Source: an uncultured archaeon (GTDB lineage: Archaea; Halobacteriota; Methanosarcinia; Methanosarcinales; Methanoperedenaceae). Taken from it: a stretch of DNA of 64,000 bases. The translations under genes and the position numbers were made by a program. The stretch is taken from the NCBI GenBank assembly GCA_902386135.1, contig CABMIB010000103.1:1-64000 (forward strand). Reading direction: 5' to 3'. Below are positions 1 to 64,000 of the stretch, piece after piece (within the stretch, counting starts at the first letter, position 1; the number at the start of each line of letters is the position of its first letter). Below the pieces are notes generated by a model. That model did not search any database. It worked only from the letters and a program-made list of their open reading frames with translations, and was not told the DNA's origin.

Positions 1-1961
1 TCCCGGACGCGCCCATCAACTTTATCCCAGCTACTGCCCCATATTATTTCGTGCGACGTCCAGCCGATCACGGTCGGAAGCCCTGTGAGAGTGGAGATTC
101 GCGACGAGTACGTATAAGCACTGCCGGGCGCTTCCAGAATCACGGGCATGCCTGTAATGTTCCTGTTGATCCACTGGATCGCCCTGTAATCGTCGATATT
201 TTCTTTGCTCAGGTATGCAGTCCCATCCAGAGTCCCGCGTGTCGATGAGCCGAAAAACGTAGTGCCGCTCGTCCAGCTTGTAGTTGATGCGACAGGGTGA
301 ACAAGGGATGCAAAGACCATAAAAACAACAGCTGCAGACCAGATAACAATAGTTATTTTTTTAGACCTGCCTGCCCTGTCCTGCCCGAGGATGTAATATA
401 CTGCGTAGGAGGAGGCAATTCCCCACAGGACCCATACCTGGAGATGCAATTTCATGATCGTGTTAAAGCGCGCCACAGGCATGGCATCCACAATGTATAA
501 TATCTCAGGGAATATAGCAACAAGGCTTCCAAGAAGCACAAGCAGCAGGGCGAATTTCTCATCGCTCCCCTTGAACCTGTTCATCCCGTAGACGGATATC
601 AGGGCTATCAATGCCAGCAGGGGCAATGCCTGTAAACGAAAAGCAACCCCGGATACAAGTACCAGAAGAGGCATCACGGCGCCGAGCAGTATTATATGCC
701 TGCGCGTACCCTCGTATTTTTCTCTGTGCTGCCAGCAGTACACGAACAGGAACGAAAGTACCAGGAATACAAAGAGAGCGAACACCTGCAGGAAGTCTAA
801 AAGAGCCGTATTCTCAGGAACAGGCAGGATTCCATAAAATCCCCCTGCGTTCCTTGTGAGGTAATAAGGCAGGTACAGGATAAAACTGAGGGCCGCCACC
901 TGAACGCTCAGGTTGAATGCCTCTTTTTTACGCGTGAAGACAAAAATAAGGTACACGAGCAGGAGGTAGGTTGGATATTCCCATATGTTCAGTCCGGCAA
1001 AAAAGCCGATAGTTAATCCAAGAAGCAGGATATCCCATCTTCCTATTTTTTCAGCCCTGAACAGACTGAGACCAATAGTGATAAGCATTACCTGGAACGG
1101 TATCGACATCATATGGGCGTGCAGGTAGCCGTGCACGAACGTATGGTAAGGATAGAAATTGAATGTCTGCGGGATTATGCTTATCGAGTTCCAGAAGTCA
1201 AATTTCAGGAGCCACTGCTGTATATCAGGAACCTGCAGCGGCGCATAGTGTATAAATCCCCTCAAGCCCGGGACAAGATACACGACAAGTTGCAGGAACC
1301 CGGACATTATCCCGCTCACGGCTACGAACATCGCGCTGGTAATTCCGTAGAAAGAACGCCGTGTCAGGTTGTATCCCGCACCGTAAGCAGCCTGGGTTGT
1401 GAGCGCAAAGAACATTGGGACAGCAAGATTGTACGTGATATTCGAAGGTATGCCGGATAATTTTGTAAGAACTGCCACGAGCAATTGACCGAAATAATAA
1501 TAGCTCAGCGTCCCTCCGGCCATCCAGGGGTCAGGAGGCGGAAAATGAGGGCTCCTGAGGAGGGATTGAAGGAAGGCAAAGTCCATAAAATCCTCTGAAT
1601 TCGGACCGTATATATCCGGCTTGTTCATTACAACAAGCGTGAATACAAGGAATGATATCACGAAGACAAGTTCGCTTTTCAGCAAAATGCCTCTCCGGGG
1701 TAGAATCCGGGGATTAAAGCTGCGCAATGAGATTATGACCAGCAATACAAGAGCAAATACAACAGCAATGAGCCCGAAATCCGAGATCCGAAGACTCACC
1801 GCCAGCCATACCATATATGTTACCAGAAGAAGCCCTATAAGTTTTGAAACCGAATAGCCCCTGTCGGGCAGATTGATGAAGGAGGCTATCAGAGGAAACG
1901 AAATAAACCCTATGGCTTCAACAATAAGCAGCCACTCAATGATAAATACGGCCTCGGACAT
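1..1961 (-). CDS. DUF2298 (Chlor_Arch_YYY) polytopic membrane protein, C-terminus cut by window edge
   Basis: The frame is open for 653 codons from an ATG at 1961, with GGGAG nine bases upstream, to the edge of the window, so the C-terminus is missing. The product is strongly hydrophobic with many membrane spans. An RGYSVSKLIGLLL stretch lies near residue 40, a FPPPDPWMAGG segment followed by SYYYFGQ near residue 150, and GLPTVIGWTSHE near residue 637. These are marks of the Chlor_Arch_YYY/DUF2298 membrane family of archaea and Chloroflexi, whose biochemical role is not established; relatives resemble GT-C type glycosyltransferases in build, which is inference. It lies 60 bp downstream of cfbB on the same strand and may be cotranscribed with it. 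Confidence 0.85.
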   Translation of the reverse strand, partial: MSEAVFIIEWLLIVEAIGFISFPLIASFINLPDRGYSVSKLIGLLLVTYMVWLAVSLRISDFGLIAVVFALVLLVIISLRSFNPRILPRRGILLKSELVFVISFLVFTLVVMNKPDIYGPNSEDFMDFAFLQSLLRSPHFPPPDPWMAGGTLSYYYFGQLLVAVLTKLSGIPSNITYNLAVPMFFALTTQAAYGAGYNLTRRSFYGITSAMFVAVSGIMSGFLQLVVYLVPGLRGFIHYAPLQVPDIQQWLLKFDFWNSISIIPQTFNFYPYHTFVHGYLHAHMMSIPFQVMLITIGLSLFRAEKIGRWDILLLGLTIGFFAGLNIWEYPTYLLLVYLIFVFTRKKEAFNLSVQVAALSFILYLPYYLTRNAGGFYGILPVPENTALLDFLQVFALFVFLVLSFLFVYCWQHREKYEGTRRHIILLGAVMPLLVLVSGVAFRLQALPLLALIALISVYGMNRFKGSDEKFALLLVLLGSLVAIFPEILYIVDAMPVARFNTIMKLHLQVWVLWGIASSYAVYYILGQDRAGRSKKITIVIWSAAVVFMVFASLVHPVASTTSWTSGTTFFGSSTRGTLDGTAYLSKENIDDYRAIQWINRNITGMPVILEAPGSAYTYSSRISTLTGLPTVIGWTSHEIIWGSSWDKVDGRVR

Positions 1962-2021
1962 CCAAGCACTCCCACATGCTGCATTTATTTAGATACTTTT
2001 CGACTACTTTGATGTATATGC

Positions 2022-3359
2022 TCATCCTGACTTATACCTGCTGCACTGGTACATGAATTCAGCGAACGAGGCTGAGGCAGGATGGGTATGCATATAGCTC
2101 GCCAGGGTGTTGTGTTCCATAAGCCCGTCCAATCCCGAACGTATTCCTTTTCCCCGTCCCAGTTTATAAGCGAACCTGGCATCCCTGTCACATTCAGTAA
2201 CGGAATAGTGGAACTCATGACCCCTGATAATCCTGCCTTTTTTTGCAAGAGGTGAATCCGATATTATCTGTGCTTCAGTATAACCAAGTGCCTGCAGCCT
2301 GTCGGTCATTCTTGATTTCGCTCCGAGTATGCCTGCCATTCTATAGGTCTTATCTGTTGTGAGGCTTTCATTCAGATACAGCAGTGCCCCGCATTCACCG
2401 TATATCGGCATCCCGTCATTTGCAGCTTTTTTTATATCATCGCGCGTCCTTGAGGCTTCAAGTTCCCGCGCGAACAGCTCAGGATACCCTCCTCCAAGGT
2501 AGATGCCGTCCACCTCAGGCAGCCTGTCACTCACAGGGCTGAAAAAAACAAGCTCTGCGCCCAATCTCCTGAGGGCATCGAACGAATCCTGGTAGTAAAA
2601 GCAGAACGCACTGTCCAGGGCAATCCCGATTCTGATGTCGAATCTCTCATCCGGCTCATCCGGGTTTATATTCGACACATCAAAGGTACCCGCGATCGTT
2701 TTCAGGGCATCCATGTCAACATTTTTCTCGATGAACCCTGAAAGTAATGTTGCATCCAGTTCGTTCTCGCCTGCCATATGAAGTCCCAGATGGCGCGACG
2801 GGATTGAGATTTCCCTGCTCCTTGGGAGCGCCCCTATGACAGGAATTTTGATACCGGCGCTGCACAGCGAATCCCGGATAAGTTCTGTGTGTCTCTCGCT
2901 GCCCACGTTATTCAGAATTATACCCTGGATATTTATCGTATCAAACTCTGCAAAGCCTTTTACCATGGCTGCAACGCTCCGCGAAACACCATGGGCGTTA
3001 ATGACCAATACCACGGGTGCATTCAGGATTTTGGCTACATGGGCAGTGCTTGCTATCTCGGTCTCATCCACGCCGTCGAAAAGACCCATTACCCCCTCTA
3101 TTACGCAAAAGTCCGCATCTACCGAGGCACACGTAAAGGTTTCGAGTATCCCGCGCTCGCCCATGATGTAGCTATCCAGGTTCCTGGACGGGCGTCCACA
3201 GACCCGGGTATGGTGCGTGGGATCGATGAAGTCGGGTCCGACTTTAAAAGGCTGGACTTTATATTTTTTGCTGAGCACAGCCATCAAGCCTAAAGCAACC
3301 GTGGTCTTTCCCACACTGCTGCCTGTACCTGCGATAATGACCGTGGGTGTTTCAGTAAT
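2022..3359 (-). CDS. cfbB: Cobyrinate / Ni-sirohydrochlorin a,c-diamide synthase
   Basis: This ATP- and glutamine-dependent enzyme amidates the a and c side chains of cobyrinate, or of Ni-sirohydrochlorin in coenzyme F430 synthesis; archaeal homologues may do both. Visible parts are an N-terminal GTGSSVGKTT P-loop, a KVGPDFIDP motif, the EGVMGLFDG segment, and a C-terminal glutamine amidotransferase domain with GGYPELFA, a nucleophile Cys in YGECGALL and a His in HEFHYS. Length of about 446 residues is normal. The start is odd: the first GTG (3314) would remove half of the P-loop. The frame closes at a TAA 12 bases before an ATT at 3359, and GTGAT lies five bases upstream of that ATT, so I place the start there. 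Assignment to CfbB rather than CbiA is inferred from the methane-cycling context. Confidence 0.85.
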   Translation of the reverse strand: MTETPTVIIAGTGSSVGKTTVALGLMAVLSKKYKVQPFKVGPDFIDPTHHTRVCGRPSRNLDSYIMGERGILETFTCASVDADFCVIEGVMGLFDGVDETEIASTAHVAKILNAPVVLVINAHGVSRSVAAMVKGFAEFDTINIQGIILNNVGSERHTELIRDSLCSAGIKIPVIGALPRSREISIPSRHLGLHMAGENELDATLLSGFIEKNVDMDALKTIAGTFDVSNINPDEPDERFDIRIGIALDSAFCFYYQDSFDALRRLGAELVFFSPVSDRLPEVDGIYLGGGYPELFARELEASRTRDDIKKAANDGMPIYGECGALLYLNESLTTDKTYRMAGILGAKSRMTDRLQALGYTEAQIISDSPLAKKGRIIRGHEFHYSVTECDRDARFAYKLGRGKGIRSGLDGLMEHNTLASYMHTHPASASFAEFMYQCSRYKSG

Positions 3360-3454
3360 AGGTTATCACGGGGATGACAACGAGATTAAAGCATATAAGC
3401 CTCATCCATAAACAGCTTTGAAAGAGGAGTGGAAAAGATATGTTATTTCTACTG

Positions 3455-4930
3455 TTAAATATATTCCCCGTTAATCCATCTCGTACCCGTAATCGCCGCC
3501 AATTCCCTGTTCATAGAAACAAGGTCATTGCTATCGAGTTTATTGACATCATCTTTTCCCACAATCCTGGTCAGATTGGCTATCTCCCGGGTCGATACTT
3601 CAATAAAATTAGTCAGTTTTTTAACACCATTCTCAACATTGAGCTGTGTGAGCAATACAGGGTTATGAGTAGTTACGCCTGTGGGACATAACCCTGTATA
3701 ACATATCCTGTACTGCTCGCAACTCATAGCGATCAGGGCGGGGGTGCCTATATAGACCGCATCAGCCCCAAGTGCCAGACACTTTGCGAAATCAGCAGAA
3801 GTACGCAAGTCTCCGCCTGCAATAAGGAATATCCTGTCCTTAACCCCAAGCTCTGTAAGGTACTTAAAAGCCCGCGGCAGTGCAGCGAATATCGGAATGC
3901 CGACATTTTCCCTCACATATAATTCCGTAGCTCCTGTGCCGCCGCCAAAACCGTCAAGGGCTATAAAATCAACACCCGCATCGACCAGAACGCGAATGTC
4001 TTTCTCGATATTGCCACAGCCTATCTTTGCCCCTATTGGGACACCGCCTGTAATATCCCGCAGCCAGGAGACTTTATCCTTTATCTGCTGCGGCGTCATC
4101 ATATCAGGATGATGCGCAGGTGAATATGCAGCCTCACCTCTCTTCAGCCCTCTCGCTTTCGCAACCTCAGGGGTCATTTTACTGGCAGGCAGGTAACTTC
4201 CTTTACCGGGATAAGCCCCCTGCCCGAACCTGATCTCAACTGCAGCGACCTTCTTCAGTAACTCTTCACTGATTCCGAACCTGCCTGTGGCATACTGGCC
4301 TATGTAAAAATCTTTTGCACTATTTACCTCGTCCTCTAAAATCCCGCCTTCTCCCGAGTTAAAAGCCATTTTCATCTGCGCAGCGGTCAATGCAATTACC
4401 TGCCTGACGTTCTTTGAGACCGCACCGAAACTCATCCCTGTGATCATAATCGGGGTAGACGCTCTCAATGGCTTTCTGGAGCCTGGACCAATAATAATCC
4501 CGGTATTGACCTCCTCATCCCTGTTCAGGGGAATCCTGTCCACCTGTGCAGGTACAAAATGCAGGTCATCAAGAGAGAAAGGCAGCTTTTTTAACGAACC
4601 CATCGAACAGGGGTTGCTCTCTCCTGTGTTCGCGATATCCTTGATATTCACAATACTCTGGTAAAAAGAACCATCCTCATCAGACCTCTTTTTGCGCATT
4701 AAGAAGCTGCTTGAACCAACCCCTTCCTCTTTATCGCAATAAAATAATCCGTCCAGTTTATACTCATAATAGATCGGACAGTTACTGCAGTTGCATCCTC
4801 TTGCTCTGATATCGCAATCGCTTTTGCCAAGGCCGCAGTACAGGATCTCCCCATTACAATCGTGTGGATAGCTCGGGCAGTCCGGGCAGAGGCATTTTTC
4901 CCTGTTTTCCTTGGTATCCTGCACAGCCAT
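3455..4930 (-). CDS. FMN-binding glutamate synthase-like protein with N-terminal Cys-rich DUF2769-like region
   Basis: The C-terminal 380 residues match the FMN/Fe-S synthase domain of glutamate synthase (archaeal GltB2 type): TGMSFGAVS, GAKIGCGNIEKD, ALDGFGGGTGA, and a cluster-type Cys set in CEQYRICYTGLCPTG. The family transfers ammonia to 2-oxoglutarate to make glutamate, but this protein has no amidotransferase domain. Residues 10-70 instead hold about a dozen cysteines in CxxC-like spacing (CLCPDC, CNCSNC), resembling DUF2769. The ATG at 4930 begins two bases after the stop of the DUF2769 gene, so the two are surely cotranscribed. The Cys-rich region may bring electrons or bind metal; this is inference. 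The exact substrate is uncertain. Confidence 0.8.
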   Translation of the reverse strand: MAVQDTKENREKCLCPDCPSYPHDCNGEILYCGLGKSDCDIRARGCNCSNCPIYYEYKLDGLFYCDKEEGVGSSSFLMRKKRSDEDGSFYQSIVNIKDIANTGESNPCSMGSLKKLPFSLDDLHFVPAQVDRIPLNRDEEVNTGIIIGPGSRKPLRASTPIMITGMSFGAVSKNVRQVIALTAAQMKMAFNSGEGGILEDEVNSAKDFYIGQYATGRFGISEELLKKVAAVEIRFGQGAYPGKGSYLPASKMTPEVAKARGLKRGEAAYSPAHHPDMMTPQQIKDKVSWLRDITGGVPIGAKIGCGNIEKDIRVLVDAGVDFIALDGFGGGTGATELYVRENVGIPIFAALPRAFKYLTELGVKDRIFLIAGGDLRTSADFAKCLALGADAVYIGTPALIAMSCEQYRICYTGLCPTGVTTHNPVLLTQLNVENGVKKLTNFIEVSTREIANLTRIVGKDDVNKLDSNDLVSMNRELAAITGTRWINGEYI

Positions 4931-4932
4931 AC

Positions 4933-5253
4933 TTACTGCGTCCTTCCGCTTGTGCAGAAATAATAAACAGGTTTCCCGCTCACCAGCTTGTACTCGTGCC
5001 AGACTGCGCAGCTTCCGCAGATACACATCTGTGAGGGGTTAAGGTCCTTACAGGTAGCAGCCCCGGTAGAGCAGTACACTCCCGGAACTTCCTGGGGCCT
5101 TGGCGCCTTGCCCGCGTTTTCCATCACCTCATCCAGCTTTCCCAGTTTCTCATTTACACACTGGCTGCCGGTCTGGACCGGGTACCGTGGACACATACAT
5201 ATCGTAATGTTTTCTACCGTAAACGGAACTTTTGGACCTGGATTTTCACTCAC
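4933..5253 (-). CDS. DUF2769 family small Cys-rich protein
   Basis: This is a protein of about 106 residues with two Cys clusters, CMCPRYPVQTGSQC near residue 20 and CICGSCAVWHEYK near residue 82, followed by YYFCTSG at the end. The pattern matches the DUF2769 family found in Methanosarcinales, which has no assigned function and probably binds metal or an iron-sulfur centre. I chose the GTG at 5253 because the following SENPGPKVPFTVENITICMC resembles family N-termini; the upstream ATG at 5325 would add an unlikely basic tail. Its stop lies two bases before the glutamate-synthase-like gene, whose N-terminus carries a related Cys-rich region, so the two products probably work together. Confidence 0.7.
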   Translation of the reverse strand: MSENPGPKVPFTVENITICMCPRYPVQTGSQCVNEKLGKLDEVMENAGKAPRPQEVPGVYCSTGAATCKDLNPSQMCICGSCAVWHEYKLVSGKPVYYFCTSGRTQ

Positions 5254-5375
5254 ATTCCCATACTTCCCATTCTTAATTTGGGCTCTAGAGATTAAAAGCT
5301 TTCTGTATTTAATAATAAAGTTCAATAGAAAGACTTATTTCTTTATGAATCAAACACAAATTCGGGGAAATAAAA

Positions 5376-6641
5376 TTGCTCATACTGTATAACAGCCTGA
5401 CAAGGGAGATTGAGTCTTTTGTGCCTTTAAAGGACAACGGGGTGAAAATGTACACCTGCGGTCCTTCCATCTACCAGCGCCCGCATATAGGGAATTACCG
5501 CACATTTCTGCTTGAAGACGTTCTCCAGCGGTACCTTGAATACAAGGGCTACAGGGTTATACGGACTCTTAACTTCACCGATATAGAGGACAAGTCCATA
5601 CAGGAAGCGCAGAAGCAAAAAACTGACGTGTTCGAATTAACGCAGCGGTATGCAGAGGTGTTTTTTGAAGACCTGAAAATACTCAGGATCAAACCTCCTA
5701 CATATAACCCCAGGTCATCCACATCCGTAGAGCAGGCAGTTCTCCTTATCCAGGAACTCTTGAAAAAAGGCCATGCCTACTGGTATAAGGGCAATGTGTA
5801 TTTTGACCCGTTGACGTTCAAGGGCTTTGGTAAGCTTGCTCATCTGGATATGTCCCGCTGGCCCCGTGTTAAGAGGCGTTATCACAGAGATACGTATCCA
5901 GGCAACAGGTGGAACCTTGGCGATTTCATCCTCTGGCACGGATATAAGGAAGGCGATACCGTGTACTGGGATACCGCTATCGGCAGGGGAAGACCGGCCT
6001 GGAACGTCCAGGACCCTGCTATGGTAACCCAGACGCTTGGTTTTACTATAGATATCTTTTGCGGGGGAGAGGATAACCTGGTGAGACACCATGATTATGT
6101 TATCGCCATCGCCGAATCTGTTTCAGGAAAACCGCTTGCGCGCTACTGGCTTCATTTTGCTCACCTGCTTGTGGATGGGAAGAAGATGTCCAAAAGCAAA
6201 GGGAACTTAATCTATACAGATGACCTTTTGAAGGCAGGATACACAGGTGAAGAAATACGCTTTTTCCTGATATACGGGTATTACAGGATGAGGCTGAATT
6301 TCAGTTATGACAGGTTCAAAAATACAGTGTTCAAATTAAAACGTGCTTATGAGATGATAGAAGCTATCAGGAATACGGACGCAAAGGAAAGCGATAAAAA
6401 GGTAAAGGAACTGAGCGAGCGGTTAAAACCTGATTTTGAAAAAAACATGGATAATGACCTTCATACAAGGCAGGCTTTTGACGGGCTTTTGAGTACTCTT
6501 TCGCAACTGGCAGGGCTTGCAGTGAAGAACAGGATCTCCACAGGGGACGCGAAAAGGATTATTTCCACTCTTGGAAGTATAGATAGTGTTCTTCAGGTGT
6601 TGAAATTAAACGATCAGTCTTTTCTTCATCAGGTTCACTGA
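5376..6641 (+). CDS. Cysteinyl-tRNA synthetase-like class I ligase, lacking usual zinc ligands
   Basis: The fold is that of class I cysteinyl-tRNA synthetase: TCGPSIYQRPHIGN (HIGH motif as HIGN) near residue 30, TLNFTDIEDK, DGKKMSKSKGN near residue 270, and an LNFS segment. The start is a TTG at 5376 with GGGG seven to ten bases upstream. Two of the four zinc ligands of canonical CysRS are missing: the region equal to WHIECS reads WNVQDP, and HHENE reads HHDYV. DIHGGG is DIFCGG, which brings in a new Cys. At 421 residues it is short and stops in the DALR region. It may be a paralogue acting on something other than tRNA-Cys, as MshC does in mycothiol synthesis; that is inference. It is divergent from the DUF2769 operon and overlaps the end of the next gene on the other strand. 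Confidence 0.75.
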   Translation: MLILYNSLTREIESFVPLKDNGVKMYTCGPSIYQRPHIGNYRTFLLEDVLQRYLEYKGYRVIRTLNFTDIEDKSIQEAQKQKTDVFELTQRYAEVFFEDLKILRIKPPTYNPRSSTSVEQAVLLIQELLKKGHAYWYKGNVYFDPLTFKGFGKLAHLDMSRWPRVKRRYHRDTYPGNRWNLGDFILWHGYKEGDTVYWDTAIGRGRPAWNVQDPAMVTQTLGFTIDIFCGGEDNLVRHHDYVIAIAESVSGKPLARYWLHFAHLLVDGKKMSKSKGNLIYTDDLLKAGYTGEEIRFFLIYGYYRMRLNFSYDRFKNTVFKLKRAYEMIEAIRNTDAKESDKKVKELSERLKPDFEKNMDNDLHTRQAFDGLLSTLSQLAGLAVKNRISTGDAKRIISTLGSIDSVLQVLKLNDQSFLHQVH

Positions 6642-7388
6642 CAGTAGAAAGAACACAACTGATGCAAGGATGATCCATACAAAGCTCAGCAGTATAAGCG
6701 GATGCGGGCTTGCGAGCGTCAGTGAGCGCGCAATAATGACAACATGCGTCAGCGGCAGCAGGGCTGTTGCAAGATACTGGATGGGTACAGGTAGGAGCGA
6801 AAGCGGGAAAAAGGTGCCGCTGAAGAGGAACATGGGCGTTATGAACAGGAACATGGGGTAATTGAGGGAATCTATGTTCGGGGAAATGGCTGTAAAACAC
6901 ATGCCGATCGTTGCAAAGAGAAAACCGGCAAGGAATGAGAACGGGATTATCAGCAGGGAGGAAGGAAATTCGATGAGCCCGAAAGCAGCCAGCACCGGCA
7001 ACGTGATCACGGTGTTTATCGTGCTTCGTGTAGCGCCCCAGAGGAGCTCGCCTGTTATCACTTCTTCGATCGTCAGGGGTGTTGCTATGATGGCGTCAAA
7101 AGTTTTCTGGAAGTACATGCGCACGAACGAGGCGAAAGTACATTCAAAGAACGCTGAGTTCATGATCGCAATAGCTATCAGGGCAGGGGCGATAAACCTT
7201 GCATACGATATGCCTTCGATCTGGTTTATGAAATTCCCGACGCCAAAGCCGAGGGAAAAAAGGTATAGCAGGGGCTGTAAAAAGTTAGGGAGAAAGTTCA
7301 CCATATAGGTTTTCATGAACACGTCTTTATTTCGAAGCCAGACTTTCCAGGTGCTGCCTGTCAGTTTAGGAATATCAAAATATGACAT
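6606..7388 (-). CDS. ABC-2 type transporter permease (DrrB/NodJ-like)
   Basis: This is a 260-residue integral membrane protein with about six membrane spans, matching the ABC-2 permease family that exports lipids, drugs or polysaccharides together with one ATPase. The segment FDAIIATPLTIEEVITGELLWG and the late span FLFITPMFLFSGTFFPLSLLP are typical. It follows the ATPase gene by four bases in the same operon. A GAGGGATTG ribosome binding site precedes the ATG at 7388. Its 3' end overlaps the end of the convergent CysRS-like gene by 36 bp. The substrate cannot be told from the sequence. Confidence 0.85.
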   Translation of the reverse strand: MSYFDIPKLTGSTWKVWLRNKDVFMKTYMVNFLPNFLQPLLYLFSLGFGVGNFINQIEGISYARFIAPALIAIAIMNSAFFECTFASFVRMYFQKTFDAIIATPLTIEEVITGELLWGATRSTINTVITLPVLAAFGLIEFPSSLLIIPFSFLAGFLFATIGMCFTAISPNIDSLNYPMFLFITPMFLFSGTFFPLSLLPVPIQYLATALLPLTHVVIIARSLTLASPHPLILLSFVWIILASVVFFLLSVNLMKKRLIV

Positions 7389-7392
7389 CTTT

Positions 7393-8301
7393 TCAATCCC
7401 TCAATTTTCTCCCTGTAAGTTTCAAAAATACATCTTCAAGCGTGGCTCTCCTGGCAGTTACCTGCCCGAGCCTGCAATCCTCCAGAAGAGCGCCGGTGAT
7501 TTTCTGCGGGCTATCTGTATATACCTGTATCGTTTCCCCCGATATTTCATATTTTGCACCAAGCCCGTCTAAACAGGCTATGGCCTCCGGGCTGTTCTCA
7601 GCTTCTACAATATCTGTACCCACGTGCTGCAGGACAAGTTCAGCAGGCTTCCCTTCAACCAGGATTTTACCCTGTTCCATAATCACAAGCCGGTCGCATA
7701 ACTGCGCAGCTTCCTCAAGGTAATGGGTCGTGAGCACAATCGTGTTTCCCTGCGACCTTAATTTTTTGAGTCTATCCCAGATGAGGTGTCTTGCCTGCGG
7801 GTCAAGCCCGACTGTCGGTTCATCCAGGATTAAAAGGCGCGGGTCGTTGATAAGTGCCCTTGCAAGTATCAGCCGCCTCTTCATCCCGCCTGATAACTGT
7901 ACGATCGTTGTGCCTTTTTTCTCGCCCAGTTGTACGAAATCAAGAAGTTCATCTATTTTCTTTTCAGCCACAGCACGCGGAATGTCAAAATAGCGTGCAT
8001 ATACAAGGAGATTCTCATACACAGTGAAATCCGGGTCAAGGTTGTTCTCCTGAGGCACGATTCCCAGGAGCCTTTTAATCTCCCGCTGGTGCGTATTTAC
8101 ATCCATTCCGAATACCGAAAGCTCACCTCCCGTTTTGGGCGAGATGCACTGTATCATTTTCATCGTGGTAGTCTTGCCGGCGCCGTTTGGACCGAGGAAC
8201 CCGAACATTTCTCCTTCGTCCACAGTAAAACTCACGTTATCCACGGCGATAAATCCGCCAAACCGCTTTTCAAGATGCGAAGCCGCAATTACGGAAACTA
8301 T
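7393..8301 (-). CDS. ABC transporter ATP-binding protein (export type)
   Basis: This ATPase drives the permease encoded next to it. It has Walker A GPNGAGKTT, the signature VQLSGGMKRR, Walker B LLILDEPTVGLDP and the His switch TTHYLEEA, plus a C-terminal extension typical of DrrA-type exporters. The first GTG (8244) would delete the conserved start HLEKRFGGFIAVDNVSF. Reading back, the frame is open to a TGA and contains no ATG, GTG or TTG; an ATA at 8301 lies five bases after GGTGAT, so this is my preferred start, with ATT at 8289 as the alternative. It begins 18 bp after the stop of the FAD-oxidoreductase gene, so the three genes form one operon. Confidence 0.85.
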   Translation of the reverse strand: MVSVIAASHLEKRFGGFIAVDNVSFTVDEGEMFGFLGPNGAGKTTTMKMIQCISPKTGGELSVFGMDVNTHQREIKRLLGIVPQENNLDPDFTVYENLLVYARYFDIPRAVAEKKIDELLDFVQLGEKKGTTIVQLSGGMKRRLILARALINDPRLLILDEPTVGLDPQARHLIWDRLKKLRSQGNTIVLTTHYLEEAAQLCDRLVIMEQGKILVEGKPAELVLQHVGTDIVEAENSPEAIACLDGLGAKYEISGETIQVYTDSPQKITGALLEDCRLGQVTARRATLEDVFLKLTGRKLRD

Positions 8302-8319
8302 AGCAAATCACCATGCCTG

Positions 8320-9330
8320 CTAATAGGTCGTCTTTTTATTCATACTCTTTCCCAACCCCTTTAACACACTCAGAGCCTGCTTCAGCCCGATCTTCATCCC
8401 GGCCCTCCGGGCATTGTTCTTAAACACCCATGCATCGCCAAATCCGGGTTTTTCACCCCTGTGTATCTTATCAACAACACGGCGCTCGTTCTTCATCCAT
8501 TTGAACTCATGCAATATCGAATGGGTATATTTCTCAGGATCGTCCCGGTGCTGCACCAGGAGCTGTGCGCTTTTCATGCCAGGCACGATACCGTCGCCGG
8601 CCAGGGAACCTACGCAGCCTATTGCTTCACCGATTCCCCACACAGGCACGCTGCCGCCTTGAATTGTTATATTATCCACGAAAGGTGTTGAATGGTGCGG
8701 GCATGTGATGCGTATCTTGCCTTCGCAGGCGCAAACCGTATGGCTATCTCGCTTCCATATTTTGCATATCTCTGAAAGCGCATGGAACGAGGATTCATTG
8801 ATGCTCCCGTAGCCAACATGATAGGCGTTATCCGATAGCGGGAAACACCAGGCGTAGCCTATGTAGCCAAGACTGACCCGGTTACCGAGTGGTTTATCGC
8901 TGCGCACGCGGCTCTGCGCACATAGCAGCACGAGGTCATTCTCTATGGGCGGCAGATATGCACGCGAAGTACCCGTTGCGTCGATTACCCTGTCATACTT
9001 CGTTGTATTTAATGTAGTATAATAGACCGCAGCACCCTTAAGCAGATCGCTGATCAGGCGGGGCTTATTGAACGTCACTATATCCACCTTTATCTCGGTC
9101 CCGTCTATTATAACGTGGTCAAGATGCTGCAAAATATAATTCTCCGGCTCCATGTCCACTTGCTTAAGTAACTCGTTGAACCCTGCCGTAGCTCCCCACG
9201 CACAGGGAGAAATGCCGCATTTTGTCGTATGCTGATGATCGTATATTTGTATCTCATCCCTGCTCTCGTTTTGTAAGAGCCTGTACAGGTATGCTCCTGC
9301 TATTCCTGCCCCGGCTATGGCTATTTTCAT
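8320..9330 (-). CDS. FAD-dependent oxidoreductase, geranylgeranyl-reductase-like
   Basis: The N-terminal KIAIAGAGIAGAYLYRLL is a Rossmann FAD-binding motif, DRVIDATGTSRAYL is a second nucleotide-contact region, and GCVGSLAGDGIVPGMKSA matches the conserved GD motif of geranylgeranyl reductase and other aromatic-hydroxylase-type flavoproteins. At 336 residues it is shorter than archaeal lipid reductases (about 390-400). The ATG at 9330 is preferred because GGAAGTGA stands five bases upstream; a GTG nine bases earlier is the alternative. The ABC ATPase and permease follow in the same operon, which suggests a role in making or exporting a lipid or isoprenoid compound; that is inference. Confidence 0.75.
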   Translation of the reverse strand: MKIAIAGAGIAGAYLYRLLQNESRDEIQIYDHQHTTKCGISPCAWGATAGFNELLKQVDMEPENYILQHLDHVIIDGTEIKVDIVTFNKPRLISDLLKGAAVYYTTLNTTKYDRVIDATGTSRAYLPPIENDLVLLCAQSRVRSDKPLGNRVSLGYIGYAWCFPLSDNAYHVGYGSINESSFHALSEICKIWKRDSHTVCACEGKIRITCPHHSTPFVDNITIQGGSVPVWGIGEAIGCVGSLAGDGIVPGMKSAQLLVQHRDDPEKYTHSILHEFKWMKNERRVVDKIHRGEKPGFGDAWVFKNNARRAGMKIGLKQALSVLKGLGKSMNKKTTY

Positions 9331-9429
9331 AATTGTCACTTCCGGATTATTTAAATGTCCCCTTCATGATATCCCCTGCACCTATTTTATTATAAACTGA
9401 TTGCAGAAAAACCTTTGGAATATGCCTAA

Positions 9430-9456
9430 TTATATATGTTTATAAAACATATATAA
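9430..9456. promoter_or_regulatory. 27-bp perfect palindrome over a TATA-like box, upstream of the kinase-like gene
   Basis: Two perfect 12-base arms, TTATATATGTTT and AAACATATATAA, surround the spacer ATA. The centre reads TTTATAAAA, a good archaeal TATA box, and it lies 24-50 bp upstream of the GTG at 9480 and about 100 bp upstream of the divergent FAD gene. A dimeric repressor bound here would block TBP. This is inferred from the symmetry alone. Confidence 0.55.
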
Positions 9457-9479
9457 ACCGGGCAAGATAGCATGCGGGA

Positions 9480-10214
9480 GTGGTAGATATTGGTATCATC
9501 CGTTATTTTAAAAGAAGTGCAGAAGGCTACCTGAATGTAATTGAGCGCAGGTATGATGAGAAAAAGGGCAGGTATATCAGGAAAAGATTTTATAATGGCT
9601 TTCTTGCGAACTGCTATTCCAACTTTATTACAATAATGGAAGCTGTTCCTCACGGTCTTTTGCCGGGATCAGGTAAAAGCAGGAAGCGCACTGAAGTAAA
9701 GAGATACAAAGAGTTCAATAAACGCGGCTTTCCGGCTCCCAGATTGCTTGAGGACGGGGAGGATTATATCGATATTGAGTATGTCGAAATGGTCGAGTTA
9801 TCAAGAGTTCTAAGAGATATTAACGAAAGCAAACAGAAGAAACTGGAACTTATTAGAATGGCTGCCGCTGAGATGAGAAAAATCCATGACGCAGGTTTTA
9901 ACCTGGGTGATACAAATGTACATAACATAGCATATACGCCTGAAGGAAGGATCGTATTCTTTGATTTTGAGCACCGGCTTATAAAAGAGAGCGGGGAAAA
10001 AGATTATTCAACGTTCGCAAGAAGTGCTGCATATGAAGTACCGGATGCTTCGGATGTAAAGGATGTTTTGAAAAGCATAGCACAGGGATATGGTGAAGAC
10101 CTGACGCGGAAAATAAGTATAGTACCATACACCTACCTTGTTTTTCTTGCAGAAAACAAATTGGGAAGCCTGCATGAACTGATCAAGGCGAAAAGATATG
10201 GACTTAAGAATTAG
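9480..10214 (+). CDS. WaaP/Kdo-kinase-like small kinase domain protein
   Basis: This 244-residue soluble protein has the catalytic loop of the eukaryotic-like kinase fold in the short form seen in Kdo kinase/WaaP and RIO-type proteins: GFNLGDTNVHNIAY (HxDxxxxN equivalent, GDTNVHN) near residue 140, followed by the metal-binding FFDFEHR near residue 160. An upstream RKRFYNGFL and ETEVKRYKEF region could provide the ATP-contact Lys and Glu. The GTG at 9480 is taken with a CGGGA close upstream. A sugar or lipid-sugar kinase is likely but the substrate is unknown. The gene stands alone behind a palindromic promoter. Confidence 0.6.
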   Translation: MVDIGIIRYFKRSAEGYLNVIERRYDEKKGRYIRKRFYNGFLANCYSNFITIMEAVPHGLLPGSGKSRKRTEVKRYKEFNKRGFPAPRLLEDGEDYIDIEYVEMVELSRVLRDINESKQKKLELIRMAAAEMRKIHDAGFNLGDTNVHNIAYTPEGRIVFFDFEHRLIKESGEKDYSTFARSAAYEVPDASDVKDVLKSIAQGYGEDLTRKISIVPYTYLVFLAENKLGSLHELIKAKRYGLKN

Positions 10215-10322
10215 ATGGTCACATGTGCAAAAAAAAGGCTGTGATGTCCGGGATTCACAAAAGAATCACACAGAGCCTTATGTAGGTGTGTAATGAAACA
10301 CATAGAAAACTGAAGGTGAAGT

Positions 10323-10913
10323 GTGAAAGGACTAATTATAATCATACTGATTTTATCAATAGTTCTGGTTTATTATTCAGGCGGTGTTGTTATGAAGGAT
10401 GGAAAGTTGAGCTTGGATTACCAGACCATGGTGAAAAAGCTCTCAACGACATATCATAACATGACAGGAGAACTCTCCAAAGCCGTTCAGGGCATTTCGG
10501 GGAGCGTATCACTTTCGAAGCCCCCTCCAGACTATGAACTTCAGGTAACAGGGGTCAAATATCTTAAAGATTGTATCCAGGTATCGATCGATAAAAGGGA
10601 TTCATGTATTTTAGTCAGTCTTGAGATGAGGAACAATCACAGTGAGCGTATAGATTTTGAGATGATGGGTAAAGCTATTGTCACAAAAGATGGAAGACAG
10701 CTTGAAAGGTATGGCGGGCTGTATAACACCAAAGAATTGAACGGTTTATGCGACACCGATGTTTATTATAAGGTATTCCCCGGCGCACGCACGGTCACTG
10801 GCATGTGTTTCCCGATGGTCGGTAAAGGCGATGAGCCAGTACTGTATATTAAGATGTCAGCCAATGGGAAATGGAAAGAGCATAATTTTGATCTGATGCC
10901 GTATATTTCTTAG
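10323..10913 (+). CDS. Membrane-anchored extracellular protein, DUF4352-like
   Basis: The 196-residue product starts with one membrane span (LIIIILILSIVLVYYSGG) and then runs outside the cell. Residues 75-195 form a beta-rich domain with ILVSLEMRNNHSERIDFEM and a late FPMVGKG stretch, similar to DUF4352/telokin-like domains that carry a conserved strand about normal-ligand interactions; the match is weak. Four Cys residues in the outer domain may pair. The GTG at 10323 follows GAAGGTGAA closely, a strong ribosome binding site. No function can be assigned. Confidence 0.55.
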   Translation: MKGLIIIILILSIVLVYYSGGVVMKDGKLSLDYQTMVKKLSTTYHNMTGELSKAVQGISGSVSLSKPPPDYELQVTGVKYLKDCIQVSIDKRDSCILVSLEMRNNHSERIDFEMMGKAIVTKDGRQLERYGGLYNTKELNGLCDTDVYYKVFPGARTVTGMCFPMVGKGDEPVLYIKMSANGKWKEHNFDLMPYIS

Positions 10914-11348
10914 GATATGTACAGGTAATAACAACCATAATCATAAAAAAGAAACGTATAACCGGACAATAAGTTGTTACAGAATCTGGGATATATCCTG
11001 AAAAGGAGCGCCTGAAGTAAAAAAAGTTGAGATATCCGGGTCAGAAATGAAATAGAGAGGCTCCGGGTATTAAAGGTTCCCAATATCGAAATAATATTAG
11101 ATTAAAGTACTGCCGTCATCTTTCTAATTTAACCTGCTGCTACATACGGTTACATCTAAAAAACAGCATCTTTTGACTGTTGGCAAACGGTGCTAACGAC
11201 ATTTATTATTTTGTCACTTAAAACAATAAATTAAGTTAGGGGTTAGTAGATTCTATCGTCAGCCACGTTTTAACCTCTAACCCTCAAACTTATGAAGCCC
11301 CGGTAATTACAGCCACTTTGCAAAGTCCGAAACGCAAAGGGGGAAACC
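10914..11348. other. Convergent intergenic region without a gene
   Basis: These 435 bp separate the 3' ends of two convergent genes, so no promoter is needed here. I see no coding frame with a ribosome binding site. An imperfect inverted repeat AGGGGTTAG / CTCTAACCCT lies around 11237-11285, and a more GC-rich patch at 11290-11345 can fold with CTTTGC and GCAAAG arms. A small RNA is possible but not supported further. Confidence 0.4.
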
Positions 11349-12119
11349 TTAAGGTTGGACTACAAACCAGGAATTAATTATACCTTGACCATTTGTATCC
11401 CCGCGTTTTGTGTCGTTAGCAAAATAGTACAGTGGCATTTCTTTATAAGTTGTTTGTTTTGATCCTTCGCTATTGGTTATAACGCCGAAATCAGAAGTAT
11501 TCATGATAGATGGTGCGACAATATTATCAGTATAGAACACAGGCCAGGTCTTCAGGCAGGCACCTTTGCAATTGCTCACGCCCGGCGTATCTTTAGTAAA
11601 CTTATATAGGGTACTCCCTCTTGCATCGACTATGAATGTCAGATTATCTTTATTGGCGATAAAAACTGTATATGGTTTGGCGATAAACCATGCTTTATTC
11701 ACTCCTTCTCCTTTAGTATCGCCTGGATTTACATCACTGGAGAAATAGTATAACGGCCATCCTTTGTATGTGGTTTGTTTCGTTCCATCACCTCTTGTGA
11801 TCGTTCCAAAATCAGAAGAGTTAAGTCCGGAAGAGACCGATATTTTTTCCTGGTAAAAAATAGGCCATATATTAAGACACCCACCGGTGCATTTGCTGTC
11901 TCCCGTAACATCATTTGCAAACAGATAAAGAGTATTTCCTTTGCTGTCCACGAGATAATTTCCTGCAGAGAGTTTTACTGCAGGTTGTCCTACTGTAGGC
12001 TGTCCTGCAGGTGTTTGTTGTGCTGGCGTTTGTTGGGCGGTTGGTTGTTGAGTGCAACCACTGACAATTAAAATAGCTAATATTCCGAATACGACTAAAA
12101 ATGAAAAACTTTCTTTCAT
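11349..12119 (-). CDS. Lipoprotein with two COG4315-type secreted repeats
   Basis: A signal peptide ends in the lipobox IVSGC at residue 17-21, followed by a Gln/Thr/Pro-rich linker (TPAQQTPAGQPT). Two tandem domains follow, each with the pattern GNTLYLFANDVTGDSKCTGGCLNIWP then GWPLYYFSSDVNPGDTKGEG, and in copy two GSTLYKFTKDTPGVSNCKGACLKTWP. Each has a Cys pair (CxxxC) and an FGxIT...GxKQTTYKG strand. This is the secreted repeat of unknown function (PF03640, COG4315). The ATG at 12119 is chosen because GGGGTGA lies five bases upstream and the signal peptide starts there; an upstream ATG at 12176 adds an unlikely tail. It is probably anchored on the outer face of the cell membrane; redox or metal roles have been guessed for the family only. 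Confidence 0.8.
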   Translation of the reverse strand: MKESFSFLVVFGILAILIVSGCTQQPTAQQTPAQQTPAGQPTVGQPAVKLSAGNYLVDSKGNTLYLFANDVTGDSKCTGGCLNIWPIFYQEKISVSSGLNSSDFGTITRGDGTKQTTYKGWPLYYFSSDVNPGDTKGEGVNKAWFIAKPYTVFIANKDNLTFIVDARGSTLYKFTKDTPGVSNCKGACLKTWPVFYTDNIVAPSIMNTSDFGVITNSEGSKQTTYKEMPLYYFANDTKRGDTNGQGIINSWFVVQP

Positions 12120-12457
12120 TGACTTCACCCCAATAACCAATCTGTTAAAACTTGTTAATATGTTTTTGCTTTTCAACTGTTTATCCTGAAAACATTTATC
12201 TTACCGATTACGGAACAATAATAAAACTCGTTAGTGACACGAGACAAAAAGGCGGCTGCACACCTGGAAAAGGAACATATTGCTGGGGTCGAATTCTCAG
12301 CGAAAATATGGGAAAATTGTTTGTAGAACTTCATTCTTTAAACCCGGAAATGGAATTGCTTTATTTTACCAGAAGCAGATTAATTATATTAGTAAGCCAA
12401 AAGATTTAAGCTGGATGCTGAATTTGCTGGATTTAATCTGAGAAGGAGAACGGATAG
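12120..12457. other. Intergenic region between the lipoprotein gene and hsdM
   Basis: This 338-bp stretch carries the divergent promoters of the lipoprotein gene and hsdM. The immediate hsdM leader has GGAG nine to ten bases before its ATG. An open frame on the plus strand (12152-12409) has no ribosome binding site or recognisable domain, and I do not call it a gene. Confidence 0.4.
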
Positions 12458-14176
12458 ATGGTAAATGTTAAGGAGAATGCTAATTTTATCTGGGAAATTG
12501 CAGACCTTTTACGAGGCGACTATAAGCAATCGGACTATGGCAAAGTGATACTGCCTCTTACAGTTTTAAGGCGGCTCGATTGTGTATTGGAACCGACAAA
12601 ACAAAAAGTTCTGGACTATTTGCCTAAAATCACCAATATGAATATCCAGAACATAGACCCTGTTCTTAACAACATTGCAGGTTTCAACTTCCACAATAAA
12701 AGCAAATTTGATTTTGAGAAATTAAAAGCAGATCCAAATAATATTGCTGCCAATCTGAATAATTACATCAACGGTTTTTCTGCAAGTGCAAGAGAAATCA
12801 TAGATTATTTCAGCTTCACTGAGCAGATTGCGAAACTGGATGAAGCGGATCTGCTTTATATGATTGTCAAGCGGTTTGGCGAAATCGACCTGCATCCTAA
12901 TAAAGTAAGCAATCTGGAGATGGGATACATCTTTGAAGAACTTATAAGAAGGTTTTCCGAGTTATCCAATGAAACGGCAGGAGAGCACTTTACACCAAGA
13001 GAAGTGATCCGGCTGATGGTCAATCTGCTTTTTGTGAACGACAGGGAAATCTTAACTAAACAGGGTATTGTAAGAACGCTGTATGACCCTGCCAGCGGGA
13101 CAGGCGGAATGCTATCCATAGCAGAAGAATACCTGCGTGAACTTAATCCTGATGCCAGGCTGGAAGTATTCGGGCAGGAAGTTAATCCCGAATCTTATGC
13201 GATCTGTAAATCTGATATGCTTATCAAAGGGCAAAACGCTTCTAACATAAAATTCGGGAATTCGTTTACCAATGATGGTCTGGAGAACGAAAAGTTTGAT
13301 TATATGCTATCTAACCCGCCATTTGGCGTTGAGTGGAAGAAGGTTGAAAAGCAGGTCAAAGACGAGCACGAAAAAAGAGGTTTTGCAGGGCGCTTCGGCG
13401 CCGGACTGCCGAGGATAAGCGACGGCTCTTTTTTGTTCTTGCAGCACATGATCTCCAAAATGAAACCCGCAAACGGCGGCTCACGTATTGGGATTGTTTT
13501 TAACGGGTCGCCTCTGTTTACTGGCGGCGCAGGAAGCGGAGAAAGTGAAATCAGAAAATGGATTATTGAAAATGACATGCTGGAAGCCATTATCGCGATG
13601 CCTGAGCAATTATTTTATAACACAGGCATTTTCACCTACATCTGGATAGTAACTAACCGAAAAGCCAGAGCGAGAAAAGGAAAAATCCAGTTGATAAACG
13701 CTATTGGCTTTTACAATAAAATGTCAAGAAGCCTTGGTAATAAGCGCAACGAAATAGGCGAAAGTCATATTGGAACAATCACTAAAATCTATGGTGATTT
13801 TAAGGAGAATGAGTTTTCGAAGATTTTTGATAATGAAGATTTTGGCTACTGGCAGATTACGGTTGAACGACCTTTGAAAGATGAGAGCGGTAATATAATG
13901 AAAGATAGCAAGGGTAAGCTCAAACCGGACGCCGATTTAAGAGATAGCGAGAGAGTGCCGCTTAAGGAAGATATCCAGACCTATTTTAAGAGGGAAGTAT
14001 TACCGCATGTGCCTGATGCCTGGATGGATAGCAGTAAAACAAAAAAGGGTTATGAGATTAACTTTACGAAGTATTTCTATAAATATAAGCCGCTGCGGAG
14101 TCTTGCTGAGATAAGGGCGGATATTCTGGCGCTGGAAAAAGAGACTGATGGTTTGTTAAGAAAGGCGATAGAGTGA
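12458..14176 (+). CDS. hsdM: Type I restriction-modification DNA methyltransferase subunit
   Basis: HsdM transfers a methyl group from S-adenosylmethionine to N6 of adenine in the target chosen by HsdS. The N-terminal FIWEIADLLRGDYKQSDYGKV is the HsdM_N helical domain; the SAM site YDPASGTGGM is near residue 210 and the catalytic LSNPPFG near residue 286. A long C-terminal part (residues 450-570) includes an insert rich in charged residues that is common in archaeal and bacterial forms of about 570 residues. It heads an operon with a 40-codon ORF and hsdS; hsdR lies 3.6 kb further on, beyond an opposite-strand ATPase gene. Confidence 0.95.
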   Translation: MVNVKENANFIWEIADLLRGDYKQSDYGKVILPLTVLRRLDCVLEPTKQKVLDYLPKITNMNIQNIDPVLNNIAGFNFHNKSKFDFEKLKADPNNIAANLNNYINGFSASAREIIDYFSFTEQIAKLDEADLLYMIVKRFGEIDLHPNKVSNLEMGYIFEELIRRFSELSNETAGEHFTPREVIRLMVNLLFVNDREILTKQGIVRTLYDPASGTGGMLSIAEEYLRELNPDARLEVFGQEVNPESYAICKSDMLIKGQNASNIKFGNSFTNDGLENEKFDYMLSNPPFGVEWKKVEKQVKDEHEKRGFAGRFGAGLPRISDGSFLFLQHMISKMKPANGGSRIGIVFNGSPLFTGGAGSGESEIRKWIIENDMLEAIIAMPEQLFYNTGIFTYIWIVTNRKARARKGKIQLINAIGFYNKMSRSLGNKRNEIGESHIGTITKIYGDFKENEFSKIFDNEDFGYWQITVERPLKDESGNIMKDSKGKLKPDADLRDSERVPLKEDIQTYFKREVLPHVPDAWMDSSKTKKGYEINFTKYFYKYKPLRSLAEIRADILALEKETDGLLRKAIE

Positions 14177-14295
14177 TTACGGTTCCGAAGAAAAAAGTGA
14201 ACGGATTCTTCCATGTTGAATTGGATATTTCTGAGGAAGAAATTGATGAAATCTTGATCGACAGTTCCATTGAATTAACCGAATCTGGTGAATAA
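14173..14295 (+). CDS. Small acidic protein coupled to hsdM
   Basis: A 40-codon frame starts with GTG at 14173 inside the last codons of hsdM (the stop TGA overlaps it) and ends with TAA at 14295. The product, MITVPKKKVNGFFHVELDIS and onwards, is basic at the start and acidic at the end (SEEEIDEILIDSSIELTE). Such overlap suggests translational coupling. I know no family; it could be a small accessory or control protein of the restriction system, or a chance frame. Confidence 0.4.
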   Translation: MITVPKKKVNGFFHVELDISEEEIDEILIDSSIELTESGE

Positions 14296-14501
14296 TTTGA
14301 AGTCAAGCGCAAGAACTAAAGCATTTTGTACATACATAAATTCTTTAAATAGTATTCGTTTTCCAGAATTGAAAAAACAGCAGATAAATGCAGATTTTAT
14401 TACACAAACACTATATTACTACAGTCCCGGCGCTTCACAGAAGCCGATGCAACCAAAAGCGCACACTATCCCCCATATGCTTAATGGGGGAATGAAAAAC
14501 A

Positions 14502-14533
14502 AACCGCAGATAAACGCAGATGAACGCAGATTA
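14502..14533. repeat. Dispersed CGCAGAT-type repeat, half copy
   Basis: Three tandem units of the type NAACGCAGAT (ACCGCAGAT, AAACGCAGAT, GAACGCAGAT) form a periodic block. An inverted, diverged copy lies at 16145-16176 beyond hsdS, so the two half-copies flank the specificity gene. A separate short hairpin, CCCCCAT/ATGGGGG, lies just upstream at 14470-14490. Confidence 0.65.
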
Positions 14534-14545
14534 ATTGCACTGAAA

Positions 14546-14564
14546 CACCGCAAAAAACGCAAAG
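14546..14564. repeat. Dispersed CGCAAAG-type repeat, partial copy
   Basis: CACCGCAAA followed by ACGCAAAG matches one arm of the CGCAAAG palindromes at 30733-30803 and 58968-59039. It has no partner arm here. Confidence 0.5.
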
Positions 14565-14611
14565 CAGAGCAGGAAGATATAAATTCTTATAATAAAAAAT
14601 CTGGAAACAAT

Positions 14612-14691
14612 ATTAACAACGAACTGGTACGAACTGAAACGAACTCACGTCATTCAGAGTTCGTACGAGTTAGTTTTAGTTCGTTGTTAAT
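14612..14691. repeat. 80-bp imperfect palindrome between hsdM and hsdS
   Basis: Two 34-base arms (14612-14645 and 14658-14691) agree at 27 positions and enclose a 12-base loop. The outer 14 bases of each arm, ATTAACAACGAACT and its complement, match perfectly, and ACGAACT occurs several times. It could be a small mobile palindrome or a strong RNA hairpin that lowers transcription into hsdS. Confidence 0.7.
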
Positions 14692-14727
14692 CGATTGTCA
14701 AGGAATCCCGGCGGCGCCGGAGGCATC

Positions 14728-16071
14728 ATGACAAGCACCGCCCGCAGTTGGAAGCCCTACCCTGCGTACAAGGATTCGGGCGTGGAGTGGCTGGGGAAGG
14801 TGCCGGAGCATTGGGAAATGAAGAAAGTAAAATGGATTTTTAAAGTTATAAATGGTTCTACACCTAAGACTGGAAGTTCAGAGTATTGGGATGGTGATAT
14901 TACGTGGGTTACTCCCGACGATCTTGGACAACTTCATTCCGATACAATCTATGAAAGTGCTCGAAAAATAACTGAATCGGGGTATAAAAATTGTGGGACA
15001 ACATTAGTTCCTGCTGGAAGTTTAATTCTCTCCACACGCGCGCCAATTGGGCATTTAGCCATTGCAGGCACTGATTTATGCACTAATCAAGGATGCAGAG
15101 CGCTTGTTTTTAAACATAGTGATATTACGCGATATTTCTATTACCAATTGTTAATTGCACATTCTGAACTGGAGTCATGGGGACAAGGTTCTACATTTCG
15201 GGAATTGAGTAAAAGCAAACTTGAATCAATTGAATTGGTTTCAACACAAATCGAAGAACAGCGCGCCATCGCCCTCTACCTTGACGACCGTACCCAAAAA
15301 ATAGACTCCCTTATCGAGAAAAAACAAAAGCTGATCGAACTGCTAAAAGAAGAGCGCGCCGCCGTCATCAACCAGGCGGTCACAAAAGGGCTTGACCCGG
15401 GCGCGCCGATGAGGGATTCAGGGGTGGAGTGGCTGGGGGAGGTACCGAAGCATTGGGAAGTGAAGAAAATCAAACATATCTCCAATATAATTTCTAAAGG
15501 TACCACCCCATCAACCATTGGTAAAGATGTTAAGGATTCTGGTCGTATTCGATTTTTAAAAGCTGAAAATATAAATAAGAATCAAATTTCGTTCTCACTA
15601 GGATATTTTATAGATGACGAGACTAATAATATTCTTAAAAGGTCACAGTTGAAGGAGAATGATATTCTTTTTGTAATTGCTGGTGCTACGATAGGAAAAG
15701 TTGCCATACTAAAAATTGAACATTTACCAGCAAATACAAATCAAGCGGTGAGTTTCATTAGATTAAATAATTTTGGCAATGTAAAATTTACTTGGTTTTG
15801 GCTTCAATCTACTAGGATTAATGAATTAACGTGGTTAGATGCAGTTCAATCTGCACAACCGAATTTATCTATGGAAAGGCTTGGTAATTTTAATATCCCA
15901 TACCCACAATTAGAGGAACAGAAGGAAATAGTTAATTTCATCGAGTCCGAAACTGCAAGAATAGACCACACCATTACCAAAATCGAAAAAGAAATAGAAC
16001 TCTTACAAGAATACCGCACAGCCTTAATTTCAGAAGTCGTAACAGGTAAAATCGATGTAAGAGATGATTGA
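14728..16071 (+). CDS. hsdS: Type I restriction-modification specificity subunit
   Basis: HsdS recognises the two halves of the target sequence and bridges the M and R subunits. The 447-residue protein has two target-recognition domains, each introduced by a near-repeat: KDSGVEWLGKVPEHWEMKK at residue 13 and RDSGVEWLGEVPKHWEVKK near residue 230. Each ends in a helical spacer (IEEQRAIALYLDD...IEKKQKLIELLKEER and LEEQKEIVNFIESETARIDH). The ATG at 14728 has GGAGG six bases upstream. The near-identical DNA at about 14764-14832 and 15409-15477 could allow recombination between recognition domains. Flanking repeat copies on both sides fit an exchangeable cassette. Confidence 0.93.
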   Translation: MTSTARSWKPYPAYKDSGVEWLGKVPEHWEMKKVKWIFKVINGSTPKTGSSEYWDGDITWVTPDDLGQLHSDTIYESARKITESGYKNCGTTLVPAGSLILSTRAPIGHLAIAGTDLCTNQGCRALVFKHSDITRYFYYQLLIAHSELESWGQGSTFRELSKSKLESIELVSTQIEEQRAIALYLDDRTQKIDSLIEKKQKLIELLKEERAAVINQAVTKGLDPGAPMRDSGVEWLGEVPKHWEVKKIKHISNIISKGTTPSTIGKDVKDSGRIRFLKAENINKNQISFSLGYFIDDETNNILKRSQLKENDILFVIAGATIGKVAILKIEHLPANTNQAVSFIRLNNFGNVKFTWFWLQSTRINELTWLDAVQSAQPNLSMERLGNFNIPYPQLEEQKEIVNFIESETARIDHTITKIEKEIELLQEYRTALISEVVTGKIDVRDD

Positions 16072-16144
16072 TAAAATAATCCCACATAATTTCATATTAT
16101 CTAAAGAAAATATAACTTCATATGAATGCTGTCACCCGCTAACA

Positions 16145-16176
16145 AATCCGTGTTTATCTGCGCTCATCCGCGGTTA
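16145..16176. repeat. Dispersed CGCAGAT-type repeat, inverted half copy
   Basis: On the minus strand it reads AACCGCGGAT GAGCGCAGAT AAACACGGATT, the same three-unit pattern as at 14502-14533 with about six or seven substitutions. The opposite orientation gives a 1.6-kb inverted pair around hsdS. Confidence 0.6.
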
Positions 16177-16220
16177 AAATTTTCTCAATATGTTATAAGG
16201 ATATATTGATAAACCCTTTT

Positions 16221-17567
16221 TCAAAACACCAGCAAAAACAACCATAGTGGGATAAATGAGACCCTTATCCCTTCAATATCCCTTTCCTCCATTAGCGTTT
16301 TTGTCACAACATACGCATTTTTAACGCTAAAATCCTGACAAAAATTCAATGTCCCTTTCAAATCAGAATCATCAATAGAAGACCTGTATTTTACTTCAAC
16401 CGGGATCAATTCCGATCCATAGCTCATTATAATATCAGTCTCGTTCTTTTTCTTATCAAGCCAGTAAAATATCTTTCCCATCGGGTAATCTGAAACATGC
16501 TTGAGGCAGTGCAGATATACAGATGTTTCAGCATCAAAGCCGATATCCTGGCGCCCGCCTATGGAATTCTTAAGACCGATATCGCAAAAATATATCTTTT
16601 TTTCCTTTTTCTCTGAAGCCTTTTTGCTTTTTGTATAAAAATCAGATAGATAAATGAGATGTGAACGGGCGAGATGGAAAACATATTGTTTTGAGGTCTC
16701 CTTGTCCCCATCATTTTGTTTTGCGATTCCAAGGTAACTGAAACGCTCGCTTGAATGAGCGGATACGAACCTGAAGACGGATTCAAGGAGAAGAGGGTCG
16801 CGAATCCTGAAAATTCTTACAATATCCCTGTATATCAGGAGGCTTGTATACCCCTCTGACAGTATTTTGAACCAGGTTTCCTCATTCTTTATATCGAACC
16901 ATTCCGGGAATCCACCCACGTTCAAGTACTGCGATAGGAAACCGGCTATCTCGTTGATTTTCGGGGAAAGCTCGTAATACATTTGTTTCATGGATTTAAA
17001 TTGAAGTGCCGCCTCTTGTATCTCTATGCCATTGAACTGCAAGAACTCCCTGAATGTAAGAGGGAAAACATCAATAAAACTTATTCTTCCTGCAAGGCTT
17101 TCTGATGAGTTCTTATAAATAAGGCTGGAAGATGAGCCTGAAACAATGAATTTTGAAGTATATTTGAGGTCATAATATTTTTTCAAGAGCTGTTGCCATC
17201 CCCTGACATTCTGGATCTCATCAATGAAAACATAGCTTTTATTATATTTCAGGGAAACCATGTTATTCTGCTGGCAGAAATCAAGCGCTTCCTCAAGGTT
17301 CGCTCTTCCAGGCTTCTCAAAGTCATCTGCATTTATATAGAATATGTTTTTGGGGTGAGTACCATTGTCAAGAAGATACTTGATTGATTGATAAATGAGC
17401 GTTGATTTGCCGCTTCTCCTTATACCAAGGATTGCAAGGAGCTTCTGATCTTTTAAACGCTCTGCTATCTTTCCAAGGTATTCCCTGCGGTTTATACCAA
17501 TAAGCTCTTCTGGCACACTTCCCGATGCCCACCATGGATTTCTCTCGATAATGCTTCTTTCATACAT
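16221..17567 (-). CDS. AAA ATPase with DUF4143 C-terminal domain
   Basis: The protein has Walker A GIRRSGKST near residue 50, Walker B YVFIDEIQNV near residue 110, and sensor VSGSSSSL. The C-terminal half includes a PVEVKYRSS motif, like the PD-(D/E)xK-type DUF4143 domain of the ExeA/ATPase family common in archaea. Length 448 is normal for the family. It stands on the opposite strand between hsdS and hsdR. Such ATPases often sit in mobile or defence islands, but a role in this restriction system is not shown; it may simply have landed here. Confidence 0.85.
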   Translation of the reverse strand: MYERSIIERNPWWASGSVPEELIGINRREYLGKIAERLKDQKLLAILGIRRSGKSTLIYQSIKYLLDNGTHPKNIFYINADDFEKPGRANLEEALDFCQQNNMVSLKYNKSYVFIDEIQNVRGWQQLLKKYYDLKYTSKFIVSGSSSSLIYKNSSESLAGRISFIDVFPLTFREFLQFNGIEIQEAALQFKSMKQMYYELSPKINEIAGFLSQYLNVGGFPEWFDIKNEETWFKILSEGYTSLLIYRDIVRIFRIRDPLLLESVFRFVSAHSSERFSYLGIAKQNDGDKETSKQYVFHLARSHLIYLSDFYTKSKKASEKKEKKIYFCDIGLKNSIGGRQDIGFDAETSVYLHCLKHVSDYPMGKIFYWLDKKKNETDIIMSYGSELIPVEVKYRSSIDDSDLKGTLNFCQDFSVKNAYVVTKTLMEERDIEGIRVSFIPLWLFLLVF

Positions 17568-17809
17568 AATTATTACTAGTATATTAGCAATAAACTATAT
17601 ATTTTTAGCGGTTATGATAGTAACAAATAATAAAAGCAGTAAAGAGACCGTAATGAAGCTGTCAAGATAATGATGGAAAAAGCAAAGATCAGAATAAGAC
17701 CTGATTGAAATTCGTGTTATAGATAAATTTATGATAAACAAGATTATTATAAAACTGAACAAAAATTTAGAAGGAATCCTTCAATTTTAAAAATAAAAAT
17801 CTTGAGGGC

Positions 17810-20800
17810 GTGAAAAAGATTACAACACCAATCCACACTGAAAAAGCTTTTGAAGAAGCCATTGAAAGCCACCTGCTTAAAAAAGGCGGGTATGTCAAAG
17901 GCGACCCCGCTGATTTTAACCGCGAACTGGCTCTTGATACAAAAATAATTTTTGCTTTTCTGAAGGAGAGCCAGCCTGAAGCCTGGAAAAAATCACTTGA
18001 TATACACGGCTCAGGTATAGAATCTAAACTTTTGCAGCGCCTGATTAAAGAACTGGATAACAGGGGCACCCTGGATGTTTTGAGAAACGGCTTCATTGAT
18101 TATGGTGTTCGCTATAAAATGGCATATTTTAAACCTGCAAGCGGCTTGAACCCGGAAGCTGAGAGGCTGTACAGGCTTAACAAATTAACAGTTACGAGAC
18201 AGTTAAAATACAGCCTGAAGAGTGAAAAATCCGTTGATATGCTTCTTGGTCTTAACGGTCTGCCCGTTGCAACAGTTGAGCTGAAAAACCGGTTTACAGG
18301 ACAGGATGTAAGCGATGCCAGGGAACAATTTATTGAAGACAGGGACCCGAAAGAGATGCTCTTCCAGTTCAAAAAAAGAGCCCTGGTTCACTTTGCGGTT
18401 GATCCCGATGAAGTGTATATGACCACTAAACTTGAGGGGTCAAGGACAAAGTACCTTCCTTTTAATCTCGGCTATAACAAAGGTGCAGGGAATCCGCCAA
18501 ATCCGGATGGCTATAAGACATCCTATTTGTGGGAATATATCTGGGAAAAAGATAGCTGGATGGATATATTAGCCCGTTTTCTGCATTTGCAGGTGGAAGA
18601 ATACAAATTTGACGGGAAAATCTTCAAACAGGAAAGCATACTTTTCCCGCGCTACCACCAGTTGGATGTTGTCCGGAAGCTGGAAGAGGATGCAAGAAAT
18701 AACGGACCTGGAAAAAATTACCTGATTGAGCATTCGGCAGGCAGCGGTAAGAGTAATTCTATTGCCTGGCTTGCCTACCGCTTATCAGGCCTGCATGATA
18801 AAGACGATAAAAGGGTGTTTGATTCCGTGATTGTTGTTACTGACAGGCTTGTATTAGACCAGCAGTTGCAGAACACCATCTACCAATTTGAACATAAACA
18901 GGGAGTTGTCCAGAAAATCGATAAGGATTCCGTACAACTGGCAGCGGCGATTGGCTCAGGAACAAATATCATCATCACTACTTTGCAGAAGTTCCCCTTT
19001 GTTCTGGAGAAAATCGGGCAGCTTCCTGCCAGAAATTATGCGGTAATCGTTGATGAAGCACATAGTTCCCAGAGCGGGGAAGCTGCAAGAAAATTAAAAG
19101 AAGTTCTAACGTTGGGCAATCTGGAAGATGCCGCCAGAAAAGATACAGAAAAAATTTACGCTGAATCCGATGCGGAGGATGAGATAAGAAGCTCAATGCT
19201 ATCAAGAGGGCCGCACAAGAATTTAAGCTTCTTTGCATTTACAGCTACGCCAAAAGCAAGAACATTGGAAGTCTTTGGCATAAAAGATGCTGCGGGTAAG
19301 CCTGTTCCATTCCATCTTTATTCAATGTGCCAGGCAATTGAAGAGGGTTTTATTATGGATGTATTAAAAAATTATACAACATACAAAACCTTTTTCAAGC
19401 TATCCAAACGAATAGAAGATGACCCCAAAATCAATAAGAAAAAAGCGAGTAGAGCCATCGCAAGGTTCGTGTCGCTTCACCCGCATAACCTGGCTCAAAA
19501 AACTGAAGTCATCGTTGAGCATTTCCGCCAGGTCACAATGAAGAAAATAGGGGGAAAAGCCAAAGCAATGGTGGTTACAGCCTCACGCCCTCATGTTGTT
19601 CGCTATAAACAGGAATTTGACAGATATCTAAAAGAAAAAGGATATAATGAGATAAAAACACTTGTAGCCTTTTCAGCTTTTAAAGATGAATTCGGTATTC
19701 TCCATACGGAGTCTGACATAAACGGCTTTGGTGAGAAAGAACTGCCTGAAAAATTTAATACAATGGAATACCAGTTGCTACTGGTTGCGGATAAATACCA
19801 GACAGGATTTGACCAGCCACTGCTTCACACAATGTATGTTGATAAAAAACTATCAGGAGTAAAAGCTGTTCAAACACTCTCACGTTTGAACAGAGTATAC
19901 CCGGGTAAGGAAGATACTTTTATTCTTGATTTCGTTAATGATACGCAGGAAATTTTAGACTCTTTCCAGCCCTATTACGAGCAAACAACTCTTACTGAAA
20001 ACACCGACCCGAACCAGCTTTATGATTTAAAAGCAAAACTGGAAACGATGCAAATATTCTGGCAATCTGAAATTGATGCTTTTTGTAATGTATTTTTCAA
20101 GAAAAGCGGCTCTCATACAGATAAGGACTCTGCACAATTAAATGCTTATATTGACCCTGCAGTCGACCGCTACAAGGCCATAGGAAAAGAGGAGGTTCAA
20201 GAAGATTTCAAAAATACCTTAACGGTTTATTTGCGTCTTTACTCTTTCCTGGCACAAATCATGCCTTTCCAGGATGCAGATCTTGAGAAATTTTATGCTT
20301 ACGGACGTTTGCTGCTCAATAAACTTCCTAAAAAAGGAATATCAGAGAAATTGAAATTGAGTGATGAAGTTGCTCTGGAATATTACAGGCTTCAGAAAAT
20401 CAGTGAAGGAAGTATTACTCTTGAAAAAGGTGGGGAATATGGACTAAAACCCACCACGGAAGTTGGCACAAAAAAGGAGAAAGAGGAATTTGCCGCACTT
20501 TCTGAGATCATCAATGTATTTAATGAAAGATTTGGAAAGCCTATCACCGACGCTGATAAACTTTTCTTTGACCAGATAGAAGAAGAGCTTGTGGCGGATG
20601 AAACATTATCAAAACAAGCCAAAATCAACACAATTGATAATTTTAAATATGGATTCCAGGATGTTTTCATAAACAAATTGATAGACAGAATGGAACAAAA
20701 TAAAGATATTTTTGTAAAGATTATGGATGATAATGTAGTTGCAGAGGTGGTAAAAGATTATATGCTGAAAAAAGTTTATAAAAGATTAAACGAAAAAATA

Positions 20801-20815
20801 ATAATTCCCGGATAG
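17810..20815 (+). CDS. hsdR: Type I restriction endonuclease subunit R
   Basis: HsdR is the motor and nuclease of the type I complex: it pumps DNA using ATP and cuts far from the target. The PD-(D/E)xK nuclease site is VDMLLGLNGLPVATVELKN near residue 150, Walker A is SAGSGKSN near residue 308, the DEAH box is VDEAHSSQSG near residue 415, and FTATPK is motif III. The helicase C part has TLSRLNRVYPGK near residue 690, and a helical C-terminus binds the methylase core. The 1001-residue length is normal. The GTG at 17810 has GAGG very close upstream; no better codon lies in frame. Confidence 0.95.
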   Translation: MKKITTPIHTEKAFEEAIESHLLKKGGYVKGDPADFNRELALDTKIIFAFLKESQPEAWKKSLDIHGSGIESKLLQRLIKELDNRGTLDVLRNGFIDYGVRYKMAYFKPASGLNPEAERLYRLNKLTVTRQLKYSLKSEKSVDMLLGLNGLPVATVELKNRFTGQDVSDAREQFIEDRDPKEMLFQFKKRALVHFAVDPDEVYMTTKLEGSRTKYLPFNLGYNKGAGNPPNPDGYKTSYLWEYIWEKDSWMDILARFLHLQVEEYKFDGKIFKQESILFPRYHQLDVVRKLEEDARNNGPGKNYLIEHSAGSGKSNSIAWLAYRLSGLHDKDDKRVFDSVIVVTDRLVLDQQLQNTIYQFEHKQGVVQKIDKDSVQLAAAIGSGTNIIITTLQKFPFVLEKIGQLPARNYAVIVDEAHSSQSGEAARKLKEVLTLGNLEDAARKDTEKIYAESDAEDEIRSSMLSRGPHKNLSFFAFTATPKARTLEVFGIKDAAGKPVPFHLYSMCQAIEEGFIMDVLKNYTTYKTFFKLSKRIEDDPKINKKKASRAIARFVSLHPHNLAQKTEVIVEHFRQVTMKKIGGKAKAMVVTASRPHVVRYKQEFDRYLKEKGYNEIKTLVAFSAFKDEFGILHTESDINGFGEKELPEKFNTMEYQLLLVADKYQTGFDQPLLHTMYVDKKLSGVKAVQTLSRLNRVYPGKEDTFILDFVNDTQEILDSFQPYYEQTTLTENTDPNQLYDLKAKLETMQIFWQSEIDAFCNVFFKKSGSHTDKDSAQLNAYIDPAVDRYKAIGKEEVQEDFKNTLTVYLRLYSFLAQIMPFQDADLEKFYAYGRLLLNKLPKKGISEKLKLSDEVALEYYRLQKISEGSITLEKGGEYGLKPTTEVGTKKEKEEFAALSEIINVFNERFGKPITDADKLFFDQIEEELVADETLSKQAKINTIDNFKYGFQDVFINKLIDRMEQNKDIFVKIMDDNVVAEVVKDYMLKKVYKRLNEKIIIPG

Positions 20816-20896
20816 AGGGATGATGCAGCATTTTAGTATTCGTGAAGAAAGCTTATATCCAATCATAAAATATCTAACATCAGAATCCAAAACTAC

Positions 20897-21169
20897 GTGA
20901 AAAACATGACGCTGTACTTAATCGATAACATAATAAATGTCCTCCGTTTTATTTTAGGTTTTATCCTGGTGGTCATATCACTGAGGGCGTTCCTGAAAAC
21001 AAGGACTTCCGACATGCTTTACCTTGTCATGGGCTTTACCCTGATAACAGTAGGGGATGCATTCTCAGCGATATATTACATTAATGACGTACACATGGAA
21101 AATTTACTTTCAGATATCTTTGTTATATTCGGATTGATAGCGCTGATAATCGCTATTAAAAAAGGCTAA
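20897..21169 (+). CDS. Small three-span membrane protein (DUF7521-like)
   Basis: The 90-residue product is mostly hydrophobic with three membrane spans: residues 10-29 (IINVLRFILGFILVVISL), 40-60 and 70-87. The pattern of a polar ThrSer turn after the first span (FLKTRTSDMLYLVMGF) resembles DUF7521 small archaeal membrane proteins, which occur next to a winged-helix regulator, as here: the HTH gene begins four bases downstream. The start may be the GTG at 20897 or the ATG at 20906. Function is unknown; the pair may be a membrane-signal switch. Confidence 0.6.
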   Translation: MKNMTLYLIDNIINVLRFILGFILVVISLRAFLKTRTSDMLYLVMGFTLITVGDAFSAIYYINDVHMENLLSDIFVIFGLIALIIAIKKG

Positions 21170-21173
21170 TCAG

Positions 21174-21557
21174 ATGAACCAGGATACAGGTAATGAACAC
21201 ATTCTTATTGAGCTTCTGGCAAACAAACATTCAAGGGCAATACTCTGCCTGACCTCCAGAAAAGAATGCTCAGCCGGCGTGTTGAGCCAGGAGCTTGGTA
21301 TACCGCCTGCAACGGTGTACAGGAACCTGAAACTTTTGGAAGGCGCAGGGCTGATCCAGCATGTCAAGACCGTAATAAACCTGTCGGGTAACGAAGAAAA
21401 GTATTACCGCTGTGCGCTCCGTGAGGCTACAGTACGTTTTCATGAGGGAGGGCTTTCTATTGACCTGAAGAAGGAAGATTACAGTGACAGGATAGTCAGG
21501 CTATGGAAAAGACTTTCGCATCCGGATGCCAGCGATTCATCCGCGCATCCCAAATGA
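21174..21557 (+). CDS. Winged-helix transcriptional regulator
   Basis: The N-terminal 75 residues form a winged helix: AILCLTSRKECSAGVLSQEL then the recognition helix PPATVYRNLKLLEGAGLIQHV, with the beta wing NLSGNEEKYYRC. The C-terminal 50 residues are charged and helical. It is cotranscribed with the small membrane protein before it. Perfect dyads at 21576-21596 and 21605-21616, directly downstream and ahead of another small membrane gene, are candidate binding sites; that link is inference. Confidence 0.75.
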   Translation: MNQDTGNEHILIELLANKHSRAILCLTSRKECSAGVLSQELGIPPATVYRNLKLLEGAGLIQHVKTVINLSGNEEKYYRCALREATVRFHEGGLSIDLKKEDYSDRIVRLWKRLSHPDASDSSAHPK

Positions 21558-21575
21558 CCCGGAAATCATTTCTGT

Positions 21576-21596
21576 TGTTCTCATTCCATGAGAACA
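21576..21596. promoter_or_regulatory. Perfect 9-bp dyad, operator or terminator
   Basis: TGTTCTCAT and ATGAGAACA are exact complements around the spacer TCC. It lies 19 bp after the HTH gene and 9 bp before a TATA-like palindrome, so an operator is more likely than a terminator; no T-run follows. Confidence 0.5.
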
Positions 21597-21604
21597 GGTT
21601 ACAC

Positions 21605-21616
21605 TGTTTATAAACA
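21605..21616. promoter_or_regulatory. Palindromic TATA box of the small membrane gene
   Basis: TGTTTATAAACA is a perfect 12-bp palindrome with an archaeal TATA core, about 70 bp before the ATG at 21686. It resembles the centre of the palindrome at 9430-9456. Confidence 0.45.
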
Positions 21617-21685
21617 AGAAAGTGATAAAGTAAACCTGGCAAGGTATGGCAAAGAATGCCATAAGCTCAAAGTCTGGGAGACGTT

Positions 21686-21820
21686 ATGATTGATAAGGCC
21701 GATGCTTTAGTAAAAAAGCAGTTGAGATCAAAAATCGCTTATTATATCAGCCCATTATGGGTAAAAATTCTTCTACTGGTATTATTGTTAATTGCCGGGG
21801 GGTTAAATCTGCATACATGA
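21686..21820 (+). CDS. 44-residue single-span membrane protein
   Basis: An ATG at 21686 follows GGGAG at a distance of five bases. The product MIDKADALVKKQLRSKIAYY continues into one hydrophobic span (residues 23-40, WVKILLLVLLLIAGG) with a basic inner part before it. It has its own candidate promoter and dyad upstream. No family is known to me. Confidence 0.5.
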   Translation: MIDKADALVKKQLRSKIAYYISPLWVKILLLVLLLIAGGLNLHT

Positions 21821-21962
21821 AAATACAGGCTTAAAACCTGGATGTCTGTACTTCTGGTAAGACAGGGAGGAAAGACAGCATGACCGATTTTTTCTTAGCA
21901 AAAAACACATTTCCACCCTCCCCACCACTAACACTTGTTATGCTGTCCCTTAATCCTGTTTT

Positions 21963-22385
21963 TTAGCCGGTTGTGAACATGTATTGTGTAGCTGTGGGAA
22001 ACTCTTTTCGTATCTTCAAAAGATGCGGATAGTAAATAATCGTGGAATCAACGCTCTTTTCCGGGTTCTCTTTTCCTAAAATCCTGCTTATCGCCGCACA
22101 TTCGCCCCTTCCTGAAATCCTGATAGAGCCCCTTTCCATCGAGGAACTCATCTCAAGATAGATAGGAAGCCTGAGTTTATCCTGCTCCCATTCAGGTATA
22201 ATTGAGGCAAGTCTCTCAAGTTCTTTTTTATCGAACGAATGGGTGGAACCATCCTGGTTCTCTATGCCTGGCCTGTCTTCCTGAAGAAGCTGTTTAAGTG
22301 CTGCCCTTTTCTTCGGGAGATGCCTGTTCAGCGTCTGTATGAACCTCAGGGATATCTTTTTCTCAAAATCGTCTTCATTGAACAT
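21963..22385 (-). CDS. UPF0216 (DUF61) family protein
   Basis: The 140-residue protein matches the archaeal UPF0216 family: it begins with a helical LRFIQTLNRHLPKKRAALKQLL, then LRLPIYLEMSSSMERGSIRISGRGECAAISRILG, which is the conserved block of the family. Function is unknown; the family is widespread in euryarchaea and the protein is probably cytosolic. The Smr-domain gene lies upstream on the same strand about 110 bp away. Confidence 0.85.
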   Translation of the reverse strand: MFNEDDFEKKISLRFIQTLNRHLPKKRAALKQLLQEDRPGIENQDGSTHSFDKKELERLASIIPEWEQDKLRLPIYLEMSSSMERGSIRISGRGECAAISRILGKENPEKSVDSTIIYYPHLLKIRKEFPTATQYMFTTG

Positions 22386-22496
22386 GGGTTAATGGATTGT
22401 TTTACTGATAATCAGTATTGACCGCATTGGTCTTTGTCTTTTCCATTTGCGCCCTTGGCGGTCTTGATTATATCCTGCTTAGCAGCCACCCGAGCC

Positions 22497-22850
22497 TCAA
22501 TATTCATCAATGGGCATATCTTTCCACTCTCCATCCACAGGTGCAGGGTTTTTCCGAAGCGCAAGAGCTATCGACCTGTCGCTTATTTTGTGGTTCTTTG
22601 AATCCCTCTCCTCCACCCACCTTGCAAGTTCACCGCTTTTTAACATGGAGCGCAGCGCGAATTTTATGCTCCCTCCATCTTCCTTATGCCGTACATTCGC
22701 CGCGCCGTGTATCAACCTGACATACCTGAACCCATGCTCATAGGCCTCTTTGATTTTCTCTCGCGCTACCATGTGCGCAGTCCTGTGGGAATAACCATGC
22801 AGATCAACTTCAATGCACCTGTTGAAGATATCTACTTCGTAGCGTGCCAT
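22497..22850 (-). CDS. Smr-domain protein
   Basis: Residues 14-72 form an Smr domain: the VDLHGYSHRTAHMVAREKIKEA motif, with the catalytic-type LHG, and VRLIHGAANVRHKEDGG in place of the usual IITGKG loop. Smr domains are nucleases acting on branched DNA or on RNA. The C-terminal 45 residues are a charged extension (DSKNHKISDRSIALALRKNP). At 117 residues it is a stand-alone Smr. It is likely in the same transcription unit as the UPF0216 gene. Confidence 0.8.
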   Translation of the reverse strand: MARYEVDIFNRCIEVDLHGYSHRTAHMVAREKIKEAYEHGFRYVRLIHGAANVRHKEDGGSIKFALRSMLKSGELARWVEERDSKNHKISDRSIALALRKNPAPVDGEWKDMPIDEY

Positions 22851-22960
22851 AAGAGGGCAGGTATCATTTATAATTATTTAAAATTTTGCAATGTTTGATA
22901 AAACAACAAAATGTTTATCCCATCATATATATTGAAAAGACAGTATAAGAATTGGATATT

Positions 22961-24400
22961 ATGAAAGCGCAAACTGAAGAGAATAACCTGGTCCTGTTCA
23001 ATCCGATGCCTGTAAAACATCCCGTTGCGATCCAGAATAAGAAGACAACATCTCTCCAGGTCCCTCTTGTCAATGTGCCGCTCTCGCTTCTCGCCCTTTC
23101 AAGGATGGTCAGGGATGATTTTAATGTTAAAATATTCAATGCCGTGGTAGACAGCGGCTATAAAGACCTGATACTTTCCGAGTGCGAGGACGCGCTCTGC
23201 CTTGCTGTCAGCAGCATGACCTGCTACCAGATCCGCGACGGGATCAATGTTTGCGCTGCTGTGAAGGGACGCCGTCCGGAACTGCCTGTTATCTGGGGCG
23301 GGTACCATCCATCAACAGAACCTGTGCAGACGCTGGAAAACCCCAACGTCGATATCGTTATCAGGGGTCAGGGCGAGCTTACTTTTAAGGAGGTCGTGGA
23401 AAGCCTGCGGGATAAAAAGTCCCTCAAAGGAATTCCAGGCGTATCCTATAAAGATGACAGCCATATCATAAACAATCCTGACCGCAAATTTAAAGACATC
23501 AATGTTTTCCCGCCTATCCCCTATGATATGATCGATGTTGAAAAGCATATCAAGGGTTATAAGTTCGGCAGCCGCTGTATGGATTATTACATCAGCCAGG
23601 GTTGCGCCGCACGTTGCGATTTCTGCTCCGAACCCCTGTTTTGTGGCAGGCACTGGTCAGGACTTTTACCTGAAACTGTAATTTCTGAGCTTGAACATCT
23701 CTCAAAGACTTACAATATCGACACGTTCATGATACGCGACAGCGATTTTTTCCTGAACATCAAGCGCGTGAAAGAATTATGCGAACTTCTGGTCAAGAAA
23801 GAGCTGGGAATCCGCTTTACCAGTGTCAACGGCAGGATGGAGCAGCTTGCGCGCATGGATGACGAAGTGTGGGCTCTTATCCGCAAAGCGGGTGTGCATG
23901 AGATATTCATTGGCTTTGAGAGCGGGTACCAGGATGCTCTTGATGCCATGAATAAAGGCGCCAGAGTAAGCCATATTAAAAGATGTATCGATAAATGCAT
24001 AAAACATGATATTGATGTTCGCGGCTCGTTCATGGTCGGGATCCCTGGTGTAGAGGCAAAGGAAGAGGTCAAAAGTACACTTAACGAGATCCACAAAATA
24101 ATATGCGCATATGGAGAGCGCGGAAGGCTTGCGCATATGGATATACTGCTATCGTTCTTTACCCCTTACCCGCGCACAAAACTTTACGATATTGCGCTTA
24201 AAAACGGACTGAAGCCGCTCAATACGCTTGAGGACTGGGGCGACTTCGACCAGTTTGATTTCAAGGCTCCCTGGTTCCCGGAGGAGTACTTTAACTTAGT
24301 CAGGGAATTCAGGGCTGGCATGCCGTGGAACTCCGGTTGTGAATTTAAGGATTGGTGCAAGTTTTATGAAGGGATTCGGGGAAAGCTTGAAAGAATGTAA
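22961..24400 (+). CDS. B12-binding-domain radical SAM protein
   Basis: The N-terminal 180 residues have the fold of a cobalamin-binding domain (LSLLALSRMVRDDFNVKIFNA, VIWGGYHPSTEP, IRGQGE), though without the DxHxxG motif. Residues 195-400 form the radical SAM core with the [4Fe-4S] motif SQGCAARCDFCSEPLF, the EIFIGFESG strand and MVGIPG. Such proteins carry out methylations, ring changes or thioether chemistry; the substrate cannot be told. The ATG at 22961 has GGA six bases upstream and is preferred to the TTG at 22952. The gene is alone. Confidence 0.85.
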   Translation: MKAQTEENNLVLFNPMPVKHPVAIQNKKTTSLQVPLVNVPLSLLALSRMVRDDFNVKIFNAVVDSGYKDLILSECEDALCLAVSSMTCYQIRDGINVCAAVKGRRPELPVIWGGYHPSTEPVQTLENPNVDIVIRGQGELTFKEVVESLRDKKSLKGIPGVSYKDDSHIINNPDRKFKDINVFPPIPYDMIDVEKHIKGYKFGSRCMDYYISQGCAARCDFCSEPLFCGRHWSGLLPETVISELEHLSKTYNIDTFMIRDSDFFLNIKRVKELCELLVKKELGIRFTSVNGRMEQLARMDDEVWALIRKAGVHEIFIGFESGYQDALDAMNKGARVSHIKRCIDKCIKHDIDVRGSFMVGIPGVEAKEEVKSTLNEIHKIICAYGERGRLAHMDILLSFFTPYPRTKLYDIALKNGLKPLNTLEDWGDFDQFDFKAPWFPEEYFNLVREFRAGMPWNSGCEFKDWCKFYEGIRGKLERM

Positions 24401-24463
24401 ACAACCATGATATTCAAGAAAAATTAACCCCGATAACAGGTAACTCAAATAAAAAAAGTTCTA

Positions 24464-24484
24464 AAGTAGGCATAAAGCCTACTT
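24464..24484 (-). terminator. Hairpin terminator of the hdrED operon
   Basis: AAGTAGGC and GCCTACTT pair perfectly over a five-base loop right after the hdrD stop. On the minus strand it is followed by TAGAACTTTTTTT. Confidence 0.75.
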
Positions 24485-24485
24485 C

Positions 24486-25868
24486 TTATTTCTTCGGAGC
24501 CTCTTTCGGTGCTTCCTTTGGCGCGTTTGCCGGAGCTGCCGCAGCTTTTGGTGGCTCAGGCGGCTTTGGAGGTATCGTCTGTGTCCTGAACAGGTCGCTT
24601 ATGCTTTCTTTTGGTGCACCCGGGGCTGGTGGCTTGACATCTGTGGAGAGTCCCATAAGATTTGCAGTGAGGACAACAAGGTCGTCCACTCTCATCTCCA
24701 GTTTCAGGTCATCCCTGCCGTCAAGCAGGTTGCGCCGGCAGAACGGGCATGTGCTTATCAGCACTTCTGCACCAGTCGCTTTGGCATCGCCCATCCTGTC
24801 TTTTGCAACACCCAGTGCAAGGTCGGGAATTCCGGCTTTTACGCCTCCGCCTGCGCCGCAGCAGCGCTGCTCATTGCGGTTGCGCTCCATTTCCACAAGC
24901 TTCACGCCAGGCATGCTCTTTAAGACCTTTCTCGGTTCCTCGAATACGCCTACATGCCTTCCGAGGTGGCACGGGTCATGGTAAGTAACAGTTTTATTGT
25001 CAAGGCTCTTTTCCCATTTTATCTTCCCTGCGTCCAGTTGCTCTGCAAGGAACTGGGACATGTGGATTGCCTCAAATGGCAGTGCTTTGCCGTATGCTCT
25101 CGGCCAATCGATCTTTGCGGCCCTGAAGCATCCGGCGCATGCGAATATGACCCTTTTTGCGCCGCGCGCCTTGAGCGCCTCGATATTGTGCAGTGCCGAC
25201 TGCTTTGGCACATCGCCGAGATGCTGCTGTCCAGTCCTTATGAGCGCTGATGCACAGCACCATTCATCCTCTCCGAGTACCATGAACGGTACGTTGAGCT
25301 TGTTCAGTATTCTTGCAGTGCTGACACCGAGCACCTGCTGGTTGTATCCGGCCGTGCAGCCGATGAAATATGCGATATCGGATTTATCGACTATCTTGAT
25401 ATCAGGCGTCATCCATGCCAGGCGGTCTTTCTGCTGTTTGAGATAGGGGTTGTGTCCCTCGCCGATAAGCTTGGGGAACAGGCTCTGCTTCCCGTAAGGC
25501 CCTGTCCCGTGCTTTACGAGGTTTGCGCGTGTTGCTTCCCATAATTCTATTGTATCTATGCCTGCGCAGCACACTGTGCCGCACATGCCGCATGTTGTAC
25601 AGTTATAAAGGTCATCCGTGAACTTTTTGATCTCCTCAGGCGGGATTGCAGCAGGTCCGAAGATCTTTGCTTTCCAGCCGTAGCTCTTGGTCACGAATTC
25701 CCTCCATCGGAGGATTTTATCCCTCGGTTCAATAGCCTGATCCTTATTCCTTGCATTGTACGTCGGGCAGTACTTGACGCACTCTCCGCATCGTGTACAG
25801 GCGTCGTACTCCATCAGTTGTGTAGGTGTAAGGTTTTCAAGCGAAATTGCAGGTTTATTTTTTGCCAT
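24486..25868 (-). CDS. hdrD: Membrane-bound CoB-CoM heterodisulfide reductase, catalytic subunit HdrD
   Basis: HdrD reduces the CoM-S-S-CoB heterodisulfide, or works in reverse in methane oxidation, with electrons from the heme subunit HdrE. Two [4Fe-4S] motifs lie at the N-terminus ([12 protein letters not shown] and [12 protein letters not shown]). Two CCG domains follow: CTAGYN...EWCCAS...CAGC and CHLGRH...RCCGAGGG...CPFC, the sites of the special noncubane clusters. The first CCG reads WCCAS instead of the usual WCCGS. The ATG at 25868 has AGGTGAT four bases upstream. The last 60 residues form a Pro/Ala/Lys-rich tail ([19 protein letters not shown]) that Methanosarcina HdrD lacks. The gene follows hdrE as in Methanosarcina. 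Confidence 0.92.
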
Positions 25869-25932
25869 GTGTATCACCTATATTGATTGTCCTATAAATA
25901 TTGTTCGTGTTGTAACTAACAATTTATTTCTC

Positions 25933-26763
25933 CTACGCGTTGACCTCTACATAGCCGCCTTTCTGCATCATTATTACCAGTGGTGTCACAAACATGTGGA
26001 AGAGCTTGCTGAAGGGCAGATAAGCGACGCAGAACAGCAGGGTGAACACTTCATGGAAAAGCACAGTGATATTGTTGAAGAATCCAGGTGTTGTTGCTTC
26101 ATACGCGCTTACCAGCTCGCGTCCCGGTACATGATAAACATCCAGCCTGAGATAAAAAGCCAGGAAGCCTGTGATTATGACAATGCTTAATCCTGCAATG
26201 GCTATCCAGTCAACGCTTGTGAATCTTGCCGGGGGAACATCTGCGAAAGCAAGTCTCCTGATTATTGCTATTATAATCCCGAGGGTCAGCATTGTGGCAA
26301 ATAGCATATTAAATGGCTTTAGAACTTGAAACGTTTGCACAAAAAGCTGTGGATTCCCAGGTGTTTCGTTTAAAACGAACGGACCGTAGAACTCGGTAGC
26401 AGCGGCGACTACAGTCAATATAAATAACCCTAAATATCCCCAGAAAATGAGTATATGCATAGCCCATTCGGTCTTTCTCCTGCGCCATGTCCTGCGCTGG
26501 AACAAACCGTCCAAGATAATTATCCCGAGAGCGGGTCCAATGCCTCTTTCAAATATTTTGTGGACTATTAATTTAAGGGTACCCCACGCGCCTACAGGTT
26601 TTGTGGCACCTTCAGGGATACCCTGTCCCCATTTGTTTAATTGCAGGTACAATCCTACAAAGAACATGATTATCGAGAAAATCGCTACAGGAACCATTAT
26701 TTTCCAGTCTATGAAAAGCGTATCAAATACTTCTTTACCAAATATTGTAAGGCCTTCTGCCAT
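25933..26763 (-). CDS. hdrE: Heterodisulfide reductase cytochrome b subunit HdrE
   Basis: HdrE takes electrons from methanophenazine or menaquinone in the membrane and passes them through b hemes to HdrD. The 276-residue protein has five membrane spans of the NarI/DsrM type. Candidate heme-ligand His residues lie in VHKIFERG, WAMHILIFWGY, VLFHEVF and FSKLFHMFV. GGAGG stands five bases before the ATG at 26763. It is upstream of hdrD, giving the order hdrE-hdrD known from Methanosarcina. This subunit marks cytochrome-containing methane-cycling archaea. Confidence 0.9.
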   Translation of the reverse strand: MAEGLTIFGKEVFDTLFIDWKIMVPVAIFSIIMFFVGLYLQLNKWGQGIPEGATKPVGAWGTLKLIVHKIFERGIGPALGIIILDGLFQRRTWRRRKTEWAMHILIFWGYLGLFILTVVAAATEFYGPFVLNETPGNPQLFVQTFQVLKPFNMLFATMLTLGIIIAIIRRLAFADVPPARFTSVDWIAIAGLSIVIITGFLAFYLRLDVYHVPGRELVSAYEATTPGFFNNITVLFHEVFTLLFCVAYLPFSKLFHMFVTPLVIMMQKGGYVEVNA

Positions 26764-27117
26764 ATTATCCTCCTATTTCTGCCTATGATGGCTTCAAGCT
26801 TTTAAGAATCACGTTTATATTAAGCTTTCGTTGTTATCCCTATCTCCAAAAGGCATCGAAAATATCTGGATACAGTAAAAAGCCCTCCTTCAACCGGTCA
26901 TCTCTGGAATTTCCACATAAAACAAGCACCTGCCTTCCGGATTATCCTCCATCAGCAGGACTCTGATGGTTTCGATTTGCCCCACTTATCCGTATATTCT
27001 TATCATGGCTTTGTATTAAATTCTTTGTGGCTGCGGGGCGCTCGTCAAAAAGCCTGTGCAGAACTGCCAATAATGCTGCCCCCTGAACGTATCTCTTAAG
27101 TATTATACTGCAAGACA
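26764..27117. other. Intergenic region upstream of hdrED and the UPF0248 gene
   Basis: This 354-bp region must hold the promoters of the divergent hdrED operon and UPF0248 gene. Apart from a possible response-regulator fragment (26890-26985) I see no gene in it. Confidence 0.4.
26890..26985 (-). pseudogene. Possible remnant of a response-regulator receiver domain
   Basis: From a GTG at 26985 the minus strand reads MGQIETIRVLLMEDNPEGRC and stops after 31 codons. IRVLLMEDNP matches the first strand and acidic pair of CheY-like domains (usually VLLVEDNP). No continuation is visible, so this would be a short relic. The match is short and may be chance. Confidence 0.25.
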
Positions 27118-27402
27118 ATGATTATGTTCAAATCCAGACACCCCAGGTTTTTGCTCAATGAGATCAAATGGAGGTTCGACCTCGGCAGGTGCAGGGTGTA
27201 TTATATCCACAGGGGAGCACCGGGGAACATAAAGGCGGTGGACGGGAGCGCTATCAGGACTATAGACAGGGCGTTTTTAATTCTGGAAGGAGTGCCGCAT
27301 GAGGTGTATATTCCTTACCACAGGATAGTGAGGATAGAGTTTGATGATCGCATAGTGTTTGAGAGGCAACCTAGGGAACTAAGTAAAAAGAGGGAGTTGT
27401 AA
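27118..27402 (+). CDS. UPF0248 (DUF504) family protein
   Basis: The 94-residue product has the family pattern: RFLLNEIKWRFDLGRCRVYYIHRG, then EVYIPYHRIVRIEFDDRIVFER near the end. The IPYHRI motif is diagnostic of UPF0248/DUF504, small archaeal proteins next to or near RNA-processing genes in some genomes; the role is unknown. No ribosome binding site stands before the ATG at 27118, so the message may be leaderless; ATG at 27124 is an alternative. Confidence 0.85.
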   Translation: MIMFKSRHPRFLLNEIKWRFDLGRCRVYYIHRGAPGNIKAVDGSAIRTIDRAFLILEGVPHEVYIPYHRIVRIEFDDRIVFERQPRELSKKREL

Positions 27403-28088
27403 TTTTTATTTACTTTGCTTCTCACCTGCTCTTGACTTTTGCACTCTCCGATATAACATAGCTTCGTGTCGTCTTCTCATTTGAAAATAGTGAAACTAAT
27501 CCTTGTCCCTACACCAATAAGCAGGGTTTAATTTGTTCCGATGCAGACCGAGGAGAATTTATCGGGATGATATTGTTAACTCAACGTAGCACATTTAAAA
27601 CGGTTTTTTAGTTGAAAAGACTAGTATGATGGTGGTTGTGGGTTTTTAATGTAACTCCCACTCCCCAACCTGCCATCCTAATCTGAATAGAAGCCAACCC
27701 GCCGAATCTGTAATGATTTTTCGTGTATATAAAGCTTTTTGAAAAAATTCTTATAGTTATAATGCTTATCATGAAAAATTTAATATTAATCAAATATTAA
27801 TATAAATGGGTGTTTCCATGCCGTTCATACCTGGAAATCTGGATAACAAAGTGCTATTTTATTGCTACTCTTATCGCAACTGAATATATAACGATGCTAC
27901 TACAAAAACAAAAGACAGATTATTGGTTTGGGAGCGTGGAAATTTAAAAGGGCAGGTGAGCAGGTAATTGGGGGGAGGGGGGGGTGGATACAAGTGAATA
28001 AAAAAGTTTACCTGCCCACTGGTAATCTAAGAAATTTTATTGTATTTATAAACTTATGATAGTCGAATATATGTTAAAAGCACCTGTT
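27403..28088. other. Long convergent intergenic region
   Basis: These 686 bp separate two convergent genes. A TATA-like GTATATAAAG lies near 27724 and AT-rich repeats of AATATTAAT near 27781-27803. A 25-codon frame beginning MGVSMPFIPGNLDNKVLFYC at about 27807 has no good ribosome binding site and is not called. A hairpin enclosing a G-run lies at 27950-28017. A non-coding RNA would fit the space but cannot be shown from one sequence. Confidence 0.35.
27950..28017. other. Hairpin enclosing a G-rich tract
   Basis: GGGCAGGT (27950-27957) pairs with ACCTGCCC (28010-28017). The loop holds a run of 18 bases, 16 of them G in blocks of six, eight and two (27970-27987), which may form a G-quadruplex or stall polymerases. 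Confidence 0.5.
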
Positions 28089-28220
28089 TTATCCTAATGT
28101 TTTGTATCTCTTTTTGACAAACTGCCCTTTCCTATTCCTCGGACATTTGCACTTTTTGGGCTTCCGTGTGTGGCTCTTTACCTTCGTATTCTTGCAGTGC
28201 GGTTTTTTCTTGGTTGCCGT
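28089..28220 (-). CDS. Small very basic Cys-containing protein, possible ACG start
   Basis: The C-terminal 43 residues are extremely basic (KKPHCKNTKVKSHTRKPKKC and ending KGQFVKKRYKTLG) with HC and CKC groups, so a nucleic-acid or zinc-binding peptide is likely. The frame is open from 28271 (a TTG). However AAAGGAGGG stands seven bases before an ACG at 28220, and from there the product reads (M)ATKKKPHC, a natural-looking N-terminus. I therefore place the start at the ACG, with TTG at 28271 as the alternative. No family is known to me. Confidence 0.45.
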   Translation of the reverse strand, partial: TATKKKPHCKNTKVKSHTRKPKKCKCPRNRKGQFVKKRYKTLG

Positions 28221-28259
28221 CTTTATCCCTCCTTTAAAGAACGATACCTGCCCCTTCTG

Positions 28260-28376
28260 ATGATAACGCAATCAAGAAGGTCTATATCCACAATTTTAAA
28301 AGCTTCCTACAGATTATTGAATACTGCCTTGTCCTCTTTTGACAGCATTGGATCGCCTGAGGGTGATTATGCATGA
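28260..28376 (+). CDS. Possible small ORF coupled to the next
   Basis: From ATG at 28260 a 38-residue product (MITQSRRSISTILKASYRLL onwards) ends in TGA that overlaps the ATG of the next ORF (ATGA). No ribosome binding site precedes it. It overlaps the upstream part of the opposite-strand basic ORF only if that one starts at 28271. Weakly supported; it may be the tail of a decayed gene. Confidence 0.25.
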   Translation: MITQSRRSISTILKASYRLLNTALSSFDSIGSPEGDYA

Positions 28377-28474
28377 AAATAACCGATGCGTTGTTATTCA
28401 GGATACTACGCTTTATCTCTTACGGGAAAAGATTTTTCTACCTTCTAACCATTTTACTACTTGATTTCTTATAA
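28373..28474 (+). CDS. 33-residue membrane peptide ORF
   Basis: The ATG at 28373 has GAGGGTGAT five bases upstream, a near-perfect ribosome binding site. The product MKITDALLFRILRFISYGKR is followed by a hydrophobic end FFYLLTILLLDFL. It resembles a small single-span membrane protein. It may also be a remnant of a larger gene. Translational coupling with the upstream frame is suggested by the ATGA overlap. Confidence 0.35.
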   Translation: MKITDALLFRILRFISYGKRFFYLLTILLLDFL

Positions 28475-28516
28475 ATTTAAGTTGAAGGTCTCACATAGAA
28501 TATAGGAGGTATTTTA

Positions 28517-28675
28517 ATGGATGATGCGGATGTCGTTCTGGAAGTAGACGGGAAAAAAATCCCGTTGAATGATTTTGTCAGGAAAATGCTGTATGGGGTG
28601 CTCTCAGGTTCTGTCGGCGCTCTTCGCGGGATAGGGGAGGATTGGAAGACAATCAATATCAGTATCAAGAGATAA
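28517..28675 (+). CDS. Conserved-looking 52-residue small protein
   Basis: An excellent ribosome binding site, AGGAGGT, lies seven bases before the ATG at 28517. The product begins MDDADVVLEVDGKKIPLNDF and continues with VRKMLYGVLSGSVGALRGIG. It resembles small Methanosarcinales proteins with the pattern beta hairpin plus helix (nGKxIPLNxFVxxil). It is probably a folded cytosolic protein of unknown function. A TATA-like TTATAAATTTAAG lies about 50 bp upstream. Confidence 0.7.
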   Translation: MDDADVVLEVDGKKIPLNDFVRKMLYGVLSGSVGALRGIGEDWKTINISIKR

Positions 28676-28691
28676 ATCGATTTTAATTCGG

Positions 28692-28931
28692 TTAAAACGG
28701 GAGGCTTACCTCTTTCGCCTTAATTAAAAAAATTCTCCCTTCGCTGGTTATCCTGTATGCATTTTCTGTTTTTTCCACCCACTTCTTATTTACTAAGATG
28801 TTCAGGTACTTCTCTGTGATAATGAAATTCAGGTTGGTTTTGTAGATAATACTGGTTTTTCTCGTTTCTTCTCCGCATACCTTCAGAATATCTATGATTA
28901 TCTCCAGACTGCTGCGATTCATGTTTTTCAT
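28692..28931 (-). CDS. Winged-helix DNA-binding protein
   Basis: The product of about 79 residues reads as a stand-alone winged helix: MKNMNRSSLEIIIDILKVC, then TSIIYKTNLNFIITEKYLNILVNKKWVEK (recognition helix) and the wing NAYRITSEGRIFLIK. This is the HTH_45 (PF14947) type common in archaea. The ATG at 28931 follows GGGAGAGG. It converges with the 52-residue protein gene. Confidence 0.8.
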   Translation of the reverse strand: MKNMNRSSLEIIIDILKVCGEETRKTSIIYKTNLNFIITEKYLNILVNKKWVEKTENAYRITSEGRIFLIKAKEVSLPF

Positions 28932-29157
28932 CCTCTCCCGGCCATCCTGCAGGCCAATGGCTTGAACTAACGGATTGCTCCTGGAACAAGCAGTACGTGT
29001 CAGTGTATATATCAAACGGATTACAAAATCACAAATCAATTAAAAAATTATAATATCTCTAAAATCTACCCGGAAGGGTCGGATTTGAATTCATCCAGTA
29101 ACCTTAGATAAACTAACCGGGGCAAAAAAGGCTTAAAAAGTCCAGAGGCAGCACAAT

Positions 29158-29361
29158 TCATGAGAATGAGCGGCGATGCTTGTTGATCCTGGTACGATTT
29201 GTCTTTTGCCCTACCAGCTTTTCGATATCAAAGAGTGATATATGATATTCAATAGAAATATCAAGTTCAGCTTTGGTCAGAGCTTCACTTTCGTTGATAC
29301 CAGTATGCATAAGTGTTATCTTTCTCTTGGAGATAGCACCAAGTACATCAAAGATATCCAT
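29158..29361 (-). CDS. Small hypothetical protein
   Basis: The 67-residue product (MDIFDVLGAISKRKITLMHT onwards) has a helical N-terminus, an ESEALTKAELDISIEYHISLFDIEKLVG segment and a basic tail (NRTRINKHRRSF). AAGGAG lies eleven bases before the ATG. I recognise no family; the ALTKAELD...SLFDIEKL arrangement could be a small helix-turn-helix. Moderately likely to be a real gene. Confidence 0.5.
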   Translation of the reverse strand: MDIFDVLGAISKRKITLMHTGINESEALTKAELDISIEYHISLFDIEKLVGQKTNRTRINKHRRSFS

Positions 29362-29550
29362 ACCTTATCAGTCTCCTTGTAAATATATAATAACTTACAT
29401 GTACTTAAAGCTATTTGGCATTATCATGTACTTTAAATCCCCGGTATATCAGCTCCAATTGCCTTTAAGCGATCTGTTTTTTATTGAAATGTACTAAATT
29501 GTGCTAACCCCCCTGCCCGAAACTTTATAGAAATGTAAAAAAAGGAAGAA

Positions 29551-29841
29551 TTAAAGCTTTTCCAGCTTTTCAATTCCAACCTTCTTCACAAATGGCTTAT
29601 TGATCTTATCCGGCATCCATGCAGGCTTATTCTTGGGTGCGTTTATCATTTCTTTCCAGCCCTTAAAGATATGAATCTTCTTTGTTCCTCTTTCCCTCAG
29701 TCTGATCTCGACCGGCTTATCTTTGCTTCCCCCGAACCGGTTTGCTGCCTTAAGAGCAGCCTGGCGCGGCTGGCGCCCTGTGAACACACCATCCTCACTA
29801 CCATTTTTGTTCCTTAAAATAAAATTCTTGATTTCTGCCAT
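29551..29841 (-). CDS. Chromosomal protein MC1
   Basis: MC1 is an abundant small DNA-binding protein that sharply bends DNA and compacts the chromosome in Methanosarcinales and some haloarchaea. The 96-residue sequence follows the family closely: KNFILRNKNGSEDGVFTGRQ, PRQAALKAANRFGG, IRLRERGTKKIHIFKGWKEM, and PAWMPDKINKPFVKK. The ATG at 29841 gives the family start MAEIKNFILRN and has AAGGAG about ten bases upstream. The 51 bases of open frame before it are not part of the family. Confidence 0.95.
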   Translation of the reverse strand: MAEIKNFILRNKNGSEDGVFTGRQPRQAALKAANRFGGSKDKPVEIRLRERGTKKIHIFKGWKEMINAPKNKPAWMPDKINKPFVKKVGIEKLEKL

Positions 29842-30071
29842 ATTATCAATTCTCCTTGCAGCATCAAATGCTGCAAACGCTATAATAGACATTATCTATT
29901 TATAAATCTTATTTACATGAAAAAATATGCTAATTGGCGCGAATGCTATCCGCAACCGCAAAAAATCCTGACTGCCCCAATATTTGGATAAACATATATT
30001 TCAACCGAAAACTACATAAGTAATGGATATAAATAAATCTTAGGGTTAGCTGTGATTTAAGGAGGTAAATC

Positions 30072-30137
30072 ATGAAAATCGTAAAAATAAAGAGGATTTC
30101 AAGAGGAACCTGCAAGTGCCATTCTTCATGTACATAA
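30072..30137 (+). CDS. 21-residue Cys-rich peptide ORF
   Basis: The ATG at 30072 follows TAAGGAGGTAAATC, one of the strongest ribosome binding sites in the window, and a TATA-like TATAAATAAA lies about 45 bp before it. The product is a basic leader-like MKIVKIKRISR followed by GTCKCHSSCT, with three Cys and one His in nine residues. A T-rich stretch follows. It could be a metal-binding peptide, the precursor of a modified peptide, or a leader peptide. No modification enzymes are next to it. Confidence 0.5.
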   Translation: MKIVKIKRISRGTCKCHSSCT

Positions 30138-30159
30138 AAAAATAAAGGTTGTTTGATTT

Positions 30160-30558
30160 TTATTTAACTACCTCATATCCCGCCTTAGTCCATTCTGTGA
30201 TCCCGCCCTTCATATTGTAAATCCGGGTAAACCCGTTATTTACCAGTATTTCACTTGCCGCGGTGCTGCGACCTCCCGTTCTGCAGTAGACAAGAATTTT
30301 CCTGTCCCGCGGGACCTCAGTCAGCCTTTTGCTTAAATCCTGCACCGGTATCAGCGTAGAATTTCTGATATGCCCGGCATTATATTCCTCCTGCGTACGC
30401 ACATCCAGGATGAAAACTTCACCTTTATCGATCATTTCTTTAGCCTGCTGAACGCTGGTGTCAGTATACTGTGCTTTTTCAGGCGATTTTGTGACGCACC
30501 CGGATAGCACTGGGAATAGTATAAGGGTCATAAATATTATGATGAAAAACGTCTTCAT
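30160..30558 (-). CDS. Rhodanese-domain lipoprotein
   Basis: A signal peptide with lipobox VLSGC at residue 17-21 is followed by one rhodanese domain of about 100 residues: FILDVRTQEEYNAGHI, the active-site loop VYCRTGGRS with its Cys, and YNMKGGITEWTKAGY at the end. Such single-domain proteins transfer sulfane sulfur or sense thiols, here on the outer face of the membrane. The gene converges with the Cys-rich peptide ORF. Confidence 0.9.
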   Translation of the reverse strand: MKTFFIIIFMTLILFPVLSGCVTKSPEKAQYTDTSVQQAKEMIDKGEVFILDVRTQEEYNAGHIRNSTLIPVQDLSKRLTEVPRDRKILVYCRTGGRSTAASEILVNNGFTRIYNMKGGITEWTKAGYEVVK

Positions 30559-30732
30559 GATATAACTATTATTTCTTTGGGTATTAAGAGGTTTAGCAGT
30601 AAAACATGAACATCAGGGGTGTTTTTTAATAAATAAAGCTTTATTCTATAGTAATTATGAATTATGGGCATTATGGCAAGTTCAAGTATCCTGCAGCCCT
30701 CTAAAGTTTTCAATGTATTGATTTGGTTGAAC

Positions 30733-30803
30733 ACCGCAAAGGGCGCAAAGAACGCAAAGCGTAGCAGCAAAAATCTTTGCGAACTTTGCGTTCTTTGCGG
30801 TGA
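30733..30803. repeat. CGCAAAG palindromic repeat, complete copy
   Basis: Each arm carries three units of CGCAAAG at 9-bp period: arm one 30733-30759, arm two about 30775-30803 in inverse order, with 15 variable bases between. The arms differ at four of 27 positions, all in the two-base spacers. The 320-bp gap between the rhodanese and pyrK genes (30559-30878) holds nothing else that I can support. Confidence 0.8.
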
Positions 30804-30878
30804 GTTCACCATATGCTGCAACTGATAATGTATACTCAAGCTAAACTTTGGGGTTAATTAATATAACTAAGGAAGTGT

Positions 30879-31625
30879 TCACACCCTCGCCCTCTCCCCG
30901 CACTCATTCCTCCTGTAAACCCCGAACTCGCTCTTCTTCAGGATCTCGCCTGAGAACACAGGCCCGTCCCTGCACACGCGCAGCCCGTCGATGCAGCAGG
31001 CGCCGCATATTCCTATGCCGCATTTGATATAGCGGTGGAGGCTGAACTGCGCCTTTGGCGGGGCGACCTTATCGAGTACTTTTTTCATCATGATCTCGGG
31101 TCCGCAGCAATATATCTGGCTGTATCTATCCGGTTCTTCGATCAGTTGTGTTACGAATCCGTGTATCCCCTCTGAGCCGTCATCCGTGGCAACCCTCACG
31201 TCCCCGGCAGCCCCGAAGCGCCCCCTGAACAGCAATTCATCTTTTGTTTTTGCGCCTAGCAGCGTTGTAACCTTAATACCAGACTCGTCTGCCTTCTCAG
31301 CCAGCGGTGCAAGGGGAGCAGCGCCGACGCCGCCTGCGACCAGCAGGATATGTCCTTTCTCTATACCAAATCCGTTGCCGAATGGACCGCGGATGCCCAC
31401 CGAATCGCATGCCTCAAGCTCGAACAAAGCCGATGTTGCATGTCCTACTTTCTGCACGGTTATCGCATTCTCGTACGAAAGCGCCATCGGGATCTCATCC
31501 ACACCGCGTATCCATACCATCACGAACTGCCCCGGAATAAGTTCAAAGGTGGTATCAAAAAAGAACGTCCTTATGGCAGGCGTTTCATCAACGATTTTTG
31601 TAATAACGGCATTAACAGGTCTCAT
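30879..31625 (-). CDS. pyrK: Dihydroorotate dehydrogenase electron transfer subunit
   Basis: PyrK carries FAD and a [2Fe-2S] cluster and links PyrD to NAD in pyrimidine synthesis. The FAD site (PMALSYENAI), the NAD site (LLVAGGVGAAPLAPLA), the GAKTKDELLF strand and the cluster motif CGIGICGACCIDGLRVCRDG are visible. Length 248 is normal. The start ATG overlaps the pyrD stop (ATGA), so the two are translationally coupled. Confidence 0.95.
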   Translation of the reverse strand: MRPVNAVITKIVDETPAIRTFFFDTTFELIPGQFVMVWIRGVDEIPMALSYENAITVQKVGHATSALFELEACDSVGIRGPFGNGFGIEKGHILLVAGGVGAAPLAPLAEKADESGIKVTTLLGAKTKDELLFRGRFGAAGDVRVATDDGSEGIHGFVTQLIEEPDRYSQIYCCGPEIMMKKVLDKVAPPKAQFSLHRYIKCGIGICGACCIDGLRVCRDGPVFSGEILKKSEFGVYRRNECGERARV

Positions 31626-32512
31626 ACTTCGTGCGCCATCCCGTATATGTCATCAAGCGACCATTCTTTTTCTTGTAAAAAAGCTTCCATGCATGAAGAG
31701 ATATCATTGAAAATATTAATGTTATTCCCCACAGCAGAGCCAATCTGCACTGCCTTTGCGCCTGCCATGATAACTTCCACTGCATCTTTCCAGTCAGATA
31801 TCCCACCCACGCCGATCACAGGTATATCAAGGACTTCGTAAAGGTCATAAACGCATTTTACCGTCACAGGCTTAATCGCCCTGCCGGAGAGCCCCCCGAA
31901 TTTATTGCCGAGTATCGGATAGCTGCTCTCGATATCGATAGCCATACCCCGTACAGTGTTTATCGCCACAACCGCATCGGCGCCGCCGTGCTGTGCAGCA
32001 AGCCCTATGCTCTTTATATCCGTAACATTGGGGGTTAGCTTCACCCATACAGGCACATTTACAGCGGTTTTGACAGCGTGCGTGATATCCTCCACAAGGG
32101 CAGGGTCTGTGCCGATCTCAGCGCCGTATCCGTGGGCGTGCGGGCAGCTCACATTAAGCTCAAAAGCATCTGCGTCCAGGGATTTCGCTATTTCCGAGAA
32201 ATCAAGAGAACACCCGCCGAAGATGCTTGCAATCACAGGCACCCCTCCCTCACTTGCTCTGTCGATCTCATACTGGAAATCCTTATATGACGGGTTGGGA
32301 AGACCCATGGCGTTCAGATAACCGCAATCGACCTCTACCATGCTCGGGTTACTGTGACCGCCTCTGGACTCTGTTCCGATTGATTTTGTAACAACAGCGC
32401 CTGCCCCTGCCAAGGCTATCCTTTTTAATGAATCGCCTGTAGTGCCCATGATGCCTGCGGCAAGCATCAGTGGGTTTTTGAGATTTAATCCTGTTAGTGT
32501 TAGCGAGAGCAT
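31622..32512 (-). CDS. pyrD: Dihydroorotate dehydrogenase, class 1B catalytic subunit
   Basis: PyrD oxidises dihydroorotate to orotate with FMN. The catalytic loop NVSCPHAHGYG provides the base Cys, KLTPNVTDI binds substrate, INTVRGMAID and GGLSGRAIKPV contact FMN, and GVGGISDWKDAVEVIMAGA is the phosphate site. Length 296 is typical. Being partnered with PyrK it is the NAD-linked 1B type. Confidence 0.96.
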   Translation of the reverse strand: MLSLTLTGLNLKNPLMLAAGIMGTTGDSLKRIALAGAGAVVTKSIGTESRGGHSNPSMVEVDCGYLNAMGLPNPSYKDFQYEIDRASEGGVPVIASIFGGCSLDFSEIAKSLDADAFELNVSCPHAHGYGAEIGTDPALVEDITHAVKTAVNVPVWVKLTPNVTDIKSIGLAAQHGGADAVVAINTVRGMAIDIESSYPILGNKFGGLSGRAIKPVTVKCVYDLYEVLDIPVIGVGGISDWKDAVEVIMAGAKAVQIGSAVGNNINIFNDISSCMEAFLQEKEWSLDDIYGMAHEV

Positions 32513-32581
32513 CCTGGATAATCACGCTTGGTAAATACTTAGTTCTTTTTACTAAATTTACGGTATATGAATATCAACCCG

Positions 32582-33025
32582 CTATTCCTTTTCCTTAACG
32601 TACGCCACCCCTTCCGGCTCTTCACACTTTGTCTTGATCACGATAGTAGTGGATATACGATTAAAGAGCCGCAGCTTGCTGCCAGGCATAGCCAGCCAGC
32701 CGATGAGGCAGTCAAGTGGAAGGAGAAAAGCCTTTCCGAAACTTTCAAGTGCAGCAGCCGGGAGGTCTATTTTTTCCCCTTTTCTTCCCGTTACCTTCAG
32801 GTTCAGCGCCATCTTCCCGATGGATTGACCATTGTAACCTTCAAAGAACGTCCAGTAGGCGAACATCAACACGCCGCGAATACCAAAACCCTCCAGACTG
32901 ATAAGATCAACCTTCGGCAGGGACAAAGAACCTGCAATGCCGGAATGCAAAGCACCGACCAGCAGAATATCGATTAACCACGCCCAGAACCGGGTCTCCC
33001 ATTTTGCAAGGTATATAGTCTCCAT
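32582..33025 (-). CDS. RDD family membrane protein
   Basis: The N-terminal ETRFWAWLIDILLVGAL carries the R...D motif of RDD proteins, and FFEGYNGQSIGKMALNLKV is the second conserved block (usually GxTxGKxLxxL). About three membrane spans are expected over 147 residues. RDD proteins are membrane proteins, some thought to be ion carriers. It is about 70 bp upstream of pyrD but need not be in its operon. Confidence 0.85.
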   Translation of the reverse strand: METIYLAKWETRFWAWLIDILLVGALHSGIAGSLSLPKVDLISLEGFGIRGVLMFAYWTFFEGYNGQSIGKMALNLKVTGRKGEKIDLPAAALESFGKAFLLPLDCLIGWLAMPGSKLRLFNRISTTIVIKTKCEEPEGVAYVKEKE

Positions 33026-33177
33026 TTTCTCACATCTTTCTATTTAAACTGATTGCATATTAATAGTTATAAAGATTCGCAGTTGTGTTTTAAATCCGTT
33101 CTGCCTGTTATCGTAGTTTAAGATGAGTGTTGAGTACGAATGCTATGGAGGAACACAATTAAAATAGAAAGGCAAAT

Positions 33178-34998
33178 TTAGATATCCCCATGCTGTTTAC
33201 GAAAATACCCCCACACTCTCGTCGCATCCTTCTCTCCAATCCCTGGCACTTTCTCAATCTCTGAAACCTCCGCCTCCCTTAATTTCTCAACCGACCCGAA
33301 GTGCCTCAGCAGCGCCTGTTTCTTCTTCAACCCGATCCCTGCTATATCATCCAGCGCCGATTCTACAAGCTTCTTGCCCCGCAGCTTCCTATGGTATTCG
33401 ATGGCGAACCTGTGCGCCTCATCCCTTATCCTCTGCAACAGTTGAAGCGCGGGCGAGTCCTTCGGCAAAATGACGGGTGCCTCTCTCCCTGGGAGGAAGA
33501 CGTGTTCAAACTCTTTTGCAAGCGCCGCTATGTTCTGCTTGCGCCCTTTGATAGCAGCCAGCGCAGCGTTTAACTGTCCTTTTCCCCCGTCTATCAATAT
33601 CAGGTCAGGCATCATTTTTCCTTCTTCTTTCTTGCGAGAATATGCGCGCCCGACAACTTCTCCCATCATGGCAAAATCGTCCGCGCCCTGTATCGTTTTT
33701 ATCCTGAACCGCCTGTAGTTCTTCTTATCAGGCTCCCCATCCTTGAACGCGACAAGAGAGCCGACTGCATCCGTGCCGCCGATGTTTGAGATGTCAAAAG
33801 CTTCGATCGTTGCAGGCATAACTGGTAAAGCCAAGGCTTTTTGCAGCTCCGCAAGCGCCTCGTTCCTGCCATTGCCTTCCGCAAGCATCTTCTGGTTCAG
33901 GAGCATCCTGGCATTCTCCTGCGCCATGTTCATCAGTCCTCTCTCGACCTTGTTTTTTGATGTTTTTAGCTTCGATCCCCTATCAGAGAGCCATTTCAAT
34001 ATGGACTCATCCGTTATCTCGACCGGGATTATTATCTCTTCAGGCGGATTAACGTCCTGGTAGTACTGCTTAATAAAACTCGAGATAACCTCTGCCTCAT
34101 CCGAACCTGCCGTGTTCATTGAAAATGTGTCCCGCCCTTTTAGTTTCCCCTCGCTTATGTGAAATATCTGAATGCTTCCGGTACTGTTTGAAAGAGCGGA
34201 CGCGATCACATCCTGTTCTTTCCACCCCGATGTGTTCACGCGCTGTTTTTCTGACAGTTCCTGCAGCGCATTTATCAAATCACGGACGCGCGCTGCAGCC
34301 TCATATTCCTGCATTTCCGAGAGTTTTTTCATCTCCTCTTTCAGGGACTGGATCAACTGGCTTCTTTTTCCCTTAAGGAAATCCGTAACATTCCTGATTA
34401 TGTCCTGGTACTCCTCTTTTGTCACATCGCCAAGGCAGGGGGCAGCGCATTGCTTTATGTGGTAATTAAGGCACGGGGGGCATGGCAGTTTCTTTTTGCA
34501 CCGCCTTATGCCAAAACCCGAAGCCATCCGTATCAACTCCCGGACCGCCCTTGAACTTGGATAAGGTCCGAAATACTGCGCTCCGTCCTGCTCCCTCCTG
34601 CGGGCGATGCATATGCGGGGGTATTCATCGTTCGTTATCTTGATGAACGGATATGCCTTATCGTCCCGCAGGCGCACATTGTAGCGCGGCACGTGCTCTT
34701 TTATCAGGTTCGATTCCAGCACCAATGCCTCGACCTCGTTACCGGTCACGATATACTCAACATCCTCGATATTCCGGACAAGCATCCTGTTCTTTGGCGA
34801 CTCCTGCCCCCTGAAATACTGGCTCACCCTGTCCCGCAGTGAGGATGCCTTTCCAACGTATATGACCCTGTTCTCCCGGTCTTTCATCAGGTAAACGCCC
34901 GGCGAGTCCGGGAGTTTTTTTACATTTTTGAAAATCCGTTCATTCTTTTTATCATTATTATCCTTCATTGGATTTTCAAACTCGATATTTTCGATCAT
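33178..34998 (-). CDS. uvrC: Excinuclease ABC subunit C
   Basis: UvrC makes both cuts around a DNA lesion. The N-terminal GIY-YIG nuclease (SPGVYLMKDRENRVIYVGKA), a Cys-rich KKLPCPPCLNYHIKQCAAPC region, the UVR helix pair, the RNase H-like nuclease (EAFDISNIGGTDAVGSLV, LILIDGGKGQ) and C-terminal helix-hairpin-helix repeats (DDIAGIGLKKKQALL, VPGIGEKDA) are all present. Length 606 is normal. It appears intact, unlike uvrA 3 kb away. Confidence 0.96.
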   Translation of the reverse strand: MIENIEFENPMKDNNDKKNERIFKNVKKLPDSPGVYLMKDRENRVIYVGKASSLRDRVSQYFRGQESPKNRMLVRNIEDVEYIVTGNEVEALVLESNLIKEHVPRYNVRLRDDKAYPFIKITNDEYPRICIARRREQDGAQYFGPYPSSRAVRELIRMASGFGIRRCKKKLPCPPCLNYHIKQCAAPCLGDVTKEEYQDIIRNVTDFLKGKRSQLIQSLKEEMKKLSEMQEYEAAARVRDLINALQELSEKQRVNTSGWKEQDVIASALSNSTGSIQIFHISEGKLKGRDTFSMNTAGSDEAEVISSFIKQYYQDVNPPEEIIIPVEITDESILKWLSDRGSKLKTSKNKVERGLMNMAQENARMLLNQKMLAEGNGRNEALAELQKALALPVMPATIEAFDISNIGGTDAVGSLVAFKDGEPDKKNYRRFRIKTIQGADDFAMMGEVVGRAYSRKKEEGKMMPDLILIDGGKGQLNAALAAIKGRKQNIAALAKEFEHVFLPGREAPVILPKDSPALQLLQRIRDEAHRFAIEYHRKLRGKKLVESALDDIAGIGLKKKQALLRHFGSVEKLREAEVSEIEKVPGIGEKDATRVWGYFRKQHGDI

Positions 34999-35205
34999 TT
35001 ATTTATAGATTCTACCTGCCTTTAGTTGTGCAGCCCCATAATTTTTTGCATTGGAATCTTTTCGCAACAGTTCCGGAAAAAGAGAAAAAGTACTTAAAGA
35101 AGTATCATGATAATGACGCTAATCGCCGGATGGTATAGAATGGTATAGAGGTAAAGTGAGAGGTGTGGAAATTAATCCAGGATTATACAGGCAGGGGGCA
35201 GATAT

Positions 35206-37017
35206 GTGAACATACGGTCCGAACAAATCCTCTTTTTCCTGATCATATCTGTAATACCGCTATCTATAGTCGTTTACATATCCTATGACTACAGCAAAGA
35301 TGCCATCCGCGACTCGGTGATGGCAAACCTGCTCGGGGCGACCGAAAATACAGGTAATGCGATAGATAACTGGATGGCTGCAAGAGAGGATGATATACGT
35401 GTTATCTCCCAATCCAGAATAATTGCATTCGAAGATAAAGAACAGTCTCGTGAGTACCTGAACACCTTTGAACGCGAACATCAGGGTGTGTATAGTGAAT
35501 TCTTTATACTCGATATGGGAGGGGACATAACACTATCGACTCTTAACCGCACAGGAAATGCCGGTAAAGAACGTTATTTTACCGAAGCTGCCAGAGGAAA
35601 ACTTTACGTGTCCGATGTTTCTGTCTCCGAAATTAATGGTTCTCCTGAAATAATAATAGCTAATCCTATTACAAAAAATGGCACTGTCATAGGGATACTG
35701 GCGGCGAGAGTGAGTCTTGAGAACCTGTACAGGATAATCGAGAAAATCGATATAGGGAGATCCGGGGAAGTATTCATAGTCAATAAGGATGGGAACATCA
35801 TCTTCCACAAAAACAGATCCAAAATCCTGGTTGACAATATCAATAATAATTTTGCAGTTGGAGAAGTGACCTATGAAAAGAACGGGATAAACGAGTACAT
35901 CAACTATAAAGGTGAAAAGGTGCTTGGCTCCTACTACTGGCTGCCGCTTTACAGATGGGGGCTTATAGTAGAGAAGAATATCGACGAAGCGTATGCAGGA
36001 GCCCTGACCTTAGGGCAGCTCATGGTAGGTATATCTTCCCTTGCTATTATCTCCGTCATTTTTCTTGCAATCGTTATCTCACGAAGACTCACAGACCCTA
36101 TAAAATCCCTTGAAGAAGGAGCAGTCGGTCTGGTCAAAGGTGATTTCAAACCGATAAAGGTATCTTCCAGCAATGAGATCGGCCGGCTGACCGAGATATT
36201 CAACAAGACTTCTGCTGAATTGCTGGATATACGAAAAAAACTGGAAGATAAAATCGAAATAGCAAATAAAGACCTGGAGGAGAAAAATAAAAAACTTATT
36301 ACAGCCAATGAAGAATTAAAGCAACTCGATAAACTGAAATCCGATTTTATCTCTCTGGTCTCACACGAGCTCAAGACGCCCCTTTCGTCCATAAGACTGT
36401 CTGCCGAGTGTCTGGAATCCGAAGAAAATATAGACCCCGCCGTACAAAAAGAACTTCTAAAGACGATGATAAGGAACATCGACCGCCAGACACGGTTTAT
36501 CAATGAGATCCTTGACCTGTCAAAGATCGAAGCCGGGAAGATGGAATTCCGGCTGGAACATGCGGACTTTGGTGAAATAGCGAACATGGCTTATGAAAAT
36601 ATCAGACAGCTCGCTTTGAAAAAAAATATAATTGTCTCTCTCGATATTCCGGAAAAACTCTCTCCTGTACTTGCAGATAGGGAAAAGCTTATTATTGTTT
36701 TGAACAATCTCTTCGAAAATGCATTAAAATTCACCTCTGATGGTGGAAGTATCCTTTTATCGGCAAAGGATGATGTGGACAGTATAGAGGTTAAAATGAG
36801 AGATACGGGTGTCGGGATAGAGAAAGAAAAATTAGGAAAGATATTTGAAAAATTTTACCAGGTGGACAGCGCATCCAGCAGAAAAATAGGTGGTTGCGGG
36901 CTTGGGCTCTCAATATCCAGCGGGATAATCAGGGCGCACGGCAGTGAGATCCACGTGGAGAGCGAACCTGAGAAAGGTAGTGTCTTCAGCTTCAGGTTAA
37001 AAAAGGTTGGGTTATGA
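35206..37017 (+). CDS. Membrane sensor histidine kinase (Cache - HAMP - HisKA - HATPase)
   Basis: Residues 8-28 are a first membrane span; residues 30-265 form an extracellular double Cache domain (YFTEAARGKLYVSDV, EVFIVNKDGNIIFH); a second span lies near 268-290; then HAMP, a coiled coil, the phosphoacceptor LVSHELKTPLSSIRL near residue 387, and the ATPase domain (NNLFENALKF, DTGVGI, GCGLGLSI). The GTG at 35206 is taken. No receiver-domain partner is adjacent. The last codon overlaps the ATG of the following substrate-binding-protein gene (ATGA), so both are made together; the binding protein may present a ligand to the Cache domain, which is inference. Confidence 0.93.
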   Translation: MNIRSEQILFFLIISVIPLSIVVYISYDYSKDAIRDSVMANLLGATENTGNAIDNWMAAREDDIRVISQSRIIAFEDKEQSREYLNTFEREHQGVYSEFFILDMGGDITLSTLNRTGNAGKERYFTEAARGKLYVSDVSVSEINGSPEIIIANPITKNGTVIGILAARVSLENLYRIIEKIDIGRSGEVFIVNKDGNIIFHKNRSKILVDNINNNFAVGEVTYEKNGINEYINYKGEKVLGSYYWLPLYRWGLIVEKNIDEAYAGALTLGQLMVGISSLAIISVIFLAIVISRRLTDPIKSLEEGAVGLVKGDFKPIKVSSSNEIGRLTEIFNKTSAELLDIRKKLEDKIEIANKDLEEKNKKLITANEELKQLDKLKSDFISLVSHELKTPLSSIRLSAECLESEENIDPAVQKELLKTMIRNIDRQTRFINEILDLSKIEAGKMEFRLEHADFGEIANMAYENIRQLALKKNIIVSLDIPEKLSPVLADREKLIIVLNNLFENALKFTSDGGSILLSAKDDVDSIEVKMRDTGVGIEKEKLGKIFEKFYQVDSASSRKIGGCGLGLSISSGIIRAHGSEIHVESEPEKGSVFSFRLKKVGL

Positions 37018-38054
37018 AAACTTACGTATATATATTAATAATCGGGCTGGTACTTTCCGGCGGGTTTGTCGCCTATGAGAGCTCCCGCGCCCAAAAGTCA
37101 ATACAAGTTGTATCCATGACAGCAGATGAGATGTCATCGGCGTTAAAGAACGGATCGATTGCAGGTTTTATTTCATGGGAGCCGTATCCTGCAAAGGCGG
37201 TAGTTGATGGTTATGGCAGTTATCTTGTTAATTCTAAAGATGTATGGGAAAACCATCCGTCCTGCGTCCTGGCAATCTCTAAAGACCTCAAAGATGAAGA
37301 TATGATAAAAGCCCTTGTATGGGTACAGCTAAAAGGTACACGATTTATCAATAAGCCGGCGAACAGGGAAAAAGTCTTACAGTACGGTATGGAATTTTCA
37401 GGGCAGGACAGGGCAACGGTCTCGGCTGCTATCAATAACACCATATATATAGAATATCCGGATATAAACCAGACAAAAAAGGGCATAGAGATACTCAGTA
37501 AAGCCGGGGTTCTCAAGAAACCCATAGTTTCAATGGGATATAACGATACGGACGAATTCCTTGCGGGTATTTATCTTGACAAATATTACAAGGAGATACG
37601 GCAAAAGCTGGACAACGATCCTGGCTGGGCTCCGACGGCTGTTAACGGGAGCCTCAGGTTCGGATATATAGAAGGCAATATCCATTACCTTGGAATGTAT
37701 ATAGCCCAGAAAGAGGGTTATTTTGAAAGGGTTGGTCTTAAGCCGGGAAAGAATGTCAGGTTCACTGCGTACAGGAGCGGACGCGCAATAACCGGGGCTT
37801 TCGATAATCGTGATGTGGATGCTGCGACGCTGGGCTCAACTGTACTTTTAAGGTACAGGGTGAACGATAACGGCAGGGTCCATGTGATCAGCGGAGTGAA
37901 CACAGGCGGGACTTCGCTCGTAGTGGGAGCTGATTCCGGTATAAAGTCCGTCAACGACCTGAATGGCAAAAAAATTGCAACCCCGGGTTTCGGTACATGC
38001 CAGGATACCATTATGAGGAAGATGTTTGAAGGTTTTGAAATAAAGACCGTATGA
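37014..38054 (+). CDS. Solute-binding protein of the NMT1/SsuA type with reversed (circularly permuted) halves
   Basis: A signal or anchor span (residues 4-21) is followed by residues 28-190, which match the SECOND half of NitT/TauT-type binding proteins: VVSMTADEMSSALKNGSIAG, FISWEPYPAKAV, NHPSCVLAISKDL. After a linker (PGWAPTAVNG), residues 213-346 match the FIRST half: LRFGYIEGNIHYLGMYIAQK, VISGVNTGGTSLVV, LNGKKIATPGFGTCQD, ending MFEGFEIKTV. The end (EIKTV) and the beginning (IQVVSM) correspond to the same strand of the usual fold, so the order is a clean circular permutation, or a relic of a tandem protein that lost both ends. It is coupled to the histidine kinase and ends five bases before uvrA on the other strand. 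Confidence 0.8.
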   Translation: MKTYVYILIIGLVLSGGFVAYESSRAQKSIQVVSMTADEMSSALKNGSIAGFISWEPYPAKAVVDGYGSYLVNSKDVWENHPSCVLAISKDLKDEDMIKALVWVQLKGTRFINKPANREKVLQYGMEFSGQDRATVSAAINNTIYIEYPDINQTKKGIEILSKAGVLKKPIVSMGYNDTDEFLAGIYLDKYYKEIRQKLDNDPGWAPTAVNGSLRFGYIEGNIHYLGMYIAQKEGYFERVGLKPGKNVRFTAYRSGRAITGAFDNRDVDAATLGSTVLLRYRVNDNGRVHVISGVNTGGTSLVVGADSGIKSVNDLNGKKIATPGFGTCQDTIMRKMFEGFEIKTV

Positions 38055-38058
38055 CCTG

Positions 38059-40875
38059 TTATGGATTAAGGATTTTTTTCAGGTAGTGACCCGTATAAGA
38101 GCCCTCTATCTTTGCAACTTTTTCAGGCGTCCCCTCTGCGATTATCCTGCCGCCGTTATCCCCTCCTTCAGGACCCAGGTCGATTATGTGATCAGCCACC
38201 TTTATTACATCCAGGTTATGCTCTATCACCACAACGCTGTTGCCTGCGTCCACAAGCAGGGAGAGCATATCGAGCAGCTTCTGTATATCCGCGAAATGAA
38301 GCCCTGTCGTCGGCTCATCCAGTATATAGAGCGTCTTTCCCGTGCTCCTTTTACTTAATTCTGTAGATAGCTTGATGCGCTGCGCCTCTCCTCCTGAGAG
38401 GGTCGTGGCAGGCTGCCCGAGCCTTATATATCCGAGTCCCACATCAAAGAGAGTCTGGAGCTGGCGGCTGACCCTCGGGATGTTCTCAAAAAACGCAAGC
38501 GCCTCTTCCACTGTCATGTCCAGCACCTGCGCTACATTCTTGCCCTTGTACGTTATCTCAAGAGTTTCGCTGTTAAAGCGCTTTCCGTGGCAAACCTCGC
38601 ACGGCACATAGACATCAGGCAGGAAGTGCATTTCGATAGTTATGATGCCATCACCCTTGCAGGCTTCGCACCGTCCACCTTTCACGTTGAAGCTGAACCT
38701 ACCGGGCAGGTAGCCCCGCGCCTTTGAGGATGGGAGTTTTGCGAACAGGTCTCTTATCGGGGTAAAAACCCCAGTATACGTGGCCGGGTTTGAGCGCGGC
38801 GTCCTTCCGATAGGGGACTGGTCGATTATTATAATCTTATCTATGTTCTCTGTCCCGATTATACCCCTGTGCTTTCCGGGTCTTTCTTTTGCAAAGTAAA
38901 ATTTCTGCGCCAGTGCCTTGTAAAGGATATCATTCACAAGCGTGCTCTTACCCGAGCCTGATACGCCAGTAACGCATGTCATGACCCCGAGCGGGATGTT
39001 AACATCTATCTGTTTCAGGTTGTTCTCGCCTGCTCCTACAATGGTTATTTTGCCCTTCGGTTTTCTCCGCCGGGACGGCACAGATATCACTTTTTTATGG
39101 CTGAGGTACTTGCCGGTCAGTGAATTTTCACATCTAATGATATCTTCCTGGCTCCCTGTAACCACGACCTCGCCGCCGTGCACTCCTGCGCCGGGTCCCA
39201 TGTCCACGATGAAATCAGCGCTCTGGATCATCTCTTCATCATGCTCGACAACTATCACCGTATTGCCCAGGTCACGCAGTTGCGTTAGCATATGAATCAG
39301 CCTGCCGTTATCCCGCTGGTGGAGCCCGATGCTGGGTTCATCCAGGATGTAGAGCACACCGACAAGACTTGAGCCGATCTGCGTGGCAAGCCGAATCCTC
39401 TGGCTTTCTCCTCCTGAAAGAGTGCCAGCCGCCCTGTCAAGAGTGAGATAATCAAGCCCCACGTCCATCAGGAACCCCAGGCGTGCCCGGAGCTCTTTCA
39501 TAATTGGCTTTGATATTATCGCCTCTTTTTCACTGAAAGTGATAATATCGAGGAATTCCAGCGCCTTTTTCACTGACAGCCGTGTCGTGGCAATAATGGA
39601 TCTATCTGCCACTGTGACCGCAAGGCTTGAGGGTTTCAGGCGCTCGCCGTTGCAAACAGTACACGGTTTGATGCTCATGTACTGCTGTATTTTTTCCCTG
39701 GCTTCTTCGGACTGCGATTCCCTGTACTTCCTTGCCAGGTGGGGTATTATCCCTTCAAAGCTGCTCCAGTGTTCCCAGAGACCTTACTTTTCGCGCGGTA
39801 CATACCTGAAGTGGATCTGTTCCCTGCTGCCGTGCAGCAGCACCTCCACATGTTCCGGTGCAAGTTCCGAGAACGGGATATCAAGCGAGAAACCATAATG
39901 CTTCGCCACGGACTGGAGCATCTGGCTGTAATACCCGTACTCAAAACTCCACGGCTCGATCGCCCCTTTACGTATCGATTTGCTTTTATCCGGGATGATT
40001 AGGTCAGGGTCAAATTCCATTGTGCTCCCGAGTCCCTGGCATGCAGGACATGCGCCCCTGGGGCTGTTGAACGAGAACATATTGGGTTCAAGCGGCTCAA
40101 AACTGATGCCGCATTTTATGCAGGCAGCGTGTTCGCTGAACAGAAGCTCATTGTTTCCGGATACATCCGCCACGACTATCCCGTTCCCTTCTTTAAGCGC
40201 TGTCTCAACCGAATCTGCGAGTCTTTCTTCTATTCCGGGTTTTATTATCAGCCTATCCACGACAACATCGATATCATGTTTCTGCTGTTTATTGAGAGCT
40301 ATCTCTTCGGATAATTCGTACATCTTGCCGTCCACCCGTACGCGGCTGAACCCGGAGTGCGCAAGGTCTTCGAACATCTGTTTGTATTCGCCTTTCCTCT
40401 GCCTGGCAAGAGGAGCAAGCACATGGAGCTTCGTGCCTTCAGGCAGCGCCATGAGCCTCTGCACTATCTGCTCTACGGTCTGCGGGGTTATTTCGCTGCC
40501 GCAGTTGGGGCAGTGCTGCCTGCCTATCCTTGCGTACAGAAGGCGGAGGTAGTCATATATTTCCGTGACCGTGCCGACGGTCGAGCGGGGATTCTTGCTT
40601 GTGGATTTCTGTTCGATGGAGATGGCGGGCGAGAGACCTTCGATATACTCCACATCGGGTTTGTCCATCTGCCCCAAAAACTGGCGGGCATATGCAGACA
40701 GCGACTCAACGTACCTGCGCTGGCCTTCGGCATAGAGCGTGTCAAACGCGAGCGAGGATTTTCCTGAGCCTGAAAGTCCTGTTATCACTATCAGCTTGTT
40801 CCTTGGAAGTTCAAGGTCGATGTTCTTCAGGTTGTGGACGCGGGCGCCTTTTATGATGATTTTATCGGTTGACAT
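38059..40875 (-). pseudogene. uvrA: Excinuclease ABC subunit A interrupted by an in-frame TAA
   Basis: UvrA is the damage-recognition ATPase of nucleotide excision repair. The full 938-codon frame runs from ATG at 40875 to 38059, with both ABC modules ([34 protein letters not shown]), both zinc Cys sets, and signature [12 protein letters not shown] and [12 protein letters not shown]. One TAA at 39786-39784 breaks it after YVPREK; the downstream codons [20 protein letters not shown] continue the family in the same frame, so it is a single nonsense change and not a frameshift. It may be a pseudogene, a strain variant, a base error or a read-through site. Confidence 0.9.
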
Positions 40876-40957
40876 GAAACGGATGGGTTTTAGTGGTATA
40901 TTTGCAGGGATTGGTTAAAATTTTGTGATAACCGCATGGCAATGATTGGGGACTATC

Positions 40958-41218
40958 TTATTTTTTATATATCTTATCGTGATGGTCTAAATCAAGAAAT
41001 TTCACTGTGTCATTTTCAACCTTAAAAATGAGTACAAATGACTTTGCAATATGAACTCGCCGTATATTTTTCATATCGTGCCGCAGAGGTTTGTACTGTT
41101 CGGGATTATTGACAATCTCTTCAATTTTCCTCATGCAGATATCGTAACGCTTCTTATCTTTTTTATATAATTTTTTAAGCATTTCTTGAAGTTTCTCTTC
41201 TATAAGAATCTTGTACAT
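40958..41218 (-). CDS. RelE/ParE-type toxin
   Basis: The 86-residue product is basic, with the RelE-fold pattern: KKLYKKDKKRYDICMRKIEEIVNNPEQYKPLRHDMKNIRRVHI is the helix pair and strand, and FVLIFKVENDTVKFLDLDHHDKIY the C-terminal strands with late His-Asp residues. This is the archaeal RelE/YoeB-like mRNA interferase group. The antitoxin gene ends 13 bases upstream, the usual antitoxin-toxin order. Confidence 0.85.
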   Translation of the reverse strand: MYKILIEEKLQEMLKKLYKKDKKRYDICMRKIEEIVNNPEQYKPLRHDMKNIRRVHIAKSFVLIFKVENDTVKFLDLDHHDKIYKK

Positions 41219-41231
41219 TCAATCATCTTTG

Positions 41232-41471
41232 CTAATCAGAAACTTCTATTGTTTTTCTCAAATCATCAACAGTTTTGAAAGAATGGAACTTACCATTTTT
41301 TTCTATTTTCTGTAATTTCTTTACATATTCTGGGCGAACTTCATGCAGATCGCTGCTTATCGCATCAACTTCTTCTTCTATAACAACTATTTTTTGCTTC
41401 AAAAAAGAAAGGTCGCTCAGTATCTGTTGCAGTATTTCAATTTCAGATTTTTCTTTCATCTCAAGCTTCAT
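41232..41471 (-). CDS. Antitoxin of the RelE-type pair
   Basis: A 79-residue acidic, helical protein: a coiled-coil N-terminus (EILQQILSDLSFLKQKIVVIEEEVD) and a C-terminal KLQKIEKNGKFHSFKTVDDL, typical of archaeal RelB partners, where the tail wraps the toxin. It lies directly before the toxin gene on the same strand. Regulation by the complex on its own promoter is expected from the family. Confidence 0.8.
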   Translation of the reverse strand: MKLEMKEKSEIEILQQILSDLSFLKQKIVVIEEEVDAISSDLHEVRPEYVKKLQKIEKNGKFHSFKTVDDLRKTIEVSD

Positions 41472-41554
41472 ATTTTACTTGTACAATTAGAGCCAAGAAT
41501 TTATATAACTTCCGTGTAGAGAAATCATCGGTATTCTTACTTGTAACCAGAAAA

Positions 41555-41917
41555 TCAATGTTTGTAAGAATCCGTTTCCTCTATAACCTTCTTATCTTTT
41601 TTAAGAGGCTCATTTTTAATATCAATATCATGAGGGTTAACTTCCTCAGTTTCCTTGACCGTACCGACTGTCTTTGCAATTTTTCGCAGCGAATCCTTCT
41701 TCTCTTTTGAAACCGGCATGGGTTTCGTCTTTGGTTTTTTCAGTTTATAACCAGCAGGTGGTAATCCGGACTTCATAAGCCCGAGTTCTACTTTTCTTCT
41801 GTTGATCAAATCAAGTATTGGCTGTCTTGAGGCTTCAGGCATTGTTTTCAGTATCTGTTCAAGCCTTTACAGAACTGCATCTTTTGGGGGTTCGATGGTT
41901 TTATTCTCGTTTTCCAT
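41555..41917 (-). pseudogene. Lys-rich hypothetical protein gene interrupted by an in-frame TAA
   Basis: From ATG at 41917 the frame reads MENENKTIEPPKDAVL, then TAA at 41869-41867, then RLEQILKTMPEASRQPILDL and on for 95 further residues to 41555 without a shift. The part after the TAA (from ATG 41842) is open and ends in a charged, Lys-rich tail (KKDKKVIEETDSYKH). The continuous helical sense of AVL-x-RLEQILKTM suggests the TAA is a point change from a sense codon such as AAA. No family is known. Confidence 0.5.
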
Positions 41918-42154
41918 AATTATGCTTTTATTTTAAACAACTCTCATTTTCGAACTGTGTTTCGAATCGGAGTTGATTTAGCCATAAAGAACTCAAGAGG
42001 TATAAAAATATATCTCCAGGGCGATGGTCGTGATAGAATCACAAGAATAGGGCAGTCTATTTATACATAGCAACTCAATAGGGTAGTGTCTATCTATGAT
42101 TCAGTATAGACCAGAAAAATCTAGAAAAGTTTCTTCTACTACAAGGTGGGTTTA

Positions 42155-42736
42155 ATGACAAATGATACAACTGATTTTTCATGGGTAGAACATTTTTATT
42201 CACTTTTTCTCAGTCGAGATATCTGCATTCTTTTTGGTGGCGGACTGCTTATCTGCGCTGTCGAATTTGCAATGTGGGAAAAGATTTTTCTTCCTAAAGA
42301 ACTTTCTCTAGAATTAATAGGATTTCTCCTAGTCTCGTACTTTCTTGGATTAGCTATCTCCGAGTTAGGCGATTGGTTCAATATTTTGGGTGAAATGAAA
42401 TTACCTGAAGGCTATCAGAGTTTTTTTCTTTTTATTCAAGATATGACGGAAAATTATAATGATAATGTCCTTAATCGATATGAAAGATATATTTTCGTTA
42501 TGAATGCAGGAAAAATTGTTGGCTTATCGTCCCTTTTTGGTGCGGTTGTTATAATAATGTTCGCCCTAATTCGCTTTATTTTCAATACAAAAATTCCTAC
42601 TGTTGAATATATTTTATTAGTGTTTTCTTTATTAATCTATGGAGCCTTCATGATATTTGATTCTAGGAAATCTTATAAAATCATTAGAGAGACACAAGAT
42701 TCACTTGCTATAGAGATTAAATCTAAATTAGGATAG
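42155..42736 (+). CDS. Membrane protein of unknown function
   Basis: The product of about 193 residues has four hydrophobic spans: residues 22-40, 50-68, 120-145 and 152-170, with a hydrophilic middle (GEMKLPEGYQSFFLFIQDMTENYND) and a helical charged tail. AAGGTGGG stands four bases before the ATG at 42155. The A+T-rich composition and the neighbouring toxin-antitoxin pair and transposase fragment suggest acquired DNA. Its last codons lie at the edge of the transposase fragment, so the natural C-terminus may differ. Confidence 0.6.
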   Translation: MTNDTTDFSWVEHFYSLFLSRDICILFGGGLLICAVEFAMWEKIFLPKELSLELIGFLLVSYFLGLAISELGDWFNILGEMKLPEGYQSFFLFIQDMTENYNDNVLNRYERYIFVMNAGKIVGLSSLFGAVVIIMFALIRFIFNTKIPTVEYILLVFSLLIYGAFMIFDSRKSYKIIRETQDSLAIEIKSKLG

Positions 42737-42905
42737 ACTGTGGCAGGTTGTGTTCAGAATCAGTTGTCTTTGGGACAAATTGCTTTTTTATGCACAGCAG
42801 ATTGTCTATCTTCATAAGTTCATAAACGACTTTATGATTGACTTCAAATCCACGTCGATACAATTCGATTTTTATCCTTCTGTATCCAGTAGCTATCAAT
42901 CTCAT
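42737..42905 (-). mobile_element. Remnant of an IS3-family transposase (OrfB, HTH_21 part)
   Basis: The minus strand encodes TGYRRIKIELYRRGFEVNHK, VVYELMKIDNLLCIKK, then FVPKTTDSEHNLP, the well-known HTH_21 region just before the integrase core of IS3-type OrfB. About 50 codons remain; the catalytic DDE core and both ends are absent. The fragment lies exactly between the end of one membrane-protein frame and the start of a second hydrophobic frame. Confidence 0.75.
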
Positions 42906-43047
42906 AGCGACTCAAGGAATAATATTAGGAGTTTTCCTTAGTATAGTACTTACAGTTATGTTAGGTCCCCTAATTACTGTATGTATCTACTTCATAGTAA
43001 CTCTTTATACGTGGATGAAAACAATATCATATCGAATCAAGCCTTAA
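42893..43047 (+). pseudogene. Hydrophobic gene fragment next to the IS3 remnant
   Basis: The plus-strand frame LIATQGIILGVFLSIVLTVM continues LGPLITVCIYFIVTLYTWMK and ends at 43047. It has two membrane spans and no start or ribosome binding site of its own. It could be the C-terminal piece of a membrane-protein gene split by the insertion. Its relation to the 42155-42736 gene is not proven. Confidence 0.35.
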
Positions 43048-43159
43048 ATAAGTTTGATTCTTATTAAGTAAATTGATAATTTTCGCCAATTAATAAAATA
43101 ATTGCAAAATAGGTAACATTTTTATAGCGTTAAATACTTTTGAAGCTGCATGTAATATT

Positions 43160-43843
43160 ATGCCTGCTATCTCCGACTTCTTCCCTTCCGACACATCCAG
43201 AAGCTCCCTTCTCGCAGCCCAGCGTCTTGTCGCCGAAAGGGCGATAACAGAAGACGATTTCGGTGAACTTCAGTTAATTGCAGGCGTAGACCAGTCTTTC
43301 GTGGATGATAAAATCATCTCAGGCATAGTAGTACTGGAGTATGATACTTTTAAGGTCGTGGAGCGTATCCATTCTATCGGGACCGTAAGTTTTCCCTACA
43401 TCCCCACGTTCCTGAGTTTCCGTGAAGGGCAGACGATCGTGAGCGCATATGAAAAACTTAAAAAGCTCCCGGATATCCTGATGGTTGACGGCGCGGGCAT
43501 CAACCACCCAAGGCGCGCAGGGCTCGCAACGCATATCGGTGTCACTCTGGATGTGCCCACCATCGGGATCACGAAAAGGATTCTCTGCGGCACGGGGACA
43601 GAGCCATCCCGGGCAGGCGAGGCGTCCCCGCTCATGTATAAGGGCAGGCAGATCGGGTGGCTGCTTAAGTCCAGAGAACGGAGCAGGACAATAATCGTGG
43701 CGCCGGGGCACAGGGTTTCACTTAATAGTTCTCTTTCGATAACGAAGGCGTGCCTTCGAGGGTACAAGCTTCCTGAGCCTGCCAGGCTTGCGCACGAGTA
43801 TGTTACCGGGTTAAAAAAGGAAATACCTGCATCCTTATCTTAA
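43160..43843 (+). CDS. nfi: Endonuclease V
   Basis: Endonuclease V nicks DNA one base 3' to deaminated adenine (hypoxanthine). The active-site strand LIAGVDQSF, the wedge-like PYIPTFLSFRE (family PYIPGYLSFRE) and LMVDGAGINHPRRAGLATHIGV are clear; the usual DGHGxxHPRR reads DGAGINHPRR. Length 227 is normal. Its last nine bases overlap the convergent nitroreductase gene. Confidence 0.93.
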   Translation: MPAISDFFPSDTSRSSLLAAQRLVAERAITEDDFGELQLIAGVDQSFVDDKIISGIVVLEYDTFKVVERIHSIGTVSFPYIPTFLSFREGQTIVSAYEKLKKLPDILMVDGAGINHPRRAGLATHIGVTLDVPTIGITKRILCGTGTEPSRAGEASPLMYKGRQIGWLLKSRERSRTIIVAPGHRVSLNSSLSITKACLRGYKLPEPARLAHEYVTGLKKEIPASLS

Positions 43844-44410
43844 CCATTTGACCTCAGGTTCAATCTTCTCAGGCATCTGCGTCTTGCCTTTTGGATACCC
43901 GAATATCAGCGGCGCAACCGCTTTATAACCCGCAGGCGCGCCCAGTTCCTTCAACAGCTCCTCGTTCATAAGCGCTGGGAGCACACCTCCGATCCAGCAG
44001 CTTCCGATGCCCCTTGAGTGCGCGGCAAGCATCATGTTCTGGGCTGCCATCGCGCAGTCATGATCAGCCGTCGGCGCATTTTTATTCCCAAGTATTATCA
44101 CGAGGGCAGGGGCATTGTAGAACATACTGGTTCCTTTAGTCTTCAGAAAAACAAGGAAACCGGAAGCCTTTTTGGAGGTATCCTTAATTGGTTCAAGTAA
44201 AGGGATCATGGCTTTCTTGCCGCTCTCCGAGAGCTTCCACATGGTCTCTTTGTTTTTTACGACCAGAAAGCTCCACGGCTGCATATTAAAACCTGATGGG
44301 GCATACCTTGCACAATCGATAAGGAATTGGATATCCTCATCTGGAACGGGATCTTCTTTATATTCGCGGACACAGCGCCGGGTTTTGATTACTTCAATAA
44401 TGTCTTTCAA
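43835..44410 (-). CDS. Nitroreductase family FMN protein
   Basis: The 191-residue protein matches the nitroreductase fold: TRRCVREYKEDPVPDEDI at the start, the FMN-site YAPSGFNMQPWSFLVV, CAMAAQNMMLAAHSRGIGSCWIGG in the core, and LIFGYPKGK at the end. These dimeric flavoproteins reduce quinones or nitro compounds with NAD(P)H; the natural substrate is unknown. A dyad lies about 115 bp upstream. Confidence 0.9.
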   Translation of the reverse strand: MKDIIEVIKTRRCVREYKEDPVPDEDIQFLIDCARYAPSGFNMQPWSFLVVKNKETMWKLSESGKKAMIPLLEPIKDTSKKASGFLVFLKTKGTSMFYNAPALVIILGNKNAPTADHDCAMAAQNMMLAAHSRGIGSCWIGGVLPALMNEELLKELGAPAGYKAVAPLIFGYPKGKTQMPEKIEPEVKWLR

Positions 44411-44523
44411 AATAACTCACCCATAGTAATAACACCTTAGTCTCTAATTATACTTTTCTTTTTAAAACTATCATAATCATAATTATAACAGAGATTATTA
44501 TCTATATGGATAAATATATAACT

Positions 44524-44540
44524 CATACTATTATAGTATG
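44524..44540. promoter_or_regulatory. Perfect 8-bp dyad beside a TATA-like box
   Basis: CATACTAT and ATAGTATG are exact complements around one T. ATAAATATATAAC stands directly before it. It lies between the hypB end and the nitroreductase start and may control the latter. Confidence 0.35.
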
Positions 44541-44600
44541 TTCGTCGGATAGGAATTCGGGGATAGGAGTGGCCTTACCTCTTATCATAATTCTCTGTTT

Positions 44601-45254
44601 CTATCTGTGAGACTTCTTTACAAAATCGATCCATTCTCCAAAACCTTCCCCCGTCTTGAGGCTCATCTTCAGCACATCTATTCGCGGATTTATTGTGCGC
44701 GCATCATTTACCATTTTATCCGCATCGGCGTTTACAGCCTCTGCGATATCAACTTTATTTACGATAATAAGGTCTGCCGTACTGAAAATAAGGGGATGTT
44801 TTTCAACTATGTCATCCCCTTCGCTTACGCTTACGACCACTACCCGCTTATGTTCGCCCAGTTCATAGTCGGTGGGACAGATGAGGTTCCCCACGTTCTC
44901 TATAAACAGAATATCCAGGGAATCAAGAGGTAGCTCCGGAAGTCCATGCTCGATAAGATGTGCATCCAGGTGACACTCCTTACCTGTATTCAATCCGACA
45001 GTCGGGATTCCATGCTTTTCAAACCTGGCTGCATCTATCCTTGCCACCACATCCCCGGCGATAGCACCTATCCTGTACTCATTGCCAAGCCTCTCTATGG
45101 TTTTCTCTATCAACAGGGTCTTACCTGAGCCTATGGCACCCATTATATTAAAAGCTGTTATATTGAATTTTTCAAGGTTTTTGCGGTTTTTGCGTGCGAT
45201 CTCTGAGTTCTCTTTCAGGATATCGTATTCGATGGATACTTCAGTCGTGTGCAT
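44601..45254 (-). CDS. hypB: Nickel incorporation GTPase HypB
   Basis: HypB is a GTPase that helps load nickel into [NiFe] hydrogenase and may serve other nickel enzymes. Walker A is GAIGSGKT near residue 40, the metal-binding GKECHLDAHLIEHGL lies near residue 90, LFIENVGNLICP is the switch region and IVNKVDIAE the guanine-binding NKxD. There is no His-rich N-terminus. No hydrogenase or other hyp genes are in the window, so the target could be another nickel protein such as CO dehydrogenase; that is inference. Confidence 0.92.
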   Translation of the reverse strand: MHTTEVSIEYDILKENSEIARKNRKNLEKFNITAFNIMGAIGSGKTLLIEKTIERLGNEYRIGAIAGDVVARIDAARFEKHGIPTVGLNTGKECHLDAHLIEHGLPELPLDSLDILFIENVGNLICPTDYELGEHKRVVVVSVSEGDDIVEKHPLIFSTADLIIVNKVDIAEAVNADADKMVNDARTINPRIDVLKMSLKTGEGFGEWIDFVKKSHR

Positions 45255-45345
45255 ATTTACCTTTAAATCGGTAATGTCCTATAATCGTGACCTGTTTAAA
45301 TGCTTAATTGAATAAACCTGTAATATGACTGGAGCATATAAATGA

Positions 45346-45413
45346 GCCACAGAGACGCTGAGGCACGGAGAGATTTTTTGAAATATTTCTCTGCGTCTCC
45401 GTGCCTCCGTGGC
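45346..45413. repeat. CACAGAG-type palindromic repeat
   Basis: Arm one (45346-45373) reads GCCACAGAGACGCTGAGGCA and on; arm two (about 45388-45413) ends GTGCCTCCGTGGC and is its inverse with a few differences and one small gap. The middle is a variable AT-rich loop. It lies between the hypB promoter side and the end of kbl. Confidence 0.75.
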
Positions 45414-45452
45414 GATTGTTTTTATATTGTCATGAAATTTAGTACACTGCCT

Positions 45453-46631
45453 TTAGATCAACTTCATCCTCTTACCGACCCTCTCGAAAATGTCTATCGC
45501 CTCATCCAGGTCTTCCCTTGTATGCTGCGCAGTAACTATTATCCTGACCCTGGATTTATCCTTTGCAACAAGAGGGAACACGATGGGTTTGGCAAAAAGC
45601 CCTTCCTGGAACAACTGCCCGGAGAGGTCCATTGCTATCCTGCTCTCACCAGCCATTACCGGAGTGATTGGCGTCCGGCTCCTGCCTATATCGAATCCCA
45701 TATCGCTCATGGCTTTCTTGAAATATTTCGTGTTATCCCAGAGGTTTCTTAGATGCTGCGGCTCGTCCTGTACCATCCGCAAAGCCTCCATGGTCGCAGC
45801 AGCTACGCACGGCGGATGGGCTGTGGTAAAGATAAAACTGCGGGCTGTGTTGATGAGGTATTCCCTTAACTCCTGCCTTCCTGCGATATAGCCGCCCAGG
45901 CTCCCGAAAGCCTTGCTCAGCGTGCCCATATCGATATCCACCCTGCCCTCAAGCCCGAAATGGTCAATTATGCCCCTGCCGCCTTTACCAAGTACCCCGT
46001 CGCCGTGGGCATCGTCCACCATGACCATCGCATCATATTCCTCTGCCAGTTCCACTATCCGGTCAAGAGGTGCAATATCCCCGTCCATGCTGAACACGCC
46101 GTCGGTGATTATGAGCCTGCGCCTTGCATCTTTTGTCTCCTGCAGGGCTTTTTTCAAGCCTTCAGTATCAAGGTGAGGGTATACCATCCGCCTGGATTTT
46201 GTCAGCCTTACGCCGTCGATGATGCTGCCGTGGTTGAGTTCATCGCTGATGATTGCATCCTCCTCCCCCATCAGCGCCTGTATCGTTCCCCTGTTCGCCG
46301 CTATGCCTGCCACGAACACAAGCGCGGCTTCGGCGCGTTTGTATTCTGCCAGCATCTCCTCAAGTTCGATATGTATCTCCATAGTGCCTGCGATCTGGCG
46401 CACAGCCCCTGCGCCGTATCCCCAGCGGTCGATGGCTTCTTTTGCTGCTGCACGCAGCCTCGGATGGTTCGCAAAGCCGAGGTAGTTATTGCTGCACATC
46501 ATAATGGCTTTTTTTCCGTTCAGGACCACCCTGTTCTTCTGCTCAGTGCCGAGGACCGGAAGTTCGATGAACAGGTTTTTGTCTTTAAGGTCCCGGATCA
46601 TTTCTTTTAAAAAATCCATTCTATTGTTCAC
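45453..46631 (-). CDS. kbl: Glycine C-acetyltransferase (2-amino-3-ketobutyrate CoA ligase)
   Basis: The enzyme cleaves 2-amino-3-ketobutyrate with CoA to glycine and acetyl-CoA, the second step of threonine breakdown, using PLP. SNNYLGFANHPRL, HGSIIDGVRLTK, MVDDAHGDGVLG and the PLP-lysine motif LSKAFGSLGGYIAG are present. The GTG at 46631 has GGGGGA five bases upstream; an ATG at 46649 gives six further residues. It is divergent from tdh with a 66-85 bp shared promoter region, so the two are probably controlled together. Confidence 0.92.
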   Translation of the reverse strand: MNNRMDFLKEMIRDLKDKNLFIELPVLGTEQKNRVVLNGKKAIMMCSNNYLGFANHPRLRAAAKEAIDRWGYGAGAVRQIAGTMEIHIELEEMLAEYKRAEAALVFVAGIAANRGTIQALMGEEDAIISDELNHGSIIDGVRLTKSRRMVYPHLDTEGLKKALQETKDARRRLIITDGVFSMDGDIAPLDRIVELAEEYDAMVMVDDAHGDGVLGKGGRGIIDHFGLEGRVDIDMGTLSKAFGSLGGYIAGRQELREYLINTARSFIFTTAHPPCVAAATMEALRMVQDEPQHLRNLWDNTKYFKKAMSDMGFDIGRSRTPITPVMAGESRIAMDLSGQLFQEGLFAKPIVFPLVAKDKSRVRIIVTAQHTREDLDEAIDIFERVGKRMKLI

Positions 46632-46715
46632 GTAATTCCCCCATGACATCTGGTTTAGATAAACTATTTATATTATACAACTGCAAGACTAATTATAGTT
46701 TTTCAGTGGGTAGTT

Positions 46716-47756
46716 ATGGACACGATGAAGGCTGTAAGAAAGACGAGAGAAGGACCCGGATTGGAGCTTGCCGCAGCCCCAGTTCCAGTACCGCAGAGCC
46801 ATGAGGTACTGGTAAAGGTAAAAGCCTGTTCGTTATGCGGCACTGACGTACATATATACAACTGGGAACATCCATGGTCTGAAGGCAGGATAACGCCGCC
46901 CAGGACCATCGGTCATGAAGTATGCGGCGAGGTTGTGGAAGTGGGAAAAGAAGTCACACTTGTCCGGGAAGGTGACCTTGTATCAGCAGAGTCCCATATC
47001 TTTGATGGGAAATGCATGCAGTGCAGGATGGGTAATATGCACATCTGCCAGAATCTCAAGTTCTTCGGCGTCGATGTTGATGGCTTCTTTGCCGGGTATG
47101 CCGTCATACCTGAAACGAACGTATGGAAAAACCCGCCCGATATGCCCGTAGAGATAGCTACGCTGCAGGAATCCATAGGCAACAGTGTGTACACTGTTTT
47201 CAGCCATGATGTTACAGCAAAGACCGTCGCGGTATTCGGCGGAGGTCCTACAGCCCAGTTCGCTATCGGTATTTTGAGGGCTGCGGGGGCTGCGAGTATC
47301 ATTGTGGTAGCAGGTTCAAAGCTGCATCTTGACCTTGCAAAAAAGATGGGCGCAGATGTTGTTATTAACAGGCATGAAAGAGACCCTGTGGAGGCAATAA
47401 TGGAATTGACCGATGGGCTGGGAGCGGACGTGTTCCTTGAGATGTCGGGAAGCGGAGCCGCGCTCGCTCAGGGGCTCAAGGCTGTACGCCCGAGGGGCAG
47501 TGCCTCCATTCTGGGCTTGCCTACAAAAGACGTGTGCATCGATCTGGCTAAGGACTTCGTTATGAAAGACATCACTGTCCGCGGCATATATGGCAGGAAA
47601 ATCTGGGATACATGGCTCATCACTTCAAGACTGCTCTCTTCCGGAAAGTTTGACCCTTCGCCGATTATCACTCACAGGCTCAGGCTGGATGATTTTGAGA
47701 AGGGCTTTGAGGCTATGATATCCGGAGATGCGGGAAAAGTGGTGATGTATCCGTAA
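46716..47756 (+). CDS. tdh: L-threonine 3-dehydrogenase
   Basis: This zinc-dependent medium-chain dehydrogenase oxidises threonine to 2-amino-3-ketobutyrate with NAD. Catalytic zinc residues lie in SLCGTDVHIY and TIGHEVCGEV; the structural-zinc loop is GKCMQCRMGNMHICQN; the Rossmann NAD motif is AVFGGGPTAQFAIG. The VDGFFAGYAV and NPPDMP segments match bacterial and archaeal Tdh. Length 346 is normal. It faces kbl, its pathway partner. Confidence 0.9.
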   Translation: MDTMKAVRKTREGPGLELAAAPVPVPQSHEVLVKVKACSLCGTDVHIYNWEHPWSEGRITPPRTIGHEVCGEVVEVGKEVTLVREGDLVSAESHIFDGKCMQCRMGNMHICQNLKFFGVDVDGFFAGYAVIPETNVWKNPPDMPVEIATLQESIGNSVYTVFSHDVTAKTVAVFGGGPTAQFAIGILRAAGAASIIVVAGSKLHLDLAKKMGADVVINRHERDPVEAIMELTDGLGADVFLEMSGSGAALAQGLKAVRPRGSASILGLPTKDVCIDLAKDFVMKDITVRGIYGRKIWDTWLITSRLLSSGKFDPSPIITHRLRLDDFEKGFEAMISGDAGKVVMYP

Positions 47757-47762
47757 AATAAA

Positions 47763-47782
47763 AGTGGGGGTTTAACCCCGCT
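47763..47782. terminator. Shared hairpin between convergent tdh and ftr
   Basis: AGTGGGG pairs with CCCCGCT (one G-T pair) over a six-base loop in the 29-bp gap between the two gene ends. It could serve both directions; only short T-runs follow. Confidence 0.5.
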
Positions 47783-47785
47783 TGA

Positions 47786-48679
47786 TTAAAACAGCTCGTT
47801 GAGGTTGAACTTGTGCGGACCCAGAGTGCCGCCATAGTTCCCTGCGCTTATCTTCTTAACGCCGGGTATCTTCACCGCAGCTTCAATTCCGGCCTTCATT
47901 GATTTGTTGATGGCTTCCACGCTCAGACCGTTGATCACGATCTCGTATATGGCATTCACGTCAGCCGGCACCTTTGTATCTTTTATTTTGGCTTTGAGTG
48001 AGGGGCTGTATCTCTCGTTCGTTGTGGCTTTCATAAACTTGTAATTCGTAAATCCAACTTTCGAGCCGCTTGCGACTATGCCGCCCGGGAAGGGAGTGAT
48101 CGTTCCTTCAAGTTGTGCTATCGCATCCACTGCGTTCTCAGCCGCAGCCAGCGCAGCCATCTGGTTATCCGCCATTATGAAGAAGTTCCCGCCTGCAATG
48201 CCGTCCTGTGCTCCCACACCGTGTTCGGCAATGAATTCGCCCTGCATCATGGGAATCTTATATGCTTTCCTGCCGCCGATATTTGCCTCAGATTCAAATC
48301 CGTCCCCGAAGAACTTGAGCTTGAACCCTGTATCGAACTGCTTCTCGGCATTGGGGAGACCGTTCCACATCGCTGCTGTCGGTGCAGTCAGCACGCACTG
48401 TCCCAGGCGTTTTAAGAGCTGCTCTTCCAGAGCTTTGTAACCGAAAGTGCATATCTGTATATACGCGCCGGGTCTGCCGTCCGGTGTCTCGTTACCGTTC
48501 ACGACTTTTTCAATGCCTGCCTCGGCAGGACACATTATGACGGATGTCCCGAATCCGGTTGCTTCCTGCGCCGCAACCAGCGCCCATCTCTTTGTCGCTC
48601 CAGTGATCAATACCCGTGCTATCTTTATCGGAAAAGCTTCTGCGAATGTATCTTCTATCTCTACTCCGTTAAGTTCCAT
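47786..48679 (-). CDS. ftr: Formylmethanofuran:tetrahydromethanopterin formyltransferase
   Basis: Ftr moves the formyl group between methanofuran and H4MPT, the second step of CO2 reduction to methane, or a late step of methane oxidation. The start MELNGVEIEDTFAEAFPIK, the block GFGTSVIMCPAEAGIE, the substrate region NATKRWALV-like ITGATKRWALVAA, and GGNFFIMADNQMAAL are clear; 297 residues is the usual length. GAGGGA lies five bases before the ATG. Confidence 0.97.
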   Translation of the reverse strand: MELNGVEIEDTFAEAFPIKIARVLITGATKRWALVAAQEATGFGTSVIMCPAEAGIEKVVNGNETPDGRPGAYIQICTFGYKALEEQLLKRLGQCVLTAPTAAMWNGLPNAEKQFDTGFKLKFFGDGFESEANIGGRKAYKIPMMQGEFIAEHGVGAQDGIAGGNFFIMADNQMAALAAAENAVDAIAQLEGTITPFPGGIVASGSKVGFTNYKFMKATTNERYSPSLKAKIKDTKVPADVNAIYEIVINGLSVEAINKSMKAGIEAAVKIPGVKKISAGNYGGTLGPHKFNLNELF

Positions 48680-48783
48680 ATATATCCCTCTTTCCCCGTT
48701 CTTTTTCTGTATTACCTAATATATGCTTCGAAATGTTTTCCGCAAAAGTTGAAGTAATAGAATAAAAATAAAAAATACGTTTT

Positions 48784-49059
48784 TTATTTCGCCATCTCAT
48801 CCACAGCACGGCATGCAAGCTCCTGCATTCGCACCGATGTTCTTCCGGCTCCTGAGAATTCATCGTGTGCCATTATGGATGCAATCTCCTTGCCGAGAAC
48901 GAAGATGGCGTGTTTGTGTTCAGCTTTGCTGCGGTGCACATGTATGGGGCTTATCTGCAGGGACTGGTACTGGGAAAATTCCCCCTTCCCTTTATCTTCA
49001 AAAAACCTCTTCATCTGCACCATCAAGGTGTGTAGCTGAATCAACTCTTCTTTGTGTAT
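48784..49059 (-). CDS. UPF0058 family protein, probable AUA start
   Basis: The product matches the archaeal UPF0058 family, which starts MHKEELIQLHTLLVQIKKYFE-like: here HKEELIQLHTLMVQMKRFFE. Then come SPIHVHRSKAEHKHAIFVLG and LACRAVDE at the end, so about 91 residues. GGAGG stands seven bases before an ATA at 49059, which gives the family start exactly. A GTG at 49077 would overlap this ribosome binding site and add IGGGFI. I therefore prefer ATA. His-rich HVHRSKAEHKH may bind metal. Function is unknown. Confidence 0.8.
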   Translation of the reverse strand: MHKEELIQLHTLMVQMKRFFEDKGKGEFSQYQSLQISPIHVHRSKAEHKHAIFVLGKEIASIMAHDEFSGAGRTSVRMQELACRAVDEMAK

Positions 49060-49228
49060 AAAACCGCCTCCTATCACTACTGCTTACTGCGGGCACAGTA
49101 ATTCATACTATTTTGAAACATTTATCCAATACTAAAACAGTTTGCACGGAAGCCGGTGTCCTATCTCCTTAAATTAAACTTTACGATTTAATCATCATGA
49201 TTCTTCGTGATTATTTTTCTGGGGATAT

Positions 49229-49750
49229 TTACGGGTTCACTATAATTTTTAGATGTTGTATACGCGGGTATTCCTTGATATAAACACCATACGTTCCAGG
49301 TTGAGTAAACGTATAGTTAAACTTGGCAAAATTCCATCTTAATATAGCTTTTGTTTCATTTGTTGGCCATAACCCTTCTTCGCTTAAAATAGTAAGCTTT
49401 TCTTCAGGATCGGCATCATTGATCCACACTACAGTATCTCCAGCTACAATTGTAAGAGTTCTGTTATAAACGTCATATTGTACTGGCTTTGAAGAATTAC
49501 TGACAATTCTCGTGAACCCACGGTAGCTGTCAACATCGGCTTTGTAGACTACAGGAACGCTAACATGCGCAGGAGTAGGTGTGGGTGTGGGACTCGGAGT
49601 AGTCGGAACGACCGTGGGCTGTATGGTCTCGGTAACTGTCGGCGTTGCAGTTGGAGTTGGGGTCGGGGTACCGGCCGGAGGCTTGACGCACCCCAGGAAA
49701 GCGGATAATATGATAATTAAAACTATTGAGATTAATTTTATGTTTTTCAT
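49229..49750 (-). CDS. Lipoprotein with cupredoxin-like domain lacking copper ligands
   Basis: A signal peptide ends with the lipobox AFLGC near residue 21. A Thr/Pro-rich linker (repeats of TPTPT) spans residues 25-62. The last 100 residues have the cupredoxin pattern: AGDTVVWINDADPEEKLTI and YTFTQPGTYGVYIKEYP. However the positions of the copper ligands (PHTV His; YYC; HP; Met) read EEKL, VYI, YP and I. The domain probably keeps the fold without copper. Some relatives act as cell-surface adaptors; the role here is unknown. Confidence 0.65.
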   Translation of the reverse strand: MKNIKLISIVLIIILSAFLGCVKPPAGTPTPTPTATPTVTETIQPTVVPTTPSPTPTPTPAHVSVPVVYKADVDSYRGFTRIVSNSSKPVQYDVYNRTLTIVAGDTVVWINDADPEEKLTILSEEGLWPTNETKAILRWNFAKFNYTFTQPGTYGVYIKEYPRIQHLKIIVNP

Positions 49751-49859
49751 ACTTACCAGCCTGATGATTCTACTGTTAATAAATAACCTTATCGATTTAC
49801 TTTTCTGATAGTGGTTCAGGAGAGAGGTCTATTATCAATGCATTACATCAAACCTTCAT

Positions 49860-51086
49860 ATGCATGACGGCGAAAAAAAAGAAATGAAGTGGATATATGA
49901 AATAATAGTGGGCAAGATACCGCCGTTCTCTCTTCTTTCGTACCAGTACAGCATCCTGCTGCAATTATTATTTCTCCTCGTTCTCGGTATTATCCTGGGC
50001 CTCGTTTTTCATCTGAAAACGATCTCACTGGCATACGGTTCGCTCGGGATCCTGGTAGCAGTGCTATGGAGCATGTTAATCCTGCAGCAGGGGCCGACCC
50101 TTCGAAAATTCAGGGCGCCATTAAGTAAGGATGAAAATGAGTTGCTTGAACGATATAAAGGGATCCTTTTCCATAAGAACCATTATGAAGCAATCCCCGG
50201 GGTTGCTATATTCGTTCCTTTTATGCTCTATCTTTTCTATGACGGCTCGGGTTTGCTGAAAAACTGGCTCGGGGAGAATCCGAACATTTTGTTGCTGTTT
50301 TTCGTCGGCCTTCTCATATGGGATATATGCTACAGGATGGGACTCGGGATATGGACATCCATCCTTGCCCTGTGGAGGTCCCTTGAGCTAAAAAAGCTCG
50401 CTGAAAAAAGGACAGAACTTGAGCATACTCCCTACACTGAGCTCAGGGCACTTCGGAAACTGGATATCAATAACGTCTTCTTCGGATTGATCTCGCTTCT
50501 CCTGTTACCCCTGCTAAAGAGCGACCCTCCTTTTGTCGTAATGGTATTTGCTTTCATGACTTTTATAACTTTTACCAGCTTTGTCTCTGCATATCTTATA
50601 TCAAAGGTGCCGTGGCTGCCGCCTGATATATACAACCTTGTAAAAGAATCCAGTTTTGCCTATGTAGGAACATCCCTTAAAGGAGTGACACATATAACCC
50701 CTGTGGTCTATGTCTTTGACGGGCAGAGGATATTTTTTAACACTTCAAAAGAAGCAAAAAAATTGAAAGTAATGAGGAAGAACAACAAAGTCGCCTTCCT
50801 GATAGATAAAAGGGATATGAGCAATATCTACGAGAACAAGGCGGTTTTATTTACGGGAAATGTGAAGATATACGGGGTGCTGGATATCCCGCTCCGGTTA
50901 ATACAGATGCTGCGAACGCTTCGGCTTTTTATAACGAAATATCCTGAATATACCAGGAAATACTCTACTTCGGAATTGCCCAAAGCCTGGCAGCTGACGC
51001 CGATCATTGCCAGGATCCTTGTAGAAGTGAAGCCTGCCCGGATCATATACTGGAGAGGGGCAAAACAGATCAGTGTGCCGGTGTGA
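49860..51086 (+). CDS. Membrane protein with C-terminal FMN-binding split-barrel (PNPOx-like) domain
   Basis: Residues 1-250 hold about six membrane spans (LLFLLVLGIILGLVF, GIAIFVPFMLYLFYDG-like, ILLLFFVGLLIWDICY, and two near 205-245). Residues 260-408 form a pyridoxamine-phosphate-oxidase-like split barrel: SFAYVGTSLKGVTHITPVVY, IFFNTSKEAKKLKVMRKNNK, VAFLIDKRD. This domain usually binds FMN, F420 or heme. The next gene encodes a second such domain alone and overlaps the stop (GTGTGA). A membrane flavin reductase is possible. No ribosome binding site precedes the ATG at 49860. Confidence 0.75.
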   Translation: MHDGEKKEMKWIYEIIVGKIPPFSLLSYQYSILLQLLFLLVLGIILGLVFHLKTISLAYGSLGILVAVLWSMLILQQGPTLRKFRAPLSKDENELLERYKGILFHKNHYEAIPGVAIFVPFMLYLFYDGSGLLKNWLGENPNILLLFFVGLLIWDICYRMGLGIWTSILALWRSLELKKLAEKRTELEHTPYTELRALRKLDINNVFFGLISLLLLPLLKSDPPFVVMVFAFMTFITFTSFVSAYLISKVPWLPPDIYNLVKESSFAYVGTSLKGVTHITPVVYVFDGQRIFFNTSKEAKKLKVMRKNNKVAFLIDKRDMSNIYENKAVLFTGNVKIYGVLDIPLRLIQMLRTLRLFITKYPEYTRKYSTSELPKAWQLTPIIARILVEVKPARIIYWRGAKQISVPV

Positions 51087-51088
51087 GC

Positions 51089-51589
51089 ATGAAAATACCT
51101 GACGAGATGCTGAACATATTGTACGGGAATTATTTCGGGTATGTCTGCACAAGCGACAGGTTTGACATGCCGCATCTTACCCCTGTGTTCTTCGTATACG
51201 ATGGTCAGTCCCAGAAAATATTCTTCATCACCAATGAGAAATCAAAGAAGGTCAAGAACATACTTGAGAATCCGAACGTAAGCATCACCATCGACATAAG
51301 AGACCCGGTAAACCCGTTCAACAACGAGGGGGTAATGGCCCAGGGAACAGCTTCTATAACTGAGAAAGGGCCTATCTATTTCCTTCCTGAGGAGACGCTG
51401 CAGTTGTACCGCGACATATACCTGGAATTCAAAGGCAAGTACCAGGCTGTAATCGAGAATAAACCCATGGGAGAGAACGACGTGATCGTACAGATCAACA
51501 TTGAAAAGATGGTCTACTGGAAAGGTCCCCATTTTAAATCCGTGAAAATAGACAAAGAGGGTAAAGTAACGATGGTAAAATCAAAATGA
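51089..51589 (+). CDS. PNPOx-like FMN-binding split-barrel protein
   Basis: This 166-residue soluble protein has the same domain as the C-terminus of its upstream neighbour: YGNYFGYVCTSDRFDMPHLT, IFFITNEKSKKVKNILENPN, VSITIDIRDP and EGVMAQGTASI. The ATG at 51089 has GGTGTGA a few bases upstream; a GTG at 51083 overlaps the previous stop. The stop overlaps the ATG of the methyltransferase gene. The pair of split-barrel proteins may form a heterodimer around FMN or F420. Confidence 0.85.
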   Translation: MKIPDEMLNILYGNYFGYVCTSDRFDMPHLTPVFFVYDGQSQKIFFITNEKSKKVKNILENPNVSITIDIRDPVNPFNNEGVMAQGTASITEKGPIYFLPEETLQLYRDIYLEFKGKYQAVIENKPMGENDVIVQINIEKMVYWKGPHFKSVKIDKEGKVTMVKSK

Positions 51590-52218
51590 GCTTTTATAAT
51601 GATACCTATACCTCGCGCTGTAAGATATTCAGGCAAATACCACACGGCTCAAAAGTACTGGAAATCGGCTGCGGGGATGGCAGGCTTGCCAATATCCTGT
51701 CGATATGGAAAAAATGCAGAGTATTCTGCGTGGAAAAAGACTTTAAAATGGCAAGGATCGGAAATAACAAATGCATTGAAATCCTGAACGTTGATATCGA
51801 AAATACAGAGCTGCCTTATGAAACAGGATCTTTTGACTGCATTGTTCTTGGCAACGTCCTTGAACATTTTAAAGAGCCCTCGAAAATATTGGACGACCTT
51901 AAAAAATATCTCTCTGAGAAAGGTTTTATAATATACTCTGTCCCGAACATTGTCAACTGGTATTCAAGGCTGACCATCCTTTGCGGGAAATTTGAATATT
52001 CCGAGTCCGGTGTTTTCGATAAGACACACCTGCGGTTCTATAATCTAAGATCCGCTAAAAAGCTGGCTATTGATGCAGGGTACAGGATCATCTGGCTTGA
52101 TGTCACACCCAGCATTTATCTTTTCAAGGAAAGGCTGAATTTCCTGTGGTATAGGCTGGCTGTGTTCTGGAAAAATCTTTTTGCTGATGAGTTTATTATC
52201 CAGGCAAGACCTGTCTAA
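51586..52218 (+). CDS. Class I SAM-dependent methyltransferase
   Basis: Motif I is VLEIGCGDGRLANIL near residue 25; motif II VFCVEKDFKMA; the acidic NVDIENTELPYETGSFDCIV and LGNVLEHF follow, as in UbiE/Methyltransf_23 enzymes. The last 60 residues (THLRFYNLRSAKKLAIDAGY) match the lid of this group. Length is 210. It is third in an operon with the two split-barrel proteins (ATGA overlap). The substrate is unknown; a lipid, quinone or sugar is typical. Confidence 0.88.
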   Translation: MSFYNDTYTSRCKIFRQIPHGSKVLEIGCGDGRLANILSIWKKCRVFCVEKDFKMARIGNNKCIEILNVDIENTELPYETGSFDCIVLGNVLEHFKEPSKILDDLKKYLSEKGFIIYSVPNIVNWYSRLTILCGKFEYSESGVFDKTHLRFYNLRSAKKLAIDAGYRIIWLDVTPSIYLFKERLNFLWYRLAVFWKNLFADEFIIQARPV

Positions 52219-52886
52219 GAGTACATCGGGTTAAAGCTCGCCCGCAGCGCCATGGCTATCTGCTCGATAAATACCTCAGGCGGCTGCAATCCCACTAGCG
52301 ATGTATCCTCGTTGATCACTGTGTGAGGAACGCTCATCACTCTGTATCTCTGGGCAAGGTACGGGAATTCGGTCATCTCAATGACATCAGAACGTATGAA
52401 CTCGTTCTCTATAGCTAATTGATGCGCAATCCGCGCCGCCTTTGGGCAGAACGGGCATGTGGGTGATATGAACACCTGTATATGTACGGGTTTAGTTATC
52501 TCTGCCAGCTTTTTCTTCACATTATCCGACAGCATTGTAAAGCCCCGGGAAACATCTATGGTATCATCCACAATAACAGGTAACTCGTAACCTGCAGGCA
52601 CGCCATAATACCTGATATCATAATCGGATTTTCCAGCAATTCCAGCAATAATAGTAGCAGGTATTTTTTTGATGTTGTATTTTTTTGCCTGCTCTTCGTC
52701 TTTGACAAGGTCGTAAACTTTTGTACTTATTTTCGGGGACAAGGCCCCTATCTCAAGTACCAGCTCCCGGGCTTCCTTACAAAAACTGCACTCAAATTCC
52801 TGTGTGAAAACGATGAGTTCGACATCCCCGGTCAGTTTTTCGAATTGTTTTTTTATGATGTTTTTCTGGGAATCGTTGAGGACCAT
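52215..52886 (-). CDS. Protein disulfide oxidoreductase (double glutaredoxin/thioredoxin fold)
   Basis: Two tandem thioredoxin-fold units are visible: residues 1-115 with ECSFCKEARELV, and residues 116-223 with SPTCPFCPKAARIAHQL followed by the cis-Pro region MSVPHTVIN. This is the archaeal PDO family, which oxidises or reduces protein disulfides and is reduced by thioredoxin reductase; a trxB gene lies 2.3 kb away. The gene is last of a three-gene operon after an ArsR-type regulator and a small membrane protein, so it is probably switched by that regulator. It overlaps the convergent methyltransferase by four bases. Confidence 0.9.
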   Translation of the reverse strand: MVLNDSQKNIIKKQFEKLTGDVELIVFTQEFECSFCKEARELVLEIGALSPKISTKVYDLVKDEEQAKKYNIKKIPATIIAGIAGKSDYDIRYYGVPAGYELPVIVDDTIDVSRGFTMLSDNVKKKLAEITKPVHIQVFISPTCPFCPKAARIAHQLAIENEFIRSDVIEMTEFPYLAQRYRVMSVPHTVINEDTSLVGLQPPEVFIEQIAMALRASFNPMYS

Positions 52887-52889
52887 ATC

Positions 52890-53069
52890 TCACTCAACCG
52901 ATTTAAGGAGTTTTTCAACTCTCTCAAAAGCCAATCTCATCTCTTTAAGTTCCGCTAAAGTCATGTAGCTTAAATAAACGGATATAAGACCAAGGATAAC
53001 TACCACTATTATAAGAGTGTATATCGGCCATTCCGTAGCCGACCCGAACATTCCGTCCATCATCTGCAT
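52890..53069 (-). CDS. 59-residue single-span membrane protein
   Basis: The ATG at 53069 follows AGGAG by six to seven bases. The product MQMMDGMFGSATEWPIYTLI leads into one membrane span (residues 17-36) and a charged helical tail (ELKEMRLAFERVEKLLKS), as in small coiled-coil membrane anchors. It lies nine bases after the regulator stop and three bases before the oxidoreductase start, so all three are made from one message. No family is known. Confidence 0.7.
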   Translation of the reverse strand: MQMMDGMFGSATEWPIYTLIIVVVILGLISVYLSYMTLAELKEMRLAFERVEKLLKSVE

Positions 53070-53078
53070 AAATTTCTC

Positions 53079-53366
53079 CTACTTCACGATCTCTTTAATT
53101 TTACTTAATGAGAGTATTAATTCAAAATTCTTTGCTTTATAAAATTTTTTCGTATAAGGCGGCTCCTCGAAATGCCGTATCTCGCTTTCCACCAGCCCTG
53201 CATTTTCAAGTTTCTTAAGGTGCAGGTAGAGAAGCGGGCGGGATATCCCGACTATCTTGGCCAGTTCCGAGACGTAACATTCGCCCCCCGCAAGCACTGC
53301 CATGACGGCAAGGCTGTGCTCGTTCCCAAGAGCATCCAGTATTTCTGCAAGGGATTTCTTATCCAC
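53079..53366 (-). CDS. ArsR-type winged-helix regulator
   Basis: The 95-residue protein is a single winged helix: LAEILDALGNEHSLAVMAVL, GGECYVSELAKIVGISRPLLYLHLKKLENAGLVES with recognition helix, and the wing HFEEPPYTKKFYKAKNF. One Cys (GGECYV) could sense thiol state or metal. It heads the operon with the 59-residue membrane protein and the disulfide oxidoreductase and probably controls it. Confidence 0.88.
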   Translation of the reverse strand: MDKKSLAEILDALGNEHSLAVMAVLAGGECYVSELAKIVGISRPLLYLHLKKLENAGLVESEIRHFEEPPYTKKFYKAKNFELILSLSKIKEIVK

Positions 53367-53449
53367 CGTTTCACCGGTTCACTAAAAGAATCTGAATGTA
53401 TTTAAAATAAAAGGGACGGATATTACCTCACCCCTCATTTTTCATAGAG

Positions 53450-53478
53450 ATACTGGAAGCTTACCCAACTTCCAGTAT
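53450..53478 (-). terminator. Hairpin over the stop of the Met/Gly-rich protein gene
   Basis: ATACTGGAAG and CTTCCAGTAT pair over ten bases with a nine-base loop that contains the TAA of the gene. The minus strand then runs into a short T-rich part. Confidence 0.55.
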
Positions 53479-54336
53479 TTTTACAAAAGCCCCATGCCAG
53501 TTGTGGTACCACACAGCGCCTGAGTTGCTATTCACGCTGAGCATCCCGTATGTTTTACCGTCTTTCAGCACCTCAATAGTGTAATATCCGTAGAAAGCAT
53601 CGACACTACCAGCTTTTGTTCCGGGCAGCGCCTTATCGAGGTAATCCTGTGCATATTCGGTTGCCTGCTTTTCAGTCACCGTAGCCTGCGCCGATGTGTT
53701 CCAGTTCATGTGTCCGTACTTTGTATTCCACATCATGTTCGGGCCCATCTCAGGGAATACAGCGCCTGTGTATTTGTTCACCAGCAATTCGAATGCATGT
53801 GTGCCTGTACTCTGCTCCTTTACCCCTGCATAGAAGTTATTATCAAATTCTATAACCTCGGAAAGTTTAAGGTCGGCATTGCCAGTGGAAGCAAGATACT
53901 GCTGTACCGCATCCTTTGCCTTCTCAATGGTTATAGGGGTAGCGTTAACCCCATAGCTGCTGCCGGTATAGCCAGCGCCGCAGCGACCATTTCCGTTGCC
54001 ATAACCCATCATTCCACTTCCTGTCCCATTGCCGCCCATCATGCCGCCGTAGCCGGCTGTTACTCCGCTGCCGTAGCCCATCATGCCCCTGTAACCGCCC
54101 ACCATGCTGTTCCAGATGCCATTTCCAAAGCCGCTCATCATGCCTGCATATTGGCCCATCATACTGCCATAGCCGTCTGTTATTCCGTTGCCATAGCCTC
54201 CCATCATCCCGCTACCATCCCGGTTGCCGCCCATCATGCCGCCCCAGGAACCGCCGTTCCCCGGTCTTGCCACGACGTAGCCTGCTCCCAGTACAGCAAG
54301 GATGACTGCTACCGCCACGATTGTTTTCGCGTTCAT
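53461..54336 (-). CDS. Exported Met/Gly-rich protein with two PepSY-like domains
   Basis: A signal peptide (MNAKTIVAVAVILAVLGAGY) is followed by about 110 residues made of repeats such as GGMMGG, GSGMMGGYGNG and GYGGMMGGNG, with more than 20 Met. Then come two PepSY-like units: ITIEKAKDAVQQYLASTG...FELLVNKYTGAVFPE, and VTEKQATEYAQDYLDKAL...GMLSVNSNSGAVWYHNWHG. Met-rich stretches bind Cu(I) or Ag(I) in other proteins, so metal storage or defence outside the cell is likely. The ATG at 54336 has AGGTGA five bases upstream. A dyad lies 28-50 bp upstream. Confidence 0.8.
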   Translation of the reverse strand: MNAKTIVAVAVILAVLGAGYVVARPGNGGSWGGMMGGNRDGSGMMGGYGNGITDGYGSMMGQYAGMMSGFGNGIWNSMVGGYRGMMGYGSGVTAGYGGMMGGNGTGSGMMGYGNGNGRCGAGYTGSSYGVNATPITIEKAKDAVQQYLASTGNADLKLSEVIEFDNNFYAGVKEQSTGTHAFELLVNKYTGAVFPEMGPNMMWNTKYGHMNWNTSAQATVTEKQATEYAQDYLDKALPGTKAGSVDAFYGYYTIEVLKDGKTYGMLSVNSNSGAVWYHNWHGAFVKILEVG

Positions 54337-54363
54337 AGGTCTCACCTTTTTATTTTTGGTTTC

Positions 54364-54386
54364 ATGTGTAAGTTTTTCTTACATAT
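54364..54386. promoter_or_regulatory. Dyad upstream of the Met/Gly-rich protein gene
   Basis: TGTAAG and CTTACA pair perfectly around TTTTT, and eight of nine bases match when extended to ATGTGTAAG/CTTACATAT. It lies where the promoter of the Met/Gly-rich gene is expected and 100 bp before the divergent trxB. A dimeric, perhaps metal-sensing, regulator is a plausible ligand. Confidence 0.45.
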
Positions 54387-54487
54387 GATACTTGGTCTTA
54401 CTGACATATAAAGTTTTCCAAAGCCAAAAGATAAAGCTATTAAGCCTGTTTAACATCTTATATGCAAAACCCAGTGGATGAAAAATT

Positions 54488-55402
54488 ATGGCATACGATA
54501 TCATTATTATCGGTGGGGGGCCGGCTGGTCTTACCGCAGGAATATATGCAAAGCGTGCGATGTTAGAAACCCTCCTCCTGGAAAGAACGGGGATCGGCGG
54601 TCAGATAATAATCACCGACCTGATCGAGAATTACCCGGGTTTCCTTGAGATATCAGGCGGCGACCTTGCACGGAAGTTCGAAGAGCATGCGCTTAAATTC
54701 GGACTTGAAACAAAGAGTATGGTCGAGGTCATGGGGATAGAGGATAAAGGGAATACAAAGCTTGTGAAAACGACTGAAGGCGATTTCGAGGCAAAAGCCG
54801 TGATCATCGCGACAGGCACAACGCCAAGAAGATTGGGCGCCAAAGGGGAGATCAATTTTACAGGCAGGGGGGTATCTTACTGCGCCACCTGCGACGGCTT
54901 TTTCTTCAGGGATAAGGTCGTGGTAGTCGTGGGTGGAGGAGATTCTGCGATCACTGAAGCCATCTACCTGACCAAGATGGTAAAGAAAGTGTATATCGTC
55001 CACCGCAGAGACAAACTGCGCGCCGAGAAAATAAATCAGGAGCATGCTTTTGCCAACCCGAAGATCAGCGTGGTCTGGGATTCCGTAGTTGAGGAGATAG
55101 CCGGGAAGCAGATTGTCGAGAAGGCGATTATCAGGAACGTTAAAACGAACGAGCTTTCGGAAATAAAAACAGACGGCGTGTTCATATACGTGGGTTTGAT
55201 TCCCAACACAGGCTTTGCGAATGTTGAAAAAGACGAGGGCGGGTTTATAATCCCGTATCCGGGGCAGTCAACATCAGTCAAAGGCATTTTCGTGGCAGGC
55301 GATTGCAGGGTCACGCCGCTGCGCCAGATCGCCACGGCTGTTGGCGATGGGGCGATAGCTGCGGTGTCGGCTGAAAGGTATATTGAGGGGTTGTGCGAAT
55401 AG
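54488..55402 (+). CDS. trxB: Thioredoxin reductase
   Basis: TrxB passes electrons from NAD(P)H or another donor through FAD to thioredoxin-type proteins. The FAD motif IIIGGGPAGLTAGIYAKRA, the redox-active SYCATCDGFFF, the NAD site VVVGGGDSAITEAIYL and the C-terminal GIFVAGDCRVTPLRQIATAVGDG are all present. The 304-residue length is normal. Its likely partner is the disulfide oxidoreductase at 52215-52886. HRRDKLRAEKI after the second Rossmann motif resembles the usual NADPH-binding HRR. Confidence 0.95.
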   Translation: MAYDIIIIGGGPAGLTAGIYAKRAMLETLLLERTGIGGQIIITDLIENYPGFLEISGGDLARKFEEHALKFGLETKSMVEVMGIEDKGNTKLVKTTEGDFEAKAVIIATGTTPRRLGAKGEINFTGRGVSYCATCDGFFFRDKVVVVVGGGDSAITEAIYLTKMVKKVYIVHRRDKLRAEKINQEHAFANPKISVVWDSVVEEIAGKQIVEKAIIRNVKTNELSEIKTDGVFIYVGLIPNTGFANVEKDEGGFIIPYPGQSTSVKGIFVAGDCRVTPLRQIATAVGDGAIAAVSAERYIEGLCE

Positions 55403-55725
55403 CATGATTCTAAACGCCGGGGAATGGTGCAAATGTCATCTCTGGTCTCCGGGCTGCTATCACGGCTCTGTTGGGCAGGGCTGGGAAGTGTAGGAGAAAT
55501 ATATCTCTTCACAAAATTGTTCTGCGAGTGAGAAGGGTTTATAGGCGAAAAACGCTATCAATCCCTGTACCATTCAAGTACGGGGTATAGTGACTGCATC
55601 CACGCTCGTTCTCGTGCATCCACATTTATGCTGAGAAATGGGCACGGAGAGGGAGAAATTCCCGAAAGAACCAGAATCGGAAAGAGTGGAATTAACTCTA
55701 ACTTTAGGTTTAAGTTTGTTTATTC
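55403..55725. other. Intergenic region between trxB and the restriction enzyme
   Basis: No gene is certain in these 323 bp. A 29-codon frame from ATG at 55404 (MILNAGEWCKCHLWSPGCYH onwards) starts one base after the trxB stop, but its only purine-rich leader, GAGGGG, is 13 bases away; it is Cys/Trp-rich and may be a chance frame. Confidence 0.35.
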
Positions 55726-58350
55726 TCAAATTTTCAAAACGTTATATAATTCCTTTCTTGCATTGCTTCTTAATAAAATACTTTCTTGCATTAATTTTAT
55801 ACTGTTTAAAGCGTTTTCTCCTATAATTTTTAATATATTTTCATCTTTAGGAATTGGAACTAACACATCAGCAACATGGTTTGGTTCTAAATGTTCTTGA
55901 TTAGTTCCATATGTGTTTTTTAACATTTGATTTTGACCTAATGGTGATTGAAGGAATTCATATACATATCCTCTTAAAACCTGATCATCTATAACAACTC
56001 GAATCAAATTATTTGTTGCAATTACACCGTCATGGAAAGGCAGTGTATAAATTATTCTACCCAATGTCCCAGAATCAGTAATTAAAATCCAATCTTTATA
56101 TATTGCCAATTTTTCTAATTGTTTTAGTTGAGCTTTATTTGCCCTTTTTTTATCAAGATATTTTATATTTTCTCCTTTTGTTTGTGTCATTGCTGTACCT
56201 GTATAATACGGAATTATACCCTCACCAGATGTTACTCCGTCGTCAGCATAAGGCCTTTTAAATCTAGGGCCATTAAAAACGTTCGCAATATCTCCAAGAC
56301 GTTTTATACTCCATTGCGATTCATCGTCTCCTAAAGCCAGAATTATTTTAATACTTTCATTTAATTTTGGCAGATAATGTATTGGATTAAAACTGAGAGT
56401 ATTTAAGTCTACCTCACTTCTTTTAATTGAATAACAAAAACTATGAGTAATCGGTTTACCTATTTTAAAATTATAATAAGCTTGAATAATCTCATCGATA
56501 TCATGATCCAACACAGGCGCCCCATTATAAATAACCACCTTCCCTTCTAAATCTCGCTTAAAAATTGGTTCCCCGCGCGAATTCTGGCCAATTTTTTTTG
56601 AGATTCCCATAAATATTTTATAATCGTTATTTCTTTCTTCATCGTCTTTCCATTTTTGAAGCATTAATAATGATGCTTTTGAACCACAAAAAGGTTGAAA
56701 GCTATCATCGTGCGCATTAACAACAGCTAATATTTTACATTGTTTCAAAACTAAATTCCTTAAAGGAAGGGCCTCTTTTCCATCCAATTGTCCCCGCGCC
56801 ATTACAATTCCAATTTTTCCGCCAGGACGTACCCACTGAATACATCGTTCCAAAAATAATAGTTCGGGAGGGCGCCCAGATGTTTCTGCTAGTTTTTCCA
56901 ATTTTACTAATGTATTCTTTTCATTTTTATCCCAAATGCATCCAATTTCGAACTGTTCTAACTTCTTTTTATTTTTAATCTTATGTTCCGTGGAAGAACC
57001 AAAAGGCGGATTGGTCATAATTATAGATGGTTTATTAAAACCTGCCTTTTTCCAAAAAAATGCAGGAAGTTGCTCTTCAATTGGATTTAAACTGTCTGCC
57101 TTAACAATTCCAGTATGGCCATCTTTCCCAAGAAGCATGTTTGCTTGGGCCACTTTAACTAATTTAGGACTAATATCTATGCCAAAAAGATTTCCTCTGA
57201 ATTTGTTAATGGTATCAATTTTTGCCTCAATAGTTCTTTGCGAATTATTTACTTTATTTTTCACATAATTTAATGTTGTTAAAAGGAACCCCGCAGAACC
57301 GCATGCAGGATCTAATACAATATCATTTTCATTTGGATTAAGTATATTTACAATAAGTTTGATTAATAACCGATTTGTAAAATATTGACCCCGTTCACCT
57401 TTTAAATGAGATGCCACATAAACTTCGTAGGCAGTTCCAATAACGTCTGTATCTGCTTTTGTAAGTGAATATATTGACAGATATGATGCTATTGTTGAGA
57501 TTTCTTCATCAGTAGCAGTAATTTTTTCATGTTCATCAAAAACATCCAGATTTTCATCCCTAACTTTCTTAAATAAATTTCTAACTCTATCAGCTACGGT
57601 TTTTTGCCCTATATTATTTGAAAATTCATCAGGTGTACAATAAAATTGGCTATCGTTTCCAGGTTCTAATTCATCTCTTTGTTTTGCTAATATTATTCGA
57701 ACCATATCTAATGCAACATCTTCTGAGTTAATCCCACTCTTATAAATTGCATTATGAGCGGTTAAAAAAATTGGTTTTAAATTGTGTGGAATGATTAATT
57801 CATCTTTTTTATATTTTCCAACTGCATCCCATGCTTGTTTATACTTTGGAAAACCAGGCCATTTTTTAAACTCTTGTTCACTTGGACTTTTTATTATTCG
57901 CCGATAAAAATCTAGCTGCCTTCCATTACTCCAGCCACCACCTTCTGAGGAAGTTCTTTCGATATACGAAACCAATTGATTATATCCATCTTGACGATCT
58001 TGCTTTTTAGTTTCAAAAATTGCGAAAATATTGCCTTGATCATAACTTTGCTTTGCCTCTTTCGTTTTATAAATAACAATATCTGCTCGGGTAGGATTCC
58101 CATTCACTACGTCTTTAATTTCTTTTGATCCATCTTTTATCGACACTTCAAAAGCCATTAATTCTTTTGGATAACCATATTCGTAAAATAATGATCTAGC
58201 TAGTAATTGTCGAATTCTTTCTTCAGGCTTATCAGGTCGTGAAATCTCTGGATTTAAAAAATCGATTATTTTTCCCTGGATATCTAATTCAATTTCTGTT
58301 TCTTGAGCATTTGCCCATTTTTGTAGATCAATTGAACTTTCTTCTGCCAC
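55726..58350 (-). CDS. Single-chain restriction-modification enzyme (nuclease - N6-adenine methylase - target recognition)
   Basis: This 874-residue protein fuses three activities. Residues 40-160 look like a PD-(D/E)xK nuclease (RADIVIYKTKEA, then IFAIFETKKQD). Residues 280-560 are an N6-adenine methylase of the HsdM type with VLDPACGSAGFL near residue 345 and IMTNPPFGSS near residue 450. Residues 690-860 resemble one HsdS target-recognition domain (WSIKRLGDIANVFNGPRFKR ... EHLEPNHVADVLVPIP). This order is that of type IIG or type I-like fused enzymes. GTG start at 58350 with GAGGGATTAAA upstream. It is A+T-richer than its neighbours, a sign of transfer. Confidence 0.88.
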   Translation of the reverse strand: MAEESSIDLQKWANAQETEIELDIQGKIIDFLNPEISRPDKPEERIRQLLARSLFYEYGYPKELMAFEVSIKDGSKEIKDVVNGNPTRADIVIYKTKEAKQSYDQGNIFAIFETKKQDRQDGYNQLVSYIERTSSEGGGWSNGRQLDFYRRIIKSPSEQEFKKWPGFPKYKQAWDAVGKYKKDELIIPHNLKPIFLTAHNAIYKSGINSEDVALDMVRIILAKQRDELEPGNDSQFYCTPDEFSNNIGQKTVADRVRNLFKKVRDENLDVFDEHEKITATDEEISTIASYLSIYSLTKADTDVIGTAYEVYVASHLKGERGQYFTNRLLIKLIVNILNPNENDIVLDPACGSAGFLLTTLNYVKNKVNNSQRTIEAKIDTINKFRGNLFGIDISPKLVKVAQANMLLGKDGHTGIVKADSLNPIEEQLPAFFWKKAGFNKPSIIMTNPPFGSSTEHKIKNKKKLEQFEIGCIWDKNEKNTLVKLEKLAETSGRPPELLFLERCIQWVRPGGKIGIVMARGQLDGKEALPLRNLVLKQCKILAVVNAHDDSFQPFCGSKASLLMLQKWKDDEERNNDYKIFMGISKKIGQNSRGEPIFKRDLEGKVVIYNGAPVLDHDIDEIIQAYYNFKIGKPITHSFCYSIKRSEVDLNTLSFNPIHYLPKLNESIKIILALGDDESQWSIKRLGDIANVFNGPRFKRPYADDGVTSGEGIIPYYTGTAMTQTKGENIKYLDKKRANKAQLKQLEKLAIYKDWILITDSGTLGRIIYTLPFHDGVIATNNLIRVVIDDQVLRGYVYEFLQSPLGQNQMLKNTYGTNQEHLEPNHVADVLVPIPKDENILKIIGENALNSIKLMQESILLRSNARKELYNVLKI

Positions 58351-58507
58351 TTTAATCCCTCAATAATTTAACTCAAGCACATTTTTTCCATTCAGCCTAT
58401 ATTTATTGTTCAAAGAATATAACTCTTAATATCTTAGTAACCTTTGCGTTTAAATAGTCTCGTGCCCGATTTTTCTATAGTTATCCTCATGCACCCGCGC
58501 GTTGAAG

Positions 58508-58528
58508 CTCCCGAATTCTATTCGGGAG
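58508..58528. terminator. Perfect 8-bp hairpin after the 58543 gene
   Basis: CTCCCGAA and TTCGGGAG pair over the loop TTCTA, 15 bp past the end of the hypothetical gene on the minus strand. No long T-run follows, so a terminator role is only likely. Confidence 0.4.
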
Positions 58529-58542
58529 TCGTTACTCGTACC

Positions 58543-58860
58543 TCACCCTGAATTCTTCAATCCCTTCGCCTTTTCCGGCATCCTTTTCTCTATAACTTCA
58601 AGCAGCGCGTCATAATCCCCTTCAGCCAGGGAGCGCACATCCTCCTCGCCGCGCAGGATCAGGTCTACAATATAGGTAAGTTCTTCATCTGTCAGTTTGT
58701 TGAACCTGGCTGCAAAGTCCTCAGGCGATTCTGAGACGCGGTGGGATACGGGGACAAGGATAAATTTAAAATCATGCCCGGGCGCAGGACCTGTTGTACC
58801 TTCAAGCTCCGGTGCGAGTTTTGCAAGGATTTGTTTATCGAGGTCTGTGAGTTGTCTCAT
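58543..58860 (-). CDS. Hypothetical acidic protein
   Basis: The product of about 105 residues is soluble and helical: MRQLTDLDKQILAKLAPELE, FKFILVPVSHRVSESPEDFA in the middle, then LTDEELTYIVDLILRGEEDV and LLEVIEKRMPEKAKG. The late part resembles a charged helical bundle. The ATG at 58860 has GGGA six bases upstream and gives a natural start; an ATG at 58890 adds ten residues. No family is recognised. The 320-bp gap beyond it holds the CGCAAAG palindrome. Confidence 0.6.
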   Translation of the reverse strand: MRQLTDLDKQILAKLAPELEGTTGPAPGHDFKFILVPVSHRVSESPEDFAARFNKLTDEELTYIVDLILRGEEDVRSLAEGDYDALLEVIEKRMPEKAKGLKNSG

Positions 58861-58967
58861 ATTATTTCCCATATTGAACAGGCGCATCATAAATGCTCGC
58901 CATTTATCCAGGATTATGTTAACTTAATATTAATGTTCGGCGGCATATCAGGTAGACCATGAGCGCT

Positions 58968-59039
58968 CACCGCAAAGAACGCAAAGGGCGCAAAGAGTTT
59001 ATGTTTCTGTCCTTTGCGTTCTTTGCGCCCTTTGCGGTG
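58968..59039. repeat. CGCAAAG palindromic repeat, complete copy
   Basis: Arm one (58968-58997) is three CGCAAAG units at 9-bp period with spacers AA and GG; arm two (about 59011-59039) is the inverse with spacers in the other order. The loop is a variable T-rich stretch. It is the same element as at 30733-30803. Confidence 0.8.
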
Positions 59040-59182
59040 TTTTACATAGCTTATATCTCTGGTAAAACTCAGAAAGTTTGTTCAATAATGGTCTTAAGTT
59101 AACACCATCTTATCCAGGCTTCCATGCCATGTACACGGAAAACGTACAGATGCTGAAAACTGCCTATCCCGATTGTGTAAAA

Positions 59183-59932
59183 TCACAATAAGCCGTACAG
59201 CAGTTTTCCAGCTACGAACAGCAGCACAAGCGCGAACATCCTCTCGATGGTTCTGGACGACGTGCGCCTGAATATCAGTCTCGAGCCTGCCTGTGCGCCT
59301 ATGAAAGCGGCTACTCCTGCATAGAGAAGTATGCTTACATCCATCTGCTGCTGCCCAAAGAGCAGATGGAACAGGAACCCGGAAAAGGATATGAAAGTCA
59401 CTATGAATGCTGAGGTCGCAGCAGCATTTTTTGTCTCAAACCCGAGAACCAGAAGAAGCGGCATTATAAAAGTGCCGCCGCCGATACCCACAAGCGAGGA
59501 AATAACACCAACTAAAAAGCCGCCGGCTGCGCCTATCACCACCTGTTCTTTAACAGTTGTTCCGGCAGAGAAGCCGATTTTGCTAAAGAAAAGTATCCTT
59601 ATGCTGGCAAGGAAAAGTATTATAGAGAGCAATATGACCAGGATCTCCGTATCCGCCCTGCGCGTAAGATATGTGCCAACAAGTGCGCCGAGAATGGAAG
59701 TCGGGATGATCGGAAGAGCTATCCTGGTATCCACAAGACGCAGTTTTAAATAAGTTATCGAAGCCGAGGCAGTGGTTATCGCGTTAAGGAACAGCCCCAT
59801 GGGTATTGCGGTCAGGAGAGGAAGTCCCAGCCAGAAGAAAATAGGGGCATAAATAATCGCCCCTCCAAGACCGAGCATCGAGAAAAGAATTGAAACAAAG
59901 AATGCGATAAGAACAATAAAGAGCAGTTCCAT
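59183..59932 (-). CDS. TauE/SafE family membrane permease
   Basis: The 249-residue protein has about eight membrane spans in two related halves. LGLGGAIIYAPIFFWLGLP near residue 22 and VGIGGGTFIMPLLLVLGFETKNAAATSA near residue 150 are the paired Gly-rich motifs of the TauE/SafE (DUF81) family, thought to export sulfonates, sulfite or similar anions. The cargo is unknown. It stands alone. Confidence 0.9.
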   Translation of the reverse strand: MELLFIVLIAFFVSILFSMLGLGGAIIYAPIFFWLGLPLLTAIPMGLFLNAITTASASITYLKLRLVDTRIALPIIPTSILGALVGTYLTRRADTEILVILLSIILFLASIRILFFSKIGFSAGTTVKEQVVIGAAGGFLVGVISSLVGIGGGTFIMPLLLVLGFETKNAAATSAFIVTFISFSGFLFHLLFGQQQMDVSILLYAGVAAFIGAQAGSRLIFRRTSSRTIERMFALVLLFVAGKLLYGLL

Positions 59933-60049
59933 GATATCTTAGTATTCGTTGTAATTAATAATACTATGGAGTAAAAAGTTCCTGTGTAGCTATGAGCGGC
60001 TCAAGAAACCTTATTATACCATCGGAGATTATCTGATTTACCGATAGTC

Positions 60050-60550
60050 ATGAACCTAAAGCAACTTCTAATAGTCCATAAAGAAAAGTTCAGGAGGAAT
60101 TTCATCAATGCGCTTGCAAAGGCGAATTCACTTACCCCTGAACAGGTACAGGCCGAGTATAAAGACACGGTCGAGGAGTATGTTCAGGATAAATACAGGC
60201 CGGTAGAGCAGCTTATCGACAGGATAATCAAAATCGGGCGCCCTGTGCTTCTCAACATACGGCGCGACAGGTTAAGGGACGATAAATGCAAGCTCTGTGA
60301 GGGGAACCAGCCCAACATAGATGAAATTGCAAAAAAATACCAGGACAGGATTGAGGTCATCGAGGTCGCTGAAGACAGGCCTGAGGGGGGAGCGCTTTAC
60401 CATATCATTTTTCAAGAAGAGGCAGAGGAAAAGAAACTTCCCCTGGTTGCTGTGATGAATAAGGGGAGCATCCTGAAATTCTGGGCTGGCAAGACCGTGG
60501 AGCCTGCGGTGATCGAGATGTATATTAAGAAAATTTTAGGGGAAAGATAA
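60050..60550 (+). CDS. Thioredoxin-like fold protein with CxxC
   Basis: The N-terminal 60 residues are helical (KEKFRRNFINALAKANSLTP). The rest looks like a thioredoxin fold: GRPVLLNIRRDRLRDDKCKLCEGNQPNIDEIAKKY places CKLC where the active site is expected, and LPLVAVMNKGSILKFWAGKTVEPAVIEMYI matches the cis-Pro strand and last helix. It is a 166-residue cytosolic protein, not recognised as a named family. It converges with the ATPase operon. Confidence 0.65.
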   Translation: MNLKQLLIVHKEKFRRNFINALAKANSLTPEQVQAEYKDTVEEYVQDKYRPVEQLIDRIIKIGRPVLLNIRRDRLRDDKCKLCEGNQPNIDEIAKKYQDRIEVIEVAEDRPEGGALYHIIFQEEAEEKKLPLVAVMNKGSILKFWAGKTVEPAVIEMYIKKILGER

Positions 60551-60558
60551 TATAAGAA

Positions 60559-61179
60559 TTATCCCTTTATCCTCTTCAACCTGAACGTATTCTCCCTTTC
60601 CATTTCCTCAAGCCTCAGCACAATAAAGTCCTTCGCCTCAGTAAGCTCAGGGATGACCTTGAATTCAAGCGCATTCACCCTGCGCTTCGTTTTCTCTATA
60701 TCATCAAGCAGCTTCTTCATCGTCGTCTCTATCTCTGCTGCAAGGATGAGCTTCTCAACAAGGATCTCATAAGCATCCACTGCCTCATCGATGCGGGAGC
60801 TTGTGCCTATTATGCCGTAACCGTGTTCGTTCAGTTTCTTATGGACGCTTGAAGCCTCGATCTTAGGAACAACGACACCCATCACGTTCTTGCTTTCAAG
60901 TTCCAGTTTTGGCGTATCCTTGAGAGCAAAGGCTGTGGATCTCACTACCACTGCGCCTTCCACGGATTTGGCGATAGCGAGCTTCTGTGAAGCGACGGTG
61001 AATTGCTTCTCCACTTCCGCCCTCACGTCCTTTGCTTTCTCAAGTATTGCGAAAAGCTCAAGTATCAGGCCATCGCGCTTCATCTTAAGAAGCTTGTGTC
61101 CGCTCTGGCTCAGCTTGATCTTCTTCTTGAGTTCGATAAGCTCAGAACGTGTGGGTTTTATATTGTCCTTGATAGCCAT
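60559..61179 (-). CDS. atpD: A-type ATP synthase subunit D
   Basis: Subunit D is the central rotor shaft of the archaeal A1Ao ATP synthase. The 206-residue protein is two long helices: IKPTRSELIELKKKIKLSQSGHKLLKMKRDGLILELF at the start (family motif PTRxxLxxLKxxLxxAxxGhkLLKxKRD) and RRVNALEFKVIPELTEAKDFIVLRLEEMERE at the end. It is six bases after atpB, in the order A-B-D usual for archaea. Confidence 0.95.
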   Translation of the reverse strand: MAIKDNIKPTRSELIELKKKIKLSQSGHKLLKMKRDGLILELFAILEKAKDVRAEVEKQFTVASQKLAIAKSVEGAVVVRSTAFALKDTPKLELESKNVMGVVVPKIEASSVHKKLNEHGYGIIGTSSRIDEAVDAYEILVEKLILAAEIETTMKKLLDDIEKTKRRVNALEFKVIPELTEAKDFIVLRLEEMERENTFRLKRIKG

Positions 61180-61185
61180 ATACCC

Positions 61186-62577
61186 TTACTTTCCTTCCTG
61201 CTTTCCCTTATGAGCCGGGTGATATTTCTGGATGTACTTGTTATCTATCCTTGTGAGCTGTGCTTCAGGCAGTGAAGACAGGAGTTCCCAGCCAAGGTCG
61301 AGGGTCGTTTCAATATCCCTGTTCTCGTCCACGCCCTGACGGACGAACCTGTCCTCGAACATATCGGCGAACTCAAGGAATTTCTTATCCCTGTCCGAGA
61401 GAGCATCCTTGCCTACGATGGCTACAAGTCCTCTCAGATCCTTGCCTTCTGCATAGGCCGCATATAGCTGGTCTGAGACCGACTTGTGGTCTTCCCTTGT
61501 CCTGGTCGCTCCTATGCCTGAGTTCATCAGCCTTGAGAGTGATGGAAGTACATTGACTGGCGGATAGATGCCTTTCCTGTGCAATTCCCTTGATATAACG
61601 ATCTGCCCCTCGGTAATATATCCTGAAAGATCGGGGATCGGATGCGTGATATCATCGCCAGGCATGGATAATATGGAGAATTGTGTGACCGAGCCTTTTC
61701 TTCCTTTAACGACGCCTGCGCGTTCGTACAACGAAGCCAGGTCTGTGTACATGTATCCGGGATACCCGCGCCTGCCGGGCACTTCTTCTCTTGCTGCGCC
61801 CATCTGGCGAAGCGCTTCGCAGTAGTTCGTGATATCGGTCAGGATAACGAGCACATGCATGTCGTGTTCATATGCAAGGTACTCGGCTGCTGTAAGTGCA
61901 AGCCTCGGCGTGATAAGCCGCTCCACAGCCGGGTCGTCTGCCAGGTTAAGGAACACAACAGCCCGCTCAAGAGCGCCTGTGCGTTCAAAGTCGCGCATGA
62001 AATACTGTGCCTCTTCATTGGTAATGCCCATTGCGGCAAACACCACTGCGAACTGCTCATCAGAACCCCTGACCCTTGCCTGCCTGGCTATCTGAAGCGC
62101 AATCTCGTTATGCGGCAGACCCGAGCCTGAGAATATGGGAAGCTTCTGGCCCCTGACCAGCGTGTTCATCCCGTCGATGGTGGAGATGCCTGTCTGGATG
62201 AATTCTTTTGGCGGAAGGCGGGCATAAGGGTTAATAGCTGCGCCCGTTATTTCAAGCCTGTCCTCGGGCACAATGCGAGGTCCGCCATCCAGCGGCTCAC
62301 CCGAGCCTGAGAGTATCCTGCCGAGCAGGTCTATCGAGACCGGGAGTTTGATTGTTTCGCCTGTGAATCTGACACTGGACTCTTTATTAAGTCCTCCGGC
62401 ACCTTCGAATACCTGGATAACTACGATATCTTCAGAGGTATCAAGTACCTGTCCTCTTTTGCTACTGCCGTCAGGGAGGGTAATATGCACCAGTTCGTTG
62501 TATCCGACAGGTTCCGTCTTCTCGACAAAGATAAGAGGTCCTGCAATTTCTCTGATCGTCTTGTACTCTTTAGTCAT
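61186..62577 (-). CDS. atpB: A-type ATP synthase subunit B
   Basis: The non-catalytic B subunit alternates with A in the hexamer. It has the N-terminal barrel ([20 protein letters not shown]), the degenerate P-loop region [18 protein letters not shown] that lacks [45 protein letters not shown], and [13 protein letters not shown]. Length 463 is normal. It starts one base after the atpA stop. Confidence 0.97.
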
Positions 62578-62578
62578 G

Positions 62579-64000
62579 TTACTTCCCCCTCAGATTGCCA
62601 AACTCTTCTTCCATGCTCTTTGTAACCACGCCGAGCGCTGAGTCAAAGTCCTTCTCGAATTTGACTTTTGCAAGGGCGTCTTTTGATTTTAATTTCATGA
62701 TGTCTTCAACAGCGGCTCCGCTTTCAAGTGCGGACTGGGCTTTATTGCCCCATATTGTGATGGCTTTCAGCAGCTTGTACTGCTTGTCCATGGGACAGTA
62801 TGTATCAACATCATGGTACGCGTTCTGCTGCAGGAAATATTCCCGTATCATCCTTGCGATCTCAAGTGTCAGCTGCTGGTCTTCCGGGAGTGCATCCGAA
62901 CCCACAAGTTGCACGATTTCCTGAAGTTCAGCTTCTTTCTGGAGCAACTCCATTGCGTCGTCCCTTAACTTTGACCATTCGACAGATACGTTTTCGCTGT
63001 ACCAGTCACCCAGTGCCTTTGTATACAATGAATAACTGTTGAGCCAGTTTATTGCCGGGAAATGCCGCCTCTGGGCAAGTTTCGCATCAAGTGCCCAGAA
63101 TACCTTGACGATACGGAGCGTGTTCTGGGTAACAGGTTCTGAGAAGTCACCGCCCGGGGGCGAGACCGCTCCGATGACCGTGATAGAACCCTCTCTTCCG
63201 CTGAGGGCATTCACTTTACCTGCGCGCTCGTAGAATTCAGATAGTCTTGCTGCAAGATAAGCGGGATAACCTTCTTCGCCGGGCATCTCTTCAAGACGTG
63301 ATGAGATCTCCCTCATTGCTTCTGCCCATCTTGAAGTTGAGTCTGCCATCAGGGATACGTCATAACCCATATCCCTGTAATATTCGGCTATGGTAATGCC
63401 TGTATAAACCGATGCTTCCCTGGCTGCAACTGGCATGTTAGAGGTATTTGCGATAAGTACTGTTCTCTCCATTAGAGGTCTCCCGGTTTTCGGGTCCTCA
63501 AGTTCGGGGAATTCGTTCAGGACATCCGCCATTTCGTTGCCCCGCTCACCGCATCCGATGTACACCACGATCTCGGTGTCGCTCCATTTTGCGAGCTGCT
63601 GCTGGGTAACTGTTTTCCCGCTCCCGAAAGGACCGGGGATGGCTGCTGTTCCGCCTTTTGCTACAGGGAAAAGGCCGTCAAGGATTCTCTGGCCTGTTAT
63701 CAGCGGTTTATTCGGCATTAATTTCTTGCTGACCGGTCTTGGCTTCCTGACAGGCCATTTCTGCATCATCGTGAGTTCTTTTCCGTCGCTGAGGGTGCAT
63801 ACGACATCATCGACCTTGAATTTGCCAGCTTTAATTTCGGCGACTGTGCCTGAAACATTTGGTGGTACCATTATCCTCTGCTGGATGTTCTGCGTTTCCT
63901 GGACAGTTCCTATTATATTGCCGGCGTTTACTTTGTCTCCCTTCTTCACCGTTGGTACAAAGTCCCATTCCTTTTCGCGGGAAAGACCGTTTGCAGATAC
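62579..64000 (-). CDS. atpA: A-type ATP synthase subunit A, N-terminus cut by window edge
   Basis: The catalytic A subunit has the Walker [13 protein letters not shown], the [21 protein letters not shown] region and [29 protein letters not shown]. About 474 C-terminal codons are in the window; the frame stays open to the edge, and roughly the first 100 residues of the usual 580 are missing. The bulge domain ([18 protein letters not shown]) is the first part seen. Order A-B-D matches the archaeal operon; the membrane genes should lie beyond the window. Confidence 0.96.

Follow-up and report, generated by a model that had tools for sequence, protein, structure and literature searches.

The protein encoded at 37014-38054 of the analysed stretch, a 64,000-nucleotide contig segment that we call the window, is probably a functional, membrane-tethered, circularly permuted type II solute-binding protein from a branch derived from ABC transport proteins, and it likely acts as a co-receptor that docks on the dCache domain of the sensor kinase encoded beside it. 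The source genome (G000) is Candidatus Methanoperedens-like, with M. nitroreducens and other Methanoperedens MAGs as its nearest named relatives. The positions of the binding protein, its parts and the kinase are collected in Table 1.

Table 1. Features of the permuted binding-protein gene and the kinase gene in the window (residues are those of the binding protein).
Feature	Positions	Strand	Details and basis
Permuted NMT1/SsuA-type solute-binding protein, kinase-linked class A	37014..38054	+	346 aa
N-terminal hydrophobic anchor, residues 3-23	37020..37082	+	helix 3-23 in AlphaFold2 model; lipobox Cys absent
C-half (normally second), residues 28-194, with WEPYPAKAV and W..NHPSC	37095..37595	+	NMT1_2 151-249; half-HMM match 30-193
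Strand at the new N-terminus, next to the permutation cut, residues 29-34	37098..37115	+	AlphaFold2 and rotated alignment
Linker from old C-terminus to old N-terminus, residues 195-212	37596..37649	+	gap between half-HMM matches
N-half (normally first), residues 213-346, LRFGYIEGN ... GKKIATPGFGTCQD ... EIKTV	37650..38051	+	NMT1 2-116, NMT1_2 7-126; half-HMM match 213-345
Strand at the new C-terminus, next to the permutation cut, residues 342-345	38037..38048	+	AlphaFold2 and rotated alignment
Sensor histidine kinase	35206..37017	+	603 aa; profile matches below
Kinase dCache_1	35302-35973	+	7e-29
Kinase HAMP	36073-36225	+	
Kinase HisKA	36337-36537	+	
Kinase HATPase_c	36676-37005	+	
ATGA overlap of kinase TGA stop and binding-protein ATG	37014..37017	+	sequence

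The reversed order of the halves was first noticed in a sequence-only reading of the window, and profile, PDB and rotation tests all agree with it. Aligned separately to the family profiles, each half matches on its own: residues 27-123 align to positions 151-249 of the 252 in Pfam NMT1_2, in the second half of that profile, and residues 223-342 align to positions 2-116 of the 216 in NMT1, in its first half. NMT1_2 is also matched in its first half (7-126), by the last 137 residues. Relatives in the PDB cover one half each, the second halves of NrtA and CmpA aligning to residues 30-124 and the first halves of TauA and SsuA to residues 213-337. Scored whole, the protein belongs to the family (E-values of 1.3e-21 for NMT1_2, 3.7e-13 for NMT1 and 3.4e-24 for SsuA_fam), and by profile both halves are of the same family as NrtA, CmpA, TauA and SaoX (NCBIfam TIGR01728, SsuA_fam), but it lacks the N-half to C-half order that is standard for the NMT1/SsuA type (type II, cluster F). 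It is filed here as a permuted variant of that type without standard membership. As in other natural permutants, the whole domain is present, its termini are moved and there is no net loss. The permuted proteins score below the SsuA_fam and SaoX cut-offs, a search of the PDB found no solved structure with the permuted order, and in the plasmid collection no place covers at least 80% of the query, the best matches falling into two pieces. An assembly or gene-calling artefact is ruled out by single open frames in dozens of genomes.

A test HMM was built from normal-order homologues of the same phylum, and the mature window protein was rotated and rescored against it. The best single domain rose from 68.5 bits as found to 144.9 bits, with the best offset at 145-160 of the mature protein. 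ABC-linked relatives rotated in the same way rose from 75.6 to 145.8 bits and from 99.0 to 203.9 bits, and in the reciprocal test a normal protein rotated onto a permuted HMM rose from 111.7 to 217.7 bits. The gain is far beyond chance, and since the window protein, its ABC-linked relatives and the reciprocal test all show it, the permutation is real. The rotated alignment spans HMM 38-294 of 340 with nothing lost at the cut, which it crosses with one gap; no segment is duplicated, and the ends abut at HMM 176/177. The breakpoint is near-identical in all permuted groups (HMM 176-182) and lies just ahead of the first strand of the C-half; EIKTV, at the C-terminus, aligns to the loop ahead of that strand and IQVVSM, near the N-terminus, to the strand itself. 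The two termini had been taken for one and the same strand, which did not hold, as they abut without duplication, although AlphaFold2 nonetheless predicts short strands at both ends. Structure prediction, a check proposed with that reading, gave these strands and the anchor helix in a model of moderate quality (pLDDT 76, pTM 0.74); the model of class B, the ABC-linked form described below, was too poor for use. Foldseek returned no match of the window model to the PDB at E<=0.001, the sequential aligner being unsuited to a permuted query.

A whole-genome search found 35 full-length copies of class A in this order in 26 genomes, window copy and source genome included; 24 of these genomes belong to the genus and 2 to a second family. 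The remaining copies are 56-88% identical to the window protein, and a paralogue at 62% identity lies on contig C81 of the source genome. In a comparison with the nearest orthologue (in G008), the C-half has a dN/dS of 0.22, the N-half of 0.17, the kinase of 0.12 and the short anchor of 0.54. Purifying selection acts on both halves, and the conserved order together with low dN/dS leads us to conclude that this is a maintained gene. A working circular permutation, one of two explanations offered from the sequence, is thus upheld by the conserved order, the dN/dS of about 0.2 in both halves and the one breakpoint in all groups.

The kinase is a nearly constant neighbour of class A. A stable linkage to a Cache kinase had been predicted, and in 19 of 20 neighbourhoods a histidine kinase homologous to that of the window (dCache_1, HAMP, HisKA, HATPase_c) lies directly upstream, its end falling -46 to +9 bases from the binding-protein start as called. 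The ATGA overlap with the kinase stop was also correctly read, and about half of the related loci share this -4 gap. In 16 of the 20 neighbourhoods the kinase is preceded by an HTH-REC response regulator, which usually has a MarR-like wHTH protein of ~100 aa ahead of it, the usual class A operon being wHTH, response regulator, kinase, binding protein. No response regulator is adjacent to the window copy, where uvrC is divergent just upstream and uvrA convergent downstream. The genes are LuxPQ-like in arrangement, with a binding protein beside a kinase that has an extracytoplasmic sensor, conserved across genomes. Distances among the kinases and among the binding proteins are correlated (r = 0.86; best of 1000 shuffles 0.25), a tree congruence that is expected from linkage alone. 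RNA folding at the gene junction gave no signal (z 0.11). The kinase is missing at three loci with a binding protein (L088, L089 and L096), so the pairing is not absolute; at one of them (L089:3920-5960) a wHTH gene and a response-regulator gene are followed by the binding-protein gene, and no kinase gene stands between them.

Two further observations concern the flank of the window locus. The uvrA gene (38059-40875, minus strand) carries one in-frame TAA at 39784-39786, and in a relative the ~90% identical UvrA is intact at 938 aa; the TAA is either a real nonsense mutation or a MAG error. Upstream of uvrA, a small ORF of 86 aa (40958-41218, minus strand) looks RelE-like by eye.

The permuted order is shared by a much wider family. 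Class B, found in the source genome (L053) and at the other Methanoperedenaceae loci fetched, is a lipoprotein with the same C-N order followed by a permease and an ATPase, except at L065, which has no intact permease ORF. A full-length permuted binding protein with the same ABC operon occurs in six family-level groups of the phylum (f9, f15, f17, f30, f32 and f34), longer-linker permuted forms with an ABC operon in four (f16, f19, f25 and f26), and Methanomassiliicoccales also carry a permuted binding protein and ABC operon. Because these ABC-importer proteins share both order and breakpoint, the permutation is not kinase-specific, and the idea that it evolved for kinase coupling is ruled out by ABC-linked relatives of the same order. 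Many other archaea have normal-order homologues with the same motifs, and the source genome, too, has NMT1_2 proteins of normal order. Two other features recur or stand out at the ABC loci: an HTH_3 (Cro/C1-type) regulator of ~160-180 aa beside permuted ABC operons (L053:5300-5815, L145:921-1397 and L128:7737-8270, all on the minus strand), and a normal-order NMT1_2 protein of 292 aa immediately ahead of the genes for a permuted binding protein and its ABC partners (L142:534-1412).

In a tree of 81 proteins rotated to a common order (quick method), the short-linker permuted sequences group together (support 100), as do the long-linker ones (99), and class A is one clade (100) nested in the ABC-linked permuted clade. 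It joins sequences of f9, f30, f32 and f34, not the class B of its own genome, with moderate support (86). Judged from these sequences, the kinase-linked copies are a derived branch of a broad family of archaeal binding proteins that serve ABC importers. A single clade of all permuted sequences was not rejected (p-AU 0.54); a single ancient permutation is the simplest reading, and two independent permutations at the same point are a possible alternative.

The N-termini differ between these branches. A lipobox was found in none of 12 class A proteins, in 8/8 of class B, in 18/23 other short-linker permuted proteins of the phylum and in 10/11 long-linker ones; the five permuted proteins of Methanomassiliicoccales are also without a lipobox, and their hydrophobic anchor is strong. 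Class A, a branch found in Methanoperedens and related ANME-2 archaea, retains a hydrophobic N-terminal stretch, and membrane tethering of the window protein, as proposed from the sequence, is supported by its anchor at residues 3-23. No permease or ATPase follows class A in any neighbourhood examined, so these are not ABC-importer operons. The missing transporter, the missing lipobox and the near-constant kinase neighbour together suggest that a transport lipoprotein was converted into a membrane-tethered sensory protein.

Alternatively, the window protein could be an ordinary import protein and supply an ABC permease from another locus, such as that of the class B transporter, the kinase being a regulatory coincidence or a sensor of transport state. 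Its close homologues do work with ABC importers, a permuted ABC system is present in the same genome and kinase-less copies occur, but class A forms its own clade, only 28-32% identical to class B, and the absence of transporter genes and the near-constant kinase adjacency described above make this explanation unlikely. Somewhat less probable still is that the protein has lost ligand binding and persists as an inhibitor or accessory subunit of the kinase. The loss of the transporter partner and the long class A branch (0.95 changes per column) would fit such a role, but the core motifs that it has in common with the transport family (WEP, W..HP, N, D and G.G..Q) do not vary within either class A or class B.

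The second explanation offered from the sequence was a tandem protein that had lost its outer halves. Searching for tandems, as that reading proposed, found no N-C-N-C relative and one C-N-C-N tandem, a 709-aa protein in a Methanomassiliicoccales-like MAG (L130:3846-5975), whose first unit has lost several motifs and whose inner N1-C2 is, to Pfam, an NMT1_2 domain in normal order. It appears to have arisen later, by duplication of a unit that was permuted already. Circular permutation is classically explained by duplication and subsequent trimming, and the L130 protein shows how these steps could interconvert both half orders; an ancient duplication is a possible source of the whole permuted family. 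That the window copy is a non-functional remnant of an N-C-N-C tandem that recently lost its outer halves is, despite this standard route and the existence of one tandem, most improbable and is ruled out by conservation and selection: the order is fixed across dozens of species and more than 10 family-level groups, an additional C-terminal half is seen in no relative, and homologues in the normal order belong to families of their own.

Returning to the co-receptor reading, LuxP-LuxQ is a system in which a kinase takes a binding protein as input, and the periplasmic domain of LuxQ is Cache-like. By analogy with such kinases, the window protein would present a ligand to the dCache domain. It would close on a small ligand while held at the membrane by its own anchor, dock on the extracytoplasmic dCache domain and thereby change kinase activity, as LuxP does for LuxQ. 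Because the anchor leads into the second half instead of the first, the protein may dock in another geometry than ordinary tethered binding proteins do. There is precedent for sensory binding proteins encoded beside kinases (PMC11113362) and, in AioX, for a binding protein as kinase input (PMC5908839). In the window system, as in LuxP-LuxQ, AioX-AioS and TorT-TorS, the gene for a binding protein adjoins that for a membrane kinase whose sensor domain is extracytoplasmic. The window system differs in being archaeal and permuted and in having an anchor helix of its own at the N-terminus.

Profiles place the permuted family near the SsuA/SaoX/Nrt/Tau group, with no cut-off reached. In one subgroup (L205:2-6759, also L148 and L150-L153), the permuted binding protein, permease and ATPase stand in an operon with genes for a URO-D-type methyltransferase, a corrinoid (B12-binding) protein, a RACo activase and an MtrH-like methyltransferase. 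This operon resembles the four parts of MtoABCD, the demethoxylation system of Archaeoglobus and Methermicoccus (PMC8359953, PMC8630106), but has an ABC importer where that system has an MFS transporter. As a lead for the L205-type subgroup only, the analogy points to a methylated or methoxylated compound as a candidate ligand.

Natural permutation has been described in other binding proteins. Tp0684 (TpMglB-2) of Treponema pallidum is a permuted type I protein, proposed as 'Type Ic / Cluster Bc', that still binds ligand and changes conformation (PMC4990184). It shares with the window family a natural permutation, an N-terminal membrane tether and a family-wide topology; however, Tp0684 is bacterial, of type I with a sugar ligand, and cut within the N lobe, whereas the window family is archaeal, matches type II NMT1 profiles, is cut before the first C-half strand and has one kinase-linked branch, and so falls outside that class. 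Among type II binding proteins, OpuAC is related by circular permutation to ProX, molybdate-binding proteins and CysB, a family found by CPSARST (PMC2395249). Those betaine and molybdate binders share <24% identity and are related deeply, at the level of structure, whereas the permutation described here is visible by sequence inside the NMT1/SsuA family. We found no report in the open-licence literature of a permuted NMT1/SsuA-type family in archaea or coupled to a kinase, and nothing relevant there on Methanoperedens kinases.

Since the family profiles give two partial matches in the wrong order, annotation may miss or misname such proteins. With permutants recognisable by sequence, normal-order relatives in the same genomes and one breakpoint, the family is good material for asking why permutations persist, the tether of a two-lobed clamp here leading into the other half while transport partners are retained. 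We propose, with the case for and against about evenly balanced, an archaeal 'type IIc' class in which one ancient permutation moved the anchor to the other half, which still serves ABC importers and which was recruited once in Methanoperedens/ANME-2 as the ligand co-receptor of a Cache kinase, giving an archaeal binding-protein-dependent two-component system. In anaerobic methane-oxidising archaea, the kinase-linked branch is a candidate for a sensory system that depends on a binding protein.
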